From: Pseudomonas sp. PD9R
GTDB taxonomy: Bacteria; Pseudomonadota; Gammaproteobacteria; Pseudomonadales; Pseudomonadaceae
Direction of reading: 5' to 3'
NCBI RefSeq assembly: GCF_019200975.1
Contig: NZ_JAHTMR010000002.1
Location: 231,679-295,678 of the forward strand
DNA: 64,000 nt
Shown here: positions 1 through 64,000 of the stretch, one piece after another
Layout: every line of letters starts with the position of its first letter
How positions within the stretch are numbered: position 1 is the first letter of the stretch
Position numbers and translations under genes: made by a program
The notes under the pieces: generated by a model
What the model saw: only the letters and a program-made list of their open reading frames with translations
Told to the model about the DNA's origin: nothing
The model's database searches: none

Positions 1-1325
1 ATTCCGATCAACTGCGCCGCTGCGGCCTGCACACCATTGCTCTGGGCCAGGGCGGCCAGAATGTAGGCCTTCTCGACTTCCGCCAGCGCGGCTTCCAGAT
101 CCGGCGGCACGCTGCTGCCGTCGCTCAAGATCGCAGCACCGCTGGCCGGTGACGAAGCAAACAGATACGCCGGCAGATCATCGTCTTCAATCACCGCCCC
201 AGAGGCGACGATGGTTGCGCGCTCCACGCAGTTTTGCAGCTCGCGGATATTGCCCGGCCACGAATAATTGGCCATGGCCTGCAATGCCTCCGGGGTAAAG
301 CCGGTGATGCGCTTGCCCGCCGTGGCGCCCAGCGTGTGGGCGAAATGCCGGGCCAGCGGGGCGATGTCTTCGACGCGTTCGCGCAGGGCCGGCAGGGGAA
401 TCGGGAACACATTGAGGCGGTAATACAGGTCTTCGCGAAACTCTTTTTTGGCCACCGCGTCCAGCAGGTTTTTGTTGGTCGCCGCGATCACACGCACATC
501 GACCTTGCGCTCGCGCGGGTCGCCCACCGGTTCGATCACTCGCTCTTGCAAAGCCCGCAGGATTTTCGCCTGCAACGCCAACGGCATTTCGCCAATTTCA
601 TCGAGGAACAGGGTGCCCTTGTCGGCCTGCATGAAGCGCCCGACCCGATCCGCCACGGCCCCGGTGAAGGCACCTTTGCGATGGCCGAACATTTCGCTTT
701 CCAACAAACCTTCCGGGATCGCTGCGCAGTTCACTGCAACGAACGGTTTGTCGGCGCGATTGCCGTGTTTGTGGATCGCCCGGGCGACCATTTCCTTGCC
801 GGTGCCGCTTTCGCCGGTCAGCAGGATCGTCGCATTGCTTTCGCGCACCGAGTCGATGGCGTGCAGCACCCGGCGGAAGCTCGGGCTGTCACCGATCAGG
901 CTGTCGAACTGTTGGTGTTCGTCGAGTTCGGCGCGCATGCGCTGGTTATCTTTGAGGATGTCGCGAAATTGCAGGGCTTTGTTGACGGTGATGTCCAGTT
1001 CGTCGATGTCGAACGGTTTGGCGATGTAATCGAAGGCACCGTTGCGCATCGACTGCACGGCGTTTTTCACCGTGCTGTAGGCGGTCATGACGATCACTGG
1101 CAACTGCGGAAAACGGCTTTTGATTTCCGCCAGCAATTGCGGACCGTCCATGCCGGGCATGCGCCAGTCACTGATCACCAGGTCGATGTCTTCGACCTCC
1201 AGCACTTTGAGGGCATGCAGGCCATTGCCGGCGGTGAACACGGTGATGCCGTTCTGACTCAACGCCGAGGCCAGCAGGTCGCAGAGCTTGGGCTCGTCGT
1301 CGACCACCAGTACGTTATGTGTCAT
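1..1325 (-). CDS. Sigma-54-dependent response regulator, C-terminus cut by window edge
   Basis: This is an NtrC-type regulator that would activate sigma-54 promoters after phosphorylation by the kinase encoded just upstream. The first 441 residues are visible. They include a receiver domain with the acceptor Asp53 (ISDWRMPG), an AAA+ domain with Walker A GESGTGKE at about 171-178 and the sigma-54 contact loop GAFTGA at about 218-223, and the beginning of a Fis-type helix-turn-helix. The stop codon lies beyond base 1. The ATG overlaps the end of the kinase gene by 11 bases, so the two are translationally coupled. It resembles the MifR type of regulator, but that assignment is from memory and unverified. 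A sigma-54 promoter upstream of the nearby phosphatase operon is a likely target. Confidence 0.93.
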   Translation of the reverse strand, partial: MTHNVLVVDDEPKLCDLLASALSQNGITVFTAGNGLHALKVLEVEDIDLVISDWRMPGMDGPQLLAEIKSRFPQLPVIVMTAYSTVKNAVQSMRNGAFDYIAKPFDIDELDITVNKALQFRDILKDNQRMRAELDEHQQFDSLIGDSPSFRRVLHAIDSVRESNATILLTGESGTGKEMVARAIHKHGNRADKPFVAVNCAAIPEGLLESEMFGHRKGAFTGAVADRVGRFMQADKGTLFLDEIGEMPLALQAKILRALQERVIEPVGDPRERKVDVRVIAATNKNLLDAVAKKEFREDLYYRLNVFPIPLPALRERVEDIAPLARHFAHTLGATAGKRITGFTPEALQAMANYSWPGNIRELQNCVERATIVASGAVIEDDDLPAYLFASSPASGAAILSDGSSVPPDLEAALAEVEKAYILAALAQSNGVQAAAAQLIG

Positions 1326-3090
1326 CGCTGCCCTCGTCTAAGTCGTCGCCATTGGCCGGAATGTACAGGCTGAACGTGGCCCCGGCATCTTTTTCACTGG
1401 TGCACTCGATGCGCCCGTCATGACTTTCCATGATCGAGAATACCTTCGCCAGACCCAGGCCGGTGCCGGAGGCCTTGGTGGTGACGAATGGTGTGAAGAT
1501 CCGTTCAAGCATGTCCGGCTCAATGCCCTGGCCGGTATCGCCGATGCTGATCACCGTGTACGGCGCATCGCTGCTGATCGTCAGGGTCAGGCGGCCGCCG
1601 TCGGGCATGGCGTCGATGGCGTTGACGATCAGGTTCAACCCGGCCTGCTTGAGTTGCCGCGCATCGGCGTAAACGGTGGCGCCGGGGGCCTGATCGTCGA
1701 TGCGTACATCGATGTTATGGCTGGCCAGTTCCGGGGTGCAGAAACCGGCCAACTCATCCACCAGTTGCCGCACCGGTTGCGTCGAACGCATCGGCGCGCT
1801 GGGTTTGGCGAAGTCGAGAAAATCAGTGATCAGGTCGTTGATCCGGCTGACTTCGCTGACTACGTACTCCAGATGTCGCTTGTCGCTTTCCGGCAGGTCG
1901 GCGCGCCGATGCAGCAGTTGCGTGGCGGTTTTGATGATGCCCAGCGGGTTACGGATTTCATGGGCCAGGCCCATCGCGACTTCGCCCAGTGCATGCAAAC
2001 GGTCGCGGCGACGCAACTGCGATTCCAGGTTTTGCAATTCGCCGAGGCGTTCGCTCATGTGGTTGAACGTGCTGCTCAACTCGGCGAGTTCGTCACCGCC
2101 GCTCACCGGCAGGCGCTGGCGGTAATCGCCGGCGATCACCGCTTGCACGCCTTTGGACAGCCCGCGCAAAGGCTGGGTCAGGCGCTGCGACACCAACCAG
2201 CCGACCGTCAGGGACGCCGCCGAACTGAGCAGGAATATCAGGATGAACAGGTTGCTCTGGTTGACCAGGCCCAACAGGCTGCTGTGGCGCAGCAAGCCGC
2301 TGAAGATCACGCCTTGCAGCTCGCCGTTTTCATTGAGGATCGGTCGGTAGATGCCGCTGTAGCGGTTGGTGAATTGCTCGATCGGCTGCTTGGTGCTGCG
2401 CAGGATCTGTTCGATTTTTTCCGGTACGGCCGCCGGGTGATCTTCGAAACGCTGGGTGGAAAAAATCTCCGAGAAGTCATCGGCCTTGGCCAGGTACAGG
2501 CGCAGGTCCAGGGAATGCACGTCGGCCACGCTGGTGAGGAAACTGCTGTCTAGATAAGTGCCGATCACCAACTTGTATTCGACACCTTCCTGCTCGGTCT
2601 CAAAGGTCGAGACCACCGTGCCGGTCGGCACGCCGCCCACTTGCAGCGTTTGCAGGACGGCTTTGGGTGCGGTGCTGATCTGGCGCACGATGTCGTCGGC
2701 GGCCGTACTGAACAACACTTTGTGATCGCTGTTGCGCACCAGCGCTACCACGTCGATGCCCATGGAATCGGCGATGTCGGCGGTCAGCTTGTCGTTCTTG
2801 GTCGACAGTCGATCAGTGGGCGGGCGGGTGTATCGCAAAAACAACTGCGCGACGCGGGCGTTATCGCGCAGGATTTCGGTGATTTCGTCTTCAACGATCT
2901 TGGTCGATTCCTGCAGCCAGATGCGCACGTTGCTGTCGAAAATCTGCGACAGGGTGGTGGCGGCCAGCTCGGCGGCGATCATGGTCGGGATCACGCTGAC
3001 CAACCAGAACGCCAGCACCAGTTTGCGTTGCAGGCTCCAGCCGGAGAGGGCGAAAGGTCGGGCGTCGGGGCGTCGGTTTTTGATCATCAT
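1315..3090 (-). CDS. Membrane sensor histidine kinase (HAMP, HisKA, HATPase)
   Basis: This is the partner kinase of the adjacent sigma-54 regulator, 591 residues from the chosen ATG. Visible parts are membrane segment 1 (about 24-48), a periplasmic sensor region of roughly 230 residues (Cache-like by layout), membrane segment 2 (about 278-302), HAMP, the phosphoacceptor His377 in HEIRNPLG, and an ATPase domain with N, G1 (GDTGQGIE) and G2 (GTGLGL) boxes. An upstream start at 3222 is open but would run 132 bases into the preceding gene. The ATG at 3090 overlaps that gene's stop as ATGA, which favours coupled translation. The ligand cannot be read from sequence. The MifS type is possible but unproven. 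Confidence 0.92.
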   Translation of the reverse strand: MMIKNRRPDARPFALSGWSLQRKLVLAFWLVSVIPTMIAAELAATTLSQIFDSNVRIWLQESTKIVEDEITEILRDNARVAQLFLRYTRPPTDRLSTKNDKLTADIADSMGIDVVALVRNSDHKVLFSTAADDIVRQISTAPKAVLQTLQVGGVPTGTVVSTFETEQEGVEYKLVIGTYLDSSFLTSVADVHSLDLRLYLAKADDFSEIFSTQRFEDHPAAVPEKIEQILRSTKQPIEQFTNRYSGIYRPILNENGELQGVIFSGLLRHSSLLGLVNQSNLFILIFLLSSAASLTVGWLVSQRLTQPLRGLSKGVQAVIAGDYRQRLPVSGGDELAELSSTFNHMSERLGELQNLESQLRRRDRLHALGEVAMGLAHEIRNPLGIIKTATQLLHRRADLPESDKRHLEYVVSEVSRINDLITDFLDFAKPSAPMRSTQPVRQLVDELAGFCTPELASHNIDVRIDDQAPGATVYADARQLKQAGLNLIVNAIDAMPDGGRLTLTISSDAPYTVISIGDTGQGIEPDMLERIFTPFVTTKASGTGLGLAKVFSIMESHDGRIECTSEKDAGATFSLYIPANGDDLDEGSDDT

Positions 3091-4211
3091 GCTTCGCTTA
3101 TTGCAGCAGCCATGGCAGGGTCGGATCGGTCCGGGCGAATAAACATTTTCACCAGTCGCAACAGACCGTCGAGCAGGCGGTTGCGATGGCGGAAAAACAC
3201 GGTGTTGCCGATGAACGAGCAACCCAGCCGCAGCTTACTGGCATAGCCGGCCTGGCCGCACGCATAGATCGTAAGGCCGTGCTCAATACAGTAGTCGACA
3301 TTGGCCAGCCAGCTGCGCACGTACAGGTTGTGCTCGCGGGTTTTGCTCAGGTCGTGGGCGAAAAACTTGTCCACCAGTCGCTGCTCGTCCAGCAGCACCA
3401 GATTGAACGCCACCAGTTCCTCGCCGAGCCAATAGAGCACGCAAGCGGAACGCTCATCGAGGTGCTCCAGCACTTGGCGGAAATAGGCGGGCGGCAAGCG
3501 TTCGAACGTCAGCTCGCTGCGCTCCAGTGTGGCTTCGTAGAGTTGCATCATGGTTGGCAGCAGATCGTCTACCGTGTTCCGCCACTCGACGCGTGGACCC
3601 TGGCCGCGCAGCGTGCGACGCAGGTCTTTGCGGGTGGATTTGCCCAGGCTTCCCAGGTAGGCATCCACCGAGCCAAACGTGATCGGCAGTTCGGCGCTGG
3701 GCAGGCCGGGCATGCTTTGCAGGCCGGCGTCCCGGCAGGCCTTCAACCACTGCGGGTCTCGATGCGAGGCGTCCTTGACTGCGAGCAGACCGATCCCGGC
3801 CTGATCCGCATCGTTGCGTGCCAGGATCAACAATTGCTCAAGCAAATCCACACGTTGGTCCGGCGCTATATGTCGGGCCGTACCGACATGGCACTGCTCG
3901 GCCACCGGTGAGCCGAGGGCGTAGAGGCGGATTTCAAGCAATCCCGGCCTCCAGCGGCGCAAGCGTGCGGCGATGCGCTTGCCTGGGCCCTGAACTGTGG
4001 TGTCCAGCGAATACACCGTGGTAAACGCCACGGCTGCCGCCATCAATACGTCGTCTTCAAACAGCGCCAGATAACGCCACTGAAAGTCGGCAATGTTCGC
4101 CCGTTCAACAGCGCGGTAGTAATCCCAATTCTCCAGGTCTTCGGGGAAGCAATCGTTCCAGGCCTCGCGGTCAATGGCCTCGATGGTGGAAAAGGCAAGG
4201 GCGGTGATCAC
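3087..4211 (-). CDS. Predicted N-acyltransferase (FemAB/GNAT-like, COG3146-type)
   Basis: This 374-residue protein has no signal peptide or membrane segment. The overall layout is that of the double-GNAT-fold or FemAB-like predicted N-acyltransferases, with a C-terminal region rich in conserved-looking Tyr, Cys and Gly (ACGQAGYASKLRLG) typical of that family. The expected role is acyl transfer to an amino group, and the substrate is unknown. The start is GTG at 4209-4211, preceded by AAGGAAA at good spacing; the overlapping ATG is followed at once by TGA and cannot be used. Its stop overlaps the kinase ATG. It is separated from the upstream hydrolase by 140 bases that carry a REP pair, so it may be a second transcription unit. 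Confidence 0.8.
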   Translation of the reverse strand: MITALAFSTIEAIDREAWNDCFPEDLENWDYYRAVERANIADFQWRYLALFEDDVLMAAAVAFTTVYSLDTTVQGPGKRIAARLRRWRPGLLEIRLYALGSPVAEQCHVGTARHIAPDQRVDLLEQLLILARNDADQAGIGLLAVKDASHRDPQWLKACRDAGLQSMPGLPSAELPITFGSVDAYLGSLGKSTRKDLRRTLRGQGPRVEWRNTVDDLLPTMMQLYEATLERSELTFERLPPAYFRQVLEHLDERSACVLYWLGEELVAFNLVLLDEQRLVDKFFAHDLSKTREHNLYVRSWLANVDYCIEHGLTIYACGQAGYASKLRLGCSFIGNTVFFRHRNRLLDGLLRLVKMFIRPDRSDPAMAAAISEA

Positions 4212-4245
4212 ATCGTTTCCTTCAACTTTTTACGCATTCACCCAT

Positions 4246-4335
4246 CCCTGTAGGAGCTGCCGAAGGCTGCGATCTTTTGATCTTGATCTTCAAAAAACAG
4301 ATCAAAAGATCGCAGCTGCGGCAGCTCCTACAGGG
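4246..4335. repeat. REP pair, family 1 (facing arms)
   Basis: The left arm TGTAGGAGCTGCCGAAGGCT continues into GCGATCTTTTGATC, and a reverse-complement arm ends in GGCAGCTCCTACAGGG. The two copies face each other around a short AT-rich centre, as in REPIN-type doublets. The pair lies between the hydrolase and N-acyltransferase genes and could act as an RNA stabilising hairpin or a partial terminator. Confidence 0.9.
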
Positions 4336-4351
4336 TTTGTGCGAGGTAGTG

Positions 4352-5242
4352 TCAGGCCAGTTGCCGATAGTCCTGGCGCATGGGTTGTGGGGTGATGCCT
4401 TGTTGCATGAAACGGTGCTGGATAAAGTCCGCGCTCAGCTCCACCACGCGGCGGTATTGCAGGTCGACGGTGATCATGTGATAGCAATCATCGAGCAGGA
4501 TTTTCACCACCGGCCCGCCGAGTTTGCGTTCGACATAGTCGGCGTTCCAACGGCTGGTGATGTCGTCCTCTCGCGAATGCAGGACCAGCGCCTGGGTGGT
4601 AATTTCGGGCATGCGTTTCTTCACCGCCGCCACCAGTCGATGCAACTCCCGAACGCTGACCCCGGACATGGTCAACAGCCCGGCATTGCTGCTTTCGCCG
4701 GCCCTCATCTGGCGCTCGACAATCGCCCGCAAGCGTTCGTCCTTGATGCCGAAGGGTGATTTTTCGTTGAAGCGGCACAGGTGCACGCCAAACGGAATCG
4801 CCATCAGCAGTGGAGTGAGCACGGCGACTTTGGGCATGTTCCAGCCGTCATAGCGCAGGGTCGTCGAGTACAGCAACAGGCCCTCGATCTGCCCCGGATG
4901 CTCGGCCGCCAGGTACATCGACAGCACCGCGCCCATGGACAAGCCGCCGACAAACACATGCTCGTGTTTCCTGCGCACACCGACGAAGGTGTTGCGCGCG
5001 CTCTCGTACCAGTCGCGCCAGCCAGTGGCTTGCAGGTCGGCGTTGTCGCCACAGTGGCCGGCGAGGGTCGGCACATAGACGGTGCAACCCGCCGCAGCCA
5101 GGCCCATCGCTACCCGGCGCAGTTCCGTCGGGGTGCCGGTGAGGCCGTGGATCAACAACACCGCGACCTCGCCGCTGCCGAGAATGAATCCGGCCGTGCC
5201 TTCGCCCATGTCGATGGCATCGAACTCGACGGCGGCGTTCAT
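4352..5242 (-). CDS. Alpha/beta hydrolase (carboxylesterase / monoacylglycerol lipase type)
   Basis: This is a 296-residue cytosolic serine hydrolase. The visible motifs are the oxyanion-hole HGLTG near residue 32, the nucleophile elbow GGLSMG with Ser102, an acid in HSREDD (Asp226 or 227), and His255 in CYHMIT, together a full catalytic triad. Its ATG overlaps the aminotransferase stop as ATGA, so it is the third gene of a coupled trio with the HAD phosphatase and the aminotransferase. The family includes Est30-like esterases (COG1647), and the substrate is not predictable. A role as ester, thioester or amide hydrolase in the pathway is inferred from context only. Confidence 0.88.
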   Translation of the reverse strand: MNAAVEFDAIDMGEGTAGFILGSGEVAVLLIHGLTGTPTELRRVAMGLAAAGCTVYVPTLAGHCGDNADLQATGWRDWYESARNTFVGVRRKHEHVFVGGLSMGAVLSMYLAAEHPGQIEGLLLYSTTLRYDGWNMPKVAVLTPLLMAIPFGVHLCRFNEKSPFGIKDERLRAIVERQMRAGESSNAGLLTMSGVSVRELHRLVAAVKKRMPEITTQALVLHSREDDITSRWNADYVERKLGGPVVKILLDDCYHMITVDLQYRRVVELSADFIQHRFMQQGITPQPMRQDYRQLA

Positions 5243-6633
5243 CGTTTCATCGCTCGGTGCAGCAAGCGATCGAGCAGGGCGATGCCGAGGTCGATTTCCG
5301 GGTAGCTGATTTCCAGCGACGGTGCCAGGGTGATGACGTTTTTGTAGTAACCACCCACATCGAGGATCAGGCCCAGGCGTTTGCCGTCGATTTCGATGTC
5401 GCCCTTCATGCCTTCTTCGACCATGAAGTCCAGGGTCGCCTTGTCCGGCGTGAAACCGTCAGGACCACAGATTTCGCAACGCAGGGCCAGGCCCAGACCG
5501 TCGACATCGCCGATGATCGGGTAGCGTTTCTGCAGGTCTTTCAGGCCTTCGAGGAAGTACTTGCCCTTGTTCATGACCATCGCGCCGTAATCGACTTCGC
5601 TGGTCATCTTGAACATCTCCAGACCTACCGCCGTGCCCAGTGGGTTGGAGGCGAAGGTCGAGTGGGTGGAACCTGGCGGGAAGATTTTCGGGTTGATCAA
5701 CTCTTCCTTGGCCCAGATGCCGCCCAGCGGATTGAGGCCGTTGGTCAGCGCCTTGCCAAACACGATCACGTCCGGTTTGACGTCGAAGTGTTCGATCGAC
5801 CACAACTTGCCGGTGCGATAGAAGCCCATCTGGATTTCATCGACCACCATCAAAATGCCGTGCTGATCCAGCACATGCTTGAGTTCGCTGTAGAAATTCA
5901 TCGGCGGAATCACGTAGCCGCCGGTGCCCTGGATCGGCTCGACGTAGAACGCGGCGTATTCGCTCTGGCCGACTTTCGGGTCCCAGACGCCGTTGTATTC
6001 GGTCTCGAACAGCCGGGCGAATTGCTGCACGCAGTGACTGCCGTACTCTTCTTTGCTCATGCCTTTCGGGCCACGGAAGTGGTACGGGAACGGGATGAAA
6101 TTGGCGCGCTCGCCGAAGTGGCCGTAGCGGCGGCGATAGCGGTAGCTGGAAGTGATCGACGAGGCACCGAGGGTTCGGCCGTGGTAACCGCCTTCGAAGG
6201 CGAACATCAGGCTTTTACCGTTGCTGGCGTTGCGCACGACTTTCAGCGAGTCCTCGATGGACTGCGAACCACCGACGTTGAAATGCACCCGACCGTCGAG
6301 GCCGAATTTTTTCTTCGCGTCCACGGCGATCATCTCCGAGAGCTCGATCTTGCCTTTGTGCAGGTACTGGCTGGCGATCTGCGGCAGGGTATCGATCTGC
6401 TGTTTCAGCGCGTTGTTCAGGCGTGGGTTGGCGTAACCGAAGTTGACCGCCGAGTACCACATCTGCAGGTCGAGGTAGGCCTGGTCTTCGGTGTCCCAGA
6501 CGTAGGAACCTTCACAGCGGCTGAAAATACGCGGCGGTTCGATGTAGTGAACGGTGTCGCCGTAGGAACAGTACTTGGCTTCCTTTTCCAGCAGGATTTG
6601 GTCTTCGGCGGTAGCGATTCGAATATCAGACAT
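5239..6633 (-). CDS. Class III PLP-dependent aminotransferase
   Basis: This is a 464-residue fold-type I class III transaminase. The PLP lysine is Lys294 in FGKALTNG, with the upstream cofactor Asp in VVDEIQMG and a Gly-rich AFEGGYHGRT segment. Class III enzymes move amino groups between omega-amines or amino acids and a keto acid. The longer open frame to 6840 lies inside the phosphatase gene, so the ATG at 6633 was chosen; it overlaps the phosphatase end by 8 bases and has AGGAAC upstream. The neighbouring phosphatase and hydrolase suggest a biosynthetic or modifying pathway rather than plain ornithine or GABA catabolism. The substrate is unknown. Confidence 0.9.
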   Translation of the reverse strand: MSDIRIATAEDQILLEKEAKYCSYGDTVHYIEPPRIFSRCEGSYVWDTEDQAYLDLQMWYSAVNFGYANPRLNNALKQQIDTLPQIASQYLHKGKIELSEMIAVDAKKKFGLDGRVHFNVGGSQSIEDSLKVVRNASNGKSLMFAFEGGYHGRTLGASSITSSYRYRRRYGHFGERANFIPFPYHFRGPKGMSKEEYGSHCVQQFARLFETEYNGVWDPKVGQSEYAAFYVEPIQGTGGYVIPPMNFYSELKHVLDQHGILMVVDEIQMGFYRTGKLWSIEHFDVKPDVIVFGKALTNGLNPLGGIWAKEELINPKIFPPGSTHSTFASNPLGTAVGLEMFKMTSEVDYGAMVMNKGKYFLEGLKDLQKRYPIIGDVDGLGLALRCEICGPDGFTPDKATLDFMVEEGMKGDIEIDGKRLGLILDVGGYYKNVITLAPSLEISYPEIDLGIALLDRLLHRAMKR

Positions 6634-7324
6634 GGTGGAAAAGTTCCTGTGTTTCTGTGTTGAAAGAGGTGGCGTTGGCGGCGCTGGCGTTGGGCAGTTG
6701 GGCCAACAGGGCAGGGAGTTCGGCGAAGCTGTCGAAGCGCGCGTAGGGGATACTGTTGCGCTCGCAGTGTTCGGCCAGGCGATCTTTGGCAAACACGAAA
6801 TCAGCGGTGCTGGCCACGCACATGTCGGACTGGCCGTCACCGATCACCAGCACCCGTTTGGCTTTAGGCGTGGACTTGCATTTGCAGTTGCCGGCGGCGG
6901 CACGGCAGGCGTCGCTGGCGTGCGGGAAGTCGATGCGCCAGCTATCGTGATCGACCTGGCGCAAGCGATTGGCGAGGATCGGCAGGAGGCTGACGTAATT
7001 GCGTGCCAGGATCCGGGCGATGCCTTGTTCGATGCCATCGCTGACCACTTCCAGGGACGCACCGAGGCCGATGACGTGGTCGACGAAGTCGGGGAAGTCC
7101 GGGTCGATTTCAATGCTGTCGAAGAACCCGAGCAATTCGCTCGGCGTGGCCTTGACCAGTGACAGTTGGCGGCTGAGGCATTCACGGGAACCGATATCGC
7201 CCGCCAGCCATTCTTCTTCGACCGCTTCCCAGCTCGGGTCGGCGAATCGTTGGAGGATGCTGTCGATCACGTCGGTGCGGGTGATGGTCCCGTCGAAATC
7301 ACACACGATATGCCAGTCAATCAT
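6626..7324 (-). CDS. HAD-IB phosphatase, MtnX-like
   Basis: This 232-residue protein carries the HAD motif I as CDFDGTIT with nucleophile Asp9 and acid Asp11, a motif II region LEVVSDG, and motif IV as GDGQSDMC. A C1-type insert with CKCKS is present. The family (MtnX/SerB-like HAD-IB) removes phosphate from small molecules. No methionine-salvage genes are nearby, so a role in methionine salvage is not supported. It is the first gene of the leftward phosphatase-aminotransferase-hydrolase operon, whose sigma-54 promoter lies about 50-70 bases upstream of its ATG. Confidence 0.88.
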   Translation of the reverse strand: MIDWHIVCDFDGTITRTDVIDSILQRFADPSWEAVEEEWLAGDIGSRECLSRQLSLVKATPSELLGFFDSIEIDPDFPDFVDHVIGLGASLEVVSDGIEQGIARILARNYVSLLPILANRLRQVDHDSWRIDFPHASDACRAAAGNCKCKSTPKAKRVLVIGDGQSDMCVASTADFVFAKDRLAEHCERNSIPYARFDSFAELPALLAQLPNASAANATSFNTETQELFHHV

Positions 7325-7375
7325 CTGTTTTACCTATTGGGTGTTTCGCGCTGTCTGCGCTTGCCAAGGGGGTAG

Positions 7376-7391
7376 AGCAGGGACTGTGCCA
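7376..7391 (-). promoter_or_regulatory. Sigma-54 (-24/-12) promoter of the phosphatase-aminotransferase operon
   Basis: On the minus strand this reads TGGCACAGTCCCTGCT. The invariant GG and GC are exactly ten bases apart, and TGGCAC matches the -24 consensus in full. Transcription would start about 12 bases further on, giving a leader of roughly 40 bases before the ATG at 7324. The gene for a sigma-54 activator lies in the same cluster. Confidence 0.75.
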
Positions 7392-7446
7392 ATCGTGTTC
7401 GGCCCAGCGGGGCTGGGGTTCTGACCGGGAACGGAGTAGGGCGAAG

Positions 7447-7472
7447 CTACAATTTTTGTAGGTCGCTACAAA
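7447..7472. promoter_or_regulatory. Palindromic enhancer-like site (CTACAA / TTGTAG half-sites)
   Basis: Three half-sites sit in tandem as CTACAA, TTGTAG and CTACAA. They form two overlapping palindromes, 7447-7461 with a 3-base centre and 7455-7472 (TTTGTAG, GTCG, CTACAAA). The site is 56-81 bases upstream of the -24 element of the leftward sigma-54 promoter, the usual place for an NtrC-type activator. The divergent gene at 7545 could also be affected. Binding by the adjacent response regulator is inferred. Confidence 0.6.
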
Positions 7473-7544
7473 CAACATGAGTGCTTGCGTGGCGGGGGCA
7501 ATCCGGGGATTGATGCGCGCATGTCCCGTTCAAGGAATCACCTC

Positions 7545-8306
7545 ATGTCGAGGATTACTGTGGCGCTGTTCGCAGCGCTGACCTGCCTTTCAATCAACGC
7601 ACATGCCGATGGCATCACCGGTGAAGCCGGTCTTGGCCTGAGCTACCAACCTCATGACCCGACCGGTAGTCGTTACGAAAACCGGGCCGTGCCGTACCTG
7701 GATCTGGATTGGGGCGATGTCAGCCTGAGCACCGATGACGGGTTGACCTGGGATGCGCTCAAGGCCAACGGTTTCAGCGCCGGGCCGTTTGTGAATTACT
7801 TGTCCGGGCGGACCGCCAACGGCAATTTGCGTGGATTGCGCGATGTGCCGGACATGGCCGAGGTGGGCGGGTTTGTGCAATACGCCCCGGCCGATTTCTG
7901 GCGGGTGTTTGCGTCGCTTGGCCAGGCGGTCGGCGGAGGTGGCGGACAGGGTGGCGTGTTGGGGCGGGTGGGTGGCGAGGTCGGTTATCCAGTCGGCGGC
8001 GGGGTGATCGGCAGTACTAATCTGACGGCCCACTTCGCCGATGCCCGGCAAACGCAGACTTACTTCGGCGTCAGTGCCGAGCAATCACAGGCCTCTGGAA
8101 TTCGCCCGTACAACGCTGGCGGTGGGTTGCAGAACGTCGCGCTGACCCAGAGCTTCGAGTTTCCCCTGGCTCTGCACTGGTCGTTGCTGACCAGCGCGAG
8201 CTGGATTCACCTGACGGGGTCGGCGGCGGACAGCAGCATCGTCAAAGAAGTCGGGCGTGCCGATCAGGGTGAAGCGCAGGTGGCAATTGCCTATAAATTC
8301 AATTGA
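7545..8306 (+). CDS. MipA/OmpV family outer membrane protein
   Basis: This 253-residue exported protein starts at the ATG preceded by AAGGAA. An N-terminal signal peptide ends in NAHA. The mature part has alternating beta-strand character, many Gly and aromatic residues, and a C-terminal strand ending in YKFN, as in MipA/OmpV-type porin-like beta-barrels. Family members are linked to murein-enzyme scaffolding or small-molecule uptake, and neither role is shown here. An in-frame extension to 7485 is open but lacks a good ribosome site. It is transcribed divergently from the phosphatase operon. Confidence 0.82.
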   Translation: MSRITVALFAALTCLSINAHADGITGEAGLGLSYQPHDPTGSRYENRAVPYLDLDWGDVSLSTDDGLTWDALKANGFSAGPFVNYLSGRTANGNLRGLRDVPDMAEVGGFVQYAPADFWRVFASLGQAVGGGGGQGGVLGRVGGEVGYPVGGGVIGSTNLTAHFADARQTQTYFGVSAEQSQASGIRPYNAGGGLQNVALTQSFEFPLALHWSLLTSASWIHLTGSAADSSIVKEVGRADQGEAQVAIAYKFN

Positions 8307-8318
8307 TTCACTGTTAAC

Positions 8319-8407
8319 CCTGTAGGAGCTGCCGAAGGCTGCGATCTTTTGATGTCGATTTTAAAAACAAGATCAAAAGATCGCAGCCTGCGGCAACTCC
8401 TTCAGGG
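8319..8407. repeat. REP pair, family 1 (facing arms)
   Basis: TGTAGGAGCTGCCGAAGGCT is followed by the inverse arm with GATCGCAGCCTGCGGCAACT. The right arm is slightly decayed (CAACTCCTTCAG). The pair lies between the convergent mipA-like and DMT genes. Confidence 0.85.
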
Positions 8408-8410
8408 AGT

Positions 8411-8809
8411 TCAGGTTTCTTCACCCTCGGCCAGCAACGCAATCCCGCCCATGATCACCGCCACGCCCAGCCAGTGCAGCACACTGATCTGCTCGCCCAA
8501 TCCCAGCCACGACCCCAGCAACACGCCAACAAACACCAGCGAACTCAAGGGAAACGCCAGGGACAAACTGCTGCGCCGCAAAATCAGCATCCACACAAAA
8601 AACGCGCCGATGTAACAGACAATCGCCAGCCAAACCCCCGGACTGATCGCAACCGCCTGCAGCCATTGCAGGCTGAAATCCATCTGCCCCAGTTGATCGC
8701 CACCCACTTTGGTAGCGATCTGCCCGGCGCTTTCGAAGGCGATCAACAGCGCCCAAAGAACAACGGTGCCAAGGCGTTCATGCAGCCAGTCGGTTTTGCG
8801 ACTGATCAT
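8411..8809 (-). CDS. Small four-helix DMT/EamA-like membrane protein, second of a pair
   Basis: About 132 residues with four predicted membrane segments, the size of an SMR or half-EamA unit. The ATG at 8809 was chosen because GAAGG stands seven bases before it; earlier GTG and ATG codons at 8836 and 8827 overlap the previous gene. It lies next to a similar protein at 8820-9194, an arrangement typical of heterodimeric small transporters such as the ArnE/ArnF type. The substrate is unknown, and the operon partner is an arginase-fold protein. Confidence 0.8.
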   Translation of the reverse strand: MISRKTDWLHERLGTVVLWALLIAFESAGQIATKVGGDQLGQMDFSLQWLQAVAISPGVWLAIVCYIGAFFVWMLILRRSSLSLAFPLSSLVFVGVLLGSWLGLGEQISVLHWLGVAVIMGGIALLAEGEET

Positions 8810-8819
8810 CGATTGGCCT

Positions 8820-9194
8820 TCATGCATGGGTGACACACACGAGCATCACGCCCGCCGTAATCACCAGCGTACCGAGCCAGCGCCGGCGGCTGACGGTTTC
8901 GCCAAGCACCATTTTGCCCGCCAGCACCACGCCGCAATAAGCCAGTGCCGCCGCCGGAAACAACAGGCTCAGCGGTGCGCGGGACAGGGCTTCGAGCCAG
9001 ACGAAAAATTCGACCACGTAGGCTCCGATCCCGCACCACAGCAGCGGCGCGTTGAACACCTGGCCCCAGAACGCATTCAGGCGAAAGCCGCCTTCGAGCT
9101 CCGGCAAACGGTCCAGGCCGAGCTTGAAACAGAGCTGGCCGATGACGTCCAGCACAATGGAAAACGCCACCAGCACGATCACAGTGAAGGTCAT
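8820..9194 (-). CDS. Small four-helix DMT/EamA-like membrane protein, first of a pair
   Basis: This 124-residue protein has four predicted membrane helices, begins with a hydrophobic segment, and has a GLDRLPE stretch in the first loop. Its ATG overlaps the stop of the arginase-like gene as ATGA. With the following small membrane protein it probably forms a two-subunit transporter or flippase. The pairing is inferred from size, order and similarity of layout. Confidence 0.8.
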   Translation of the reverse strand: MTFTVIVLVAFSIVLDVIGQLCFKLGLDRLPELEGGFRLNAFWGQVFNAPLLWCGIGAYVVEFFVWLEALSRAPLSLLFPAAALAYCGVVLAGKMVLGETVSRRRWLGTLVITAGVMLVCVTHA

Positions 9195-10111
9195 GGGAAC
9201 AGCTCCTCGAACAGCTCGATCAGCGCCTGATTGGTCGTGGCATTGCGCAACAGATCGGCTTCACTCCAGCGTTCGGCAGGAGGTTGATCAGATTGGGCTT
9301 CCCAGCGTTTGAAGGCGTTGCTGAAGGCCGGTCGGGCGTATTCGCCGCAGATGTCGATGCCGAGAATGCGTTTGCCCGCCGCCAAGGCGCGGATCGCCTG
9401 CAACAGATGACTGAGGCGCATGCCGCCCTGGTCCCAATTGGTTGCGGCGTCTTCACTGGCCAGCACGTCCTTGTCGATGGTGATCCACACCGCTTCGGTG
9501 GGCAGGCTGGCGACCAGTTGCTGGAGAAACTGCGCCCAGTCCAGGCCCGCCAGATTGCGCCAGTGCAGCAGGTTTTCCTGCTGTCGATGCCCGGCACCAT
9601 CCCCGACCATGCCCCAGATTTTCGACGGCGGACGCTGCCAGGGAAACATCTCCAATACGCCGCGTTTGAGCGCGCGCAGGTTGCCGCCCTTGAACTGCGG
9701 GTTTTGCAGGTCGTCGCTGCACGGGCCGAGCGTGACGATGCGCCGGATGTTCGGCAGTTTCAGTGCCTGATTGACCCACGAACCGCAATGCCGGCGTGGG
9801 GCGAACCGAACCCAGTCGGGGTGATTGTCGAAGTGGATCAGGCTTGCCGGCTCCGGCAGGTCGCTCAGAAACGCCGGGGTCAAATGGTGGTAGTCGCCAG
9901 AACCGACGAAGAAGATTTCTGGCTGCGGGCCGTCGTGTCGGGGCCGACGATGCAGGCGTTCGGTAAAGCGGCGCCAGGTGCGTTCGCTCGACCACAATCG
10001 GAGTTTCGGGCCGAGGTCGAGCAGGTCAAGGCGTTTGGCGCGGCCACTGGCAAGCAGCTGCGCGATGGGCGCCTGGGCAGTCAGGCTGTGGTCGAGATCT
10101 AAAATGTTCAA
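9191..10111 (-). CDS. Arginase-fold (ureohydrolase-like) protein
   Basis: This 306-residue cytosolic protein has the three spaced metal-ligand motifs of the arginase/deacetylase fold in divergent form: GSGDYHHL near residue 71 (compare GGDHS), HFDNHPDW near 93 (compare DAHxD), and TIDKDVL in the C-terminal half (compare DxDxxDP). The canonical guanidino-recognition signatures are absent, so arginase or agmatinase activity should not be assumed. The start is TTG at 10109-10111, since an in-frame TGA stands four codons upstream and no ATG is near. It leads a coupled operon with two small membrane proteins. Confidence 0.78.
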   Translation of the reverse strand: MNILDLDHSLTAQAPIAQLLASGRAKRLDLLDLGPKLRLWSSERTWRRFTERLHRRPRHDGPQPEIFFVGSGDYHHLTPAFLSDLPEPASLIHFDNHPDWVRFAPRRHCGSWVNQALKLPNIRRIVTLGPCSDDLQNPQFKGGNLRALKRGVLEMFPWQRPPSKIWGMVGDGAGHRQQENLLHWRNLAGLDWAQFLQQLVASLPTEAVWITIDKDVLASEDAATNWDQGGMRLSHLLQAIRALAAGKRILGIDICGEYARPAFSNAFKRWEAQSDQPPAERWSEADLLRNATTNQALIELFEELFP

Positions 10112-10250
10112 GGTCGCAATTCACCCTTGGCAGACCCTTCCAGACACCGGCTTCATCCATCATGAAGACCGGCCGGGGGGCTTTAGGGGGTAAATGCAAG
10201 GGGCGGGCCACCGCAAAAGAGATCGGCGTCTGCGGCAGGTGTTGCGCGCA

Positions 10251-10364
10251 CCTGTAGGCGCTGCCGAAGGCTGCGATCTTTTGATCTCGCTTTTGTTTTT
10301 GGCGCAAGACCGGTCGCAGAAGATCAAGATCAAAAGATCGCAGCCTGCGGCAGCTCCTACAGGG
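10251..10364. repeat. REP pair, family 1 (facing arms, long centre)
   Basis: A left arm CCTGTAGGCGCTGCCGAAGG, carrying GGCGC in place of GGAGC, faces a right arm CAGCCTGCGGCAGCTCCTAC. The centre holds extra bases with ACCGGTCGCAGAAGATC. The pair stops two bases before the glpM stop codon. The rest of 10112-10250 shows no gene. Confidence 0.85.
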
Positions 10365-10365
10365 G

Positions 10366-10704
10366 TCAGGTGTGGAAACGGAGCCAGACGCTGACGAGCA
10401 CCGTCGCCGCCAGCAGCCATGCCACCGCGGCTACGGCGAGAGATGCCTCCAGTCGCATCCGGTCGACCATTACGTATAAGGTCGCCAGGTAGACGAAGTA
10501 CGGAATGATCGACCACATGCCGAACGCAATGGTGGTCTTCAAGTCGTCGACCGAACGGCCTTTGCCGACGATGTAGTGGGCAATCAGTGCAAAGGTCGGA
10601 AACAGTGGCACCAGACCCGCGATGTAATAGTTTCTGGTCTTGGCCAGGGCGGCGAGAATTAGCACCACCGCCGCGCCCAAGGTTGCTTTGAGAATCAGAT
10701 CCAT
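10366..10704 (-). CDS. glpM: GlpM family inner membrane protein
   Basis: This 112-residue protein has about four hydrophobic segments and the conserved-looking stretches ALAKTRNYYIAGLVPLFPTF and GMWSIIPYFVYL of the GlpM family. GlpM was described in Pseudomonas aeruginosa as a small membrane protein affecting alginate production from glycerol. Its ATG overlaps the aauR stop as TGATG, so it is read from the aauSR transcript. Its link to acidic amino acid sensing is unexplained. Confidence 0.8.
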   Translation of the reverse strand: MDLILKATLGAAVVLILAALAKTRNYYIAGLVPLFPTFALIAHYIVGKGRSVDDLKTTIAFGMWSIIPYFVYLATLYVMVDRMRLEASLAVAAVAWLLAATVLVSVWLRFHT

Positions 10705-12032
10705 CAGTGGCTCAGCCCGTACTTCTTCACTTTGTCGAACAAGGTGGTTTTGGCCATGCCCAGTTCCTGGCTGGCCTGGGTCAGGTTGCCGCCGCTGCGC
10801 TGCAAGGCATCGCCGAGCAAGTTGCGTTCGAAGGCTTCTACCGCTTCGGCGAATGCCAGGCCTTGCGTGTTGCCACTGGCACCGGGTTTCTTGAACGCCG
10901 GCAGGCCGAGGGCAAAGCGCTCGGCGACGTTGCGCAGTTCGCGCACGTTACCCGGCCAGTCGTGGCTCATCAGGGTCGACAGGGTCTGGTTATCCAGTTC
11001 CGGCGCGGCACGGTCAAAGCGCAGGGAGGACTGCTGCAAAAAGTGTTCGAACAGTTGCAGGATGTCTTCGCGACGCTCGCGCAGTGGCGGCAATTCCAGG
11101 GTGACCACGTTGAGGCGGTAATACAGGTCGCTGCGGAATTCGCCGGCCTTGCTCGATTCGTCGAGGTCGGACTTGGTCGCGGCGATCACCCGGCAATCCA
11201 CCGCCACGCTCTGGTTTGAGCCAAGGCGTTCGAGGGTGCGCTCCTGTAACACCCGCAGCAGTTTGATCTGCAACGGCAGGGGCATGCTTTCCACTTCGTC
11301 GAGGAACAGCGTGCCATTGTCGGCGTGCTCGATCTTGCCGATCCGCCGCTTACCGGCGCCGGTGAAAGCGTTGGCTTCGTGGCCGAAGATCTCACTTTCG
11401 AACAGGTTTTCCGGGAGACCGCCGCAGTTCAACGCCACGAATTGTTTGCTGTGTCGGCGACTGAAGTCATGCAGGCAGCGGGCAACCAGTTCCTTGCCGG
11501 TGCCGGTTTCGCCTTCGATCAGCACGTTGGCCGAAGTATCGGCGACGTTGGCGATCAGTTCGCGCAGGTTTTGCATGGCTGGCGAGCGGCCGATAATCCG
11601 CCCTTCGAGGGAGTCACGTTCGGCCATTTGCCGACGTAGTGACGAGACTTCCCGTGCCAGGCTGCGTTGCTCCAAAGCACGACGGGCGACATCCACCAGA
11701 CGTTCCGGGGAGAAGGGTTTTTCCATGAAATCGTAGGCGCCTTTCTGCATCGCGCCGACCGCCATGGAGATGTCGCCATGGCCGGTAATCAGCACCACCG
11801 GCAGGCTGCGGTCACGGGCCTTGAGCCGATTCAGCAGTTCCAGGCCATCGATGCCCGGCAGGCGAATGTCGCTGATGACGATGCCGGCAAAGTTGTCGCC
11901 GACGCGCTCGAGGGCTTCTTCGGCGCTGCCTACGCCGATGCAGGGAATGTCCTCCAGAGTCAGCGCCTGCTGGCAGCCGAGCAACACATGGGGGTCGTCT
12001 TCGACAATCAACACACTAAGGTCGTTGTTCAT
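10704..12032 (-). CDS. aauR: Sigma-54 response regulator AauR
   Basis: This 442-residue NtrC/DctD-type activator has a receiver with Asp55 (ISDIRLPG), an AAA+ domain with Walker A GETGTGKE, and a C-terminal Fis-type helix-turn-helix (NLTQASQELGMAKTTLFDKV). In Pseudomonas putida AauR switches on acidic amino acid uptake with sigma-54. The assignment rests on gene order (aauR, aauS, aatP, aatM, aatQ, aatJ) and on the sigma-54 promoter of aatJ in this window. The sigma-54 contact loop reads NAFTGA instead of GAFTGA, with Asn221. The start overlaps the aauS stop by four bases. Confidence 0.92.
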   Translation of the reverse strand: MNNDLSVLIVEDDPHVLLGCQQALTLEDIPCIGVGSAEEALERVGDNFAGIVISDIRLPGIDGLELLNRLKARDRSLPVVLITGHGDISMAVGAMQKGAYDFMEKPFSPERLVDVARRALEQRSLAREVSSLRRQMAERDSLEGRIIGRSPAMQNLRELIANVADTSANVLIEGETGTGKELVARCLHDFSRRHSKQFVALNCGGLPENLFESEIFGHEANAFTGAGKRRIGKIEHADNGTLFLDEVESMPLPLQIKLLRVLQERTLERLGSNQSVAVDCRVIAATKSDLDESSKAGEFRSDLYYRLNVVTLELPPLRERREDILQLFEHFLQQSSLRFDRAAPELDNQTLSTLMSHDWPGNVRELRNVAERFALGLPAFKKPGASGNTQGLAFAEAVEAFERNLLGDALQRSGGNLTQASQELGMAKTTLFDKVKKYGLSH

Positions 12033-13930
12033 ATTGGCTCGGCGGAAGTGGGGCTTACCAACGGTAAACTGAGGACGAAAGTGGTACCACCGCTGGCCGG
12101 GTGTTCAACACCCAGGTGACCGCCGGTGGCAGCGGCCAGGCTGGCGGAAAGGGTCAGGCCAAGGCCAAGGCCTTGTTCGCCGGGTTTGGTGGTGAAGAAG
12201 GGTTCGAACAAATGCTTGCGTGCTTCGGCATCGATGCCGTGGCCGTTGTCCCGTACGCGCAGTCGGTATTTGCCATCGAACACTTCACCTTCGAGCCACA
12301 GTTCCGGCTGCGGTTGCGCCTGCATGGCATCGAGGGCGTTGCCGATCAGGTTGACCAGGATCTGCTCCAGACGGGTCTGGTCGATCCGCACCTGAACATC
12401 GTCGAAATTGCGGTGAAGTTGCAGCGTCGCATTGGCCAGCCGCCCATCGAGTAACTGCAAGGCTGCGTCGACGCCCTTGCCAAGGCAGGCCTGGCCCTTG
12501 TCATCACCGCGCCGGGCGAAGGAGCGCAGGCTGGCGGTGATTCGGCCCATGCGGTCGATCAATTCGTTGATGGTCTTGAGGTTGGTGCTGGCCACGTCCA
12601 GTTGCCCGCGCTCCAGAAAGCGCACGGTGTTGCCGGACAAGGTACGCAGCGCCGCCAGTGGCTGGTTCAATTCGTGGGCGATGCTGGTGGACATCTGCCC
12701 GATGGCGGCGAGTTTTCCAGCCTGCACCAGTTCATCCTGAGCGCGGCGCAAGGTCTCTTCGGCATGCCGTCGTTCGCGAATCTGACCCTTGAGCCGTTCG
12801 TTGCTGGCGCGCAGGTCGACGGTGCGTTCGGTAATCCGACGCTCCAGTTGATTGTTGGCTTCCTGCAGGGCTTCGCGGGCCGCGAGGCGGGTTGCGATCA
12901 CCTTGCGCCGCTCGTTCCAGGCAATCAGCAGGAACGCCACCAAGGCAAACGCAACCGCCACCAGCATGCCTTGATTGATCGCTTCACGACGCAAATCCTG
13001 GAGTGGCGTGAGCAGGGTGAAGTTCCACGGTGTATCGCTCAAGGGGCGGGTCTGCGCCAGGTAGCTGATGTTTTCTTCGTCTGAGGACAATTCGCTGTTG
13101 GCCGGGAAGGTGAGTTTTTCCACGCCTTCGGACAGGGTTTCCCGGCCCAGCGGTTGCAACTCGTTCAGCGGGAACCAGTAGTACTGCAGGCTGCGGGCCA
13201 GTTTTTCCTTGGTCTCGTCGCTCAAAGGTACGACCGACTTGAGCCGCCGCGCCGGGTCACTGGAGAGAATGATGATGCCGTTCTCGTCGCTGACGAACGC
13301 TTCCAGGCGCGCCCGTTGCCAGCGTTCTTCCATGGCTTCCAGGCGTACCTTGACCACCGCGACGCCAATGATTTTGCCGTGTTCTTCCAGGCCGTGGGCC
13401 AGGTAGTAACCGGGTTCGCCGTTGGTGCTGCCGATGCCGTAGAAACGTCCTGGCTGGCCACGTACAGCGCTTTGGAAATAGGCGCGGAAGGACAGGTCTT
13501 CACCGAGGTAGCTGTCGACATCGCGCCAGTTGCTGGTGGCCATCACGCGACCGGTGGTGTCCATGACGTAGATGGCCCGACTGCGGCTGCGCCGGTTCAG
13601 GCCTTCAAGGTAATCGTTGACCGTTTGCCGGTGTTCCGGGGTCGGGTCGGCCAGCAACTGCGGGACACTGGTTTCGAGTTCGAGCAGGCTGGGGAGGTAG
13701 GTGTATTTGCTGATTTCGCTTTCGACGGCGCGGGCGTGCAATTCCAGCTGGCGCTGGCCGTTTTCGCTGAGGCTGCGGATGCCGTAGTGCTCACTGACCC
13801 AGAAGCCGACATAACCCAGACCGATCATCAGCGCGATGATCAGCGGCGGCAGGAACAGATGGCGAATCAGACGGGGTTTCACGGCGAGTGATGGCGGCGC
13901 TGCGCGATAGAGATTGGGGTCGCATTTCAT
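12029..13930 (-). CDS. aauS: Sensor histidine kinase AauS
   Basis: This kinase of about 633 residues is of the DctB type. A membrane segment near residues 25-45 is followed by a large periplasmic double-Cache-like sensor, a second membrane segment (VAVAFALVAFLLIAW), a coiled coil, the His box ELNQPLAALR with HEL, and an ATPase domain with GHGID and GLGLGL. It would sense glutamate or aspartate and phosphorylate AauR. A GTG at 13933 directly precedes the ATG at 13930 and either could start translation. No strong ribosome site is seen. Confidence 0.9.
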   Translation of the reverse strand: MKCDPNLYRAAPPSLAVKPRLIRHLFLPPLIIALMIGLGYVGFWVSEHYGIRSLSENGQRQLELHARAVESEISKYTYLPSLLELETSVPQLLADPTPEHRQTVNDYLEGLNRRSRSRAIYVMDTTGRVMATSNWRDVDSYLGEDLSFRAYFQSAVRGQPGRFYGIGSTNGEPGYYLAHGLEEHGKIIGVAVVKVRLEAMEERWQRARLEAFVSDENGIIILSSDPARRLKSVVPLSDETKEKLARSLQYYWFPLNELQPLGRETLSEGVEKLTFPANSELSSDEENISYLAQTRPLSDTPWNFTLLTPLQDLRREAINQGMLVAVAFALVAFLLIAWNERRKVIATRLAAREALQEANNQLERRITERTVDLRASNERLKGQIRERRHAEETLRRAQDELVQAGKLAAIGQMSTSIAHELNQPLAALRTLSGNTVRFLERGQLDVASTNLKTINELIDRMGRITASLRSFARRGDDKGQACLGKGVDAALQLLDGRLANATLQLHRNFDDVQVRIDQTRLEQILVNLIGNALDAMQAQPQPELWLEGEVFDGKYRLRVRDNGHGIDAEARKHLFEPFFTTKPGEQGLGLGLTLSASLAAATGGHLGVEHPASGGTTFVLSLPLVSPTSAEPI

Positions 13931-13962
13931 CACAGATGCCTTGGGTCAACCACAACAACAAC

Positions 13963-14062
13963 CCCTGCAGGAGCTGCCGAAGGCTGCGATCTTTTGATCT
14001 TTTGAAATCAAAAGATCGCAGCCTCGTTTCACTCGACAGCTCCTACACAGCTCCTACAGGGG
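13963..14062. repeat. REP pair, family 1 (facing arms, duplicated end)
   Basis: The left arm CCTGCAGGAGCTGCCGAAGG faces a right arm interrupted by TCGTTTCACTCGA and followed by two copies of AGCTCCTACA. It lies between aauS and aatP. Confidence 0.85.
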
Positions 14063-14076
14063 GAGCGGTGTGTTTT

Positions 14077-14811
14077 TTAGTGCTGCAAAATCTTGTTGAG
14101 GAAGTGCTGTGTACGCTCGGCACGGTGGCTGATGTCGCCGAAGAACTCCTCTTTCTTGCAGTCTTCGATGATCTTGCCGGCATCCATGAAGATCACCCGG
14201 TCGGCCACTTTGCGGGCGAAGCCCATTTCGTGGGTCACGCACATCATGGTCATGCCTTCGTGGGCCAGTTGCACCATCACGTCGAGCACTTCGTTGACCA
14301 TTTCCGGGTCCAGCGCCGAAGTTGGTTCGTCGAACAGCATGACGATCGGGTCCATCGCCAACGCACGGGCAATCGCCACACGCTGTTGCTGACCACCGGA
14401 CAATTGGCCCGGGTGCTTGTGCGCATGGGCCGAGAGGCCGACGCGTTCAAGCAGTTGCAGGCCTTTCTTGGTCGCTTCTGCCTTGCTGCGGCCCAACACC
14501 TTGATCTGCGCGATAGTCAGGTTTTCAGTGATGGTCAGGTGCGGGAACAGCTCGAAATGCTGGAACACCATGCCCACGCGCGAACGCAGTTTCGGCAGGT
14601 TGGTCTTCGGGTCAGCGATGGAAGTGCCATCGACCACGATGTCGCCTTTCTGGAACGGTTCAAGGGCGTTGACGCACTTGATCAGGGTCGACTTGCCGGA
14701 ACCGGACGGCCCGCACACCACGATCACTTCGCCTTTTTTGACCTCGGTGCTGCAATCAGTCAGCACCTGGAAGTCCCCATACCACTTGTTGATGTTTTTG
14801 ATAGAGATCAT
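14077..14811 (-). CDS. aatP: Glutamate/aspartate ABC transporter ATPase
   Basis: This 244-residue polar amino acid transporter ATPase has Walker [10 protein letters not shown], the signature [15 protein letters not shown], Walker [13 protein letters not shown] and the H-loop His in VTHEMGFA. It is the last gene of the leftward aatJQMP operon and overlaps aatM by four bases. It powers import of acidic amino acids through AatQM. Confidence 0.95.
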
Positions 14812-15482
14812 ACGGCGAACCTTTTTTGCAGACGCTTGACCAGCTGCGAGGCGGCAAAGCTGATGATGAAGTACACGAGACCTGCGAAGATCAGGAACTC
14901 ATTGGAGCGGCCAATGATGTCGCCACTGGCACGCGAAGCATTGAGGAAGTCCACCAGGCCGACCGCGTAGACCAGCGAGGTGTCCTGAAACAGGATGATG
15001 CTTTGTTGCAACAGCAACGGGGTCATCTTGCGGAACGCCTGGGGCAGGATGATCAGGCGCATCATCTGGCCATAGGTCATGCCCAACGCTTGGGCAGCGC
15101 CCATTTGGCCCTTGGGAATCGACTGCACGCCGGCCCGGACGATTTCGCAGAAGTAAGCCGCTTCAAACATCATGAACGCCACGATGCACGAGGCAAACGC
15201 GCCGATCGGGGTGTCTTCGCCGGTGATCCAGCGCAATACGAACGGCACCGCCAGGTAGAACCAGGTGATCACCAGCAGCAACGGGATCGAGCGGAAGTAG
15301 TTGACGTAGGCGCCGGCCAGGTTCGACAGCAGTTTGCTGTGGGACAGGCGACACAATGCCAGGATGGTGCCGAGGATGATCCCGCCGACCACGCCCAGTG
15401 CCATCAATTGCAGGGTCATGACCATGCCGTTCCACAAGCCGGGAATGGCCGGGATGATGCCCGAGAAGTCGAATTCCATCAT
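14808..15482 (-). CDS. aatM: Glutamate/aspartate ABC transporter permease AatM
   Basis: This 224-residue HisM-type permease has about five membrane segments and the ATPase-contact EAA loop ([22 protein letters not shown]). It overlaps aatQ and aatP by four bases on each side. It forms the membrane pore with AatQ. Confidence 0.94.
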
Positions 15483-16225
15483 TTACCCCCTACGGAAATC
15501 AGGCCCGGTACGGCAACTTTCTTCTCGACCAGACGCATCAGCAGCATCAGGCTCATGTTCAACGTGAAGTAGATCAGCGTTGCCAGGGTGAAGGCTTCGA
15601 ACAGGTTGGCGGAGAACTCGGCAGTCTGTTTGGTCTGCGCGAGCAGCTCCATCAGGCCGATCAGCGAGGCCACGGAGGTGTTCTTGAAGACGTTGAGGAA
15701 TTCCGAGGTAAGCGGCGGAATGATAATCCGGTAAGCCTGGGGCAGCAGCACGTTCCAGTAGATCTGCGGCAGCTTGAAACCCATGGCACGGGCCGCGGAT
15801 TCCTGGCCTTTAGGCAGCGCCTGGATGCCGGTGCGCACTTGTTCGCAAACGCGGGCGGTGGTGAACAGGCCCAGGCACACGACGACGCTGAGGAAAGCCG
15901 AGGTGGTAGGGTTCAGGTCCTGCTTGTACCACTCCTGCAAGTCCGCAGGCAGCAGGTCCGGCACCAGGAAGTACCAGATGAACAGCTGGACCAGCAGCGG
16001 CACGTTACGGAAGAGCTCGACGTAGCAGGTCGCGATGCCCGATACGATGCGGTTCGGCACGGTACGCATGACGCCCAGAATCGAGCCCAGCGTCAGGGCA
16101 ATGATCCACGCCACGATGGCAATGGCGATGGTCCAGCCCAAACCGGAGATGTACCAGTCGAGATAAGTCTCGCTGCCCACACCGGTGGACTTGAAGAACA
16201 CGCCCCAGTCCCAGTTGTAATTCAT
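15479..16225 (-). CDS. aatQ: Glutamate/aspartate ABC transporter permease AatQ
   Basis: This 248-residue HisM-type permease has an EAA loop (ARVCEQVRTGIQALPKGQ) and several membrane segments. The frame is open to 16309, but the ATG at 16225 follows GGGGAG at six bases and gives the expected N-terminus. It is the second gene of the operon, 195 bases after aatJ. Confidence 0.93.
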   Translation of the reverse strand: MNYNWDWGVFFKSTGVGSETYLDWYISGLGWTIAIAIVAWIIALTLGSILGVMRTVPNRIVSGIATCYVELFRNVPLLVQLFIWYFLVPDLLPADLQEWYKQDLNPTTSAFLSVVVCLGLFTTARVCEQVRTGIQALPKGQESAARAMGFKLPQIYWNVLLPQAYRIIIPPLTSEFLNVFKNTSVASLIGLMELLAQTKQTAEFSANLFEAFTLATLIYFTLNMSLMLLMRLVEKKVAVPGLISVGGK

Positions 16226-16377
16226 TAGGGTCTCCCCTCGGATTCGATCGATGTACAAGTGCCCGCTTGGGGGAAGCTCCGTTCCCGCCTGATCTTGAAG
16301 ATCAGGCACACACCATCGGCTCGACAGCTACCAATGCGAGTGTTTCCAAAAATGCCAGCAGGGAGTGACAACCTCCC

Positions 16378-16398
16378 GAAAGGGCCAGTGCCCTCTCA
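16378..16398 (-). other. Intercistronic hairpin between aatJ and aatQ
   Basis: On the transcribed strand AGAGGGC, ACTG and GCCCTTT form a 7-pair stem with one G-U pair. No run of T follows. Such stems after binding-protein genes usually protect or partly terminate the message, which would give more AatJ than membrane components. Confidence 0.5.
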
Positions 16399-16419
16399 GG
16401 AGATAAGGTTAGTCAGAAA

Positions 16420-17334
16420 TCAGGACTTCTTGTCGTCAGCCGCTTTATCGGTCGGATTGGCGATCAGGGCCTTGAGCTCGTCGCTCATTGGGAAGTTCAG
16501 GTTCAGGCCTTTTGGCGGGATTGGCTGCATGAACCATTTTTCGTAGATCTTGTTGATCTCGCCCGACTTGTAGGTGGCGACGATCGCGTCGTCCACAGCC
16601 TTCTTGAACGGCTCGTCGCCCTTGCGGACCATGCAGCCATAGATTTCGTAGGACTGTGGAGTACCAGTCACGGCCCAGTCATCGGCTTTCTTGGCCTTGG
16701 CGGCTTCACCAGCCAGCAGGGCGTCGTCCATCATGAAGGCAACGGCGCGGCCCGATTCCAGCATCTGGAAGGACTCGCCGTGGTCTTTGGCGGAAATGAC
16801 GTTCATGCCCATTTGCTTGTCGGCGTTCATCGATTTGAGGATGCGCTCGGACGTGGTGCCAGCGGTGGTCACGACGTTCTTGCCTTTCAGATCATCGAAA
16901 TCTTTGTACTTGGAGTCTTTCTTGGACAGCAGACGCGTACCGATTTCGAAGATGCCAACGGAGAAGTCAACCTGCTGCTGACGCTCGACGTTGTTGGTGG
17001 TGGAGCCGCACTCGAGGTCCACGGTGCCGTTCTGTACCAGCGGGATGCGGGTTTGCGAGGTCACCAGGTTGTATTTGACTTGCAGGTTAGGCATGTCCAG
17101 GTCTTTTTTCAGCGCTTCGACGACTTTCAGTTGAATGTCGTGGGAGTAGCCGACCGGTTTGCCGGAAGCGTCTGCAATGTAGGAAAACGGGATGGAAGCG
17201 TCGCGATGGCCCAGGGTAATGGTGCCGGACTCTTTGATCTTCTTCAGGGTGCCGGTGAGTTCGGCGGCGAAAACTGGCGTGCTGATCAGAGCGGCAGCAA
17301 TGGCTGCGCCCAGGATATGGGGAACGATGCGCAT
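16420..17334 (-). CDS. aatJ: Glutamate/aspartate periplasmic binding protein
   Basis: This 304-residue family 3 solute-binding protein has a signal peptide ending in PVFA and the typical opening ELTGTLKKIKESGTITLGHR. It binds glutamate, aspartate and related acidic amino acids in the periplasm for AatQMP. The frame is open upstream to 17532, but the ATG at 17334 has GAGGAAAA before it and begins the signal peptide. Its upstream region carries a sigma-54 promoter and two AauR-type sites. Confidence 0.95.
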   Translation of the reverse strand: MRIVPHILGAAIAAALISTPVFAAELTGTLKKIKESGTITLGHRDASIPFSYIADASGKPVGYSHDIQLKVVEALKKDLDMPNLQVKYNLVTSQTRIPLVQNGTVDLECGSTTNNVERQQQVDFSVGIFEIGTRLLSKKDSKYKDFDDLKGKNVVTTAGTTSERILKSMNADKQMGMNVISAKDHGESFQMLESGRAVAFMMDDALLAGEAAKAKKADDWAVTGTPQSYEIYGCMVRKGDEPFKKAVDDAIVATYKSGEINKIYEKWFMQPIPPKGLNLNFPMSDELKALIANPTDKAADDKKS

Positions 17335-17450
17335 CAAATTTTCCTCGACATTGTTTTTTTTATGGAGCCAGTTCATCGGCCCTTTTGTGCTGCGAATGCC
17401 TGACGGCTCCTGAAGTGTTGGCGCAACAGGCATTCGTCGAAGAAGTGTAG

Positions 17451-17466
17451 AGCATGACCCGTGCCA
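17451..17466 (-). promoter_or_regulatory. Sigma-54 promoter of aatJQMP
   Basis: The minus strand reads TGGCACGGGTCATGCT, with GG and GC ten bases apart and a perfect TGGCACG. It lies about 120 bases before the aatJ ATG, in line with known AauR and sigma-54 control of this operon in Pseudomonas. Confidence 0.8.
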
Positions 17467-17542
17467 GGCCAGGCCTGTCAGATCAACATATTGATTTATA
17501 AAGAAATTAAATATTTTTGGTGTCGATTTCATCGGTAATTCA

Positions 17543-17587
17543 TCCGGTTAACCGAACCGACCGACAGGTCGCGTTCGGAAAACCGAA
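17543..17587. promoter_or_regulatory. Two AauR-type upstream activating sites
   Basis: A perfect inverted repeat TTCGGAAAACCGAA at 17574-17587 and a near copy TCCGGTTAACCGAA at 17543-17556 lie 77-121 bases upstream of the -24 element. The motif TTCGGN4CCGAA is the AauR site as I recall it from Pseudomonas putida work. The sites start within about 25 bases of the opgD stop codon. Confidence 0.75.
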
Positions 17588-17609
17588 TGTAAAGCGGTGC
17601 AACCGATGA

Positions 17610-19238
17610 TCAGGTGTACTTGCGCTTGTCCGGCGCGGGCGGGAAGTACTGGTACAACCAGGTTTCACTCAGCGTGCGGTCATTGGTACGGATGAACAGG
17701 CGCAGTTCCACCGGCTCGACGCTGTCGTTGGTTGGCAGCCAGTCAAACGTGATGCGGTAGCCCTTGATGTCATCCAGCACCAGCACGTTGAAGTCTTTCA
17801 CCTCGCCGTTCGAGCAGGTGACCACCGGTTCGATACCTGTTCCGCTCGGCAGACGGTCCAGCCCGCCACCGGTGAAGTCCACGGCAAAACGACGCGCCCA
17901 GACTTCCGGGTAATGCTCGCCCGGTGCCCAGCCTTCGGTGAAGCCGCCCATTCCCGATCGGGTGGCCTGCACCCGCGCCAATGGTGTGCCGACCGGTGGC
18001 AGGGCGCTCCAGTAGAGTTTGTAGCCGTAATTGAGCGAGTCACCGGCAGCGACCGGATTTTTTGGCGTCCAGAACGCGACGATGTTGTCGAGGGTCTCGC
18101 CGGTCGTAGGAATTTCCAGCAGATCGATAGAGCCTTCGCCCCATGCGGTTGTCGGTTCGACCCACAGGCTCGGGCGGCGGCTGTACCAGTCGACCGTATC
18201 TTGATAGCTGGCGAACTCGTGATCGGTCTGCACCAGGCCGAAACCTTTCGGGTCTTTGTCGGCGAAGGCATTGAATTGCAGGGTGGCGGGGTTGTTCAGC
18301 GGGCGGCAAATCCACTCGCCGTTGCCGCGCCACATCGCCAGGCGATCGGAATCGTGGATTTGCGGGTGGATGGTGTCGCACATCCGCCGTTCGTGGGTGC
18401 CGCAGCTGAACATGCTGGTCATCGGCGCGATGCCCAGTTGTTCGATGGCAGTACGTGCGTTGACGTGGGCGTCGACGTCCATCACCACGCGCTCGGCCTG
18501 GCAATCGATGTCAAAACGGTAGGCACCGGTGGCGCTCGGCGAATCGAGCAAGGCGTAGACCACGAATCGGGTGCTGTCCTTGTCTGGCGTCTCGAACCAG
18601 AATTTGGTGAAGTCGGGAAACTCTTCGCGTTTCTTGGCGTAGGTATCGATCGCCAGGCCGCGGGCCGACAAGCCGTACTGGCCGGTGGCATCCACTGCGC
18701 GGAAGTAACTGGCACCAAGGAAGGACACCACGTCGTGCTTGTCCAACTCCGGGGCCTTGAACAACTTGAACCCGGAAAACCCAAGGTCGCCCTTGAGCTG
18801 CTGGGTGTCGACCGAGGTGTTGTCATAGTTGAACAGCGACGGGCGGAAATGCACTTCGCGAGCCATGCGGGTCTTGGTGTCGACGCTGTACATGCGCACC
18901 GGCTGACGAAAACCCATGCCGACGTGGAAAAACTGCACGTCCAGTTGGCCCTTGAGTTCTTTCCACAGCGAATGCTCGCCGTCGTAGCGGATGGCATTGA
19001 AGTTCTGTGGGGTCATGGTCGCCAGCGTTGGCGGCAATACCTGCTTGGTGTCCTGGTAACGATTGCTGGCCAGTTGCTTGGCCTGCAGCTTCAGCGCGTC
19101 GAAATCGAAGGCTTGCGCTTGGCCATCTGCGGCACCGCCACTGGCGGCCCAGGCGCGAGCGGCGAGCAGGCCTGAAGCGGACAGACCGGTGTAGGCCGCG
19201 ATGGCCATGGAGGCTTTGAGCAAATTCCTGCGGTGCAT
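17610..19238 (-). CDS. opgD: Glucan biosynthesis protein D
   Basis: This 542-residue periplasmic protein works in osmoregulated periplasmic glucan synthesis. A Tat signal with [11 protein letters not shown], a hydrophobic stretch and an ending ARAWA distinguishes OpgD from Sec-exported OpgG. The rest matches the MdoG family layout of a beta-sandwich with a C-terminal Ig-like domain. Escherichia coli OpgD is about 551 residues. The ATG at 19238 begins the signal; the open frame to 19310 would hide it. No strong ribosome site is visible. Synthesis of the glucan backbone (opgG, opgH) must be encoded elsewhere. Confidence 0.92.
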
Positions 19239-19651
19239 AAGTACAACCTGTCGTGAACAATCCCGCGCCTTTCCTGGCACGTGCTGGATCAGAAATAACG
19301 GTTCGGACATGCCTTGGCCAAACGCAACGGACTCTAAACAGATGCCGGATAGCTTAAACCGTTCGATCGCAGAGCAAAATTGATTGATGGCACGACGCTA
19401 GCGCGGCAATGAAACAAGACGTTTCGGTAAAAATTTCCGACAGTACTGTCTGATTTACAGGGCATTTCTGCTTTTTTCGACTAATTACTCTAAAAACCGC
19501 TTTTCAGTGCCAGGATAGTTTCTATTCTGTGGGTATGACCGGTTTATGCCCTTCGGGCCGGTGTGCTTCAGTTGGCACAAGACAGCGGCTGAAATGGGGT
19601 AGGGCGATGCGGTTTCTGAAGTTTTCTTTGACGTAGAGAAGGACATCGTCC
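19239..19651. other. 413-base intergenic region with a sigma-54-like motif
   Basis: No gene is seen. At 19388-19403 the plus strand reads TGGCACGACGCTAGCG, with TGGCACG intact and GG ten bases from GC, so it is a candidate sigma-54 promoter pointing right. It lies about 250 bases before the next start codon, leaving room for a leader or small RNA. The region is more AT-rich than its neighbours. Confidence 0.45.
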
Positions 19652-19837
19652 ATGTCGAAAGTACAAGGCATCACCGAAATATTGGGAATCTTTCCGTGCC
19701 TGGCCAGCGGGCGGCGCAGGCGTCGACTGAATTCAGAGGAGATGAAGCTGCTGGAGCGTTATCGCGAGTTGTCTGAGAGCGACCGGATTGCGATGCGGTA
19801 TCTGGTGGATGCGATGAGGAGTGTTTCGCGGTTTTGA
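19652..19837 (+). CDS. Small basic hypothetical protein
   Basis: This 61-residue protein is preceded by AGAAGGAC at eight bases. It holds a basic patch RRRRRL near residue 21 followed by an amphipathic helical half. No family is recognised. It stands alone between opgD and the antitoxin, and is kept because the ribosome site and codon usage look genuine. Confidence 0.55.
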   Translation: MSKVQGITEILGIFPCLASGRRRRRLNSEEMKLLERYRELSESDRIAMRYLVDAMRSVSRF

Positions 19838-19888
19838 GGAAAGGGTGCATTCAGTCGTGGCCATGCAGCCGCGGCTGAATGTCCTGAC

Positions 19889-20051
19889 TCACCAATCCAG
19901 TGATCGTTCCGAACGCTGATGTAGCACCCGCAACACTTGCATCCGGCCATGAGCAAATCGATAAGGTGCGATGAATGGATGGCGACCGGTAATGCTCATG
20001 AATATTGTCGAGGTTGCTTTCGGCTTTTTCAGTCAGTGCTACGCTCGGCAC
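19889..20051 (-). pseudogene. Decayed ParE/RelE-type toxin
   Basis: A GTG at 20051 inside the antitoxin end opens a ParE-like N-terminus (PSVALTEKAESNLDNIHEHY). After about 20 codons the frame is lost. The ParE-like C-terminus (GRHPFIAPYR, then FAHGRMQVLRVLHQR and RSLDW) continues in the next frame to a TGA at 19889-19891. Together they give about 52 residues, where ParE proteins have about 95, so roughly 40 internal codons are missing as well. The 85-residue open frame here is a product of the shift and not a toxin. Confidence 0.72.
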
Positions 20052-20277
20052 GTTTTGCCCACTTAGCCTTAACGGCGTCCAGATCGGTGAGTTTTCCAGC
20101 GTCGGCATCGGCTATGCCATCGCTTATGGCTTGTAGATGCCATGACTCGGATTCCACATATCGAACCAGTGCACGCTTGAGGTGATACTGACGGTCACGG
20201 TCGGTGGCGGCAGCCAGCAGATCCAGTTGTTGGGCCAAAAGCTCTTCGACGCGAAAGGACAAAACGGGCGAGGCCAT
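20029..20277 (-). CDS. RHH (CopG/ParD-like) antitoxin, orphan
   Basis: This 82-residue protein opens with SPVLSFRVEELLAQQLDLLA, a ribbon-helix-helix DNA-binding segment, and has an acidic C-terminal half (DGIADADAGKLTDLDAVK) as in antitoxins of ParE/RelE systems. A good ribosome site TTTAGGAAAG precedes it. The toxin frame that overlaps its end is broken, so this antitoxin seems to persist without an active partner. Confidence 0.8.
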   Translation of the reverse strand: MASPVLSFRVEELLAQQLDLLAAATDRDRQYHLKRALVRYVESESWHLQAISDGIADADAGKLTDLDAVKAKWAKRAERSTD

Positions 20278-20292
20278 GGTGGCTTTCCTAAA

Positions 20293-20319
20293 GGTGTATA
20301 CGTTGTAAACGACGTAAAC
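20293..20319. promoter_or_regulatory. Three tandem 9-base repeats, candidate antitoxin operator
   Basis: Read on the minus strand, three adjacent units are GTTTACGTC, GTTTACAAC and GTATACACC. They sit 16-42 bases before the antitoxin start. RHH repressors bind short repeated half-sites with this kind of spacing, so autoregulation is likely. Confidence 0.6.
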
Positions 20320-20444
20320 CCCCTAGGCTGGTCCAAAATTTTCGTCAACCGAACCTGTGTGCATTGGTGACGAAAACTTTAGCTGGGAAGCTAGTACAGA
20401 GGAGGGGAAGTGTTGCGAAATGATTGGTCTGTGAATTGGTCTGA

Positions 20445-20474
20445 TCGCCCCGGCACTTATCTGTACCGGGGCGA
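20445..20474 (-). terminator. Hairpin after the APC permease gene
   Basis: TCGCCCCGG and CCGGGGCGA form a perfect 9-pair stem with a 12-base loop, 7 bases after the permease stop. No T run follows on the minus strand, so it may need other factors or serve as an RNA end. Confidence 0.5.
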
Positions 20475-20480
20475 ACTCAC

Positions 20481-21965
20481 TTATCGACTAACCTGCCATG
20501 CATCCCCAGCAGGCGCTGTACCGTGGTCATACGGTTTGGCGATAAACATGTAGAGCAGGCCCAGACCGATGACGATGGCGGTGCTCAGGACCATGGCGTA
20601 GTTGATGTACCACGCGGCGTCCGGAGTACGTGGCCAGGCCATGTTGATGATGGCGCCAACGCCATACACCAGCGCGCCAATGTTCACTGCCCAGCCCCAT
20701 GCGCCGAGGGTAAATTTGCCGCTCGGTTTCCAGCCTTTCAGGCGGGCATACAGTGCAGCGAGCACGATCATCTGGAACGCCAGGTAGATGCCGATCGCGG
20801 CGAAGCTGACGATGGTGGCGACCGCATCCTGCAGGAAGAAGCCGAGGATGATGATCAGTGCTGGCAGGACACCGGACACGAACAGCGCGGCAACCGGAAC
20901 CTGAGTCGTAGGAGAAATCTTCTTCAGCAGTGTGCTGCCGATGACCATTTCGTCACGAGCGTAGGAATACAGCAGACGGCTCGCCGCCGCTTGCAGGCTG
21001 ATGACGCAGGAGATGAAGGAAATCATCACCACGCCCATCACCACTTTCGAACCGACCGGGCCGAAGGCGTTGTTGAGGATGGTGGTTACCGGGTCCTTGT
21101 CGGTTCCGTTGATCACGGCTTGCATGTCCGGCACGGCGAGGATCAGCGCCAGGCAGGCAAACATCGCCGCGATGCCGCCGATGTAGATGGTCATGCGCAT
21201 GGCCACCGGGATTTTCTTGCTTGGGTTCGGGGTTTCTTCGGCCACGTCGCCGCAGGCCTCGAAGCCGTAGTACAGGAACATCCCCGCCAGCGAAGCGGTG
21301 AGGAAGGCCGGCAGGTACGAGCCGTTGACGCTGATGTCGAAGGTGTTGAACAGCACGCTGATCGGCTGGTGGCGCTCGAAAATCAGCAGGTAAACGCCAA
21401 CGATCACGGCACCGACCAGTTCGCAAAGGAAGCCGAACATGGCAATGCGTGCCAGCACCTTGGTGCCGCTGAGGTTGACCAGGGTGGCGAACAGCGTCAG
21501 CAGCAGGGCGATGACGATGTTGGTGTTGTTGCTGGGTTCAAAGCCCATCATGGCGGCCAGGTACGGACCGGCACCGACGGCAACGGCAGCGATGGTGACG
21601 CACAGCGCGATGGAGTAGATCCAGCCGACCATCCACGCCCAGCGCTTGCCCACCAAACGACGGGCCCATGGGTAAACGCCACCGGAAATCGGAAATTGCG
21701 AAACCACTTCACCGAAGATCAGGCACACCAGCAACTGGCCGCAACCGACCAGCAAGTAGGCCCAGAACATCGGAGGCCCGCCGGCGGCGAGGCACAGGCC
21801 GAAGAGGGTATAAACCCCTACGACTGGAGAGAGATAAGTGAAGCCCAGTGCGAAGTTTTCCCACAGGCTCATGCTGCGATTGAAGTTGGACGTGTAGCCC
21901 AGCTTGCGTAACTGCTCGGCGTCGCTGTCGGCGACGGCTGCAGAGAGGTCGGGTGATGCACTCAT
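20481..21965 (-). CDS. APC superfamily amino acid/amine permease
   Basis: This 494-residue inner membrane protein has about twelve membrane segments. The first helix carries GFTYLSPVVGVYTLFG and a later conserved segment reads FPISGGVYPWARRL, both typical of the AAT/APC transporters for amino acids, GABA or polyamines. It is the last gene of a leftward group containing polyamine uptake and aminobutyraldehyde dehydrogenase genes, so an amine or GABA substrate is plausible. It has its own 233-base upstream gap. Confidence 0.88.
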   Translation of the reverse strand: MSASPDLSAAVADSDAEQLRKLGYTSNFNRSMSLWENFALGFTYLSPVVGVYTLFGLCLAAGGPPMFWAYLLVGCGQLLVCLIFGEVVSQFPISGGVYPWARRLVGKRWAWMVGWIYSIALCVTIAAVAVGAGPYLAAMMGFEPSNNTNIVIALLLTLFATLVNLSGTKVLARIAMFGFLCELVGAVIVGVYLLIFERHQPISVLFNTFDISVNGSYLPAFLTASLAGMFLYYGFEACGDVAEETPNPSKKIPVAMRMTIYIGGIAAMFACLALILAVPDMQAVINGTDKDPVTTILNNAFGPVGSKVVMGVVMISFISCVISLQAAASRLLYSYARDEMVIGSTLLKKISPTTQVPVAALFVSGVLPALIIILGFFLQDAVATIVSFAAIGIYLAFQMIVLAALYARLKGWKPSGKFTLGAWGWAVNIGALVYGVGAIINMAWPRTPDAAWYINYAMVLSTAIVIGLGLLYMFIAKPYDHGTAPAGDAWQVSR

Positions 21966-22125
21966 GTGTGTTTGCTCCGGAAAATCGGCAGATTTCGGAT
22001 GTCCGAAACCGTGGCGGGGCCATGAAGGCTCAGCCCGGATCGGTGGTTATTGTTTTGAACTTCTTTGGTCTGGAACCTGGTGGTGCGTGGTGCCGGTTTC
22101 GGCCTTGAAACCGAGGTCAATCATT

Positions 22126-22194
22126 CGCGGGCAAGCCTCGCTCCTACAGGGAAATGCGATCCATGTAGGAGCTGCCGCAGGCTGCGATCTTTTC
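22126..22194. repeat. Mixed REP pair (family 2 then family 1)
   Basis: A family 2 copy GCGGGCAAGCCTCGCTCCTA is followed by a family 1 copy ATGTAGGAGCTGCCGCAGGC. The two point away from each other. The rest of the 21966-22198 gap shows no gene. Confidence 0.8.
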
Positions 22195-22198
22195 GCTT

Positions 22199-23629
22199 TT
22201 AATGCTTGAACATCACATGCCGCACAACGGTGTAGTCCTCCAACCCGTACATCGACATGTCCTTGCCATAGCCAGACAATTTCTGACCGCCATGGGGCAT
22301 TTCACTGCACAGCATGAAGTGCGTGTTGACCCACGTGCAGCCGTACTGCAAACGGGCAGCCAGGCGATGGGCGCGACCGACATCGGCGGTCCATACCGAC
22401 GACGCCAGGCCGTAATCCGAATCGTTGGCCCAGCCCAGTACCTGTGCTTCATCAGTGAACTTGGTTACCGATACCACTGGACCGAATACTTCACGACGAA
22501 CGATTTCGTCGTCCTGCTGGGCGTCGGCCAACACCGTCGGCTCGAAGAAGAAACCGTTGCCTTCCACCGCTTTGCCGCCAGTGACCAGACGGATGTGTGA
22601 TTGCGCCACGGCGCGCTCGACGAAGCTGGCCACGCGGTCGCGATGTTGCGCGGTGATCAGCGGACCCAACTCGGTGGCCGGGTCGTCCTGCAGGCCGTAC
22701 TTGATGCTGCTGACCGCTGCGCCGAGTTTCTCGACGAACTTTTCGTAGATGCCGGCCTGCGCATAGATGCGGCAGGCGGCGGTGCAGTCCTGGCCGGCGT
22801 TGTAGAAACCGAAGGTGCGAATGCCTTCCACGGCGGCGTCGATGTCGGCGTCGTCGAAGATGATCACCGGAGCCTTGCCGCCCAGTTCCATGTGCATGCG
22901 TTTGACGCTGTCGGCGGTGCTGGAAATGATGTTGGCACCGGTCGCAATCGAACCCGTCAACGACACCATGCGCACTTTCGGGTGGGTGACCAATGGGCTA
23001 CCGACGGTAGGACCACGACCGAATACCAGGTTGAGCACGCCTGCCGGGAAGATTTCCGACGCCAGTTGCGCCAGGCGCAGGGCGGTCAGCGGGGTTTGTT
23101 CCGACGGCTTGAGCACCACGGTATTACCGGCGGCCAGGGCCGGGGCGATTTTCCAGGCGACCATCATCAGCGGGTAGTTCCACGGCGCGATGGAGGCAAT
23201 TACGCCGACCGGGTCGCGGCGGATCATCGAGGTGTGACCGGCCAGGTATTCGCCACCCGCTGAACCGCTCATGCAGCGGCTGGCGCCGGCGAAGAAGCGG
23301 AACACGTCGGCAATCGCCGGGATCTCGTCGTTCAGAGCAGCGCTGTAAGGCTTGCCGCAGTTGTCCGATTCCAGTTTGGCCAGCTCTTCGCCGTGGGCTT
23401 CGATGGCGTCGGCCAGTTTGAGCAGCAGCAGCGAACGTTCTTTTGGCGGGGTCTGCGACCAGCTGTCAAACGCGGCATCGGCGGCACGTACGGCGGCATC
23501 GACCTGGGCTTCAGTGGCTTCGTTGATTTCCACCAGCACACGACCCAGGGCCGGGTTGAACACAGGTTGGGCGGGGCCTTCGCCGTCGATCAGTTGGCCG
23601 TTGATCAGTAGTTTGGTTTGCATATTCAT
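22199..23629 (-). CDS. patD: Gamma-aminobutyraldehyde dehydrogenase
   Basis: This 476-residue NAD-dependent aldehyde dehydrogenase has the catalytic Cys in [12 protein letters not shown], the general-base Glu in MELGGKAPV and a Rossmann segment [10 protein letters not shown]. Its position directly after a ydcSTUV-like transporter reproduces the Escherichia coli ydcSTUV-patD order. PatD oxidises 4-aminobutanal from putrescine to GABA. A REP pair separates it from the transporter genes, so it may be expressed at a different level. Confidence 0.88.
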
Positions 23630-23642
23630 GTCCTCGTTGTGC

Positions 23643-23735
23643 CCCTGTAGGAGCTGCCGCAGGCTGCGATCTTTTGATCTTGTTTTTGAAAAGAAAAGTC
23701 AAAAGATCGCAGCCTGCGGCAGCTCCTACAGGGGA
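23643..23735. repeat. REP pair, family 1 (facing arms)
   Basis: CCCTGTAGGAGCTGCCGCAG faces CTGCGGCAGCTCCTACAGGG around an AT-rich centre. The outer arms are a perfect inverted repeat. It lies between the ydcV-like permease and patD. Confidence 0.92.
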
Positions 23736-23756
23736 TAGTTGTTGTCAGTTATTGAT

Positions 23757-24566
23757 CTATTTCCCGCCACTGCCCGCGACGCTTTCGCCGCCACGGGTCA
23801 GGTAATAGGCGCCGAGAATCGGCAGCATGGTCACCATCATTACCAGCATGGCGACGACGTTGGTCACCGGCACATCCCGAGGGCGGCTGAGCTGGTTGAG
23901 CAGCCACAGTGGCAGGGTGCGTTCATGGCCGGCGGTGAAGGTGGTCACGATGATTTCGTCGAACGACAGCGCAAACGCGAGCATGCCGCCGGCCAGCAAC
24001 GCCGAGCCGAGGTTTGGCAGGACGATGTAGCGGAAGGTCTGCCAGCCATCGGCACCGAGGTCCATCGAGGCCTCGATCAAACTGTGCGAGGTGCGGCGCA
24101 AGCGGGCGATGACGTTGTTGTAGACAATCACCACGCAGAAGGTCGCGTGGCCGACGATGATGGTGAACATCCCCGGCTCGATGCCCAGCGTCTTGAAGGT
24201 CGCCAGCAGCGCGATACCGGTGATGATCCCCGGCAGGGCAATCGGCAGGATCAGCATCAGCGAGATGCCTTGCTTGCCGAAGAAGTCCCGACGATACAGT
24301 GCCGCCGACGCCAACGTGCCCAGGACCATGGCGATCAGCGTTGCAATCGAGGCAATCTGCAACGACAGCTTGATCGCTTCCAGCACGTCGGGCCGCGAGA
24401 ACGCCACGCCGATCCACTTCAGGGTGAAGCCCTTGGGCGGAAAGCTGAACGCTGTGTCTTCGGTGTTGAAGGCGTACATGAAGATGATCAGGATCGGGAA
24501 GTGCAGGAACACTAATCCGCCCCAGGCTGCGATTTTCAGGCCTAAAGAAGCTTTCTCAGAGTGCAT
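23757..24566 (-). CDS. ydcV: Polyamine-type ABC transporter permease (YdcV/PotC-like)
   Basis: This 269-residue permease has about six membrane segments and an EAA-type loop ([23 protein letters not shown] region). It overlaps the preceding permease by 11 bases. It forms the translocation pore with the YdcU-like protein. Confidence 0.9.
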
Positions 24567-25503
24567 CGAAGGCCCCCAGACGTTTGACGATGGACAGGTA
24601 AATGGCGATCAGTACGATCGGCACCAAAGTGAACGCGGCAGCCATCGGCATGTTGCCAATCGCGCCTTGCTGGGCATAAACCATGCTGCCCACGAAGTAG
24701 CCCGGCGGACCTACCAGTTGCGGGACGATGAAGTCGCCCAGGGTCAGCGAAAAGGTGAAGATCGAGCCAGCCGCAATGCCCGGAATCGACAGCGGCAGAA
24801 TGACTTGCATGAACGTCTGGCGCGGCTTGGCACCAAGGTCGGCGGAGGCATGCAGCAGCGACGGCGGCAAGCGTTCCAGCGAAGCCTGGATCGGCAAAAT
24901 CATGAACGGCAGCCAGATGTAGACGAACACCATGAAGCGCCCCAAATGCGAGGTCGACAAGGTGCTACCGCCAACGCCGGGAATACCGAGCACAAACTGC
25001 AACACTGGCTCCAGCCCCAAGTGCTGAACGAACCATTGTGCAACGCCGCCCTTGGCCAGCAGCAACGTCCAGGCGTAGGCCTTGACGATGTAGCTGGCCC
25101 ACATCGGCATCATCACCGCGATGTAGAAAAACGCCTTGGTTTTGCCGGTGGTGTAGCGCGCCATGTAATAGGCAATCGGAAACGCGACGATGGCGCTGGC
25201 AATCGAGACGACGATGGCCATGCTCAGGGTGCGCAGGATGATGTCGAAGTTCGACGGTTGAAACAGTGCGGCGAAGTTGGCCAGGGTCAGGTCCGGAGTG
25301 ACCGCCATGGTGAAGTCATCGAAGGTGTAGAAACCTTGCCATAGCAACGTCAGCAACGAGCCCAGGTAGATCGCGCCGAACCACAGCAGCGGCGGCACCA
25401 GCAGCAGCGACAGGTACAGGTTCGGCCGGCGATACAGCAGGTTGGAAAACCTGCGCAACGGTGAGCCGCCCGACTGGGTTTGAGAGATAGCCAAGGTGTT
25501 CAT
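24556..25503 (-). CDS. ydcU: Polyamine-type ABC transporter permease (YdcU/PotB-like)
   Basis: This 315-residue permease has about six membrane segments and the loop [20 protein letters not shown] that contacts the ATPase. The ATG at 25503 is preferred because it follows the ATPase stop by one base; the open frame to 25551 runs into the previous gene. Confidence 0.9.
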
Positions 25504-25504
25504 T

Positions 25505-26542
<1,038 letters not shown>

Positions 26543-26625
26543 GGTGCGGTGCTCCAAAAAGGCGAGGGCCGTCGCAGCGGCCCTGCCTGGACTTCTGAAA
26601 AATCTGAAACCGAATCGTCTGTTAG

Positions 26626-26704
26626 AAGATCGCAGCCTGCGGCAGCTCCTGCAGGCGCGCGCCGATCCAATGTAGGAGCTGCCGCAGGCTGCGATCTTTT
26701 GATC
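26626..26704. repeat. REP pair, family 1 (arms pointing apart)
   Basis: GATCGCAGCCTGCGGCAGCT comes first and TGTAGGAGCTGCCGCAGGCT second, the opposite order to the facing pairs. It lies between the binding-protein and ATPase genes of one operon. Confidence 0.88.
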
Positions 26705-26717
26705 TTAAGATGAGGGC

Positions 26718-27869
26718 TTAACGACCGCCCATGATCGCGATGTAGTCCTGGGTCCAGCGGCTGTACGGCACAAATTTGCCGCCTTCAGCTTGCGGGGTTT
26801 TCCAGAAGGCGATCTTTTCGAACTGGTCGTAACCATTGGTCTTGCAACCTTCGGCACCGAGCAGTTCGTTGTCTTTGCACGCCGCCGGAACCGCCGGCAG
26901 CGAGCCGAACCACGCCGCTACGTCACCCTGGACTTTCGGTTGCAGCGACCAGTCCATCCATTTATAGGCGCAGTTCGGGTGCTTGGCCTCGGCGTGCAAC
27001 ATGGTGGTGTCAGCCCAGCCCGTGGAACCTTCTTTTGGAATGACCGAAGCCACCGGCTGCTTGTCCGCCACCAGACCATTGACCATATAGCCCCAGGTGC
27101 TGGAAGCCGCGACACCTTCGTTCTTGACGTCACTCATTTGAACGGTCGCGTCATGCCAGTAGCGGTGGATCAGAGGTTGTTGCTTGCGCAGCAACTCCAG
27201 TGCCGCTTTGTATTGCTCTTCGTTGAGCTGGTACGGGTCTTTGATGCCCAGTTCCGGCCGTTTCGATTTGAGATAAAGCGCGGCATCGGCAATGTAGATC
27301 GGGCCGTCGTACGCCTGAACCCGGCCCTTGTTGGATTTGCCGTCCGGCAGGGTCTGCTCTTCGAACACCACGCTCCAGCTGTCCGGCGCGGTCTTGAAGA
27401 CATTAGTGTTGTACATCAGCACGTTCGGGCCCCATTGATAGGGGGTGCCGTAGGTTTGTTTATTGACCACGTACCACGGGCCATCCTTGAGGCGCGGGTC
27501 GATGTTTTTCCAGTTCGGGATCAACGAAGTGTTGATCGGCTGCACACGCTTGCCGACGATCAGGCGCAGGGATGCGTCGCCGGATGCTGTCACCAGGTCG
27601 TAACCACCCTTGGCCATCAGGCTGACCATTTCATCGGAGGTTGCAGCGGTTTTCACGTTGACCTTGCAGCCGGTTTCTTTCTCGAAACCGGTCACCCAGT
27701 CGTAAGCCTTGTCGCTTTCGCCACGTTCGATGTAACCAGGCCACGCCACAATATCCAGTTGGCCTTCGCCAGCGCCGACAGCCTTCAGCGACTCGGCGGC
27801 CTGAACACTGGCACTCGCCAGCAGCGCGGTAGTGATTGCACTGAGCAGTGCGGTCTTGTGCACGAACAT
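26718..27869 (-). CDS. ydcS: Polyamine-type periplasmic binding protein (YdcS/PotD-like)
   Basis: This 383-residue protein has a signal peptide ending in SVQA and then a spermidine/putrescine-type binding fold that begins EGQLDIVAWPGYIERG. Escherichia coli YdcS is about the same length and heads the same gene order. It should capture polyamines, or possibly other cationic amines, for the YdcTUV transporter. Confidence 0.88.
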   Translation of the reverse strand: MFVHKTALLSAITTALLASASVQAAESLKAVGAGEGQLDIVAWPGYIERGESDKAYDWVTGFEKETGCKVNVKTAATSDEMVSLMAKGGYDLVTASGDASLRLIVGKRVQPINTSLIPNWKNIDPRLKDGPWYVVNKQTYGTPYQWGPNVLMYNTNVFKTAPDSWSVVFEEQTLPDGKSNKGRVQAYDGPIYIADAALYLKSKRPELGIKDPYQLNEEQYKAALELLRKQQPLIHRYWHDATVQMSDVKNEGVAASSTWGYMVNGLVADKQPVASVIPKEGSTGWADTTMLHAEAKHPNCAYKWMDWSLQPKVQGDVAAWFGSLPAVPAACKDNELLGAEGCKTNGYDQFEKIAFWKTPQAEGGKFVPYSRWTQDYIAIMGGR

Positions 27870-27952
27870 GGGATTTCCCTCTTCTTTAAATTATGGTCGG
27901 GGCAGTTTTGAACGTGGTGAAGCATGCCGTTAGCGGCTTGTTATTAGCGTAG

Positions 27953-29410
27953 TCAGAGATGCTGTCCGTGGCGCGCCATGATGTGCCGCACCACGCTGTA
28001 ATCCTGGAGCGAATCGCTGGACAGGTCTTTGCCGTAGCCCGAACGTTTCAGGCCACCATGGGGCATTTCGCTGACCAGCATGAAATGACTGTTGATCCAG
28101 GTGCAGCCGTACTGCAACCGCGCGGCCACTTGCATTGCCTTGTCGAGGTTTTGGGTCCAGACCGAGGATGCCAGGCCGTATTCCGAGTCGTTGGCCCAGT
28201 CCACCGCTTGCCCCAGCTCATCGAAACGGGTCACGGTGACCACCGGCCCGAACACTTCACGCTGGACGATTTCATCGCTCTGTTTACAGCCGGCGAGCAA
28301 GGTTGGCTGGTAATAGAAACCGGCGCCGGAATGCACCGCCGCGCCCGTTACACGTTCGATGTGCGGCTGACCCAGGGCGCGTTCGACGAAGCTGGCCACG
28401 CGGTCGCGCTGGCGAGTGCTGATCAGCGGACCGATTTCATTGTCGGCGTCTCGCTTGCCGGCAAACCGCAGGCTGCTGACCGCCGCGCCGAGTTCGGCCA
28501 CCAAGCGGTCATGAATCCCGGCCTGAGCATAAATCCGGCAGGCAGCGGTGCAATCCTGGCCGGCGTTGTAATAGCCATAACTGCGCACACCTTCGACCAC
28601 GGCCTGGATGTCTGCATCGTTGCAGACGATCACCGGGGCCTTGCCGCCAAGTTCGAGGTGAGTGCGCTTGAGGGTTTTTGCGGCGGCTTGAAGGATTTTC
28701 TGCCCGGTGACGATGTCGCCGGTCAACGACACCATGCGGATTTTCGGGTGGCTGACCAAATGGCTGCCGACGCCTTCACCGCCACCGCAAACGATGTTGA
28801 TCACGCCGCGCGGCAGGATCTCCGCCAGGGCCGGGGCCAAGGCGAGGATCGACAGCGGCGTGTGTTCCGAAGGTTTGAACACCAGCGTATTGCCGGCAGC
28901 CAGGGCCGGGGCGATTTTCCACGCGGCCATCATGATCGGGTAGTTCCACGGCGCGATCGACGCGACCACGCCAATCGGGTCGCGGCGCACCATGCTGGTG
29001 TAGCCCGGCATGTATTCGCCACTGAGTTGGCCGGTCTGACAGCGCACGGCGCCAGCGAAGAAACGGAACACATCGACCGTGGCACTCAAGTCGTCCTGGC
29101 GAGCCAGGTGCAACGGCTTGCCGCAGTTCAGGGATTCGAGACGGGCGAGCAGGTCAGCGTTTTTTTCGATGGCGTTGGCGATGTCCAACAGCAAACTGGA
29201 GCGCTGCTGCGGTGTGGTCCGCGACCAACTGGTGAAGGCGCGGTTCGCGGCGAGGATGGCGGCTTCGACTTGCTCGGTGCTGGCTTCGGCGATCTGCGTC
29301 AGGACTTCGCCGGTGGCCGGGTTGATGATCGGTTCGACAAAACCCTGGCCTGCGACCAATTCGCCGTCGATCAATAACGCGGTGAACAACGGGGTCTGCG
29401 CGCCAGCCAT
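27953..29410 (-). CDS. Aldehyde dehydrogenase, paralogue of PatD
   Basis: This is an NAD-dependent aldehyde dehydrogenase of about 485 residues with [21 protein letters not shown] and SLTGDIVTG. It resembles the PatD-like protein six genes away along its whole length, so the two form a paralogous pair, probably with different amino-aldehyde preferences. The ATG at 29410 aligns with the start of the paralogue; an earlier ATG at 29452 has a better GGGAG site and would add 14 residues. Confidence 0.87.
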
Positions 29411-29557
29411 TTTTCGGATTCTCTTTTTTTGTGTGGCTTCTTGTATAGACATAGCAGCGCTCCCAGTGACTGGGGGCCGGCCGTCTTTATTAGATGGAAC
29501 AAGACTAGTGCGCGGACCCGAGGTCGACAAATACTAAATACTGAAGGTGGCGTTCGA

Positions 29558-30472
29558 TTAAATAGATGGCTTGCGTCCGCCGTGGGGTTGCTCGCGTGCG
29601 ACCGTCAGGAATGGGTCCACCAGCGCCGGTCGCGCGGTGCCGCGACGCCATGCCAGGCCGACGTCGAGGGTCTGGCTGAGGTCGGCAATCGGCCGCGCTT
29701 CAATGATGTCGCCCTCCAATGACCATGGGCGATAAGTCATGTCGGGCTGTATCGATACGCCCAATCCAGCGGCCACCAGACTTCGAACCGCTTCGGTCGA
29801 GGCAGTGCGCAAGGTGATGCGTGGTTGCAACGAGGCCGCCGTCCACATGCGCTGGGCATTGCGGTCCATTTCATCGACGTTCAGCTGGATCAGCGGTTCG
29901 CGGGCGACGTCGGCGAGGTTGATGCTGTCGTGCTCCAGCAGTGGATGCTGGGCCGGCAGCCAGAGTCGATGGGGCGAATGGGTCAGCACTTCGGTCTGTA
30001 GCGCATGGCGATCTTCGAGGTTAGAGAGGATCAGCACGCCAACATCGATCTCGCCACTGACCAGCAAATGCTCGATGTACGGGCGCTCGTCTTCCATCAC
30101 GCGTATTTCAACGTTGGGGTAAGCACGCTGGAAGCGGGTGAGCAAATCCGCCAGGTAATAACCGGCCACCAGACTGGTCACGCCAACAATCAACTGCCCG
30201 GCAACCTGATCGGTGCTTTGTTGCAGGCTGCGTTTGGCGTTGTCCACGGTGGCCAGAATCAGGTGGGCCTGACGCAGGAATTGATGGCCCTGGTGGGTCA
30301 GTGTCATGCCCTTGGCGTGGCGACTGAACAGGCTGACACCGATTTCCTCCTCCAGTTGCTGGATGGCCAGAGTCAGGGTGGACTGGGAAATAAACGCGGT
30401 TTGCGCGGCGGCGGAGATCGAACCGGTCTCGGCCACAGCGATGAAATGTCGGATTTGACGCAAGGTCATCAT
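29558..30472 (-). CDS. LysR-type transcriptional regulator
   Basis: This 304-residue regulator has an N-terminal winged helix (LRQIRHFIAVAETGSISAAA) and a substrate-binding C-terminal domain. It stands at the head of the leftward amine-catabolism group in the same direction as its presumed targets, which is unusual for LysR genes, and no divergent gene shares its promoter. The inducer is unknown. Confidence 0.9.
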   Translation of the reverse strand: MMTLRQIRHFIAVAETGSISAAAQTAFISQSTLTLAIQQLEEEIGVSLFSRHAKGMTLTHQGHQFLRQAHLILATVDNAKRSLQQSTDQVAGQLIVGVTSLVAGYYLADLLTRFQRAYPNVEIRVMEDERPYIEHLLVSGEIDVGVLILSNLEDRHALQTEVLTHSPHRLWLPAQHPLLEHDSINLADVAREPLIQLNVDEMDRNAQRMWTAASLQPRITLRTASTEAVRSLVAAGLGVSIQPDMTYRPWSLEGDIIEARPIADLSQTLDVGLAWRRGTARPALVDPFLTVAREQPHGGRKPSI

Positions 30473-30678
30473 GGCAAGCGTACCCGGTGGGCGGTTTTAT
30501 CGATTTGTTGCAGTGTATATCGAAATTTCTGAAAGCAGCTGCAAGCCGCTAGCTTCAAGCGGCCAGTGAAAAGCTTTGGTGCAACATCTGGAAGCACTCT
30601 CGCGGGCGGGTTGTCGGTACTTTCGATCTAGGCTGATGGCCTCAATGTCCGGTTAAACCTTTTTATGGAGGCGGAAAA

Positions 30679-31404
30679 ATGAACACCCGTGGATTGCTCG
30701 ATCAACTACTAAAGTCCGGCCAGACTATGTTGCAGAACAAGGCGGGCGGGGTGCCGAGCAACAACGCCTCTGGCAGCGCGCTGGGCGGATTGCTTGGCGG
30801 TAACGGTGGCTCGGGCGGGCTTGGCGGTTTGCTCTCTGGCGCGGGCGGAGGTGCTTTGGCAGCGGGGGCAATGGGCCTGTTGCTGGGTAGCAAGAAGGCA
30901 CGCAAGGTAGGCGGCAAAGTCGCGGTTTACGGCAGCCTCGCCGCGTTGGGTGTGCTGGCCTACAAGGCCTATGGCAATTGGCAGACCCAGCAGGGCACTG
31001 CACCGAAGACTGAACCGCAAACCCTCGACCGCTTGCCAATGGCGCAGGCCGAACAACATAGCCAGGCCATTCTCAAAGCCCTGGTGGCGGCGGCCAAGGC
31101 TGACGGCCATATTGACGAGCGCGAACGCGAGCTGATTGAAGGCGAGTTCACCAGACTCGACAACGACCAGGAATTGCAGCATTGGCTGCACGCCGAACTC
31201 AACAAACCATTGGACCCGGCCGATGTCGCCCGCGCCGCCAGTACTCCGGAAATGGCCGCTGAAATGTACATCGCCAGTGTGATGCTGGTGGACGAGGAAA
31301 GCTTCATGGAGAAGTCCTACCTTGATGAACTGGCGCGGCAACTCAAGTTGGAGCCGGGGTTGAAGGCCGAGTTGGAGAAGCAGGTGCGGCAGGCAGCGAT
31401 GTAA
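30679..31404 (+). CDS. DUF533 (YebE-like) inner membrane protein
   Basis: This 241-residue protein has a Gly-rich low-complexity segment (about 30-65) with one or two membrane helices, then a TerB-like helical domain with KADGHIDERERELI, a possible metal-binding DxxIDxxE stretch. The ribosome site GGAGGCGG stands seven bases before the ATG. YebE-type proteins respond to envelope stress in enterobacteria, and the role here is unknown. Confidence 0.85.
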   Translation: MNTRGLLDQLLKSGQTMLQNKAGGVPSNNASGSALGGLLGGNGGSGGLGGLLSGAGGGALAAGAMGLLLGSKKARKVGGKVAVYGSLAALGVLAYKAYGNWQTQQGTAPKTEPQTLDRLPMAQAEQHSQAILKALVAAAKADGHIDERERELIEGEFTRLDNDQELQHWLHAELNKPLDPADVARAASTPEMAAEMYIASVMLVDEESFMEKSYLDELARQLKLEPGLKAELEKQVRQAAM

Positions 31405-31419
31405 GCGGCGCTCCCTGAA

Positions 31420-31496
31420 AGATCGCAGCCTTCGGCAGCTCCTACACGGGATCGCATTTCAAATGTAGGCGCTGCCGAAGGCTGCGATCTTTCGAT
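31420..31496. repeat. REP pair, family 1 (arms pointing apart)
   Basis: GATCGCAGCCTTCGGCAGCT is followed by TGTAGGCGCTGCCGAAGGCT. It is in the 297-base gap before wspA, and the remainder of that gap shows no gene. Confidence 0.87.
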
Positions 31497-31701
31497 CCTG
31501 AAAAAATCTCAATGGCCGATACACGGTCCGCTTCTACCAAATCACCCCTAACACCCTCCCACGCAATTAGCGGACAGTCCCAACCCAGAGCCAGTCTCGG
31601 CTTTCTCCAGCGGGATGAGCAGTGGTGCGCATCCGTCTTATAAATGAAACACCGCCCTCGGCTATACTCCCCAACATTTGAAATGGCCCCGAGGACTGAC
31701 T

Positions 31702-33324
31702 GTGAAGAACTGGACGTTGCGCCAACGCATTTTGGCGAGCTTTGCGGTAATTATCGCCATCATGCTGTTGATGGTCGTCGCCTCCTATTCACGGTTGTTG
31801 AAGATCGAAGAAAGTGAAGCCAGCGTTCGTGACGACGCGTTGCCCGGGGTCTATTACAGCTCGATGATCCGCAGCGCCTGGGTCGACGCTTTTCTTCAGA
31901 CCCAGGAAATGCTCGGTTTGAAAGAGGGGCAGGGCATCAGTGCCGAGGATGCCGCAGACTTCAAGGCGTTCGAGGCGCGTCTGCAGGAGCAGATGGCTAA
32001 ATATCGTGGCACCGTCACCACGGACGAAGACAAAGTCGAATTTGCTGCCTTCGAACAAAAGCGAGAGGATTTCAACAAAATCCTCGCCGCCGTGCTCGAT
32101 TTGCATAAGCGTAACGAAGAAGCTGAAGCCATCAAGTTGTTCACCGAGCAACTGACCCCGGCCTGGACCGCAGGCCGCATGAAACTCAATGACATCATCA
32201 GCGAAAACAAAGTCGTGGCGGACAAGGACATGGCCGCCATTGATGACGCTGTGGTCGCGGCAAAAATCAGCATGGGCATTTCCCTGCTGGTCGCGGTATT
32301 GGCTGCCGGCCTCTGTGGTTTGCTGTTGATGCGGGCGATCATGGCGCCAATGAATCGCATCGTCAGCATCCTCGAAGTCATGCGCACCGGTGACCTCAGC
32401 AACCGCCTGAACCTGGAACGCAAGGACGAATTCGGTGCCGTGGAAACCGGCTTCAACGACATGATGGCCGAGCTGACATCCCTGGTGTCGCAGGCTCAGC
32501 GTTCGTCGGTGCAAGTCACCACGTCGGTCACCGAGATTGCTGCCACGTCCAAGCAACAACAAGCCACCGCCACCGAAACCGCCGCCACCACCACTGAAAT
32601 TGGCGCGACTTCGCGTGAAATCGCAGCGACTTCCCGTGACCTGGTGCGCACCATGACCGAAGTCTCCACCGCTGCCGATCAGGCCTCGGTGGCCGCCGGT
32701 TCCGGGCAGCAAGGCCTGGCTCGCATGGAAGAAACCATGCATTCGGTGATGGGCGCGGCCGATCTGGTCAACGCCAAACTGGCGATCCTCAATGAGAAGG
32801 CCGGCAACATCAATCAGGTGGTGGTGACCATCGTCAAGGTCGCCGACCAGACCAACCTGTTGTCGCTCAACGCCGCGATTGAGGCTGAGAAGGCCGGTGA
32901 ATACGGGCGCGGTTTCGCCGTGGTCGCCACCGAAGTACGACGTCTGGCGGATCAGACTGCGGTCGCCACTTACGACATCGAGCAGATGGTGCGCGAGATT
33001 CAGTCGGCAGTGTCGGCCGGCGTGATGGGTATGGACAAATTTTCCGAAGAAGTGCGCCGAGGCATGTCCGAAGTGCAGCAGGTCGGCGAGCAGTTGTCGC
33101 AGATCATCCATCAGGTCCAGGCGCTCGCGCCGCGGGTATTGATGGTCAACGAAGGCATGCAGGCCCAGGCCACCGGCGCCGAGCAGATCAACCACGCGCT
33201 GGTGCAGTTGGGCGATGCCAGCAGCCAGACCGTCGAGTCCTTGCGCCAGGCCAGTTTCGCCATCGATGAACTGAGCCAGGTGGCCGTGGGGCTGCGTAGC
33301 GGCGTCTCGCGATTCAAAGTCTGA
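31702..33324 (+). CDS. wspA: Wsp surface-sensing chemoreceptor
   Basis: This 540-residue methyl-accepting protein has membrane segment 1 at about 11-33, a periplasmic four-helix domain, membrane segment 2 near 190-210, HAMP, and a long cytoplasmic coiled coil with the hairpin tip KVADQTNLLSLNAAIEAEKAGEYG. It senses surface contact and drives the WspE kinase. The GTG at 31702 follows GAGGA at six bases and is chosen over an upstream ATG at 31678. It is the first gene of a complete, tightly overlapped operon. Confidence 0.95.
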   Translation: MKNWTLRQRILASFAVIIAIMLLMVVASYSRLLKIEESEASVRDDALPGVYYSSMIRSAWVDAFLQTQEMLGLKEGQGISAEDAADFKAFEARLQEQMAKYRGTVTTDEDKVEFAAFEQKREDFNKILAAVLDLHKRNEEAEAIKLFTEQLTPAWTAGRMKLNDIISENKVVADKDMAAIDDAVVAAKISMGISLLVAVLAAGLCGLLLMRAIMAPMNRIVSILEVMRTGDLSNRLNLERKDEFGAVETGFNDMMAELTSLVSQAQRSSVQVTTSVTEIAATSKQQQATATETAATTTEIGATSREIAATSRDLVRTMTEVSTAADQASVAAGSGQQGLARMEETMHSVMGAADLVNAKLAILNEKAGNINQVVVTIVKVADQTNLLSLNAAIEAEKAGEYGRGFAVVATEVRRLADQTAVATYDIEQMVREIQSAVSAGVMGMDKFSEEVRRGMSEVQQVGEQLSQIIHQVQALAPRVLMVNEGMQAQATGAEQINHALVQLGDASSQTVESLRQASFAIDELSQVAVGLRSGVSRFKV

Positions 33325-33860
33325 TGAGCGAACTCACGGCCAAACGCACTGCCGTGAAGCAGGCGTTGCATGCGTTGTTTCTGGTGTTCCGCATCGGCAG
33401 CGAGCGCTATGCATTGCAGGCCATCGAAGTGGCGGAAGTACTGCCGCGCGTGCCTTTGAAGCCGATTGCCCACGCACCACACTGGGTCGCAGGAGTGTTC
33501 GCCTATCGCGGTGCGGTGGTGCCGGTGATCGACCTCAGCGCTTTGACCTTTGGTACGCCGGCGCAGGCTCGCACTAGCACGCGACTGGTGCTGGTGCATT
33601 ACCGCGCGGAGGACACCGCAGCGACGCAATTGCTCGGACTGATTCTGGAGCAAGCCACCGATACGTTGCGCTGCAACCCGGCGGATTTTCAGCCCTATGG
33701 CCTGGACAATCGCCAGGCGCCGTATCTCGGTCCGGTGCGCGAAGACGCACAGGGGTTGCTGCAATGGGTGCGGGTCGCCGATCTGCTGGATGAGCGCGTA
33801 CGCGCGCTGCTGTTTCCGACGCCGCCACTGGACGTGGCGCTGCTTGAGGAACGGCCATGA
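33324..33860 (+). CDS. wspB: CheW-like scaffold WspB
   Basis: This 178-residue CheW-domain protein couples WspA to WspE. Its ATG overlaps the wspA stop as TGATG and its end overlaps wspC as ATGA. Confidence 0.92.
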   Translation: MSELTAKRTAVKQALHALFLVFRIGSERYALQAIEVAEVLPRVPLKPIAHAPHWVAGVFAYRGAVVPVIDLSALTFGTPAQARTSTRLVLVHYRAEDTAATQLLGLILEQATDTLRCNPADFQPYGLDNRQAPYLGPVREDAQGLLQWVRVADLLDERVRALLFPTPPLDVALLEERP

Positions 33861-35128
33861 GCAGCGATCAGCGATTTTTCGATTTCCTCAAGGAGCGCAT
33901 CGGCCTCGACGTGACGTCGGTGGGGCCGGCCATCATCGAGCGCGCCGTACGCCAGCGCAGCACCGCGTCCAATGCGCTGACGGCTGACGAGTATTGGCAC
34001 ACCTTGCAGGGTTCCCGGGATGAACAGCAGGCGCTGATCGAAGCGGTGATCGTCCCCGAAACCTGGTTTTTCCGTTACCCGGAATCCTTTGCCACGCTGG
34101 CGAAACTGGCGAGCAAACGTCTGGCCGAGATCAATAACATGCGCGCGCTGCGCATTCTCAGCCTGCCGTGCTCCACCGGCGAAGAACCGTATTCGATTGC
34201 CATGGCGCTGCTGGATGCCGGGCTCAAGCCGCACCAGTTCAAGGTCGAGGGCATGGACGTCAGCCCGTTGTCGGTGGAAAAAGCCCGGCGTGCGCTGTAT
34301 GGCAAGAACTCGTTTCGCGGCCAGGACATCGCGTTTCGCGATCGATATTTCACCGCGGAAAACGACGGTTATCGACTCAGCAGCCGGGTACTGGACCAGG
34401 TGCGGTTACAGGTCGGCAACCTGCTCGATCCGGCTTTGCTCGCCCATGAGCCGCCCTATGACTTTGTGTTCTGCCGCAACCTGTTGATCTATTTCGATCA
34501 GCCGACGCAAACACAGGTTTTCGAAGTGCTCAAGCGCCTGACCCATGTCGATGGCGTGCTGTTTATCGGTCCTGCCGAGGGCAGCCTGCTCGGGCGTTTT
34601 GGCATGCGCTCGATTGGCATCCCGCAGTCGTTTGCCTTCAACCGTCAGCATGAAGCACAACCAGAGCCCTTGCCGACCTTCGTTCCCGCACCGTTGCCAG
34701 TACCGCAAGTAGTGCGTAACGTCCTTCCACCGCCGGTTATCAAACGCCCATTCGCCAGCATTCCGCGCACGGCGCCTGCTGCGAAAACGAGCGATTCCGA
34801 GACCGCAACGCTGTTGGCAAATATCGCCGCGCTGGCCAACGAAGGCAAAAGCGCCGAAGCCCGTGCCGCGTGCGAAAGTTATTTGCGCAGCCACGAACCG
34901 GTGGCCCAGGTGTTTTGTTGGCTGGGCCTGCTCAGTGATGTCGCCGGTAGTGTCCTGGAAGCCCAGGGTTTTTATCGCAAAGCTTTGTACCTTGAACCGC
35001 AACATCCCGACGCGTTGATGCACCTGGCAGCTTTGCTGCAATCCCAGGGCGACAGCGTGGGTGCCAGACGATTGCAGGACCGCGCCGCTCGCAGCGAGCG
35101 CGCCGCTGACAGTGAGCGTAAACGATGA
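33857..35128 (+). CDS. wspC: CheR-type methyltransferase with TPR tail, WspC
   Basis: This 423-residue protein has an N-terminal CheR all-alpha part, an SAM-dependent domain with LSLPCSTGEEPYSIA and the NLLIYF motif, a Pro-rich linker (about 275-320) and a C-terminal TPR region. It methylates WspA glutamates and so sets signalling sensitivity, in opposition to WspF. Confidence 0.94.
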   Translation: MSSDQRFFDFLKERIGLDVTSVGPAIIERAVRQRSTASNALTADEYWHTLQGSRDEQQALIEAVIVPETWFFRYPESFATLAKLASKRLAEINNMRALRILSLPCSTGEEPYSIAMALLDAGLKPHQFKVEGMDVSPLSVEKARRALYGKNSFRGQDIAFRDRYFTAENDGYRLSSRVLDQVRLQVGNLLDPALLAHEPPYDFVFCRNLLIYFDQPTQTQVFEVLKRLTHVDGVLFIGPAEGSLLGRFGMRSIGIPQSFAFNRQHEAQPEPLPTFVPAPLPVPQVVRNVLPPPVIKRPFASIPRTAPAAKTSDSETATLLANIAALANEGKSAEARAACESYLRSHEPVAQVFCWLGLLSDVAGSVLEAQGFYRKALYLEPQHPDALMHLAALLQSQGDSVGARRLQDRAARSERAADSERKR

Positions 35129-35808
35129 TCGCCTCCGACACCTTTAGCGTCACCCGTGAAGATGCCCAGGCCATTGACGATTGCTGGAACCGCATCGGCA
35201 TCCATGGCGACAAGTCCTGCCCATTGCTGATCGAACACATTCATTGCCGCAATTGCGCGGTGTACTCGGCCGCCGCCACGCGCCTGCTCGATCGCTATGC
35301 GTTGCAACAGGAAGATCGCACGCAAGTCTCCAGCGCGGTCGAGAGTGAAGTTAAAACACGTTCGCTGTTGATGTTCCGCCTCGGTGAAGAGTGGCTGGGC
35401 CTGGCGACGCGCAGTCTGGTAGAAGTGGCACCGTTGCAAGCCATTCATTCGCTTCCGCACCAGCGCTCCCGGGCGTTGCTCGGCGTGGCGAATGTGCGCG
35501 GTGCGCTGGTGGCGTGCCTGTCGTTGGTTGAGTTGCTCGGGCTCGACGGCGTCAACAGCGTTGCCCCAGGCACGCGAGTCATGCCGCGCATGCTGATCAT
35601 CGCTGCCCACGGCGGGCCGGTGGTGGTACCGGTGGATGAAGTGGATGGCATTCACGCCATCGACGAACGGATCCTCGATGCCGCGTCGCGATCCGGCACC
35701 CAAGCGACTGCCAAATACACCCGTGGCGTGCTGCAATTCAAAGGTCGCAGCCTGCGCTGGCTGGATGAAGAACAGCTGTTGTCCGCCGTGACCCGGAGCC
35801 TCACATGA
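35125..35808 (+). CDS. wspD: CheW-like scaffold WspD
   Basis: This 227-residue protein has a short N-terminal extension with CPLLIEHIHCRNCAVY and a CheW domain. It is the second adaptor of the Wsp array. It overlaps wspC and wspE by four bases each. Confidence 0.92.
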   Translation: MIASDTFSVTREDAQAIDDCWNRIGIHGDKSCPLLIEHIHCRNCAVYSAAATRLLDRYALQQEDRTQVSSAVESEVKTRSLLMFRLGEEWLGLATRSLVEVAPLQAIHSLPHQRSRALLGVANVRGALVACLSLVELLGLDGVNSVAPGTRVMPRMLIIAAHGGPVVVPVDEVDGIHAIDERILDAASRSGTQATAKYTRGVLQFKGRSLRWLDEEQLLSAVTRSLT

Positions 35809-38090
35809 CCCCCGAGCAAATGCGCGACGCTTCTTTGCTGGAGCTGTTCAGCCTGGAAGCCGAAGCCCAGACCCAGGTGCTGAGCGCGGGTCTGCTGGCG
35901 CTGGAGCGCGATCCAACCCAAGCCGCTCACCTTGAGTCGTGCATGCGTGCGGCGCACTCGCTCAAAGGCGCGGCGCGCATCGTCGGTGTGGATGCCGGCG
36001 TCAGCGTTGCGCATGTCATGGAGGATTGCCTGGTCAGTGCCCAGGAATCGCGCCTGTACCTGCGTCCCGAACACATTGATGCGTTGCTGCAAGGCACTGA
36101 TTTACTGATGCGTATCGCGACCCCGAACAACAACCCTGCGCCTGCGGATATCGAAGCGTATGTGGCCTTGATGGGGCGGTTGCTGGACCCGATGGCTGTC
36201 CCTATGGCATCAGCCGCACCAGTGATGGCGGAGCTTCAACTCGAAGCGCCGGCAACAAAAATCGCAGACCCGGTCACGGTCATTGAGGCGCCAGCTGAGC
36301 CTGTGCCAGCGCCGAAGAAAACCAAACGCACCACCGAAAACGGCGAGCGCGTACTGCGTGTTACTGCCGAACGGCTGAACAGCCTGCTCGACCTGTCGAG
36401 TAAATCCCTGGTGGAAACCCTGCGCCTGAAACCGCATCTGGCCACCATGCAGCGCCTCAAGCGCATCCAGAGCAACAGCCTTCGAGCGCTGGAAAATCTC
36501 AACGTCCATCTCAAGGAACATGCCCTGAGCCTCGAAGCCCAGGAAGCGCTTGAGGATGCCCGGCGATTGTTGGCGCAATCCCAGCAAATGCTGGTGGAAA
36601 AGAACGCCGAGCTGGACGAGTTCGCCTGGCAGGCCAGCCAGCGCGCGCAGGTGTTGTACGACACCGCGCTGGCCTGTCGAATGCGGCCGTTCGCCGATGT
36701 GCTGAGTGGTCAGGCACGGATGGTTCGCGACCTCGGTCGTAGCCTCGGTAAACAGGTGCGTCTGGAAATCGAAGGCGAGAAAACCCAGGTCGACCGCGAC
36801 GTGTTGGAAAAACTCGAAGCGCCACTGACGCACCTGCTGCGCAACGCGGTGGACCACGGTATCGAAACCCCGCAACAACGGCTGCTGGCTGGCAAACCGG
36901 AGGAAGGGCTGATTCACTTGCGTGCCTCCCATCAGGCTGGCTTGCTGGTGCTGGAATTGAGCGATGACGGTCACGGCGTCGATCTGGAGAAGGTCCGGCG
37001 CAGCATCATCGAACGCCAATTGTCCCCAGCGGAGACCGCTGCGCAGTTGAGCGAGGAGGAGCTGCTGACCTTCCTGTTCCTGCCCGGTTTCAGCCTGCGT
37101 GATTCGGTCACCGAAGTCTCCGGGCGGGGTGTTGGCCTGGACGCCGTGCAGCACATGGTCCGTCAGTTGCGCGGCGCGGTGGTGCTGGAACAGACGGCGG
37201 GCGAGGGCAGCCGCTTCCATCTCGAAGTACCCCTGACTCTGTCGGTGGTGCGTAGCCTGGTGGTGGAGGTTGGCGACGAAGCCTATGCCTTCCCTCTGGC
37301 CCATATCGAGCGCATGTGTGATCTGGATTCTGCGGATATCGTGCAGGTCGAGGGCCGCCAGCACTTCTGGTACGAGGGCCGGCATGTCGGGCTCGTCGCC
37401 GCCAGCCAGTTGTTGCAACGCCCCGCGAGCCAGGGCAATCAGCAAACCCTGAAAGTCGTGGTGATCCGCGAGCGCGAAGCGATCTATGGCGTAGCGGTCG
37501 AGCGGTTTATCGGTGAACGAACGCTGGTCGTGCTGCCGTTGGATGAGCGTCTGGGCAAGGTGCAGGACATTTCTGCCGGGGCCTTGCTCGATGACGGTTC
37601 GGTGGTGTTGATCGTTGACGTCGAAGACATGCTGCGCTCGGTGGACAAACTGCTCAATACCGGGCGCCTTGAGCGCATTGCCCGGCACAGCAATCAGGCG
37701 GTCGAGGCAGCTCGCAAGCGGATTCTGGTGGTCGACGACTCCCTGACCGTACGTGAACTGCAGCGCAAGCTGTTGCTTAATCGTGGCTACGACGTAGCCG
37801 TGGCGGTGGACGGTATGGATGGCTGGAATGCCTTGCGCTCGGAGGATTTCGACCTGCTGATCACCGACATTGATATGCCGCGCATGGACGGCATCGAACT
37901 GGTGTCGTTGTTGCGTCGGGATAACCGTCTGCAATCGCTGCCTGTGATGGTGGTGTCTTACAAGGATCGTGAAGAAGATCGTCGTCGTGGACTGGACGCT
38001 GGAGCCGACTATTATCTAGCCAAAGCCAGTTTTCATGACGACGCCCTGCTTGATGCAGTGGTTGAGCTCATTGGAGGAGCGCGGGCATGA
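35805..38090 (+). CDS. wspE: Hybrid CheA-type histidine kinase WspE
   Basis: This 761-residue kinase has an HPt domain with phosphoacceptor His51 (AAHSLKGAARI), a dimerisation helix pair, an ATPase with HLLRNAVDHGIE and GRGVGLD, a CheW-like domain, and a C-terminal receiver with VVDDSLTVRE and the acceptor in ITDIDMPRMDG. It passes phosphate to WspR and WspF. Confidence 0.95.
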   Translation: MTPEQMRDASLLELFSLEAEAQTQVLSAGLLALERDPTQAAHLESCMRAAHSLKGAARIVGVDAGVSVAHVMEDCLVSAQESRLYLRPEHIDALLQGTDLLMRIATPNNNPAPADIEAYVALMGRLLDPMAVPMASAAPVMAELQLEAPATKIADPVTVIEAPAEPVPAPKKTKRTTENGERVLRVTAERLNSLLDLSSKSLVETLRLKPHLATMQRLKRIQSNSLRALENLNVHLKEHALSLEAQEALEDARRLLAQSQQMLVEKNAELDEFAWQASQRAQVLYDTALACRMRPFADVLSGQARMVRDLGRSLGKQVRLEIEGEKTQVDRDVLEKLEAPLTHLLRNAVDHGIETPQQRLLAGKPEEGLIHLRASHQAGLLVLELSDDGHGVDLEKVRRSIIERQLSPAETAAQLSEEELLTFLFLPGFSLRDSVTEVSGRGVGLDAVQHMVRQLRGAVVLEQTAGEGSRFHLEVPLTLSVVRSLVVEVGDEAYAFPLAHIERMCDLDSADIVQVEGRQHFWYEGRHVGLVAASQLLQRPASQGNQQTLKVVVIREREAIYGVAVERFIGERTLVVLPLDERLGKVQDISAGALLDDGSVVLIVDVEDMLRSVDKLLNTGRLERIARHSNQAVEAARKRILVVDDSLTVRELQRKLLLNRGYDVAVAVDGMDGWNALRSEDFDLLITDIDMPRMDGIELVSLLRRDNRLQSLPVMVVSYKDREEDRRRGLDAGADYYLAKASFHDDALLDAVVELIGGARA

Positions 38091-39097
38091 GGATAGCAAT
38101 CGTCAACGATATGCCCATGGCGGTAGAGGCCCTGCGTCGGGCGCTGGCCTTCGAGCCGGCGCATCAGGTGGTCTGGGTCGCCAGTAATGGCAAGGAAGCG
38201 GTGCAAAAGTGTGCCGAGCAGACACCGGACCTGATTCTGATGGACCTGATCATGCCAGTGATGGACGGGGTCGAAGCCACCCGGCGGATCATGGCCGAAA
38301 CGCCCTGCGCCATCGTCATTGTCACGGTGGATCGCCAGCAGAACGTGCACCGGGTGTTCGAAGCCATGGGCCATGGTGCCCTCGACGTGGTGGACACGCC
38401 CGCCCTCGGTGCCGGTAACGCCCAAGAGGCGGCGGCGCCGTTGTTGCGCAAAATCATGAACATCGGCTGGCTGATCGGCGAGAAGGGCAATCGGGAACGA
38501 CTGGCACCCAGCCCTCTGCGCAGTTCGGCCTCGCGCCAACGCCTGATCGCCATCGGTTCTTCCGCCGGCGGGCCGGCGGCGCTGGAGATATTGCTCAAGG
38601 GCCTGCCACGGGATTTTTCCGCCGCTATCGTGCTGGTCCAGCACGTGGATCAAGTCTTTGCCGCCGGCATGGCCGAATGGCTTGCCAGCGCCAGTGGTCT
38701 CGATGTGCGCCTGGCTCAGGAAGGTGAGACGCCGCAAAGCGGCACGGTGTTGTTGGCCGGCACCAACCACCATATTCGATTGTTGAAAAACGGGACGCTG
38801 GCTTACACCGCCGAACCGGTCAACGAAATTTATCGGCCCTCGATCGATGTGTTTTTCGAGAGCGTGGCCAATTACTGGAACGGCGATGCGGTAGGCGTTT
38901 TGCTTACTGGCATGGGGCGTGATGGTGCGCAAGGGCTTAAACTTCTGCGCCAACAGGGCTACCTGACCATCGCCCAGGATCAACAAAGCAGTGCGGTGTA
39001 CGGCATGCCGAAAGCGGCTGCGGCCATCGATGCCGCCGTGGAAATCCGCCCGCTGGAAAAGATAGCGCCACGATTGCTGGAGATTTTTCCCAAATGA
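38087..39097 (+). CDS. wspF: CheB-type methylesterase WspF
   Basis: This 336-residue protein has a receiver (LILMDLIMPVMDG) and a C-terminal methylesterase with Ser in IGSSAGGPAA, His in LVQHVDQVFA and Asp in MGRDGAQG. It demethylates WspA and holds the pathway down. Loss of WspF is the classic route to wrinkly colonies. The reading frame is intact here. Confidence 0.94.
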   Translation: MRIAIVNDMPMAVEALRRALAFEPAHQVVWVASNGKEAVQKCAEQTPDLILMDLIMPVMDGVEATRRIMAETPCAIVIVTVDRQQNVHRVFEAMGHGALDVVDTPALGAGNAQEAAAPLLRKIMNIGWLIGEKGNRERLAPSPLRSSASRQRLIAIGSSAGGPAALEILLKGLPRDFSAAIVLVQHVDQVFAAGMAEWLASASGLDVRLAQEGETPQSGTVLLAGTNHHIRLLKNGTLAYTAEPVNEIYRPSIDVFFESVANYWNGDAVGVLLTGMGRDGAQGLKLLRQQGYLTIAQDQQSSAVYGMPKAAAAIDAAVEIRPLEKIAPRLLEIFPK

Positions 39098-39145
39098 CTA
39101 CCCTTCACAGCAATCCTGGCCCAAGTAGTATTCAGGTGAACGCAC

Positions 39146-40147
39146 ATGAATGATTTGCAGCTCGACGACTTCAAGACCGACGAAAATGCCGCCATGGTGT
39201 TGTTGGTGGACGATCAGGCGATGATCGGCGAGGCGGTGCGGCGCGGGTTGTCGAACGAAGAAAACATCGACTTCCATTTCTGCGCCGACCCGCACCAGGC
39301 CGTTGCCCATGCGGTGCGCATCAAGCCGACGGTGATCCTCCAGGATCTGGTCATGCCAGGCCTGGATGGCCTGAGCCTGGTGCGTGAGTACCGCAACCAC
39401 CCGGCGACCAAGGACATTCCGATCATCGTCCTGTCGACCAAGGAAGACCCACTGATCAAGAGCGCGGCCTTCGCGGCGGGGGCCAATGATTATCTGGTCA
39501 AACTGCCGGACAACATCGAACTGGTGGCGCGCATTCGCTATCACTCGCGTTCGTACATGACGCTGTTGCAGCGTGATGCGGCGTATCGCGCCTTGCGTGT
39601 CAGCCAGCAGCAGTTGCTCGACACCAACCTGGTGCTGCAACGCTTGATGAACTCCGATGGCCTGACCGGACTGTCGAACCGTCGGCATTTCGATGAATAC
39701 ATGGAACTTGAATGGCGCCGCTCGTTGCGTGAGCAGAGCCAATTGTCGCTGCTGATGATCGACGTGGACTATTTCAAGACCTACAACGACACCTTCGGCC
39801 ACCTGGAAGGCGACGAAGCCCTGCGCAAAGTCGCGGCGGCAATCCGCGACGCCAGCGCCCGACCTTCGGACCTCCCGGCTCGTTACGGCGGCGAAGAATT
39901 CGCCCTGGTCCTGCCCAACACCTCTCAGGGCGGCGCGCGGCTGGTCGCGGAAAAACTGCGCATGACCGTCGAAGCCTTGAAAATCCCGCACATCTCGCCG
40001 AGCGAAGGATCAAGCCTGACCATCAGCATCGGCCTGTCGACCATCACTCCGGTGGCGGGCAGCAATTGCCGCGAACTGATCTCGGCGGCGGACAAGGGGC
40101 TGTATCTGGCGAAGAACAATGGGCGTAATCAGGTGGGGATTGAATAA
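39146..40147 (+). CDS. wspR: Diguanylate cyclase response regulator WspR
   Basis: This 333-residue protein has a receiver with [11 protein letters not shown] and a GGDEF-family domain with the active motif RYGGEEF. The inhibitory I-site RPSD stands five residues before GGEEF, so product inhibition should work. It makes cyclic di-GMP when phosphorylated by WspE and drives surface attachment. A 48-base gap separates it from wspF. Confidence 0.96.
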
Positions 40148-40166
40148 ACGAGCGATAGACGTTCGT

Positions 40167-40255
40167 TGTAGGAGCTGCCGAAGGCTGCGATCTTTTGATC
40201 TTTGCCGTTAAGTTAAAGCGACATCAAAAGATCGCGGCCTTCGGCAGCTCCTACA
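40167..40255. repeat. REP pair, family 1 (facing arms)
   Basis: TGTAGGAGCTGCCGAAGGCT faces GGCCTTCGGCAGCTCCTACA. It follows the wspR stop and may serve as the operon's RNA end. Confidence 0.9.
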
Positions 40256-40375
40256 AGTGCTCGCCGCAATCTCCAAAACCATTCACCCCTAAAGCCGCCA
40301 AGCGGACTGCCGTTGGCGGCTGTTTGCCGTTATACTCGCCGGCTTTCAAAAGTTCGCCAACGAGTGCTGCCCGCC

Positions 40376-41471
40376 ATGGAAATCAACCCGATCCTTAACA
40401 GTATCAAGGACCTGTCCGAGCGCTCCGAAACTATTCGGGGGTATCTTTGACTACGATCAAAAGCATGAGCGTCTGACTGAAGTCAATCGCGAGCTTGAAG
40501 ATCCGAGTGTCTGGAACAACCCTGAGTACGCTCAGAACCTGGGTCGCGAGCGCTCGCTGCTGGCCCAGATCGTAGAAACCCTTGATGAGATGTCCAGCGG
40601 TCTGGCCGATGCCAAGGACTTGCTGTTGATGTCTGCCGAGGAAGAAGACCAGGCCGCCGTCGACGACGTAGCCCTTGAAGTGGAGCGTCTGCGCGAAGCC
40701 CTCGAGAAGCTCGAATTCCGTCGCATGTTCAGCGGTGAGATGGACGCCAACAACGCCTACCTGGACATCCAGGCCGGCTCCGGCGGTACCGAAGCGCAAG
40801 ACTGGGCCAACATCCTGTTGCGCATGTACCTGCGCTGGGCTGACAAACGCGGCTTCGATGCGACCATCATGGAGCTGTCGGCCGGTGAAGTTGCCGGGAT
40901 CAAGGGCGCTACCGTGCACATCAAGGGCGAATACGCCTTTGGCTGGCTGCGTACCGAAATCGGCGTGCACCGTCTGGTGCGCAAGAGCCCGTTCGACTCC
41001 GGCAACCGTCGTCACACCTCGTTCTCCGCGGTGTTCGTATCGCCGGAAATCGATGACAACATTGAAATCGACATCAACCCGTCGGACCTGCGGATCGATA
41101 CCTATCGTTCCTCCGGTGCCGGTGGTCAGCACGTAAACACCACCGACTCGGCGGTACGTATCACCCACGTACCGACCAACACCGTGGTCAGCTGCCAGAA
41201 CGAACGTTCCCAGCACGCGAACAAAGACACCGCGATGAAAATGCTGCGGGCGCGCTTGTACGAGCAGGAAGTGCAGAAACGCAACGCTGCCTCGCAAGCA
41301 CTGGAAGACACCAAGTCGGATATCGGCTGGGGTCACCAGATCCGCTCGTACGTGCTCGATGCGTCGCGAATCAAGGATTTGCGCACTAACATCGAACGCA
41401 GCGACTGCGACAAGGTGCTCGACGGCGACATCGACGAATACCTGGTGGCCAGCCTGAAACAAGGGCTCTAA
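40376..41471 (+). CDS. prfB: Peptide chain release factor 2 (programmed +1 frameshift)
   Basis: RF2 recognises UGA and UAA. Translation starts at ATG 40376, reaches an in-frame TGA as codon 25, and must slip +1 on CTT to continue at 40449, giving 364 residues. The later frame has the stop-recognition SPF (RKSPFDSG) and the peptidyl-transferase GGQ (SGAGGQHVN). RF2 controls its own level through this shift. Simple frame searches begin it at 40590 and lose the first 70 or so residues. Confidence 0.96.
40436..40450 (+). promoter_or_regulatory. prfB: prfB +1 frameshift site
   Basis: An internal Shine-Dalgarno-like GGGGG stands just before TAT, followed by CTT TGA C. This is the standard prfB slippery signal: slow UGA decoding at low RF2 lets the ribosome move from CTT to TTT. 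Confidence 0.95.
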
Positions 41472-41488
41472 GGCCCGCCCTACAGACT

Positions 41489-41512
41489 TGTAGGAGCGAG
41501 GCTTGCCCGCGA
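41489..41512. repeat. Single REP, family 2
   Basis: TTGTAGGAGCGAGGCTTGCC followed by CGCG is one copy without a facing partner. It lies in the short prfB-lysS gap. Confidence 0.8.
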
Positions 41513-41563
41513 ACCCCGGCTCATGGCCGGGGGCAACGAACCTGTGATGGAATTTTTAAAGAC

Positions 41564-43066
41564 ATGAGCGACCTAGAACTCGACCCGCAAGCCCTGCAAC
41601 AGGAAGAAAACTCCCTGATCGCCCTGCGCAAGGAAAAGCTTGCTGCCGAGCGCGCCAAGGGCAATGCCTTCCCGAACGACTTCCGCCGCGAAAACTACTG
41701 CGAAGACTTGCAGAAGCAGTACGCGGACAAGACCAAGGAAGAGCTGGCAGAGGCTGCAATCCCGGTCAAGGTTGCCGGTCGCATCATGCTCAACCGTGGC
41801 TCGTTCATGGTGATCCAGGACATGACCGGTCGCATTCAGGTTTACGTCAACCGTAAAACCCTGTCCGAAGACACCCTGGCCGCGGTGAAAACCTGGGACA
41901 TGGGCGACATCATTGCCGCCGTTGGCACCCTGGCCCGTTCCGGCAAGGGCGACCTGTACGTTGAAATGACCGAAGTGCGCCTGCTGACCAAGTCGCTGCG
42001 CCCGCTGCCAGACAAGCACCACGGTCTGACCGACACCGAACAGCGCTACCGTCAGCGTTATGTTGACCTGATCGTCAACGAAGAAGTGCGCCAGACGTTC
42101 CGCGTGCGTTCGCAAGTCATCGCCCACATCCGCAGCTTCCTGATGAAGCGTGACTTCCTGGAAGTGGAAACGCCGATGCTGCAAACCATTCCGGGCGGCG
42201 CGGCAGCCAAGCCGTTTGAAACTCACCACAACGCGCTGGACATGGAAATGTTCCTGCGTATCGCCCCGGAGCTGTACCTCAAGCGTCTGGTGGTTGGCGG
42301 GTTTGAAAAGGTGTTCGAGATCAACCGCAACTTCCGTAACGAAGGCGTTTCGACTCGTCACAACCCTGAATTCACCATGTTGGAGTTCTACCAGGCTTAC
42401 GCCGATTACGAAGACAACATGGACCTGACCGAAGAACTGTTCCGCGAGTTGGCGCAGCTGGTCCTGGGCAGCACCGACGTGCCGTACGGCGACAAGGTGT
42501 TCCACTTCGGCGAGCCGTTCGTGCGTCTGTCGGTTTTTGACTCGATCCTCAAGTACAACCCTGAGCTGACCGCTGACGACCTGAATGACATCGACAAGGC
42601 CCGCGCCATCGCCAAGAAAGCCGGTGCCAAAGTGCTGGGCTTCGAGGGTCTGGGCAAGCTGCAAGTGATGATTTTCGAAGAACTGGTCGAGCACAAGCTG
42701 GAACAGCCGCACTTCATTACTCAGTATCCGTTCGAAGTGTCGCCGCTGGCCCGTCGTAACGACGACAACCCGAACGTCACCGACCGTTTCGAACTGTTCA
42801 TCGGTGGCCGCGAAATCGCCAACGCCTACTCCGAGTTGAACGACGCGGAAGACCAGGCCGAGCGTTTCATGGCGCAGGTGGCCGACAAGGACGCCGGCGA
42901 CGACGAAGCCATGCACTACGACGCCGACTTCGTTCGCGCTTTGGAGTACGGCATGCCGCCAACGGCGGGTGAAGGCATCGGCATCGACCGTCTGGTGATG
43001 TTGCTGACCAACTCTCCGTCGATCCGCGACGTGATCCTGTTCCCGCACATGCGGCCGCAGGCATAA
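41564..43066 (+). CDS. lysS: Lysyl-tRNA synthetase, class II
   Basis: This 500-residue enzyme has an N-terminal OB-fold for the anticodon and a class II core with motif 2 [20 protein letters not shown] and motif 3 [11 protein letters not shown]. It charges tRNA-Lys. The order prfB-lysS is widely conserved in gammaproteobacteria. A clear terminator follows. Confidence 0.97.
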
Positions 43067-43080
43067 GTGTTTCAATTAAA

Positions 43081-43105
43081 AAGCCGCCTTTTCAGGCGGC
43101 TTTTT
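43081..43105 (+). terminator. Rho-independent terminator after lysS
   Basis: AAGCCGCC and GGCGGCTT form an 8-pair stem around TTTTCA, followed by a run of T. Confidence 0.92.
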
Positions 43106-43165
43106 ATTGCCTGTCTGGTACAAACGTATCAACTTGTTACTTTCATCTGAGAGGAAAGACCTGTC

Positions 43166-43882
43166 GTGAATCGTGCAATGGCTCAAGAAGGTGCAGCGGG
43201 TATCGCCACTGCGGTCGCTGAAAGTGTTCAGTACCAGGGCCGCAAGGCCAGCCGACAGGGCAGCGAGCAGCGTCGACAGGACATTCTCGATGCCGCGATG
43301 CGCATCGTCGTGCGCGATGGCGTGCGCGCCGTGCGCCATCGCGCGGTGGCTGCCGAGGCCGGTGTGCCGTTGTCGGCCACCACTTACTATTTCAAGGATA
43401 TCGATGACTTGCTCACCGATACCTTCGCTCAATACGTCGAACGCAGCGCGGCCTACATGGCCAAACTGTGGGTGAACAACGAAGGGCTGCTGCGCGAGAT
43501 GATCGACAGTGGCGACGGCAGTCCCGCCGCTCGGTCACGCCTGGCAGACGAAATTGCACGGCTGATGACCGATTATGTGCACCGCCAATTGGTCACCCGT
43601 CGTGAACACTTGATGGCCGAGCAGGCATTCCGTCAGGAAGCGTTGCTGAACCCGCGTCTGGCCGGGTTGGTGCGCTCGCATCAGCAAATTCTGTTGCAGG
43701 GTTCCTGCCAGCTTTTTCAGGTGTTGGGTTCTCATGAGCCACAACAGGATGCCAAAGTGTTGACGGCTATAATCGGACGGATGGAATATCAGGGCCTGCT
43801 CAACGACGCCGACCCAGCGGCCGAAGAGGAAATGCTCGGCATCCTTAAGCGGTATATGCACCTGGTACTCGCGTCGGTCTAA
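43166..43882 (+). CDS. TetR family regulator
   Basis: This 238-residue protein has an N-terminal tail of about 35 residues, then a TetR helix-turn-helix (QDILDAAMRIVVRDG, and VPLSATTYYFKDID as recognition region). The GTG at 43166 follows GAGGAAAG at good spacing; an ATG four codons later is an alternative. No target is adjacent in an obvious way, and the effector is unknown. Confidence 0.87.
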   Translation: MNRAMAQEGAAGIATAVAESVQYQGRKASRQGSEQRRQDILDAAMRIVVRDGVRAVRHRAVAAEAGVPLSATTYYFKDIDDLLTDTFAQYVERSAAYMAKLWVNNEGLLREMIDSGDGSPAARSRLADEIARLMTDYVHRQLVTRREHLMAEQAFRQEALLNPRLAGLVRSHQQILLQGSCQLFQVLGSHEPQQDAKVLTAIIGRMEYQGLLNDADPAAEEEMLGILKRYMHLVLASV

Positions 43883-43883
43883 T

Positions 43884-43976
43884 CCCTGTAGGAGCGAGCT
43901 TGCTCGCGATGGTCTGACATTCAACATCGTTGTTGTGTGACACACCGCGATCGCGAGCAAGCTCGCTCCTACAGGG
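43884..43976. repeat. REP pair, family 2 (facing arms)
   Basis: CCTGTAGGAGCGAGCTTGCT faces AGCAAGCTCGCTCCTACAGG. The inner palindrome GCGAGCNNGCTCGC is typical of this second family. Confidence 0.92.
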
Positions 43977-44004
43977 GACGGCGTTGTTTCATAGGGAGTG
44001 TTGA

Positions 44005-44559
44005 ATGAAAGCCTGGCGTGTCGTCGTGATCGCCTTGTCGTTCCTGCTGCTCAGTGGCTGCCTGGTGACCTTCAAGGAACCGCTGCCCACCAGCGAGCCC
44101 GCGCCCAAAGGGTTGCTCGGTAAGTGGACCAGCACCAACGCCTGGGGTGAGCCGGTCAACCTGGAGTTGACGCGCATCGGCGACAATCACTATCAGGCCG
44201 TCAGCTATTTCCGGGCCAAACCCAAAGAGCGCGAGGCCTATCCGTTCACGGTAACGCGCCATGGCAGCCGCTGGTATCTGTCGGCGAAAGTGCCGGCACA
44301 GTTCGGCGGAAACTTCACGATTGCCGGGTTCGAACTGACCGATAAACATGAACTGGTGGTCTACAACCTCGACCTTGAGCAGATCAATCAGGCCCTGCAG
44401 CAAAAAGCCCTGAACGGCGAAAGCTTTCAAACCAATGACGGCGATGGCGTGTTGATCAACAGCAACATGGAGCAGATTTCCGCTTACCTCGATGACCCGG
44501 CCAACTCCGATGTGTTCGTCGAAGTGGTGCGTTACCAACGCCAGGCCAAAGCCAAATAA
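44005..44559 (+). CDS. Hypothetical lipoprotein
   Basis: This 184-residue protein has a lipoprotein signal with lipobox LLSGC (Cys19), followed by a soluble domain that opens with GKWTSTNAWGEP. No family is recognised with certainty. It is 33 bases upstream of the QEGLA-motif gene in the same direction and probably shares its transcript. Confidence 0.78.
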   Translation: MKAWRVVVIALSFLLLSGCLVTFKEPLPTSEPAPKGLLGKWTSTNAWGEPVNLELTRIGDNHYQAVSYFRAKPKEREAYPFTVTRHGSRWYLSAKVPAQFGGNFTIAGFELTDKHELVVYNLDLEQINQALQQKALNGESFQTNDGDGVLINSNMEQISAYLDDPANSDVFVEVVRYQRQAKAK

Positions 44560-44592
44560 CCCCAGCACATAACGGTTTTACAGGAGTTTCGG

Positions 44593-45870
44593 GTGGACGA
44601 TTACCAGCAGTCGATACGCATTTTGTCCGATCGCATTGTGCTGGCGCAGACGCCGATCCGCGTCCTTGATGCGGTCAAATGGGACGAGAACATCCGCAAG
44701 GGTTTCCTCAAGGCCAAGGGCAAGGAAATGCCGGCGGTGGATCGCGACTATTACCTGAACCGGCCACTATCGTTCGACTCCAGCAAAGTGAAGCTGGAGT
44801 TCCAGAACATCGAGCGCGACATCACCCGCCAGCTCGGCCAGTTCAACCCGGTCGGGCAGATCATGCGCCGCATGTGCAAGGAATACCGGATGGTGGTGCG
44901 CATGCTCGAAGCGCGCGGCACCGAGGATTTCGGTCTGATTTCCCAAGAACTGTACGGCGCTGCGTCCGACGCGTTCCATGCCGGCGACCCGACGCTGTCC
45001 GACCTGGGCATGATGTTGTCCGAGTACCTGAACAACATCGACGGTCGCGGCGACCTCAAGGATGAGCCGAAGACCTTGACCGCCAAGGACGCCGTCAACC
45101 TGCTGCAGACCCGCTTGAACAAAGTGTTCGGCGAGGCCGAGGAAACCATTCGGGTGTTCGAGTCCGACGGCATCGTTGCGGATGCGGCGGCGGGCGCCGA
45201 CTACATCAAGATCCGCGCCGACGCGATGTTCAACGACCGCGACGTGCGGGCGCTGGAAGTCCATGAAGGGCTGGTGCACGTCGGCACCACCCTCAACGGC
45301 CTTAACCAGCCGATCTGCACCTTCCTCGCCAAGGGGCCGCCCTCGTCGACCGTGACTCAGGAAGGCCTGGCGATCCTGATGGAAATCATCACCTTCGCCT
45401 CTTACCCGAGCCGCCTGCGCAAACTTACCAACCGCACGCGGGCCATTCACATGGTGGAAGAGGGCGCCGACTTCCTGCAGGTGTTCGAGTTCTTCCGCGA
45501 GCAAGGTTTCGAAATGCCCGAGAGCTACAGCAACGCCAGTCGCGTTTTCCGTGGCTCGGTGCCGACAGGTCTGCCATTTACCAAAGACTTGTCCTACCTC
45601 AAGGGCTTCATCATGATTTACAACTACATTCAGTTGGCGGTGCGTAAAGGCAAGTTGGAGCAGATACCGCTGCTGTTCTGCGGCAAGACCACGCTGGAAG
45701 ACATGCGCACCTTGCGTCAGTTGGTGGATGAAGGGTTGGTGGTGCCGCCGAAATATTTGCCGGAGCAGTTCCGTGACATGAACGCGTTGTCGGCGTGGAT
45801 GTGCTTCTCCAACTTCCTGAATCACCTGAGCCTGGATCGGATCGAGGCGGATTACTCCAACATATTGTGA
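44593..45870 (+). CDS. QEGLA-motif protein (DUF1704-like, putative zinc peptidase-type)
   Basis: This 425-residue cytosolic protein has HEGLVHVGTTLNG and the family hallmark QEGLA (about residue 256). Database names call such proteins flavohemoglobin expression-modulating QEGLA motif proteins. The two motifs look like a metallopeptidase-type HExxH variant, which is inference. The start is GTG with CAGGAG before it. Confidence 0.83.
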   Translation: MDDYQQSIRILSDRIVLAQTPIRVLDAVKWDENIRKGFLKAKGKEMPAVDRDYYLNRPLSFDSSKVKLEFQNIERDITRQLGQFNPVGQIMRRMCKEYRMVVRMLEARGTEDFGLISQELYGAASDAFHAGDPTLSDLGMMLSEYLNNIDGRGDLKDEPKTLTAKDAVNLLQTRLNKVFGEAEETIRVFESDGIVADAAAGADYIKIRADAMFNDRDVRALEVHEGLVHVGTTLNGLNQPICTFLAKGPPSSTVTQEGLAILMEIITFASYPSRLRKLTNRTRAIHMVEEGADFLQVFEFFREQGFEMPESYSNASRVFRGSVPTGLPFTKDLSYLKGFIMIYNYIQLAVRKGKLEQIPLLFCGKTTLEDMRTLRQLVDEGLVVPPKYLPEQFRDMNALSAWMCFSNFLNHLSLDRIEADYSNIL

Positions 45871-45875
45871 TGCCG

Positions 45876-45976
45876 TCAAAAGATCGCAGCCTGCGGCAGC
45901 TCCTACATTGATCGAGTACATCCGCGACATTGCGGCATACACAAAACCTGTAGGAGCTGCCGAAGGCTGCGATCTT
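45876..45976. repeat. REP pair, family 1 (arms pointing apart)
   Basis: AGATCGCAGCCTGCGGCAGC is followed, about 45 bases on, by CTGTAGGAGCTGCCGAAGGC. It lies between the QEGLA gene and the lipoprotein hydrolase gene. Confidence 0.87.
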
Positions 45977-46028
45977 GGCGATTGGAGCCGTATCGAAAAT
46001 CCCCAAATCAATTGCGAGGTTTCACCGG

Positions 46029-46943
46029 ATGAGATTCCTCGGCATCCTCTGCCTTCTCCTGGCCTTGAGCGGTTGCAGTTCGCTGCTGTTCTACCCCGAA
46101 TCCGGCCAGCTGTTCACCCCGGAAAAAGCCAAGCTCGAATACCGTGATGTCACGCTGGTCACCGCCGACGGACTCAAGTTGCACGGCTGGTGGCTGCCGG
46201 CGAAAAAAGGTGTCGAGGTCAAGGGCACGGTGCTGCACTTGCATGGCAACGGCGGCAATCTGCCGATGCACCTGGGCGGTAGCTACTGGTTGCCAGAGCA
46301 AGGCTATCAAGTGTTGCTGCTGGACTATCGCGGTTATGGCCTGTCCGAAGGCGAGCCCAGTCTGCCGGCGATTTATCAGGACATCGACGCCGCGTTCAAA
46401 TGGCTCGACCAGGCGCCGGAGGTCAAGGGCAAACCGCTGATACTGCTCGGCCAAAGCCTCGGTGGTTCGATGGCGGTTCACTACCTTGGGCAACACCCCG
46501 AGCGGCAGAAACAACTCAAGGCGTTTGTGCTCGATGGCGTGCCCGCGAGCTACCGCAGCGTCGGTCAGTTTGCCCTGAGCCATTCATGGGCGCTGTGGGC
46601 ATTCCAGGTGCCGCTGTCGTGGCTGGTGCCGGATGGCGACAGCGCGATCAATTCCATGGCGCAAGTCAACGGCGTGCCGAAACTGATCTACCACAGCATC
46701 GACGATCCGATCGTGCCTCTTTCCAATGGCATCCGACTGTATCAAGCTGCGCCGCCGCCAAGGGTGCTGCAATTGACCCGTGGCGGCCACGTGCAAACGT
46801 TCGCCGACCCGGTCTGGCGCAAAGTCATGCTGCGTTTTCTTGATGATCCGCAGCATTTCAACGGCCTGCGCCGCCTGGGTGAAGTCCCGAATTACCCGGC
46901 ACCCCCGAATTCTGAAGATGAACCACCAGAGAGTCCGCAATGA
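46029..46943 (+). CDS. Alpha/beta hydrolase, lipid-anchored
   Basis: This 304-residue protein has a lipoprotein signal with lipobox ALSGC, the oxyanion motif LHGNGGN, the nucleophile elbow GQSLGG, an Asp near HSIDDPIVP and a His in GGHVQTF. This gives a complete triad, so it is probably a periplasmic or outer-membrane-anchored esterase or peptidase of the BEM46-like type. The ATG at 46029 is chosen over 45975 because it starts the signal peptide. Confidence 0.85.
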   Translation: MRFLGILCLLLALSGCSSLLFYPESGQLFTPEKAKLEYRDVTLVTADGLKLHGWWLPAKKGVEVKGTVLHLHGNGGNLPMHLGGSYWLPEQGYQVLLLDYRGYGLSEGEPSLPAIYQDIDAAFKWLDQAPEVKGKPLILLGQSLGGSMAVHYLGQHPERQKQLKAFVLDGVPASYRSVGQFALSHSWALWAFQVPLSWLVPDGDSAINSMAQVNGVPKLIYHSIDDPIVPLSNGIRLYQAAPPPRVLQLTRGGHVQTFADPVWRKVMLRFLDDPQHFNGLRRLGEVPNYPAPPNSEDEPPESPQ

Positions 46944-47269
46944 GTGAAGAACGTAACGCCATCCCGCTGATCATCACCGGTATCTGCAGCATCCTCGGCA
47001 CCGTAGGCGCCCTGTGGTGGTACGGCTACCTGCACTTCGCCAAGCCTGAGGATGCGTTGCTGCTCAACGAATTCACCATGCTCAAGACCGTGCCGGGCGA
47101 GGACTACAAAGTCTCCCTTGAGCCAGCGGCCCAAGTGGCCCAGTGCATCGATGGCGTGCTGGTGTTGTTCGATACCGAGCAGAAGGGCCTGAGCGGTGTG
47201 CTGATCAACGGCCAGAAAAAGGCTGTGCGTTGCATGGGGCAGGAAACACCGCAGAAGTTGCAACCGTGA
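46940..47269 (+). CDS. Small single-pass membrane protein
   Basis: This 109-residue protein has one N-terminal hydrophobic helix (IPLIITGICSILGTVGALWW) and a soluble tail of about 75 residues with two Cys (QCIDG and RCMGQ). The ATG overlaps the hydrolase stop as ATGA. No known family is recognised. It is likely a partner of the anchored hydrolase. Confidence 0.75.
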   Translation: MSEERNAIPLIITGICSILGTVGALWWYGYLHFAKPEDALLLNEFTMLKTVPGEDYKVSLEPAAQVAQCIDGVLVLFDTEQKGLSGVLINGQKKAVRCMGQETPQKLQP

Positions 47270-47274
47270 TCCCG

Positions 47275-47368
47275 CTGTAGGAGCGAGGCTTGCCCGCGAA
47301 GAACGATAACGCGATGTATCTGAGAGACCGCGTTGTCCCTTTCGCGGGCAAGCCTCGCTCCTACAGGG
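47275..47368. repeat. REP pair, family 2 (facing arms)
   Basis: CTGTAGGAGCGAGGCTTGCC faces GGCAAGCCTCGCTCCTACAG. It separates convergent genes, where it could end both transcripts. Confidence 0.92.
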
Positions 47369-47384
47369 AATGTTGCAATGGTGA

Positions 47385-48179
47385 TTACTGCGTGTTGGCA
47401 CTGATCGCCGAACGCGGAATCACCGGCTGATTGTCATTGGAAATCGTCACTTCCACTCGACGGTTTTGCGCCCGGCCCGAGGTGCTGGCGTTATCCGCCA
47501 CCGGGTATTCCTTGCCGTAACCTTGAGCGACGATGCGTGTCGGGTCGACGCCCATCTTCACCAGCGCCATCCGCACTGAACTGGCGCGACGCTCCGATAG
47601 CGACTGGTTGTGCGACGCCGTACCGGTGCTGTCGGTATAACCCTCGACGATCACTTTGCGGTCGGGGTTTTCCTGAAGGTACTGGGCCAGTTTGTTGATG
47701 TTCATCAAACCGTTGGATTTCAGCTCGGCCTTGTCGGTGGCGAACAGCACGTCGCCGAAAGTCACCAGCGTGCCGCGATCGGTTTGCTTGGCGTTAAGGC
47801 TGTCTTGCAGCTGTTTGATCTGCTGGTCGCGAGCATCCAGGCGAGCCTGGGCCCGTTGCGCCGAAGCGTTTTTCAGGTTGGCTTCAGCAGTGCGCAGGAC
47901 GATGGTCTGCTTCGCCACTTCCACTCGCTGATTAGTCAAATACGCAAGTTGATCGACTTTGGCCGGGTCTTGCTTGTCCATGTAGGCCTTGTCAGCCTTG
48001 TCCAGATAATCGCTGGCGTCCTTGGTTTCCAGCGCCGCGACCTTGCTCGCCTGCGGATTGGCTTGCAGGCCGGAATAGTTGGTTCGGGCCTGTTCAAGGT
48101 TGGCGTTGGGTGGGGTCGAGCAAGCGGCCAATGCAACACTCGCAGCCAGCAGGGCAGGGATCATCAATTTGGAATTCAT
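47385..48179 (-). CDS. OmpA-family lipoprotein with DUF4398-like N-terminal domain
   Basis: This 264-residue protein has lipobox LAAC, a helical DUF4398-like segment (about 25-140) rich in Ala, Lys and Gln, and a C-terminal OmpA domain that binds peptidoglycan (EGYTDSTGTASHNQSLSERR). It should tie the outer membrane to the wall. The gene 45 bases upstream encodes a protein related to its N-terminal half. Confidence 0.9.
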   Translation of the reverse strand: MNSKLMIPALLAASVALAACSTPPNANLEQARTNYSGLQANPQASKVAALETKDASDYLDKADKAYMDKQDPAKVDQLAYLTNQRVEVAKQTIVLRTAEANLKNASAQRAQARLDARDQQIKQLQDSLNAKQTDRGTLVTFGDVLFATDKAELKSNGLMNINKLAQYLQENPDRKVIVEGYTDSTGTASHNQSLSERRASSVRMALVKMGVDPTRIVAQGYGKEYPVADNASTSGRAQNRRVEVTISNDNQPVIPRSAISANTQ

Positions 48180-48224
48180 GGTTTCGTCCTTTTAGTCATG
48201 TAAGAAATACGTCGTGCCGCGCCG

Positions 48225-48617
48225 TTACTGAACGGTGCGCTGGCTTTCCTGACGCAGTTCCTGAACCCCTTGGCGAGAGTCCTTCACCGCTTGTTCGGCT
48301 TTCATCGCCTGGGCTTTGCGCTCGGCGACGCGAGCGTCCCATTCGGCTTGCTCGGCCAGGGTTTTGGCTTGGTCATACTTCTTGTCGTGCATGGCGATTT
48401 CGGCTTGTTTGAGCTTGTCCTGCGCCGATTTCATTTCCACTGCGGCGAATTCAGTACCGCCAGCGCTGACCGCGTTGTTGACCGCCGATTCGGTCACGGC
48501 GAATTGCTCGGTCGGTGGATTGCCGGCGCAACCCGCCAGTACGAGGCTGCCGCCAATGGCGAGCGCGGTCATTTTCAGGTTTCGGGTAAACGAGGCTTTG
48601 CCAGTTCGGGTTTTCAT
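48225..48617 (-). CDS. DUF4398-like lipoprotein
   Basis: This 130-residue protein has a lipoprotein signal with lipobox LAGC, then an alpha-helical Ala/Lys/Glu-rich region (about 50-125) likely to form a coiled coil. The ATG at 48617 follows GGAGTTGAAG; the open frame to 48806 lacks support. It is the upstream partner of the OmpA-like lipoprotein, probably in one operon. Confidence 0.85.
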   Translation of the reverse strand: MKTRTGKASFTRNLKMTALAIGGSLVLAGCAGNPPTEQFAVTESAVNNAVSAGGTEFAAVEMKSAQDKLKQAEIAMHDKKYDQAKTLAEQAEWDARVAERKAQAMKAEQAVKDSRQGVQELRQESQRTVQ

Positions 48618-48827
48618 GGTCTTCAACTCCATTGGGCTAACTCCTGAACAACGAAAAAATCCATCCTGGGCGAGGAGCCGCAACCATCGTTTTCGGGGTG
48701 TTTTGATACGGCCGTCCCAGGGGGGGTACTTGGATTGACCCGAGGCGTTTTTTAAAAGTTCAGAGAAATTGGCCTGTCGCCGAAAAAGCTCTGATCGGAG
48801 AGACAAGGCTCTAAATCGGGGCAGAAA

Positions 48828-48912
48828 ATCAAAAGATCGCAGCCTTCGGCAGCTCCTGCAGGGAAATGCATTCCAAATGTAGGAGCTGCCGAAGGCTGCG
48901 ATCTTTTGATCT
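48828..48912. repeat. REP pair, family 1 (arms pointing apart)
   Basis: AAAAGATCGCAGCCTTCGGC comes first, then ATGTAGGAGCTGCCGAAGGC. It fills part of the 310-base gap 48618-48927. The remainder, with a CCCAGGGGGGGTAC stretch, shows no gene. Confidence 0.88.
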
Positions 48913-48927
48913 TATTGGTCGTCTGAA

Positions 48928-49272
48928 TCAGTGTTTCTGCTTGTCGCTACCCGCCGATAAATCGTGCAAATGACGACGGGACAACGCGAGAAAACGCGGG
49001 GTCGGACCGACGTCTTCATACAGCGGATCGCCTTCTTCATCGGTGGCGACCACGGTCGAGCCCTTCACATACGGAAAACTCTTTTCCAGTTCTTCCAGGG
49101 CGGCGCCGATCAGCTCTCCGAGCAGTTCTTCGGGTTGCCGTTTCGGGTACATCTCGGTAATCGCCGCTAACCGTGCGGCAGCTTCCACATCCAGATGAAT
49201 CGTGTAGCCCGTCTGGGTCAGGCGACCCTTGGCGTTTTCTTCCCAATGCTGGGCTAATTCGCGGATTTTCAT
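48928..49272 (-). CDS. Conserved small protein (annotated in pseudomonads as pilin assembly-like)
   Basis: This 114-residue acidic cytosolic protein opens with KIRELAQHWEENAKGRLT, has a segment TIHLDVEAAARLAAITEMYP resembling a ribbon-helix-helix, and ends in LSAGSDKQKH. The ATG at 49272 has GAGG before it; the longer frame to 49377 is unlikely. The pilin-related name I recall for such proteins has no support in the sequence itself. Confidence 0.72.
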   Translation of the reverse strand: MKIRELAQHWEENAKGRLTQTGYTIHLDVEAAARLAAITEMYPKRQPEELLGELIGAALEELEKSFPYVKGSTVVATDEEGDPLYEDVGPTPRFLALSRRHLHDLSAGSDKQKH

Positions 49273-49475
49273 AATGACCTCATGACGCGCCTGCTCGTGG
49301 CAGGCCGGGTGAGTATCCGGCATTGGCCGGCGACAGCCGTTGTACGGCTTACTGTTCAGACTAGCTTCAACGCCCAAGGTTTAAAGTCCCTTCGTCGTCT
49401 TGCTTGTAAGAAGCCGTTTGGAACGGCACTCTCTAGCTTCTTGGCCGCCCCGGATTTATTGCTGGAGAACTGCTG

Positions 49476-52106
49476 ATGTCTGATATTGATGCACGCTTGC
49501 GCGAAGACGTTCACCTGTTGGGTGAGCTGCTGGGCAACACCATTCGTGAACAGTACGGTGATGACTTCCTCGACAAGATCGAGCAGATCCGCAAGGGCGC
49601 CAAGGCGGACCGTCGGGGTTCGATGGATGCCGAGCTGAGCGCCAGCCTCAACCAGCTGACCGAAGACGAGTTGCTGCCAGTAGCGCGAGCGTTCAACCAG
49701 TTTCTCAACCTGGCCAACATTGCCGAGCAATACCAACTGATTCACCGCCGCGAAGAATCCAAAGCGGCCCCGTTCGAAGCACGCGTGCTGCCGGAACTGC
49801 TGGCGCGTCTGCGCGCCGAAGGGCATGGCGCCGAGTCCCTGGCCCGACAACTGGGCCGGCTGGAGATTGAGCTGGTGCTGACCGCGCACCCAACCGAAGT
49901 TGCACGGCGTACCCTGATCCAGAAGTACGACGCCATTGCTGCGCAACTGGCGGCCCTGGACCATCGCGATCTCACCGGCGCCGAGCGCGACAAGATCAAG
50001 TCGACGTTGCAGCGTTTGATCGCTGAAGCCTGGCACACCGAAGAAATCCGCCGCACGCGTCCGACCCCCGTAGACGAGGCCAAATGGGGCTTCGCGGTGA
50101 TCGAACACTCGCTGTGGCACGCCATCCCCAATTACCTGCGCAAGGCCGATCAGGCCCTGCATGCCGCCACTGGCCTGCGTTTGCCGTTAGAGGCAGCACC
50201 GATTCGCTTTGCTTCATGGATGGGCGGCGACCGCGACGGCAATCCCAACGTGACTGCGACCGTAACCCGTGAAGTGTTGTTGCTGGCACGGTGGATGGCC
50301 GCCGATTTGTACCTGCGTGATGTCGATCACCTCGCTGCCGATTTGTCGATGCAGCAAGCCAGTGACGCGCTGAAAGCCAAGTCTGGCGAGAGTGCGGAAC
50401 CGTATCGTGCGGTGCTCAAACAACTTCGCGAACGTCTGCGTGCTACACGTAACTGGGCGCATACGTCGCTGACGACACCGACGCCTGCACCCGCCGACGT
50501 CCTGCAAAACAACCGCGACCTGCTCGATCCGCTAGAACTCTGCTACCACTCGCTGCACGAATGCGGCATGGGCGTGATTGCCGACGGTCCGTTACTCGAT
50601 TGCCTGCGCCGTGCGGTGACCTTCGGCCTGTTCCTGGTGCGTCTCGATGTGCGTCAGGATTCGTCACGGCATAGCGCTGCCATGACCGAAATCACTGATT
50701 ACCTCGGCCTCGGTCGTTATGAAGACTGGAGTGAAGAGGAGCGCATCACGTTTCTGATGCGCGAACTGAGCAGCCGCCGGCCGTTGTTGCCGGCCCACTA
50801 CAAACCATCCGCCGACACCGCTGAAGTACTGGAGACCTGTAAGGTAATAGCCGCCGCGCCAGGTGCGTCCCTCGGTTCGTACGTGATCTCCATGGCGGGT
50901 GCCGCTTCCGACGTGCTGGCCGTGCAACTGCTGCTCAAAGAGTCTGGTGTGTTGCGGCCGATGCGCGTGGTGCCACTGTTCGAAACCCTCGCCGACCTCG
51001 ACAACGCCGGCCCGGTGATCGAAAAACTGTTGCTGCTGCCGGGTTATCGCTCGCGCCTGCAAGGGCCGCAGGAAGTGATGATCGGTTATTCCGACTCGGC
51101 CAAGGACGCTGGCACCACTGCGGCGGCGTGGGCGCAGTATCGGGCGCAGGAGCGTCTGGTCGACATCTGCCGCGAACAACAAGTGGAGCTGCTGCTGTTC
51201 CACGGTCGCGGCGGTACCGTGGGGCGTGGCGGCGGCCCGGCGCATGCGGCTATTCTGTCGCAGCCGCCGGGTTCGGTCGCGGGGCGTTTCCGCACCACCG
51301 AGCAGGGGGAAATGATTCGTTTCAAATTCGGCCTGCCAGACATCGCCGAACAAAACCTCAATCTGTATTTGGCTGCGGTGCTCGAAGCGACGTTGCTGCC
51401 ACCACCGCCACCCACGCCCGAGTGGCGCCATTTGATGGACGAATTAGCGGCGGATGGCGTCAGCGCTTACCGTGCCGTGGTGCGGGAAAATCCTCAATTC
51501 GTCGAGTACTTCCGCCAGTCGACCCCGGAACAGGAACTCGGTCGCTTGCCGTTGGGCAGTCGCCCGGCCAAGCGCCGCGCCGGCGGGATCGAAAGCCTGC
51601 GGGCGATCCCGTGGATTTTCGGCTGGACCCAGACCCGGCTGATGCTGCCGGCCTGGCTCGGTTGGGAGGCCGCGCTCAGCAAGGCACTGGAGCGCGGCGA
51701 AGGTGAGCTGTTGGGGCAAATGCGCGAGCAATGGCCGTTCTTCCGTACCCGTATCGACATGTTGGAAATGGTGCTGGCCAAGGCCGATGCGGACATCGCC
51801 CAGTCCTACGATGAGCGTCTGGTCGAGCCGAACTTGTTGCCGTTGGGCGCGCACTTACGCGACCTATTGTCGCAGGCATGCGCCATCGTGCTTGGGCTGA
51901 CCGGTCAGTCTCAGCTACTGGCACATAGCCCAGATACCCTGGAATTCATCCGTTTACGCAACACTTACCTCGACCCGCTTCATCTATTGCAGGCCGAATT
52001 GCTGGCACGTTCGCGACAACAGGATGTGGCACAGGGCAGCCCGGTAGAGCAGGCGCTGCTGGTGTCTGTGGCGGGGATTGCCGCCGGATTGCGAAATACC
52101 GGCTAA
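49476..52106 (+). CDS. ppc: Phosphoenolpyruvate carboxylase
   Basis: This 876-residue enzyme converts phosphoenolpyruvate and bicarbonate to oxaloacetate, replenishing the citric acid cycle. It has the catalytic His in [33 protein letters not shown] and [16 protein letters not shown], the known signatures. The ribosome site GGAG stands eight bases before the ATG. Confidence 0.97.
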
Positions 52107-53042
<936 letters not shown>

Positions 53043-53061
53043 AAAGTCTGAGCGCTTTATC

Positions 53062-53085
53062 TTCTACGGCCCGCTTGCGGGCCGT
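53062..53085 (+). terminator. Hairpin after adk
   Basis: CTACGGCCCGC and GCGGGCCGTAG form a long GC-rich stem with a very short loop, followed by TTGTTTAT. Confidence 0.7.
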
Positions 53086-53135
53086 AGTTGTTTATACTGA
53101 CGCACTTTTTTCTGACCTCTCTTACGGAAACATCG

Positions 53136-53810
53136 ATGAGTACCTTGCTGGCCCTGGACACCGCGACTGAAGCTTGCTCCGTTGCCTTGCTGCATGACGG
53201 CAAAGTCACGAGCCATTACGAGGTGATCCCGCGCCTGCATGCGCAGAAGTTGCTGCCGATGATCCAGCAACTGCTGGCCGATGCCGGCACCACGCTGCAA
53301 GCGGTCGATGCCATCGCTTTCGGCCGTGGGCCGGGCGCATTTACCGGCGTGCGCATCGCCATCGGTGTGGTGCAAGGCCTGGCGTTTGCCCTGGATCGCC
53401 CGGTGTTGCCGGTGTCGAACCTGGCAGTGCTGGCCCAGCGTGCTTATCGCGAGCATGGTGCCCATCAAGTCGCGGCTGCCATCGATGCGCGGATGGACGA
53501 AGTGTATTGGGGTTGCTACCGCGAGACGGCGGGGGAGATGCGATTGGCGGGCGCTGAAGCCGTGTTGCCACCGGAAGTGGCGGCATTGCCGACAGATGCC
53601 AGCGGCGAATGGTTTGGCGCGGGCACCGGTTGGGGGTATGCCGAGCGCATCGCCGTTAACCTGAGTGGCCACGACGCGGGCATGTTGCCCCATGCCGAAG
53701 ACTTGCTGACCCTGGCGCGGTTCGCCTGGGCGCGTGGCGAGGCGATCGTGGCCGATGAAGCGCAGCCGGTTTATCTGCGCGATAAAGTCGCGACGCCCAA
53801 GGCGCGGTGA
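53136..53810 (+). CDS. tsaB: tRNA threonylcarbamoyladenosine biosynthesis protein TsaB
   Basis: This 224-residue actin-like ASKHA protein begins STLLALDTATEACSVAL and has GRGPGAFTGVRIA, typical of TsaB. It partners TsaD and TsaE in making the t6A base at position 37 of tRNAs. The ATG at 53136 is chosen over the open frame to 53088. Confidence 0.94.
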   Translation: MSTLLALDTATEACSVALLHDGKVTSHYEVIPRLHAQKLLPMIQQLLADAGTTLQAVDAIAFGRGPGAFTGVRIAIGVVQGLAFALDRPVLPVSNLAVLAQRAYREHGAHQVAAAIDARMDEVYWGCYRETAGEMRLAGAEAVLPPEVAALPTDASGEWFGAGTGWGYAERIAVNLSGHDAGMLPHAEDLLTLARFAWARGEAIVADEAQPVYLRDKVATPKAR

Positions 53811-53834
53811 ATACTCGGTACCGTGTCAAACTAT

Positions 53835-53900
53835 TCGCGGGCAAGCCTCGCTCCTACAGGCCTGCGCAAAACCTTGTAGGAGCGAGGCTTGCCCCCGAAG
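53835..53900. repeat. REP pair, family 2 (arms pointing apart)
   Basis: CGCGGGCAAGCCTCGCTCCT is followed by TTGTAGGAGCGAGGCTTGCC. The rest of the gap to 54044 is AT-rich and shows no gene. Confidence 0.88.
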
Positions 53901-54044
53901 ACGATCTCATTGACAAGCCAATCGTCAGTTTCTAACCCCGGCTTTTAAACCTTTTGCTTTTTATGTGTTCTAGTTATCACTCGGCTGTTTGCGAAGTGGG
54001 ATATGCGCCACTAAACTGCCATCACTGATACCGAGCATGCACTT

Positions 54045-54350
54045 ATGCGTATAGACGGCGTTTCCTCTCAGTCCTACCCCATCAAGCGCAAGCCCCGCAA
54101 AGGCTCAGTGGTGGAAGACGAGTCTGTCGATATCGAAGGCGAGCTGGAGTTTCCGTCCGAAGAGCAACTGGCCGCCCGTGCCGCCAAAGCCTCTGCGCAA
54201 AAACTGAGCAATCTTCCCGCCCGTCAGCAGGACATGCTTTACCACCGTGCCATGAGCAAAAGTGTGGCGATGGCCCTGGCCAGCTACCTGAGCACCGCCG
54301 GTTTCGTCGATTGGGATGCGGAAGTGCTGGGTCTCGACCTGTATATCTGA
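54045..54350 (+). CDS. Hypothetical protein, coupled to DUF72 gene
   Basis: This 101-residue protein has a basic N-terminal third (KRKPRKG), an acidic middle (EDESVDIEGELEF) and a helical C-terminus. No family is recognised. Its stop overlaps the next ATG as TGATG, so the two are translated together. Confidence 0.72.
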   Translation: MRIDGVSSQSYPIKRKPRKGSVVEDESVDIEGELEFPSEEQLAARAAKASAQKLSNLPARQQDMLYHRAMSKSVAMALASYLSTAGFVDWDAEVLGLDLYI

Positions 54351-55210
54351 TGTTGCTGCCTTACTACCTCGGTTGCCCGTCCTGGAGTGAAAACGCCTGG
54401 CGCGATTACCTGTATCCGCCCGACGCCAAACCCGCCGAATTTCTAAATCTTTATTCTCAAGTATTCAACGCCGTGGAAGGCAATACGACCTTCTACGCGA
54501 GTCCGGCTGCCAGCACCGTGCAACGTTGGGCCGAAACCCTGCCCGAGCACTTTCGCTTCACCGCCAAGTTCCCCGGCGACATCAGCCACGGCGGGGATCT
54601 GCGCGAACAACTGACCGCCGCTGAAACCTTCACCCGGTTGCTCAGCCCTCTGGGTGAGCGAGTGTCGCCGCTGTGGTTGCAGCTCTCGAAAAGCTTTACA
54701 CCACAACGCTTGCCCGAGCTGGCCGGGTTCATCGATGCCCTGGAGCGGCCATTGGCGGTGGAAGTGCGGCATGACGATTTCTTCGCCAAGGGTGACAGCG
54801 AGCGGAGGCTCAATCGCTTGCTGCTTGATCGCGGCGTCGAGCGCATTTGCCTCGATCCGCGCGCGCTTTTTAGCTGCACCTCGACCGATGCGTCGGTGCT
54901 CCACGCCCAATCGAAAAAGCCCAGGGTTCCGACACGCCCGGCGGCGTTTACGCAATTTCCGCAGGTACGTTTTATCGGTCATCCGCAACTGGAGGCCAAT
55001 GATCCGTTTCTTGAGCCGTGGGTGGAGAAAATCGCCGCGTGGATCGAAGAGGGCCGCACGCCGTACATCTTCCTGCACACCGCCGACAACGTGCTGGCAG
55101 CGAAACTGGCGCAACGTTTCCACGCCAGATTGATGCTGCGTTTGCCTGGCTTGCCAGCGCTGCCTGAGCTATACAGAGAACCCTCCGCGGAGCAACTTGG
55201 CCTGCTCTGA
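54350..55210 (+). CDS. DUF72 family protein
   Basis: This 286-residue TIM-barrel-like protein opens with YLGCPSWSENAW and has NAVEGNTTFYASP and FRFTAKFPGDISH, the DUF72 hallmarks. The function of the family is not established. Confidence 0.88.
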   Translation: MLLPYYLGCPSWSENAWRDYLYPPDAKPAEFLNLYSQVFNAVEGNTTFYASPAASTVQRWAETLPEHFRFTAKFPGDISHGGDLREQLTAAETFTRLLSPLGERVSPLWLQLSKSFTPQRLPELAGFIDALERPLAVEVRHDDFFAKGDSERRLNRLLLDRGVERICLDPRALFSCTSTDASVLHAQSKKPRVPTRPAAFTQFPQVRFIGHPQLEANDPFLEPWVEKIAAWIEEGRTPYIFLHTADNVLAAKLAQRFHARLMLRLPGLPALPELYREPSAEQLGLL

Positions 55211-55243
55211 AGCGGATTCGTTCCCCTTTCCAGGAGCCTGCCA

Positions 55244-56065
55244 ATGGACGCGCAAACCCTTCGAGCCCAAGCCTTCAAAGCCCTGCACGAGCGCAACGGT
55301 GCCTTCGTCATTCCCAATCCGTGGGACGCCGGTTCGGCAAAAATGCTCGCCAGCCTGGGCTTCGAGGCGCTGGCGACTACCAGTGCCGGTTATGCTTTTT
55401 CCAAGGCGCGTCCCGATGGCGGGCTGTCCCTGGACGACACCTTGATGAACGTTCAGGCGATTGTCGCGGCCTCTGACCTGCCCGTCGCGGTCGATCTGGA
55501 AAACGGTTTTGCCGACAACCCGGCGGACTGCGCAAAAAGTATTTTACGGGCCGCAGAAGTCGGCGCGGTCGGTGGTTCGATTGAAGACGCCACGGGCCGT
55601 GAAGAAGGCCCGATCTACTGTTTCGAGCATGCCGTGGCACGCATCGAGTCCGCCGTCGCTGCCGCCCGCAGCTTGCCGTTCCCTTTCACGCTGACGGCGC
55701 GAGCCGAGAACTTTCTGCATGGCAATCCCGACCTCGACGACACCATTCGCCGCTTGCAGGCATTTGGCGAAGCCGGTGCCGGCGTGCTGTATGCGCCGGG
55801 CCTGCGCAGCGCTGAAGACGTACTGGCGGTGGTGCGTGCCGTGGCACCAAAACCGGTCAACGTGTTGATGTCCGGCGGCTTGAAACTGACGGTACAGCAG
55901 TTGAGCGAAATGGGCGTCAAACGCATCAGTGTCGGTTCAGCGCTGGCACTGGCGGCCTATGGCGAATTTTTCCGCGCCGCCGAAGAGATCCGCGATTCGG
56001 GCACGTTCAGCTTCACCTCCCGCTCCATGCCGTTCCAGCAGGCCAACTCACTGTTCAAAGGCTGA
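55244..56065 (+). CDS. Isocitrate lyase/PEP mutase superfamily enzyme
   Basis: This 273-residue PEP mutase/ICL-fold enzyme has PNPWDAGSAKML at the N-terminus, DLENGFAD for metal binding, GGSIEDATGR, and FTLTARAENFL. The isocitrate lyase signature KKCGH is absent, so isocitrate lyase activity is unlikely. An oxaloacetate decarboxylase or a 2-methylisocitrate lyase-like C-C lyase is possible. Confidence 0.85.
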   Translation: MDAQTLRAQAFKALHERNGAFVIPNPWDAGSAKMLASLGFEALATTSAGYAFSKARPDGGLSLDDTLMNVQAIVAASDLPVAVDLENGFADNPADCAKSILRAAEVGAVGGSIEDATGREEGPIYCFEHAVARIESAVAAARSLPFPFTLTARAENFLHGNPDLDDTIRRLQAFGEAGAGVLYAPGLRSAEDVLAVVRAVAPKPVNVLMSGGLKLTVQQLSEMGVKRISVGSALALAAYGEFFRAAEEIRDSGTFSFTSRSMPFQQANSLFKG

Positions 56066-56067
56066 AC

Positions 56068-56763
56068 ATGCGATTTGCCAGAGTGTTGTCGGTGCTGGCA
56101 TTGATCATGGGCGCGGCGACGGTGAGTGTCTGGCGCGGTTGGGTCTCGTTGCCGCCGCAATGGAATCCCTGGGCACCGCTGGACGTGAAGGCGGCTCCGA
56201 ACCTGTTGACCCGCTACAAGCTGATGCGGCTGCGCGATGATCCGCAGCTATGCACGCAGGCCTTGAGCAGCTCCGGATTACGCGTGATCCGCCAGGCCAA
56301 CAATCCTGACGCCAAATGCCCGTTAACCGATGCCCTGCGTGTACAAGGTGGCGACGTGGCCCTGAGCAGCAGTTTTCTCGCCAGTTGTCGCCTGGCGGTG
56401 TCCTTTGCACTGTTCGAGCGTCACGCGCTGCAACCCGCCGCGCAGGCGATCTATGGGCAAGCGGTCACGCGGGTCGATCATCTTGGCAGTTTCGCCTGCC
56501 GTAATGTCTACGGCCGCGAGACCGGCAGGCTCAGCCAGCATGCTTCGGCCAATGCGCTGGATATCTCCGGTTTCCGCCTGGCCGATGGCCGAACCATCAG
56601 CGTGCTCAAGGATTGGCCAAAGGACAACCGCGATGCGCAGTTTCTAAGACGGGTTCGCGATGGCGCCTGCGACCTGTTCAGTGTGGTGTTGAGCCCGGAT
56701 TACAACGCTGCCCATCGCAACCACTTTCATGTGGATGTGGGGCCCTGGTGGCTTTGTAGGTAA
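56068..56763 (+). CDS. Extensin-like C-terminal domain protein
   Basis: This 231-residue exported protein has an N-terminal hydrophobic segment (signal or anchor). Its domain has SQHASANALDISGFRL and HRNHFHVDVGPWWLC. The paired H/D residues resemble a D-Ala-D-Ala peptidase-type zinc site, and the family is probably active on the cell wall. It starts 2 bases after the lyase-like gene ends. Confidence 0.85.
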   Translation: MRFARVLSVLALIMGAATVSVWRGWVSLPPQWNPWAPLDVKAAPNLLTRYKLMRLRDDPQLCTQALSSSGLRVIRQANNPDAKCPLTDALRVQGGDVALSSSFLASCRLAVSFALFERHALQPAAQAIYGQAVTRVDHLGSFACRNVYGRETGRLSQHASANALDISGFRLADGRTISVLKDWPKDNRDAQFLRRVRDGACDLFSVVLSPDYNAAHRNHFHVDVGPWWLCR

Positions 56764-56790
56764 GGAGGTCGCAGAGGCGATCGCCGAGGG

Positions 56791-57411
56791 TCAGGCAGCG
56801 AGGCGCAGGTTCTGCAGGATGATCGGGCGCGCCCAACCATTATCGAAATCGAGTTGTTTCTGTTGTTCAACCAGTTCTTCAGGCGAGAACGGCGGGAAAG
56901 GCTTGTCCAGCAGATCGAGGTCGAACTCGGCAATTGGCAAGTGCAACGGGCGCGGTTGTGGTGCCGGGCCGGCTGCTGGCACTGGCTGACCGGCGGTCAA
57001 CACGATCGGACGTACCCAGCCGCTTTCGAAGTTCTGTTGTTTTTGCTGCGCCGCGATTTCTTGCGGCGGGAACGGTGGGAAAGGTTTGTCGGCCAGGTCC
57101 ATTTCGAACTCGGCAATTGGCAGGAACAGCGGCTCGGGTGGGCGAACGATAGTGTCCGTCACATCGCATTCACGCTGGGACACGATATGCGCGAGCAAGT
57201 CGCTGCCAACGGTGGGTTCAACAGGGCTTTCGAGATCGACAGGTGGGAAGTTCAGCGATTCAGGCAGCACATCACCCGACTGTTCGGCCAGCGCACGGGC
57301 AAAGAAATCCTGCCAGATGTGACTGACGCCGCTCAGGGCCTGGGTGTTTCGCAGGTTGTAGTCGCCGTAGGGCGAGATAAAACCTGTGAATGTGGGTTGA
57401 ATGTCTGACAT
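56791..57411 (-). CDS. Protein with two 47-residue repeats, unknown function
   Basis: This 206-residue protein has no signal peptide. Residues 92-138 and 153-199 are direct repeats, 31 of 47 identical, each with LPIAEF, DKPFPPF, QQKQ, and GW-RPI. They are joined by a Pro/Ala linker. The N-terminal 90 residues are different and acidic. No family is recognised. The repeat, rich in Pro and hydrophobic patches, suggests a docking or scaffold role. Confidence 0.78.
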   Translation of the reverse strand: MSDIQPTFTGFISPYGDYNLRNTQALSGVSHIWQDFFARALAEQSGDVLPESLNFPPVDLESPVEPTVGSDLLAHIVSQRECDVTDTIVRPPEPLFLPIAEFEMDLADKPFPPFPPQEIAAQQKQQNFESGWVRPIVLTAGQPVPAAGPAPQPRPLHLPIAEFDLDLLDKPFPPFSPEELVEQQKQLDFDNGWARPIILQNLRLAA

Positions 57412-57504
57412 TGCTCTCGGTCGACGCTCAGGTCTGGCAAAATGCTCGATAGTTTTGTTATCGGCCGTTTTTGCCGATCATTAATTTTTTGAGCGTGTTT
57501 TCTG

Positions 57505-58287
57505 ATGATTGATCAACCTGCGGCCTGCCGCATCCATGTCGAGGCCCTGAGTGCGGCTTTCGAGCCACAAGCCGAGCAATGGGCCGAACGCCTGGGGTTG
57601 CCGTTGCGGGTGACTGACGGCGAGTTTGCCTTGCAGGTGGGTGAGCAGGGTTTGCAGCTGCAACAGCTGGGGCCGGACGCGCCAGGCCCGGTGCGGGTGG
57701 ACTTCGTCGAAGGTGGCGCGGCGCATCGTCGGTTGTATGGCGGTGGCAGCGGGCAAATGATTGCCAAGGCGGTGGGCGTCGCCCAAGGCGTGCGTCCGCG
57801 CGTTCTGGATGCCACGGCAGGCCTGGGCAAGGATGCGTTCGTGCTGGCCAGCCTGGGTTGCGAGATGAGCCTGATCGAGCGTCAGCCGCTGATTGGTGCC
57901 TTGCTCGAAGATGGCCTGGAGCGTGGCGCGGAAGATTTTGACGTGGCGCCGATCGTGGCGCGCATGCGTCTGCTCAAGGGCAACTCGATTGAGGTGATGC
58001 GCAACTGGGAAGGTGAACCACCGCAGGTGATCTACCTTGACCCGATGTTCCCGCACCGTGAAAAAACCGCGCTGGTGAAGAAGGAAATGCGCCTGTTCCG
58101 GCCACTGGTGGGTGATGATCCTGATGCGCCGGCGTTGCTTGAAGCCGCACTGGCCCTGGCCAGCCACCGCGTGGTGGTCAAGCGCCCGCGCAAGGCACCG
58201 TGCATTCAAGGGCCGAAGCCGAGTCATGCGCTGGATGGTAAATCCAGCCGGTATGACATTTATCCGAAAAAGGCGCTCAAGCCTTAA
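57505..58287 (+). CDS. rsmJ: 16S rRNA m2G1516 methyltransferase RsmJ
   Basis: This 260-residue class I SAM methyltransferase has the SAM loop [16 protein letters not shown], the catalytic motif YLDPMFP and the C-terminal RPRKAPC. It modifies a guanine near the 3' end of 16S rRNA. It is divergent from the repeat protein gene. Confidence 0.93.
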
Positions 58288-58364
58288 AAGATCGCAGCTT
58301 GCGGCAGCTCAGGATTGGGTTTGCATCGCCCGATGTAGGAGCTGCAGAAGGCTGCGATCTTTTT
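58286..58364. repeat. REP pair, family 1 (arms pointing apart)
   Basis: AAAGATCGCAGCTTGCGGCA is followed by GATGTAGGAGCTGCAGAAGG, with a shortened second arm. It lies between convergent rsmJ and the tetR gene. Confidence 0.85.
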
Positions 58365-58379
58365 GCAGACAGCGCTGAA

Positions 58380-59015
58380 TCAAGGCCGATAAGCCCGCAT
58401 AAACAACGCCACCACTTCCTGCACATGGCTCTCGGCCGCCTCTCCGGTCAGCGGCTCGCCGCAGCCATACAACAAGCGAAAATTCCCCGCACCCTTGAGC
58501 AGGCAAAAGAAGTGCTCCGCCGCGTTGTGCGGTTTGTCGATGCTCAGCGCGCCACTCTGATCGACCTTGGTCAGCAAGCGTTCCATGCCATGCAGCATGC
58601 GCTGCGGCCCAGCCTCGAAGAAGATCAGCGAGAGTTTCGGGTCCTGGCTCCCCAGCGTCATCATCAATCGATGCAGGTTCACCGATTCATCGCTGTTGAT
58701 CAGCTGATGAAACCCGCGCGCGATGTTCAGCAGCACGGCTTCCACGGCCACGCCGTCAGGCAACTCGAAAAACAGCGTCGGCAACTGCTCTTCGCACTTG
58801 GCCACCACGGCGGCGGAGAACAGCGTCTCCTTGTCGTTGAAATGGCTGTAGACGGTCAGCTTCGACACACCGGCCTCGGCCGCCACGGCGTCCATGCTGG
58901 TGCTGGCGTAACCCTTGGTCAGAAACAGAGTTTTCGCCGCATCGAGGATCGCCTGGCGCTTGGCCAGATCCTTGGGACGGCCCGGGCCGTTAGGTGCTGA
59001 AAGATTGTTCGGCAT
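58380..59015 (-). CDS. TetR family regulator of the RND efflux operon
   Basis: This 211-residue protein has a TetR DNA-binding domain (QAILDAAKTLFLTKGYASTS, and VSKLTVYSHFNDKETLF). It is divergent from the efflux genes and shares their 93-base promoter region, which holds a perfect 14-base palindrome. Repression of efflux relieved by a substrate is the usual logic. Confidence 0.92.
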   Translation of the reverse strand: MPNNLSAPNGPGRPKDLAKRQAILDAAKTLFLTKGYASTSMDAVAAEAGVSKLTVYSHFNDKETLFSAAVVAKCEEQLPTLFFELPDGVAVEAVLLNIARGFHQLINSDESVNLHRLMMTLGSQDPKLSLIFFEAGPQRMLHGMERLLTKVDQSGALSIDKPHNAAEHFFCLLKGAGNFRLLYGCGEPLTGEAAESHVQEVVALFMRAYRP

Positions 59016-59057
59016 ATTCGCTTTTATTACTGGACTGGTGAGTTTGCTATTAATAAC

Positions 59058-59071
59058 ATACTGGCCAGTAT
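59058..59071. promoter_or_regulatory. TetR operator candidate
   Basis: ATACTGGCCAGTAT is a perfect 14-base palindrome between the divergent tetR and efflux genes. A partial related site TTACTGGACTGG lies at about 59027-59038, nearer the tetR start. Confidence 0.7.
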
Positions 59072-59108
59072 AATTATTCCAAGCACCATTAGCGAAAGGT
59101 CCTTCACC

Positions 59109-60209
59109 ATGTTCCGCTATGCCTTGCCCCTCGCATTGCCAGTCAGTCTGGCGTTTTTATTGACTGCGTGTGGTCACGAAGAGGCGCCTCAAGTCAGCAT
59201 TCGACCGGCCATGGTGGTCCAGCCAGAGCCTTCGGCGCAGGCGATGGAAAGCTATCCTGGTGAAGTCCGCGCCCGTTACGAGCCGGATCTGGCGTTTCGC
59301 ATTGGCGGCAAAGTCAGCCGACGACTGGTCGAGGAAGGGCAGCGGGTCAAGGCCGACCAACCGCTGGCGGAACTCGATCCCCAGGACGTGCGCCTGCAAC
59401 TGGAAGCCACGCGCGCCCAGGTTGCCGCCGCTGAAGCCAACCTCAATCTGGTGCGCTCCGAACGCGATCGCTACAAGACCCTGATGGACCGTCAACTGGT
59501 TAGCCATTCGCAGTACGACAACGCCGAAAACCTTTACCGCTCCGGTGAAGCGCGCCTGAAGCAAATCAAAGCCGAATTCAACGTCTCGACCAATCAGGCC
59601 AGTTACGCCGTGCTGCGTGCGCCGCAGGATGGCGTGGTAGCGATGCGCGCGGTGGAAGTCGGGCAAGTGGTGGCGGCCGGGCAAACGGTGTTTACCCTCG
59701 CCACCGATGGCGAGCGTGAAGTGTTAATCAGCCTGCCGGAGCAGAGCTTCGGCCGCTTCAAAGTCGGCCAGCCGGTGTCGGTGGAGTTGTGGACGCAACC
59801 GGATCAGCGCTTCGCCGGGCACATCCGCGAGTTGTCGCCGTCGGCCGATCCGAAATCCCGCACGTTCGCAGCCCGCATTGCATTCACCGGCGGCAAGGTT
59901 CCTGCCGAACTTGGGCAGAGCGCCCGGGTGTTCGTGCAGACCGCCGAAGTGATTGCGTTGTCGGTGCCGCTGTCGGCGTTGACCGCGGAAAACGGCGTGA
60001 CCTACGTCTGGGTCGTCAGCGCCAACAACACCTTGAAGAAGACTCCGGTGCGGATCGGCGCCTTCGGTGAAAAAACCGTTCCGGTGCTTGAAGGTCTCAA
60101 TGCCAGCGACTGGGTGGTGGCCGCTGGCGTCCATGTGCTTCTGGACGGGCAGCCCGTGCGCCCGGTGGATCGCTCCAACCGCGTGGTCAATCTGGCGGAC
60201 AAGGAGTAA
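59109..60209 (+). CDS. RND efflux periplasmic adaptor lipoprotein
   Basis: This 366-residue membrane fusion protein has lipobox LLTAC, a split lipoyl domain (FRIGGKVSRRLVEEGQRVKADQ and LRAPQDGVVAMRAVEVGQVV), a helical hairpin and a beta-barrel. It bridges the inner membrane pump and an outer membrane channel. No channel gene follows, so a shared TolC or OprM-type channel is likely. Confidence 0.94.
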   Translation: MFRYALPLALPVSLAFLLTACGHEEAPQVSIRPAMVVQPEPSAQAMESYPGEVRARYEPDLAFRIGGKVSRRLVEEGQRVKADQPLAELDPQDVRLQLEATRAQVAAAEANLNLVRSERDRYKTLMDRQLVSHSQYDNAENLYRSGEARLKQIKAEFNVSTNQASYAVLRAPQDGVVAMRAVEVGQVVAAGQTVFTLATDGEREVLISLPEQSFGRFKVGQPVSVELWTQPDQRFAGHIRELSPSADPKSRTFAARIAFTGGKVPAELGQSARVFVQTAEVIALSVPLSALTAENGVTYVWVVSANNTLKKTPVRIGAFGEKTVPVLEGLNASDWVVAAGVHVLLDGQPVRPVDRSNRVVNLADKE

Positions 60210-60215
60210 TCCCCG

Positions 60216-63200
60216 ATGGGCTTCAATCTTTCCGAATGGGCGCTGCGTAATCGCCAGATCGTACTGTTCCTGATGCTGTTGCTGGCAATCGTCGGCGCGC
60301 TGTCCTACACCAAGCTCGGCCAAAGCGAAGATCCGCCGTTTACCTTCAAAGCCATGGTGATCCGCACCAACTGGCCGGGTGCGACGGCGCAGGAGGTCTC
60401 GCGGCAGGTCACTGAGCGCATTGAAAAGAAGCTGATGGAAACCGGCGAGTACGAGCGCATTGTGTCGTTCTCCCGACCGGGTGAATCCCAGGTGACGTTC
60501 ATCGCGCGCGATTCCATGCACTCCGTGGAAATCCCGGACCTCTGGTATCAGGTGCGCAAGAAGGTCAGCGACATCCGCCATACCTTGCCGCCAGGCATTC
60601 AGGGGCCGTTTTTCAACGACGAATTCGGCACCACGTTCGGCAATATCTATGCGCTGACCGGCGACGGCTTCGACTACGCCGTGCTCAAGGACTACGCCGA
60701 CCGTATCCAGATCCAGCTGCAACGGGTCAAGGATGTGGGCAAGGTCGAGCTGCTCGGGTTGCAGGACGAAAAAATCTGGATCGAACTCTCCAACGTCAAA
60801 CTCGCCACCCTCGGTTTGCCATTGGCCGCGGTGCAGCAGGCACTGGAAGAACAGAACGCGGTCTCCACCGCCGGTTTTTTCGAAACCAGCAGCGAGCGAT
60901 TGCAGCTACGGGTCTCGGGGAATTTTCAGACAGTCGATGAGATAAAAAACTTTCCGATACGCGTCGGTGATCGCACGTTCCGTATTTCTGACGTGGCCGA
61001 CGTACGCCGTGGTTTCAATGACCCACCGGCACCGCGCATGCGCTTCATGGCTCAGGACGCTATCGGTCTGGCCGTGGCCATGAAGGACGGTGGCGACATT
61101 CTGGTACTGGGCAAAGCCCTGGAAATCGAATTCGCCCGCATCCAGAAAAACCTCCCGGCCGGCATGCAACTGAGCAAGGTTTCCGATCAACCGGCCGCAG
61201 TAAAAACCGGCGTCGGCGAGTTCGTCCAAGTGTTGGTGGAAGCCTTGGCGATTGTGCTGCTGGTGAGTTTTTTCTCCCTCGGCGTGCGCACCGGCATGGT
61301 GGTCGCGTTGGCGATTCCGCTGGTGTTGGCGATGACGTTTGCCTGCATGTATTACCTCGGCATCGGATTGCACAAGATTTCCCTCGGCGCACTGGTTTTG
61401 GCGTTGGGCTTGCTGGTGGACGACGCGATCATCGCCGTGGAAATGATGGCGATCAAAATGGAGCAGGGCTTCGATCGGGTCAAAGCGGCGAGCTATGCCT
61501 GGACCAGCACCGCGTTCCCGATGCTCACCGGTACGCTGATTACTGCCGCGGGTTTCCTGCCGATTGCCACCGCGCAATCAGGCACCGGTGAATACACCCG
61601 CTCGATCTTCCAGGTGGTGACCATTGCGTTGCTCGCATCATGGGTAGCGGCCGTGGTTTTTGTACCGTACCTCGGGGAAAAACTCCTGCCAGACCTGGCG
61701 AAAATTCACGCCGCCAAACACGGAACGGGCCAACCCGATCCTTATGGCACACCGTTCTATCAGCGCGTCAGACGCCTGGTTGAGTGGTGTGTGCGCTGGC
61801 GCAAAACGGTCATCACGCTGACCGTTGTATTGTTCATTGCGTCCATCGTGTTGTTCCGCTTTGTGCCACAACAGTTCTTCCCTGCATCGGGGCGACTGGA
61901 ATTGATGGTTGACCTGAAACTGGCGGAAGGCGCTTCCCTGAGCAACACCGCCGAAGAGGTCAAACGTCTTGAAGCGCTGCTCAAGGACAAGGCCGGGATC
62001 GACAACTACGTGGCCTACATCGGCACCGGCTCGCCGCGATTCTACCTACCGCTGGACCAGCAACTTCCCGCAGCAAGCTTCGCCCAGTTCGTCGTATTGG
62101 CTAAAACCATCGAGGAGCGTGAAACCCTGCGCACGTGGCTGATCGAAACCCTCAACGAACAATTCCCGGCCCTGCGTTCGCGGGTGACGCGTCTGGAAAA
62201 CGGTCCGCCCGTTGGTTATCCGGTGCAGTTCCGGGTGACCGGTGAGCACATCGAGGAAGTTCGCGCACTGGCACGTAAAGTCGCAGCCAAGGTTCGGGAA
62301 AACCCGCATGTGGTCAACGTCCACCTGGACTGGGAAGAACCGAGCAAAGTCGTGTACCTGAACGTTGATCAAGACCGTGCGCGGGCTCTGGGTGTCACCA
62401 CGGCGAATCTGTCGAAGTTTTTGCAGAGTTCACTGACCGGTTCCAGCGTCAGCCAGTACCGCGAAGACAACGAGTTGATCGAGATCCTGTTGCGCGGCAC
62501 GTTGCATGAGCGCACCGAATTGTCGTTGCTGCCAAGCCTCGCGGTGCCGACTGATAACGGTCGCAGCGTGGCGCTGTCGCAGATCGCGACGCTGGAGTAC
62601 GGCTTCGAAGAAGGCGTCATCTGGCACCGAAACCGTCTGCCCAACGTGACTGTCCGCGCCGACATCTATGGCAAGGAACAACCGGCGACGCTGGTGCAGC
62701 AGATCATGCCGACGCTCGATCCGATTCGTGCCGAACTGCCCGATGGATACTTGCTGGATGTCGGCGGCACCGTAGAAGATTCGGCGCGGGGGCAGAACTC
62801 GGTGAAGGCCGGCGTACCGCTATTCATCGTGGTGGTGCTGACGTTGCTGATGCTGCAACTGCGCAGTTTCTCACGCACGGCGATGGTGTTTCTGACAGCG
62901 CCGTTAGGGCTGATCGGCGTAACGCTGTTTCTGCTGGTGTTCCGTCAGCCGTTTGGGTTTGTGGCCATGCTTGGGACCATCGCCTTGTCGGGAATGATCA
63001 TGCGTAACTCGGTGATTCTGGTGGACCAGATCGAGCAGGACATCGCTGCCGGGTTGAAGCCTTGGCAGGCGATTATCGAAGCGACGGTGCGACGGTTCCG
63101 GCCGATTGTGCTGACGGCGCTGGCGGCGGTGCTGGCGATGATCCCGCTGTCGCGCAGTGTGTTCTTCGGGCCGATGGCCGTCGCGATCATGGGCGGGTTG

Positions 63201-63281
63201 ATTGTGGCAACGGCGCTGACGTTGCTGTTTTTGCCAGCGCTGTATGCGGCGTGGTTCAGAGTCAAAAAAGAACCGGCGTAA
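60216..63281 (+). CDS. RND efflux inner membrane transporter
   Basis: This 1021-residue pump has twelve membrane helices with two large periplasmic loops. The proton-relay acid pair is present in helix 4 (GLLVDDAIIAVE). Helix 10 reads SGMIMRNSVILVDQ, with Arg at the place where AcrB-type pumps carry the essential Lys. It starts six bases after the adaptor. Drugs or other amphiphiles are the usual substrates, and the one here is unknown. Confidence 0.95.
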   Translation: MGFNLSEWALRNRQIVLFLMLLLAIVGALSYTKLGQSEDPPFTFKAMVIRTNWPGATAQEVSRQVTERIEKKLMETGEYERIVSFSRPGESQVTFIARDSMHSVEIPDLWYQVRKKVSDIRHTLPPGIQGPFFNDEFGTTFGNIYALTGDGFDYAVLKDYADRIQIQLQRVKDVGKVELLGLQDEKIWIELSNVKLATLGLPLAAVQQALEEQNAVSTAGFFETSSERLQLRVSGNFQTVDEIKNFPIRVGDRTFRISDVADVRRGFNDPPAPRMRFMAQDAIGLAVAMKDGGDILVLGKALEIEFARIQKNLPAGMQLSKVSDQPAAVKTGVGEFVQVLVEALAIVLLVSFFSLGVRTGMVVALAIPLVLAMTFACMYYLGIGLHKISLGALVLALGLLVDDAIIAVEMMAIKMEQGFDRVKAASYAWTSTAFPMLTGTLITAAGFLPIATAQSGTGEYTRSIFQVVTIALLASWVAAVVFVPYLGEKLLPDLAKIHAAKHGTGQPDPYGTPFYQRVRRLVEWCVRWRKTVITLTVVLFIASIVLFRFVPQQFFPASGRLELMVDLKLAEGASLSNTAEEVKRLEALLKDKAGIDNYVAYIGTGSPRFYLPLDQQLPAASFAQFVVLAKTIEERETLRTWLIETLNEQFPALRSRVTRLENGPPVGYPVQFRVTGEHIEEVRALARKVAAKVRENPHVVNVHLDWEEPSKVVYLNVDQDRARALGVTTANLSKFLQSSLTGSSVSQYREDNELIEILLRGTLHERTELSLLPSLAVPTDNGRSVALSQIATLEYGFEEGVIWHRNRLPNVTVRADIYGKEQPATLVQQIMPTLDPIRAELPDGYLLDVGGTVEDSARGQNSVKAGVPLFIVVVLTLLMLQLRSFSRTAMVFLTAPLGLIGVTLFLLVFRQPFGFVAMLGTIALSGMIMRNSVILVDQIEQDIAAGLKPWQAIIEATVRRFRPIVLTALAAVLAMIPLSRSVFFGPMAVAIMGGLIVATALTLLFLPALYAAWFRVKKEPA

Positions 63282-63293
63282 TCCAACACGCCA

Positions 63294-63380
63294 CTGTAGG
63301 AGTTGCCGCAGGCCGCGATCTTTTGATCTTGCTCTTAAGAACAAGATCAAAAGATCGCAGCCTGCGGCAGCTCCTACATT
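63294..63380. repeat. REP pair, family 1 (facing arms)
   Basis: TGTAGGAGTTGCCGCAGGCC faces GCAGCCTGCGGCAGCTCCTA. It follows the RND operon. Confidence 0.9.
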
Positions 63381-63424
63381 TATTTCGGAACGGTCTGATA
63401 TTGAGAGGCTAGGGGCTAAATGGT

Positions 63425-63459
63425 GTACTCAAAACTCAGTCATATGAGTGTTTGAGTAC
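63425..63459. promoter_or_regulatory. Long inverted repeat before the Fic gene
   Basis: The arms GTACTCAAAACTCA and TGAGTGTTTGAGTAC flank a 6-base centre (GTCATA). The repeat ends one base before the GTG start, so a bound protein would block transcription or an RNA hairpin would cover the start. It is a strong candidate for autoregulation. Confidence 0.7.
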
Positions 63460-63460
63460 C

Positions 63461-64000
63461 GTGCCAACGAAAAAACCACCCTTGTTGAAGGGCCGGTCCG
63501 ACCCGGTATTCGATCGGCTGGGGCAATCTCCGCACAAGGAACGCCTCGCGGACTATCTCGCTCTGCTAAAGCCTTTGGACGATCAGGGACGTTACCTGCC
63601 GTTCGATGAGTTGCGCTATCGCTGGGCGCCGGGGCTGGATTCGAACCTGTGCTGGGCCTTGGTCAAAAAGGCCCGAGCCGCGCAGTACGCCAGCCTTCTG
63701 CCGCTGGGTGAGCCCACTGCGTGGGGCCAATTCCTGCTTACACCGGTCGCACAGAAAGCTATTTCAGCGGTCGACCGCCAAGCCACCACTGCTGCGCTGG
63801 AGTACATGACCAGCCAGATTGGTGAGCGTGCGCATTTCAGCTATTTACTCAATGACCTGATCGAAGACGAAGCTATCAGCAGCAGCCAACTCGAAGGCGC
63901 GGCGACCACGACCCGTGTGGCCAAGGAAATGCTCAAGCGCCATCGACTGCCGCGTACACCGGACGAGCGAATGGTGATCGGCAATTACAAGATGATGAAT
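63461..64000 (+). CDS. Fic family protein, C-terminus cut by window edge
   Basis: The first 180 residues are visible. The N-terminal helical domain carries the inhibitory motif SSQLEGA (S/TxxxEG form) of class II Fic proteins, which blocks ATP binding until relieved. The catalytic HPFxxGNGR would lie beyond the window. Fic enzymes move AMP onto target proteins. The start is GTG, directly after the inverted repeat, and no clear ribosome site is seen. Confidence 0.85.
   Translation, partial: MPTKKPPLLKGRSDPVFDRLGQSPHKERLADYLALLKPLDDQGRYLPFDELRYRWAPGLDSNLCWALVKKARAAQYASLLPLGEPTAWGQFLLTPVAQKAISAVDRQATTAALEYMTSQIGERAHFSYLLNDLIEDEAISSSQLEGAATTTRVAKEMLKRHRLPRTPDERMVIGNYKMMN

What the first reader, a model, noticed from the sequence alone, without database searches (positions are those of the whole stretch)
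1..7472. Possible undescribed sigma-54 two-component gene cluster around a phosphatase-aminotransferase-hydrolase trio
Seen: six leftward genes in order (HAD-IB phosphatase, class III aminotransferase, alpha/beta hydrolase, N-acyltransferase, sensor kinase, sigma-54 regulator), five of six junctions close or overlapping. Known: these enzyme families dephosphorylate, transaminate, hydrolyse and acylate small molecules. Inference: they form one pathway making or modifying an amino-containing metabolite, controlled by the attached two-component system. I do not recognise this set as a described pathway.
Basis: partly seen in the sequence, partly recalled or inferred. Interest (0 to 1): 0.75.

Follow-up and report, generated by a model that had tools for sequence, protein, structure and literature searches.

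The report
Undescribed sigma-54-controlled amino-metabolite export cluster
A set of about nine genes that occurs together in many bacteria, with a conserved switch-like sequence in front of its enzymes, is predicted to make and export an unknown amino-containing, likely membrane-linked compound under the control of its own sensor.

Summary
The six leftward genes are real and form a unit, but the finding sees only part of it. In 149 genomes of the genus, aminotransferase (AMT) and kinase (HK) occur in the same 46 (AMT frame broken in one); the acyltransferase-like gene (GNAT) occurs only in these, and an arginase-fold gene (ARG, 9191-10111) only where GNAT does. ARG and two ArnE/ArnF-like small membrane proteins form a second operon beyond divergent mipA. 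Both operons have conserved sigma-54-type sites (up to two mismatches: 83 of 84 loci before HAD, 47 of 47 before ARG). A TTGTAG/CTACAA enhancer-like array precedes HAD, once in the genome. The only locus lacking site and array is a trio copy without kinase and regulator. Related sets occur in alpha- and gammaproteobacteria; those with an NtrC-type regulator carry the site (5 of 5), those with an OmpR-type regulator do not (0 of 8). Fatty-acid genes join the cluster in several lineages; GNAT models as a FemX/MprF-like fold. Most likely it builds and exports an amino-containing, probably lipid-linked envelope compound. Product and substrates are unknown. Ten searches of open-licence papers showed no title or abstract describing it.

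The parts
6626..7324 (-). HAD: MtnX-like HAD-IB phosphatase, 232 aa; DxD and GDGxSD motifs present
   Evidence: (DKMTPPase-SF 85.5 bits, cut-off 81.55)
5239..6633 (-). AMT: class III PLP enzyme, 464 aa (ATG at 6633); K293/D264 present; Thr434 (463-residue query numbering) where three of four aligned solved class III chains have Arg
4352..5242 (-). ABH: alpha/beta hydrolase, monoacylglycerol-lipase/carboxylesterase-like, with Ser/Asp/His motifs
3087..4211 (-). GNAT: tandem-GNAT acyltransferase-like protein, FemX/MprF-like fold
1315..3087 (-). HK: sensor kinase, two predicted transmembrane regions with about 225 residues between them, HAMP, HisKA, HATPase
1..1325 (-). RR: NtrC-type response regulator (receiver, sigma-54 AAA+, Fis HTH), cut by the window edge
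7377..7391 (-). sigma-54-type -24/-12 site TGGCACAGTCCCTGC before HAD
   Evidence: 83 of 84 loci with at most 2 mismatches, 81 with 1
7447..7471 (-). enhancer-like array TTGTAG-N4-CTACAA-N3-TTGTAG
   Evidence: both dyads with at most 1 mismatch in 84 of 85 promoters; once in the genome at up to 3 mismatches
7485..8306 (+). MipA/OmpV-family gene, divergent; beside the set in 67 of 68 loci
8411..8836 (-). SMR1: EamA-type protein with four predicted TM regions, ArnE/ArnF-like
8820..9194 (-). SMR2: EamA-type protein with four predicted TM regions, ArnF/ArnE-like
9191..10111 (-). ARG: arginase-fold hydrolase with six metal-ligand positions kept
10196..10210 (-). second sigma-54-type site TGGCCCGCCCCTTGC before ARG
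   Evidence: (47 of 47 loci with at most 2 mismatches, 46 with 1)

Best explanation
The six genes belong to a larger conserved set (HAD-AMT-ABH-GNAT-HK-RR plus ARG-SMR2-SMR1) with conserved sigma-54-type sites ahead of both operons, and the set likely makes and exports an amino-containing, probably lipid-linked envelope compound, likely under the control of its own two-component system. Shown by sequence: the gene set, its co-occurrence, the two sites and the enhancer-like array ahead of HAD. Inferred: the kinase senses an envelope signal through its periplasmic domain; the phosphorylated regulator binds the TTGTAG/CTACAA array and drives HAD-AMT-ABH-GNAT-HK-RR by sigma-54, in a positive loop. 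Inferred chemistry: AMT puts an amino group on (or moves one within) a keto or aldehyde precursor, HAD removes a phosphate, ABH hydrolyses an ester or thioester; these three are the core that makes the base compound. GNAT, a FemX/MprF-like transferase, adds an acyl or aminoacyl group to the amine; ARG, found in the genus only where GNAT is present, trims that product; the SMR1/SMR2 pair flips it outward, as ArnE/ArnF does for an aminoarabinose lipid.
Against: No substrate, product, transcript or phenotype is known. SMR1 and SMR2 score far below the ArnE/ArnF cut-offs and no glycosyltransferase is in the set. Lipid-tail genes sit in only part of the lineages (not in L090, L094, L099, L100, L128, L130, L131, L137 among others). 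A GNAT fold match shows neither tRNA use nor lipid substrates. The second promoter lacks the array, so its activator is unknown. GNAT is missing from 16 of 76, ARG from 25 of 68 and the SMR pair from 10 of 68 assessable loci, so they are add-ons.
Confidence: 0.55

Rival explanations
1. A soluble secondary metabolite (antibiotic or signal) is made by the same enzymes and pumped out; it is not lipid-linked.
For: Patchy distribution, 45 of 149 genomes in the genus and 25 of 398 in the phylum, and residence on plasmids fit a secondary metabolite. Efflux genes (MacB, HlyD, TolC types) lie beside some clusters. Sbb17/Sba18, solved with streptothrisamine, are among the best fold matches.
Against: ACP/ketoacyl synthase, desaturase and cyclopropane synthase join the cluster in several lineages; the EamA-type pair looks like ArnE/F; AMT stays 90-99% identical to the window's in the genus sample, unusual for a diversifying metabolite.
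Confidence: 0.28
2. A catabolic or detoxification operon: the kinase senses an amine or a phosphorylated amine, and HAD, AMT and ABH break it down.
For: Sigma-54 two-component control is common for catabolic operons (recalled); the best-scoring NCBIfam models for RR are AtoC and NtrC; a solo trio copy lies beside genes that read like phosphonate-use genes in L080 (names recalled).
Against: No oxidoreductase was recognised in the set; an acyl/aminoacyl transferase-like protein and, in some lineages, fatty-acid synthesis genes co-occur instead.
Confidence: 0.12
3. Unrelated genes that happen to be neighbours in one Pseudomonas lineage.
For: GNAT and the ARG/SMR operon are missing in some relatives.
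Against: Same genome sets for AMT and HK, shared plasmid records for ARG and GNAT, same gene order in alphaproteobacteria.
Confidence: 0.02

Closest known systems
MprF aminoacyl-phospholipid synthase/flippase, with A-PGH hydrolase (partner recalled)
   Different: Transferase and flippase candidates are separate genes; 11-14% identity; extra AMT, HAD and ARG; tRNA use untested.
FemABX and Sbb17/Sba18 aminoacyl-tRNA-dependent transferases
   Different: 7-18% identity; substrate and donor unknown; no significant sequence hit in the PDB.
ArnBCADTEF lipid A aminoarabinose system
   Same: Aminotransferase plus an ArnE/ArnF-like pair plus two-component control (Arn facts recalled).
   Different: SMRs below Arn cut-offs; no sugar or glycosyltransferase genes in the set; class III aminotransferase in Pseudomonas (DegT genes join only in some other lineages).
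MtnX (methionine salvage phosphatase)
   Same: HAD belongs to the MtnX-like HAD-IB subfamily.
   Different: 99.5 bits against an equivalog cut-off of 303.2; no salvage genes in the set.
Agmatinase/arginase ureohydrolases
   Same: Fold and six metal-ligand positions.
   Different: The position aligned with the arginase glutamate that holds the guanidinium (recalled) is not conserved.

Membership tests
Sigma-54-dependent two-component regulon | Regulator has receiver, sigma-54 AAA+ and Fis HTH domains | tested here: met
   orthologues in 5 other loci
Sigma-54-dependent two-component regulon | -24/-12 site and upstream dyad before the first operon, conserved | tested here: met
   site 83 of 84, array 84 of 85
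Sigma-54-dependent two-component regulon | The same before the second operon (ARG) | tested here: inconclusive
   site 47 of 47, but no array
Sigma-54-dependent two-component regulon | Transcription depends on regulator and RpoN | not testable with these tools
   needs mutants
MtnX equivalog | Score above the TIGR03333 cut-off | tested here: not met
   99.5 against 303.2 bits
MtnX-like HAD-IB subfamily (TIGR01489) | Score above cut-off; catalytic motifs | tested here: met
   85.5 against 81.55 bits; motifs
Named class III aminotransferases (NCBIfam) | Score above a curated cut-off, among the 25 of 69 models shown | tested here: not met
   best 271.5 against 552 bits
Amino-acid-using class III enzymes | C-terminal Arg of the NV(I/L)R motif (alpha-carboxylate role recalled) | tested here: not met
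   Thr in 144 of 144 AMT sequences; Arg in 7vno, 9wqz and 9wrf but not in 6io1
FemABX/MprF transferases | Tandem-GNAT fold | tested here: met
FemABX/MprF transferases | Aminoacyl-tRNA as donor | not testable with these tools
   needs enzyme assay
Arginase/ureohydrolase | Pfam arginase above cut-off; six metal ligands | tested here: met
   30.3 against 22 bits; H75 D95 H97 D99 D213 D215 invariant in 10 of 10 and 36 of 36
Arginase/ureohydrolase | Guanidinium-binding Glu (recalled) | tested here: not met
   aligned position not conserved
ArnE/ArnF flippase | Score above NCBIfam equivalog cut-offs | tested here: not met
   SMR1 39.9 against 92 (ArnE), SMR2 52.1 against 99 (ArnF) bits
Known or candidate anti-phage defence (PADLOC) | Any model match at E 0.001 | tested here: not met
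   0 of 5 proteins (HAD, AMT, ABH, GNAT, ARG)

The most novel reading that the evidence does not exclude
The cluster is a modular counterpart of MprF/Arn: it makes a new class of amino-lipid whose amine is decorated from aminoacyl-tRNA by a FemX/MprF-like enzyme, finished by a new arginase-fold hydrolase subfamily and flipped by an ArnE/F-like pair, and it has spread on plasmids and chromosomes across alpha- and gammaproteobacteria with interchangeable NtrC- and OmpR-type control.
Probability: 0.25. Interest if true: 0.85.

Novelty: new variant of a known kind. Interest (0 to 1): 0.62.

Why it matters
It joins several families of unknown role (an AMT clade mostly 63-99% identical to the window's across proteobacteria, one outlier at 55%), an arginase-like subfamily, a FemAB-like subfamily and a pair of small EamA proteins into one testable pathway present in about 30% of sampled genomes of the genus and on rhizobial, agrobacterial, Bartonella and Roseomonas plasmids. 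The regulator, its operator and the promoters are now predicted, so induction, product and function can be tested directly.

Tried and rejected
Considered and dropped: serinol-type head group (DHAP amination plus dephosphorylation), only a guess, no call supports it; arginyl transfer followed by arginase trimming to ornithine, weakened because the guanidinium-binding Glu position is not conserved; anti-phage defence (no match); MtnX methionine salvage. The GNAT profile against PDB sequences gave only chance hits. The plain sigma-54 pattern over the window is not enriched (81 matches, 100 expected), so only position and conservation count. Before other genes, sites with two mismatches occur in 5 of 83 (MipA), 12 of 65 (GNAT), 1 of 80 (HK), 0 of 64 (SMR1) and 5 of 84 (ABH) loci, none with one. 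No array before ARG. My gene finder failed on several high-GC loci, so genes there were called by tblastn only. Rows left out of the NtrC/OmpR count: L129 (contig ends, 2 mismatches), L136 (regulator 34% and apart, 2 mismatches), L091, L127, L134, L135, L138, L140, L141 (no regulator seen), and L093, L132, L133, L139 (no HAD). L101, counted as OmpR, has a 2-mismatch site at -206. One search had 84 loci (L010-L089, L142-L145); L010-L089 were the best 80 of 566 AMT hits, so not a random sample; one search is the even sample. SMR2-first operons: 12 of 15 at one mismatch or fewer, 14 of 15 at two. Of the 20 phylum hits outside the genus I fetched 15, plus G116. Paper searches: no listed title or abstract describes the set; I opened passages of PMC2922099 and the abstract and outline of PMC11980842, no other paper.

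Full report
What is there. The window begins inside a Pseudomonas genome of 6.88 Mb (genus from the near-identical named relatives). Six minus-strand genes read, in order of transcription, HAD (MtnX-like HAD-IB phosphatase), AMT (class III PLP enzyme), ABH (alpha/beta hydrolase), GNAT (FemAB-like acyltransferase), HK (HAMP sensor kinase) and RR (NtrC-type regulator). There are five junctions: four overlap, and one is a 140-bp gap that holds a REP-like repeat (4246-4335) with many copies in the genome. RR runs 66 bases beyond the window edge. Past the divergent MipA/OmpV gene lies a second leftward operon, ARG-SMR2-SMR1 (an arginase-fold protein and two EamA proteins with four predicted TM regions each).

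Is it a unit? In 80 Pseudomonas loci fetched by AMT, of which 76 reach far enough, HK and RR are present in 75, ABH in 76, GNAT in 60. Of 68 that reach far enough the other way, HAD is in 68, MipA in 67, the SMR pair in 58, ARG in 43. These were the best AMT hits, so I also took an even sample of 149 genomes of the genus: AMT in 45, HK in 46, the same genomes except G749, whose AMT is present in two frame pieces. GNAT is in 37, all within this set; ARG in 28, all within the GNAT set. So AMT and HK go together and ARG is nested in GNAT. HAD and ABH were not searched in this sample.

How wide is it? Among 72,556 plasmid records ARG is in 47 and GNAT in 47, with 46 shared; AMT is in 34, all of them among the ARG records (many of these records are near-copies). 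Of the 13 ARG records without AMT (11 Roseomonas, 1 Aureimonas, 1 Azospirillum) I looked at one Roseomonas and the Aureimonas: a glutamate-1-semialdehyde-aminomutase-like class III gene stands beside the cluster. In Rhizobium, Agrobacterium, Sinorhizobium and Phyllobacterium records HAD, AMT, ARG, SMR, ABH, GNAT and SMR run in one direction, some with a desaturase between. In Bartonella the set is split over two places about 40 kb apart on one plasmid. In the phylum sample AMT (E at most 1e-150) is in 25 of 398 genomes and 12 of 212 genera; in the class sample in 3 of 229. Of 16 fetched loci outside the genus (L126-L141), HAD was found in 13 and ABH in 14; some misses are contig ends, but L139 (AMT 55% identical) has no partner at all. 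The named records with the set are alpha- and gammaproteobacteria; AMT alone is also named in Oxalobacter and Uliginosibacterium.

Regulation. A site TGGCACAGTCCCTGC (one mismatch to the -24/-12 pattern, which is recalled) lies at 7377-7391, 53-67 bases before HAD. A site with at most two mismatches lies 64-87 bases before HAD (extrapolated starts) in 83 of 84 loci, 81 of them with one, against 2.4% of mononucleotide shuffles; the regions before MipA, GNAT, HK, SMR1 and ABH have none at one mismatch and 0-12 at two. The one locus without it is L080, a second trio copy in P. libanensis that has no HK or RR. A second site lies before ARG (47 of 47 loci, 46 with one mismatch, shuffles 6.6%) or before SMR2 when ARG is missing (12 of 15 at one mismatch or fewer). 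Upstream of HAD lies TTGTAG-N4-CTACAA-N3-TTGTAG (7447-7471); each of its two overlapping dyads is present with at most one mismatch in 84 of 85 promoters including the window's, L080 again being the exception. It is an island: 15-mers in it recur (up to two mismatches) in 74-82 of 84 loci, those between it and the sigma-54 site in 0-39. In the whole genome it occurs once, even with three mismatches allowed; the outer dyad alone has one other exact and one near copy. The ARG promoter lacks it, so its activator is open. In other lineages, clusters with an NtrC-type regulator (L094, L099, L126, L128, L137) have a site with at most one mismatch 48-59 bases before HAD, 5 of 5; clusters with an OmpR-type regulator (L090, L092, L095, L100, L101, L102, L130, L131) have none, 0 of 8 (types by Pfam for all five NtrC types and for L090, L095, L101, L130, L131, the other three by annotation). 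L094 and L128 also carry the dyad CTACAA-N3-TTGTAG and L099 and L137 the variant CTCCAA-N3-TTGGAG or a near form; in L126 I saw none (read by eye). This independent repeat makes control by the attached system very likely; it remains unproved.

Limits. There are no expression, metabolite or mutant data. I did not examine the window beyond about 12 kb. The literature searches cover open-licence PMC papers only. The names aauSR, phnW and phnX for neighbours are recalled from reading translations; GlpM is by Pfam.

Noticed in passing
window 4246-4335; L009 about 6254-6602: REP-like repeat in the ABH-GNAT gap with dozens of copies genome-wide; copies also lie just past the regulator's end, where an 80-bp, 98% identical duplicate of window 1-80 occurs at G000:C23:231426-231505.
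   Followed up: no
L080 7229-10258: Second, solo HAD-AMT-ABH copy in P. libanensis without kinase, regulator, sigma-54 site or array, beside genes that read like phosphonate-use transaminase and hydrolase (names recalled).
   Followed up: partly
L152 (G749) 11285-12678: The only sampled genus genome with HK and GNAT but no whole AMT match has AMT in two frame pieces.
   Followed up: partly
window 10366-12032: The second operon abuts glpM and another NtrC-type regulator/kinase pair (aauSR-like, recalled); in several relatives the cluster lies between this and a DsbA-like gene.
   Followed up: partly
L139 9412-10791: A 55% identical AMT stands alone, without any partner gene seen.
   Followed up: no
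L137 4546-5187: An MlaC-family (phospholipid transport) gene lies next to the regulator of this lineage's cluster.
   Followed up: no
window 7475-7489: The conserved block before HAD extends beyond the dyad array towards mipA (GCAAGCACTCATGTTG; its 15-mers in 81-82 of 84 loci); role unknown, perhaps the mipA promoter.
   Followed up: no
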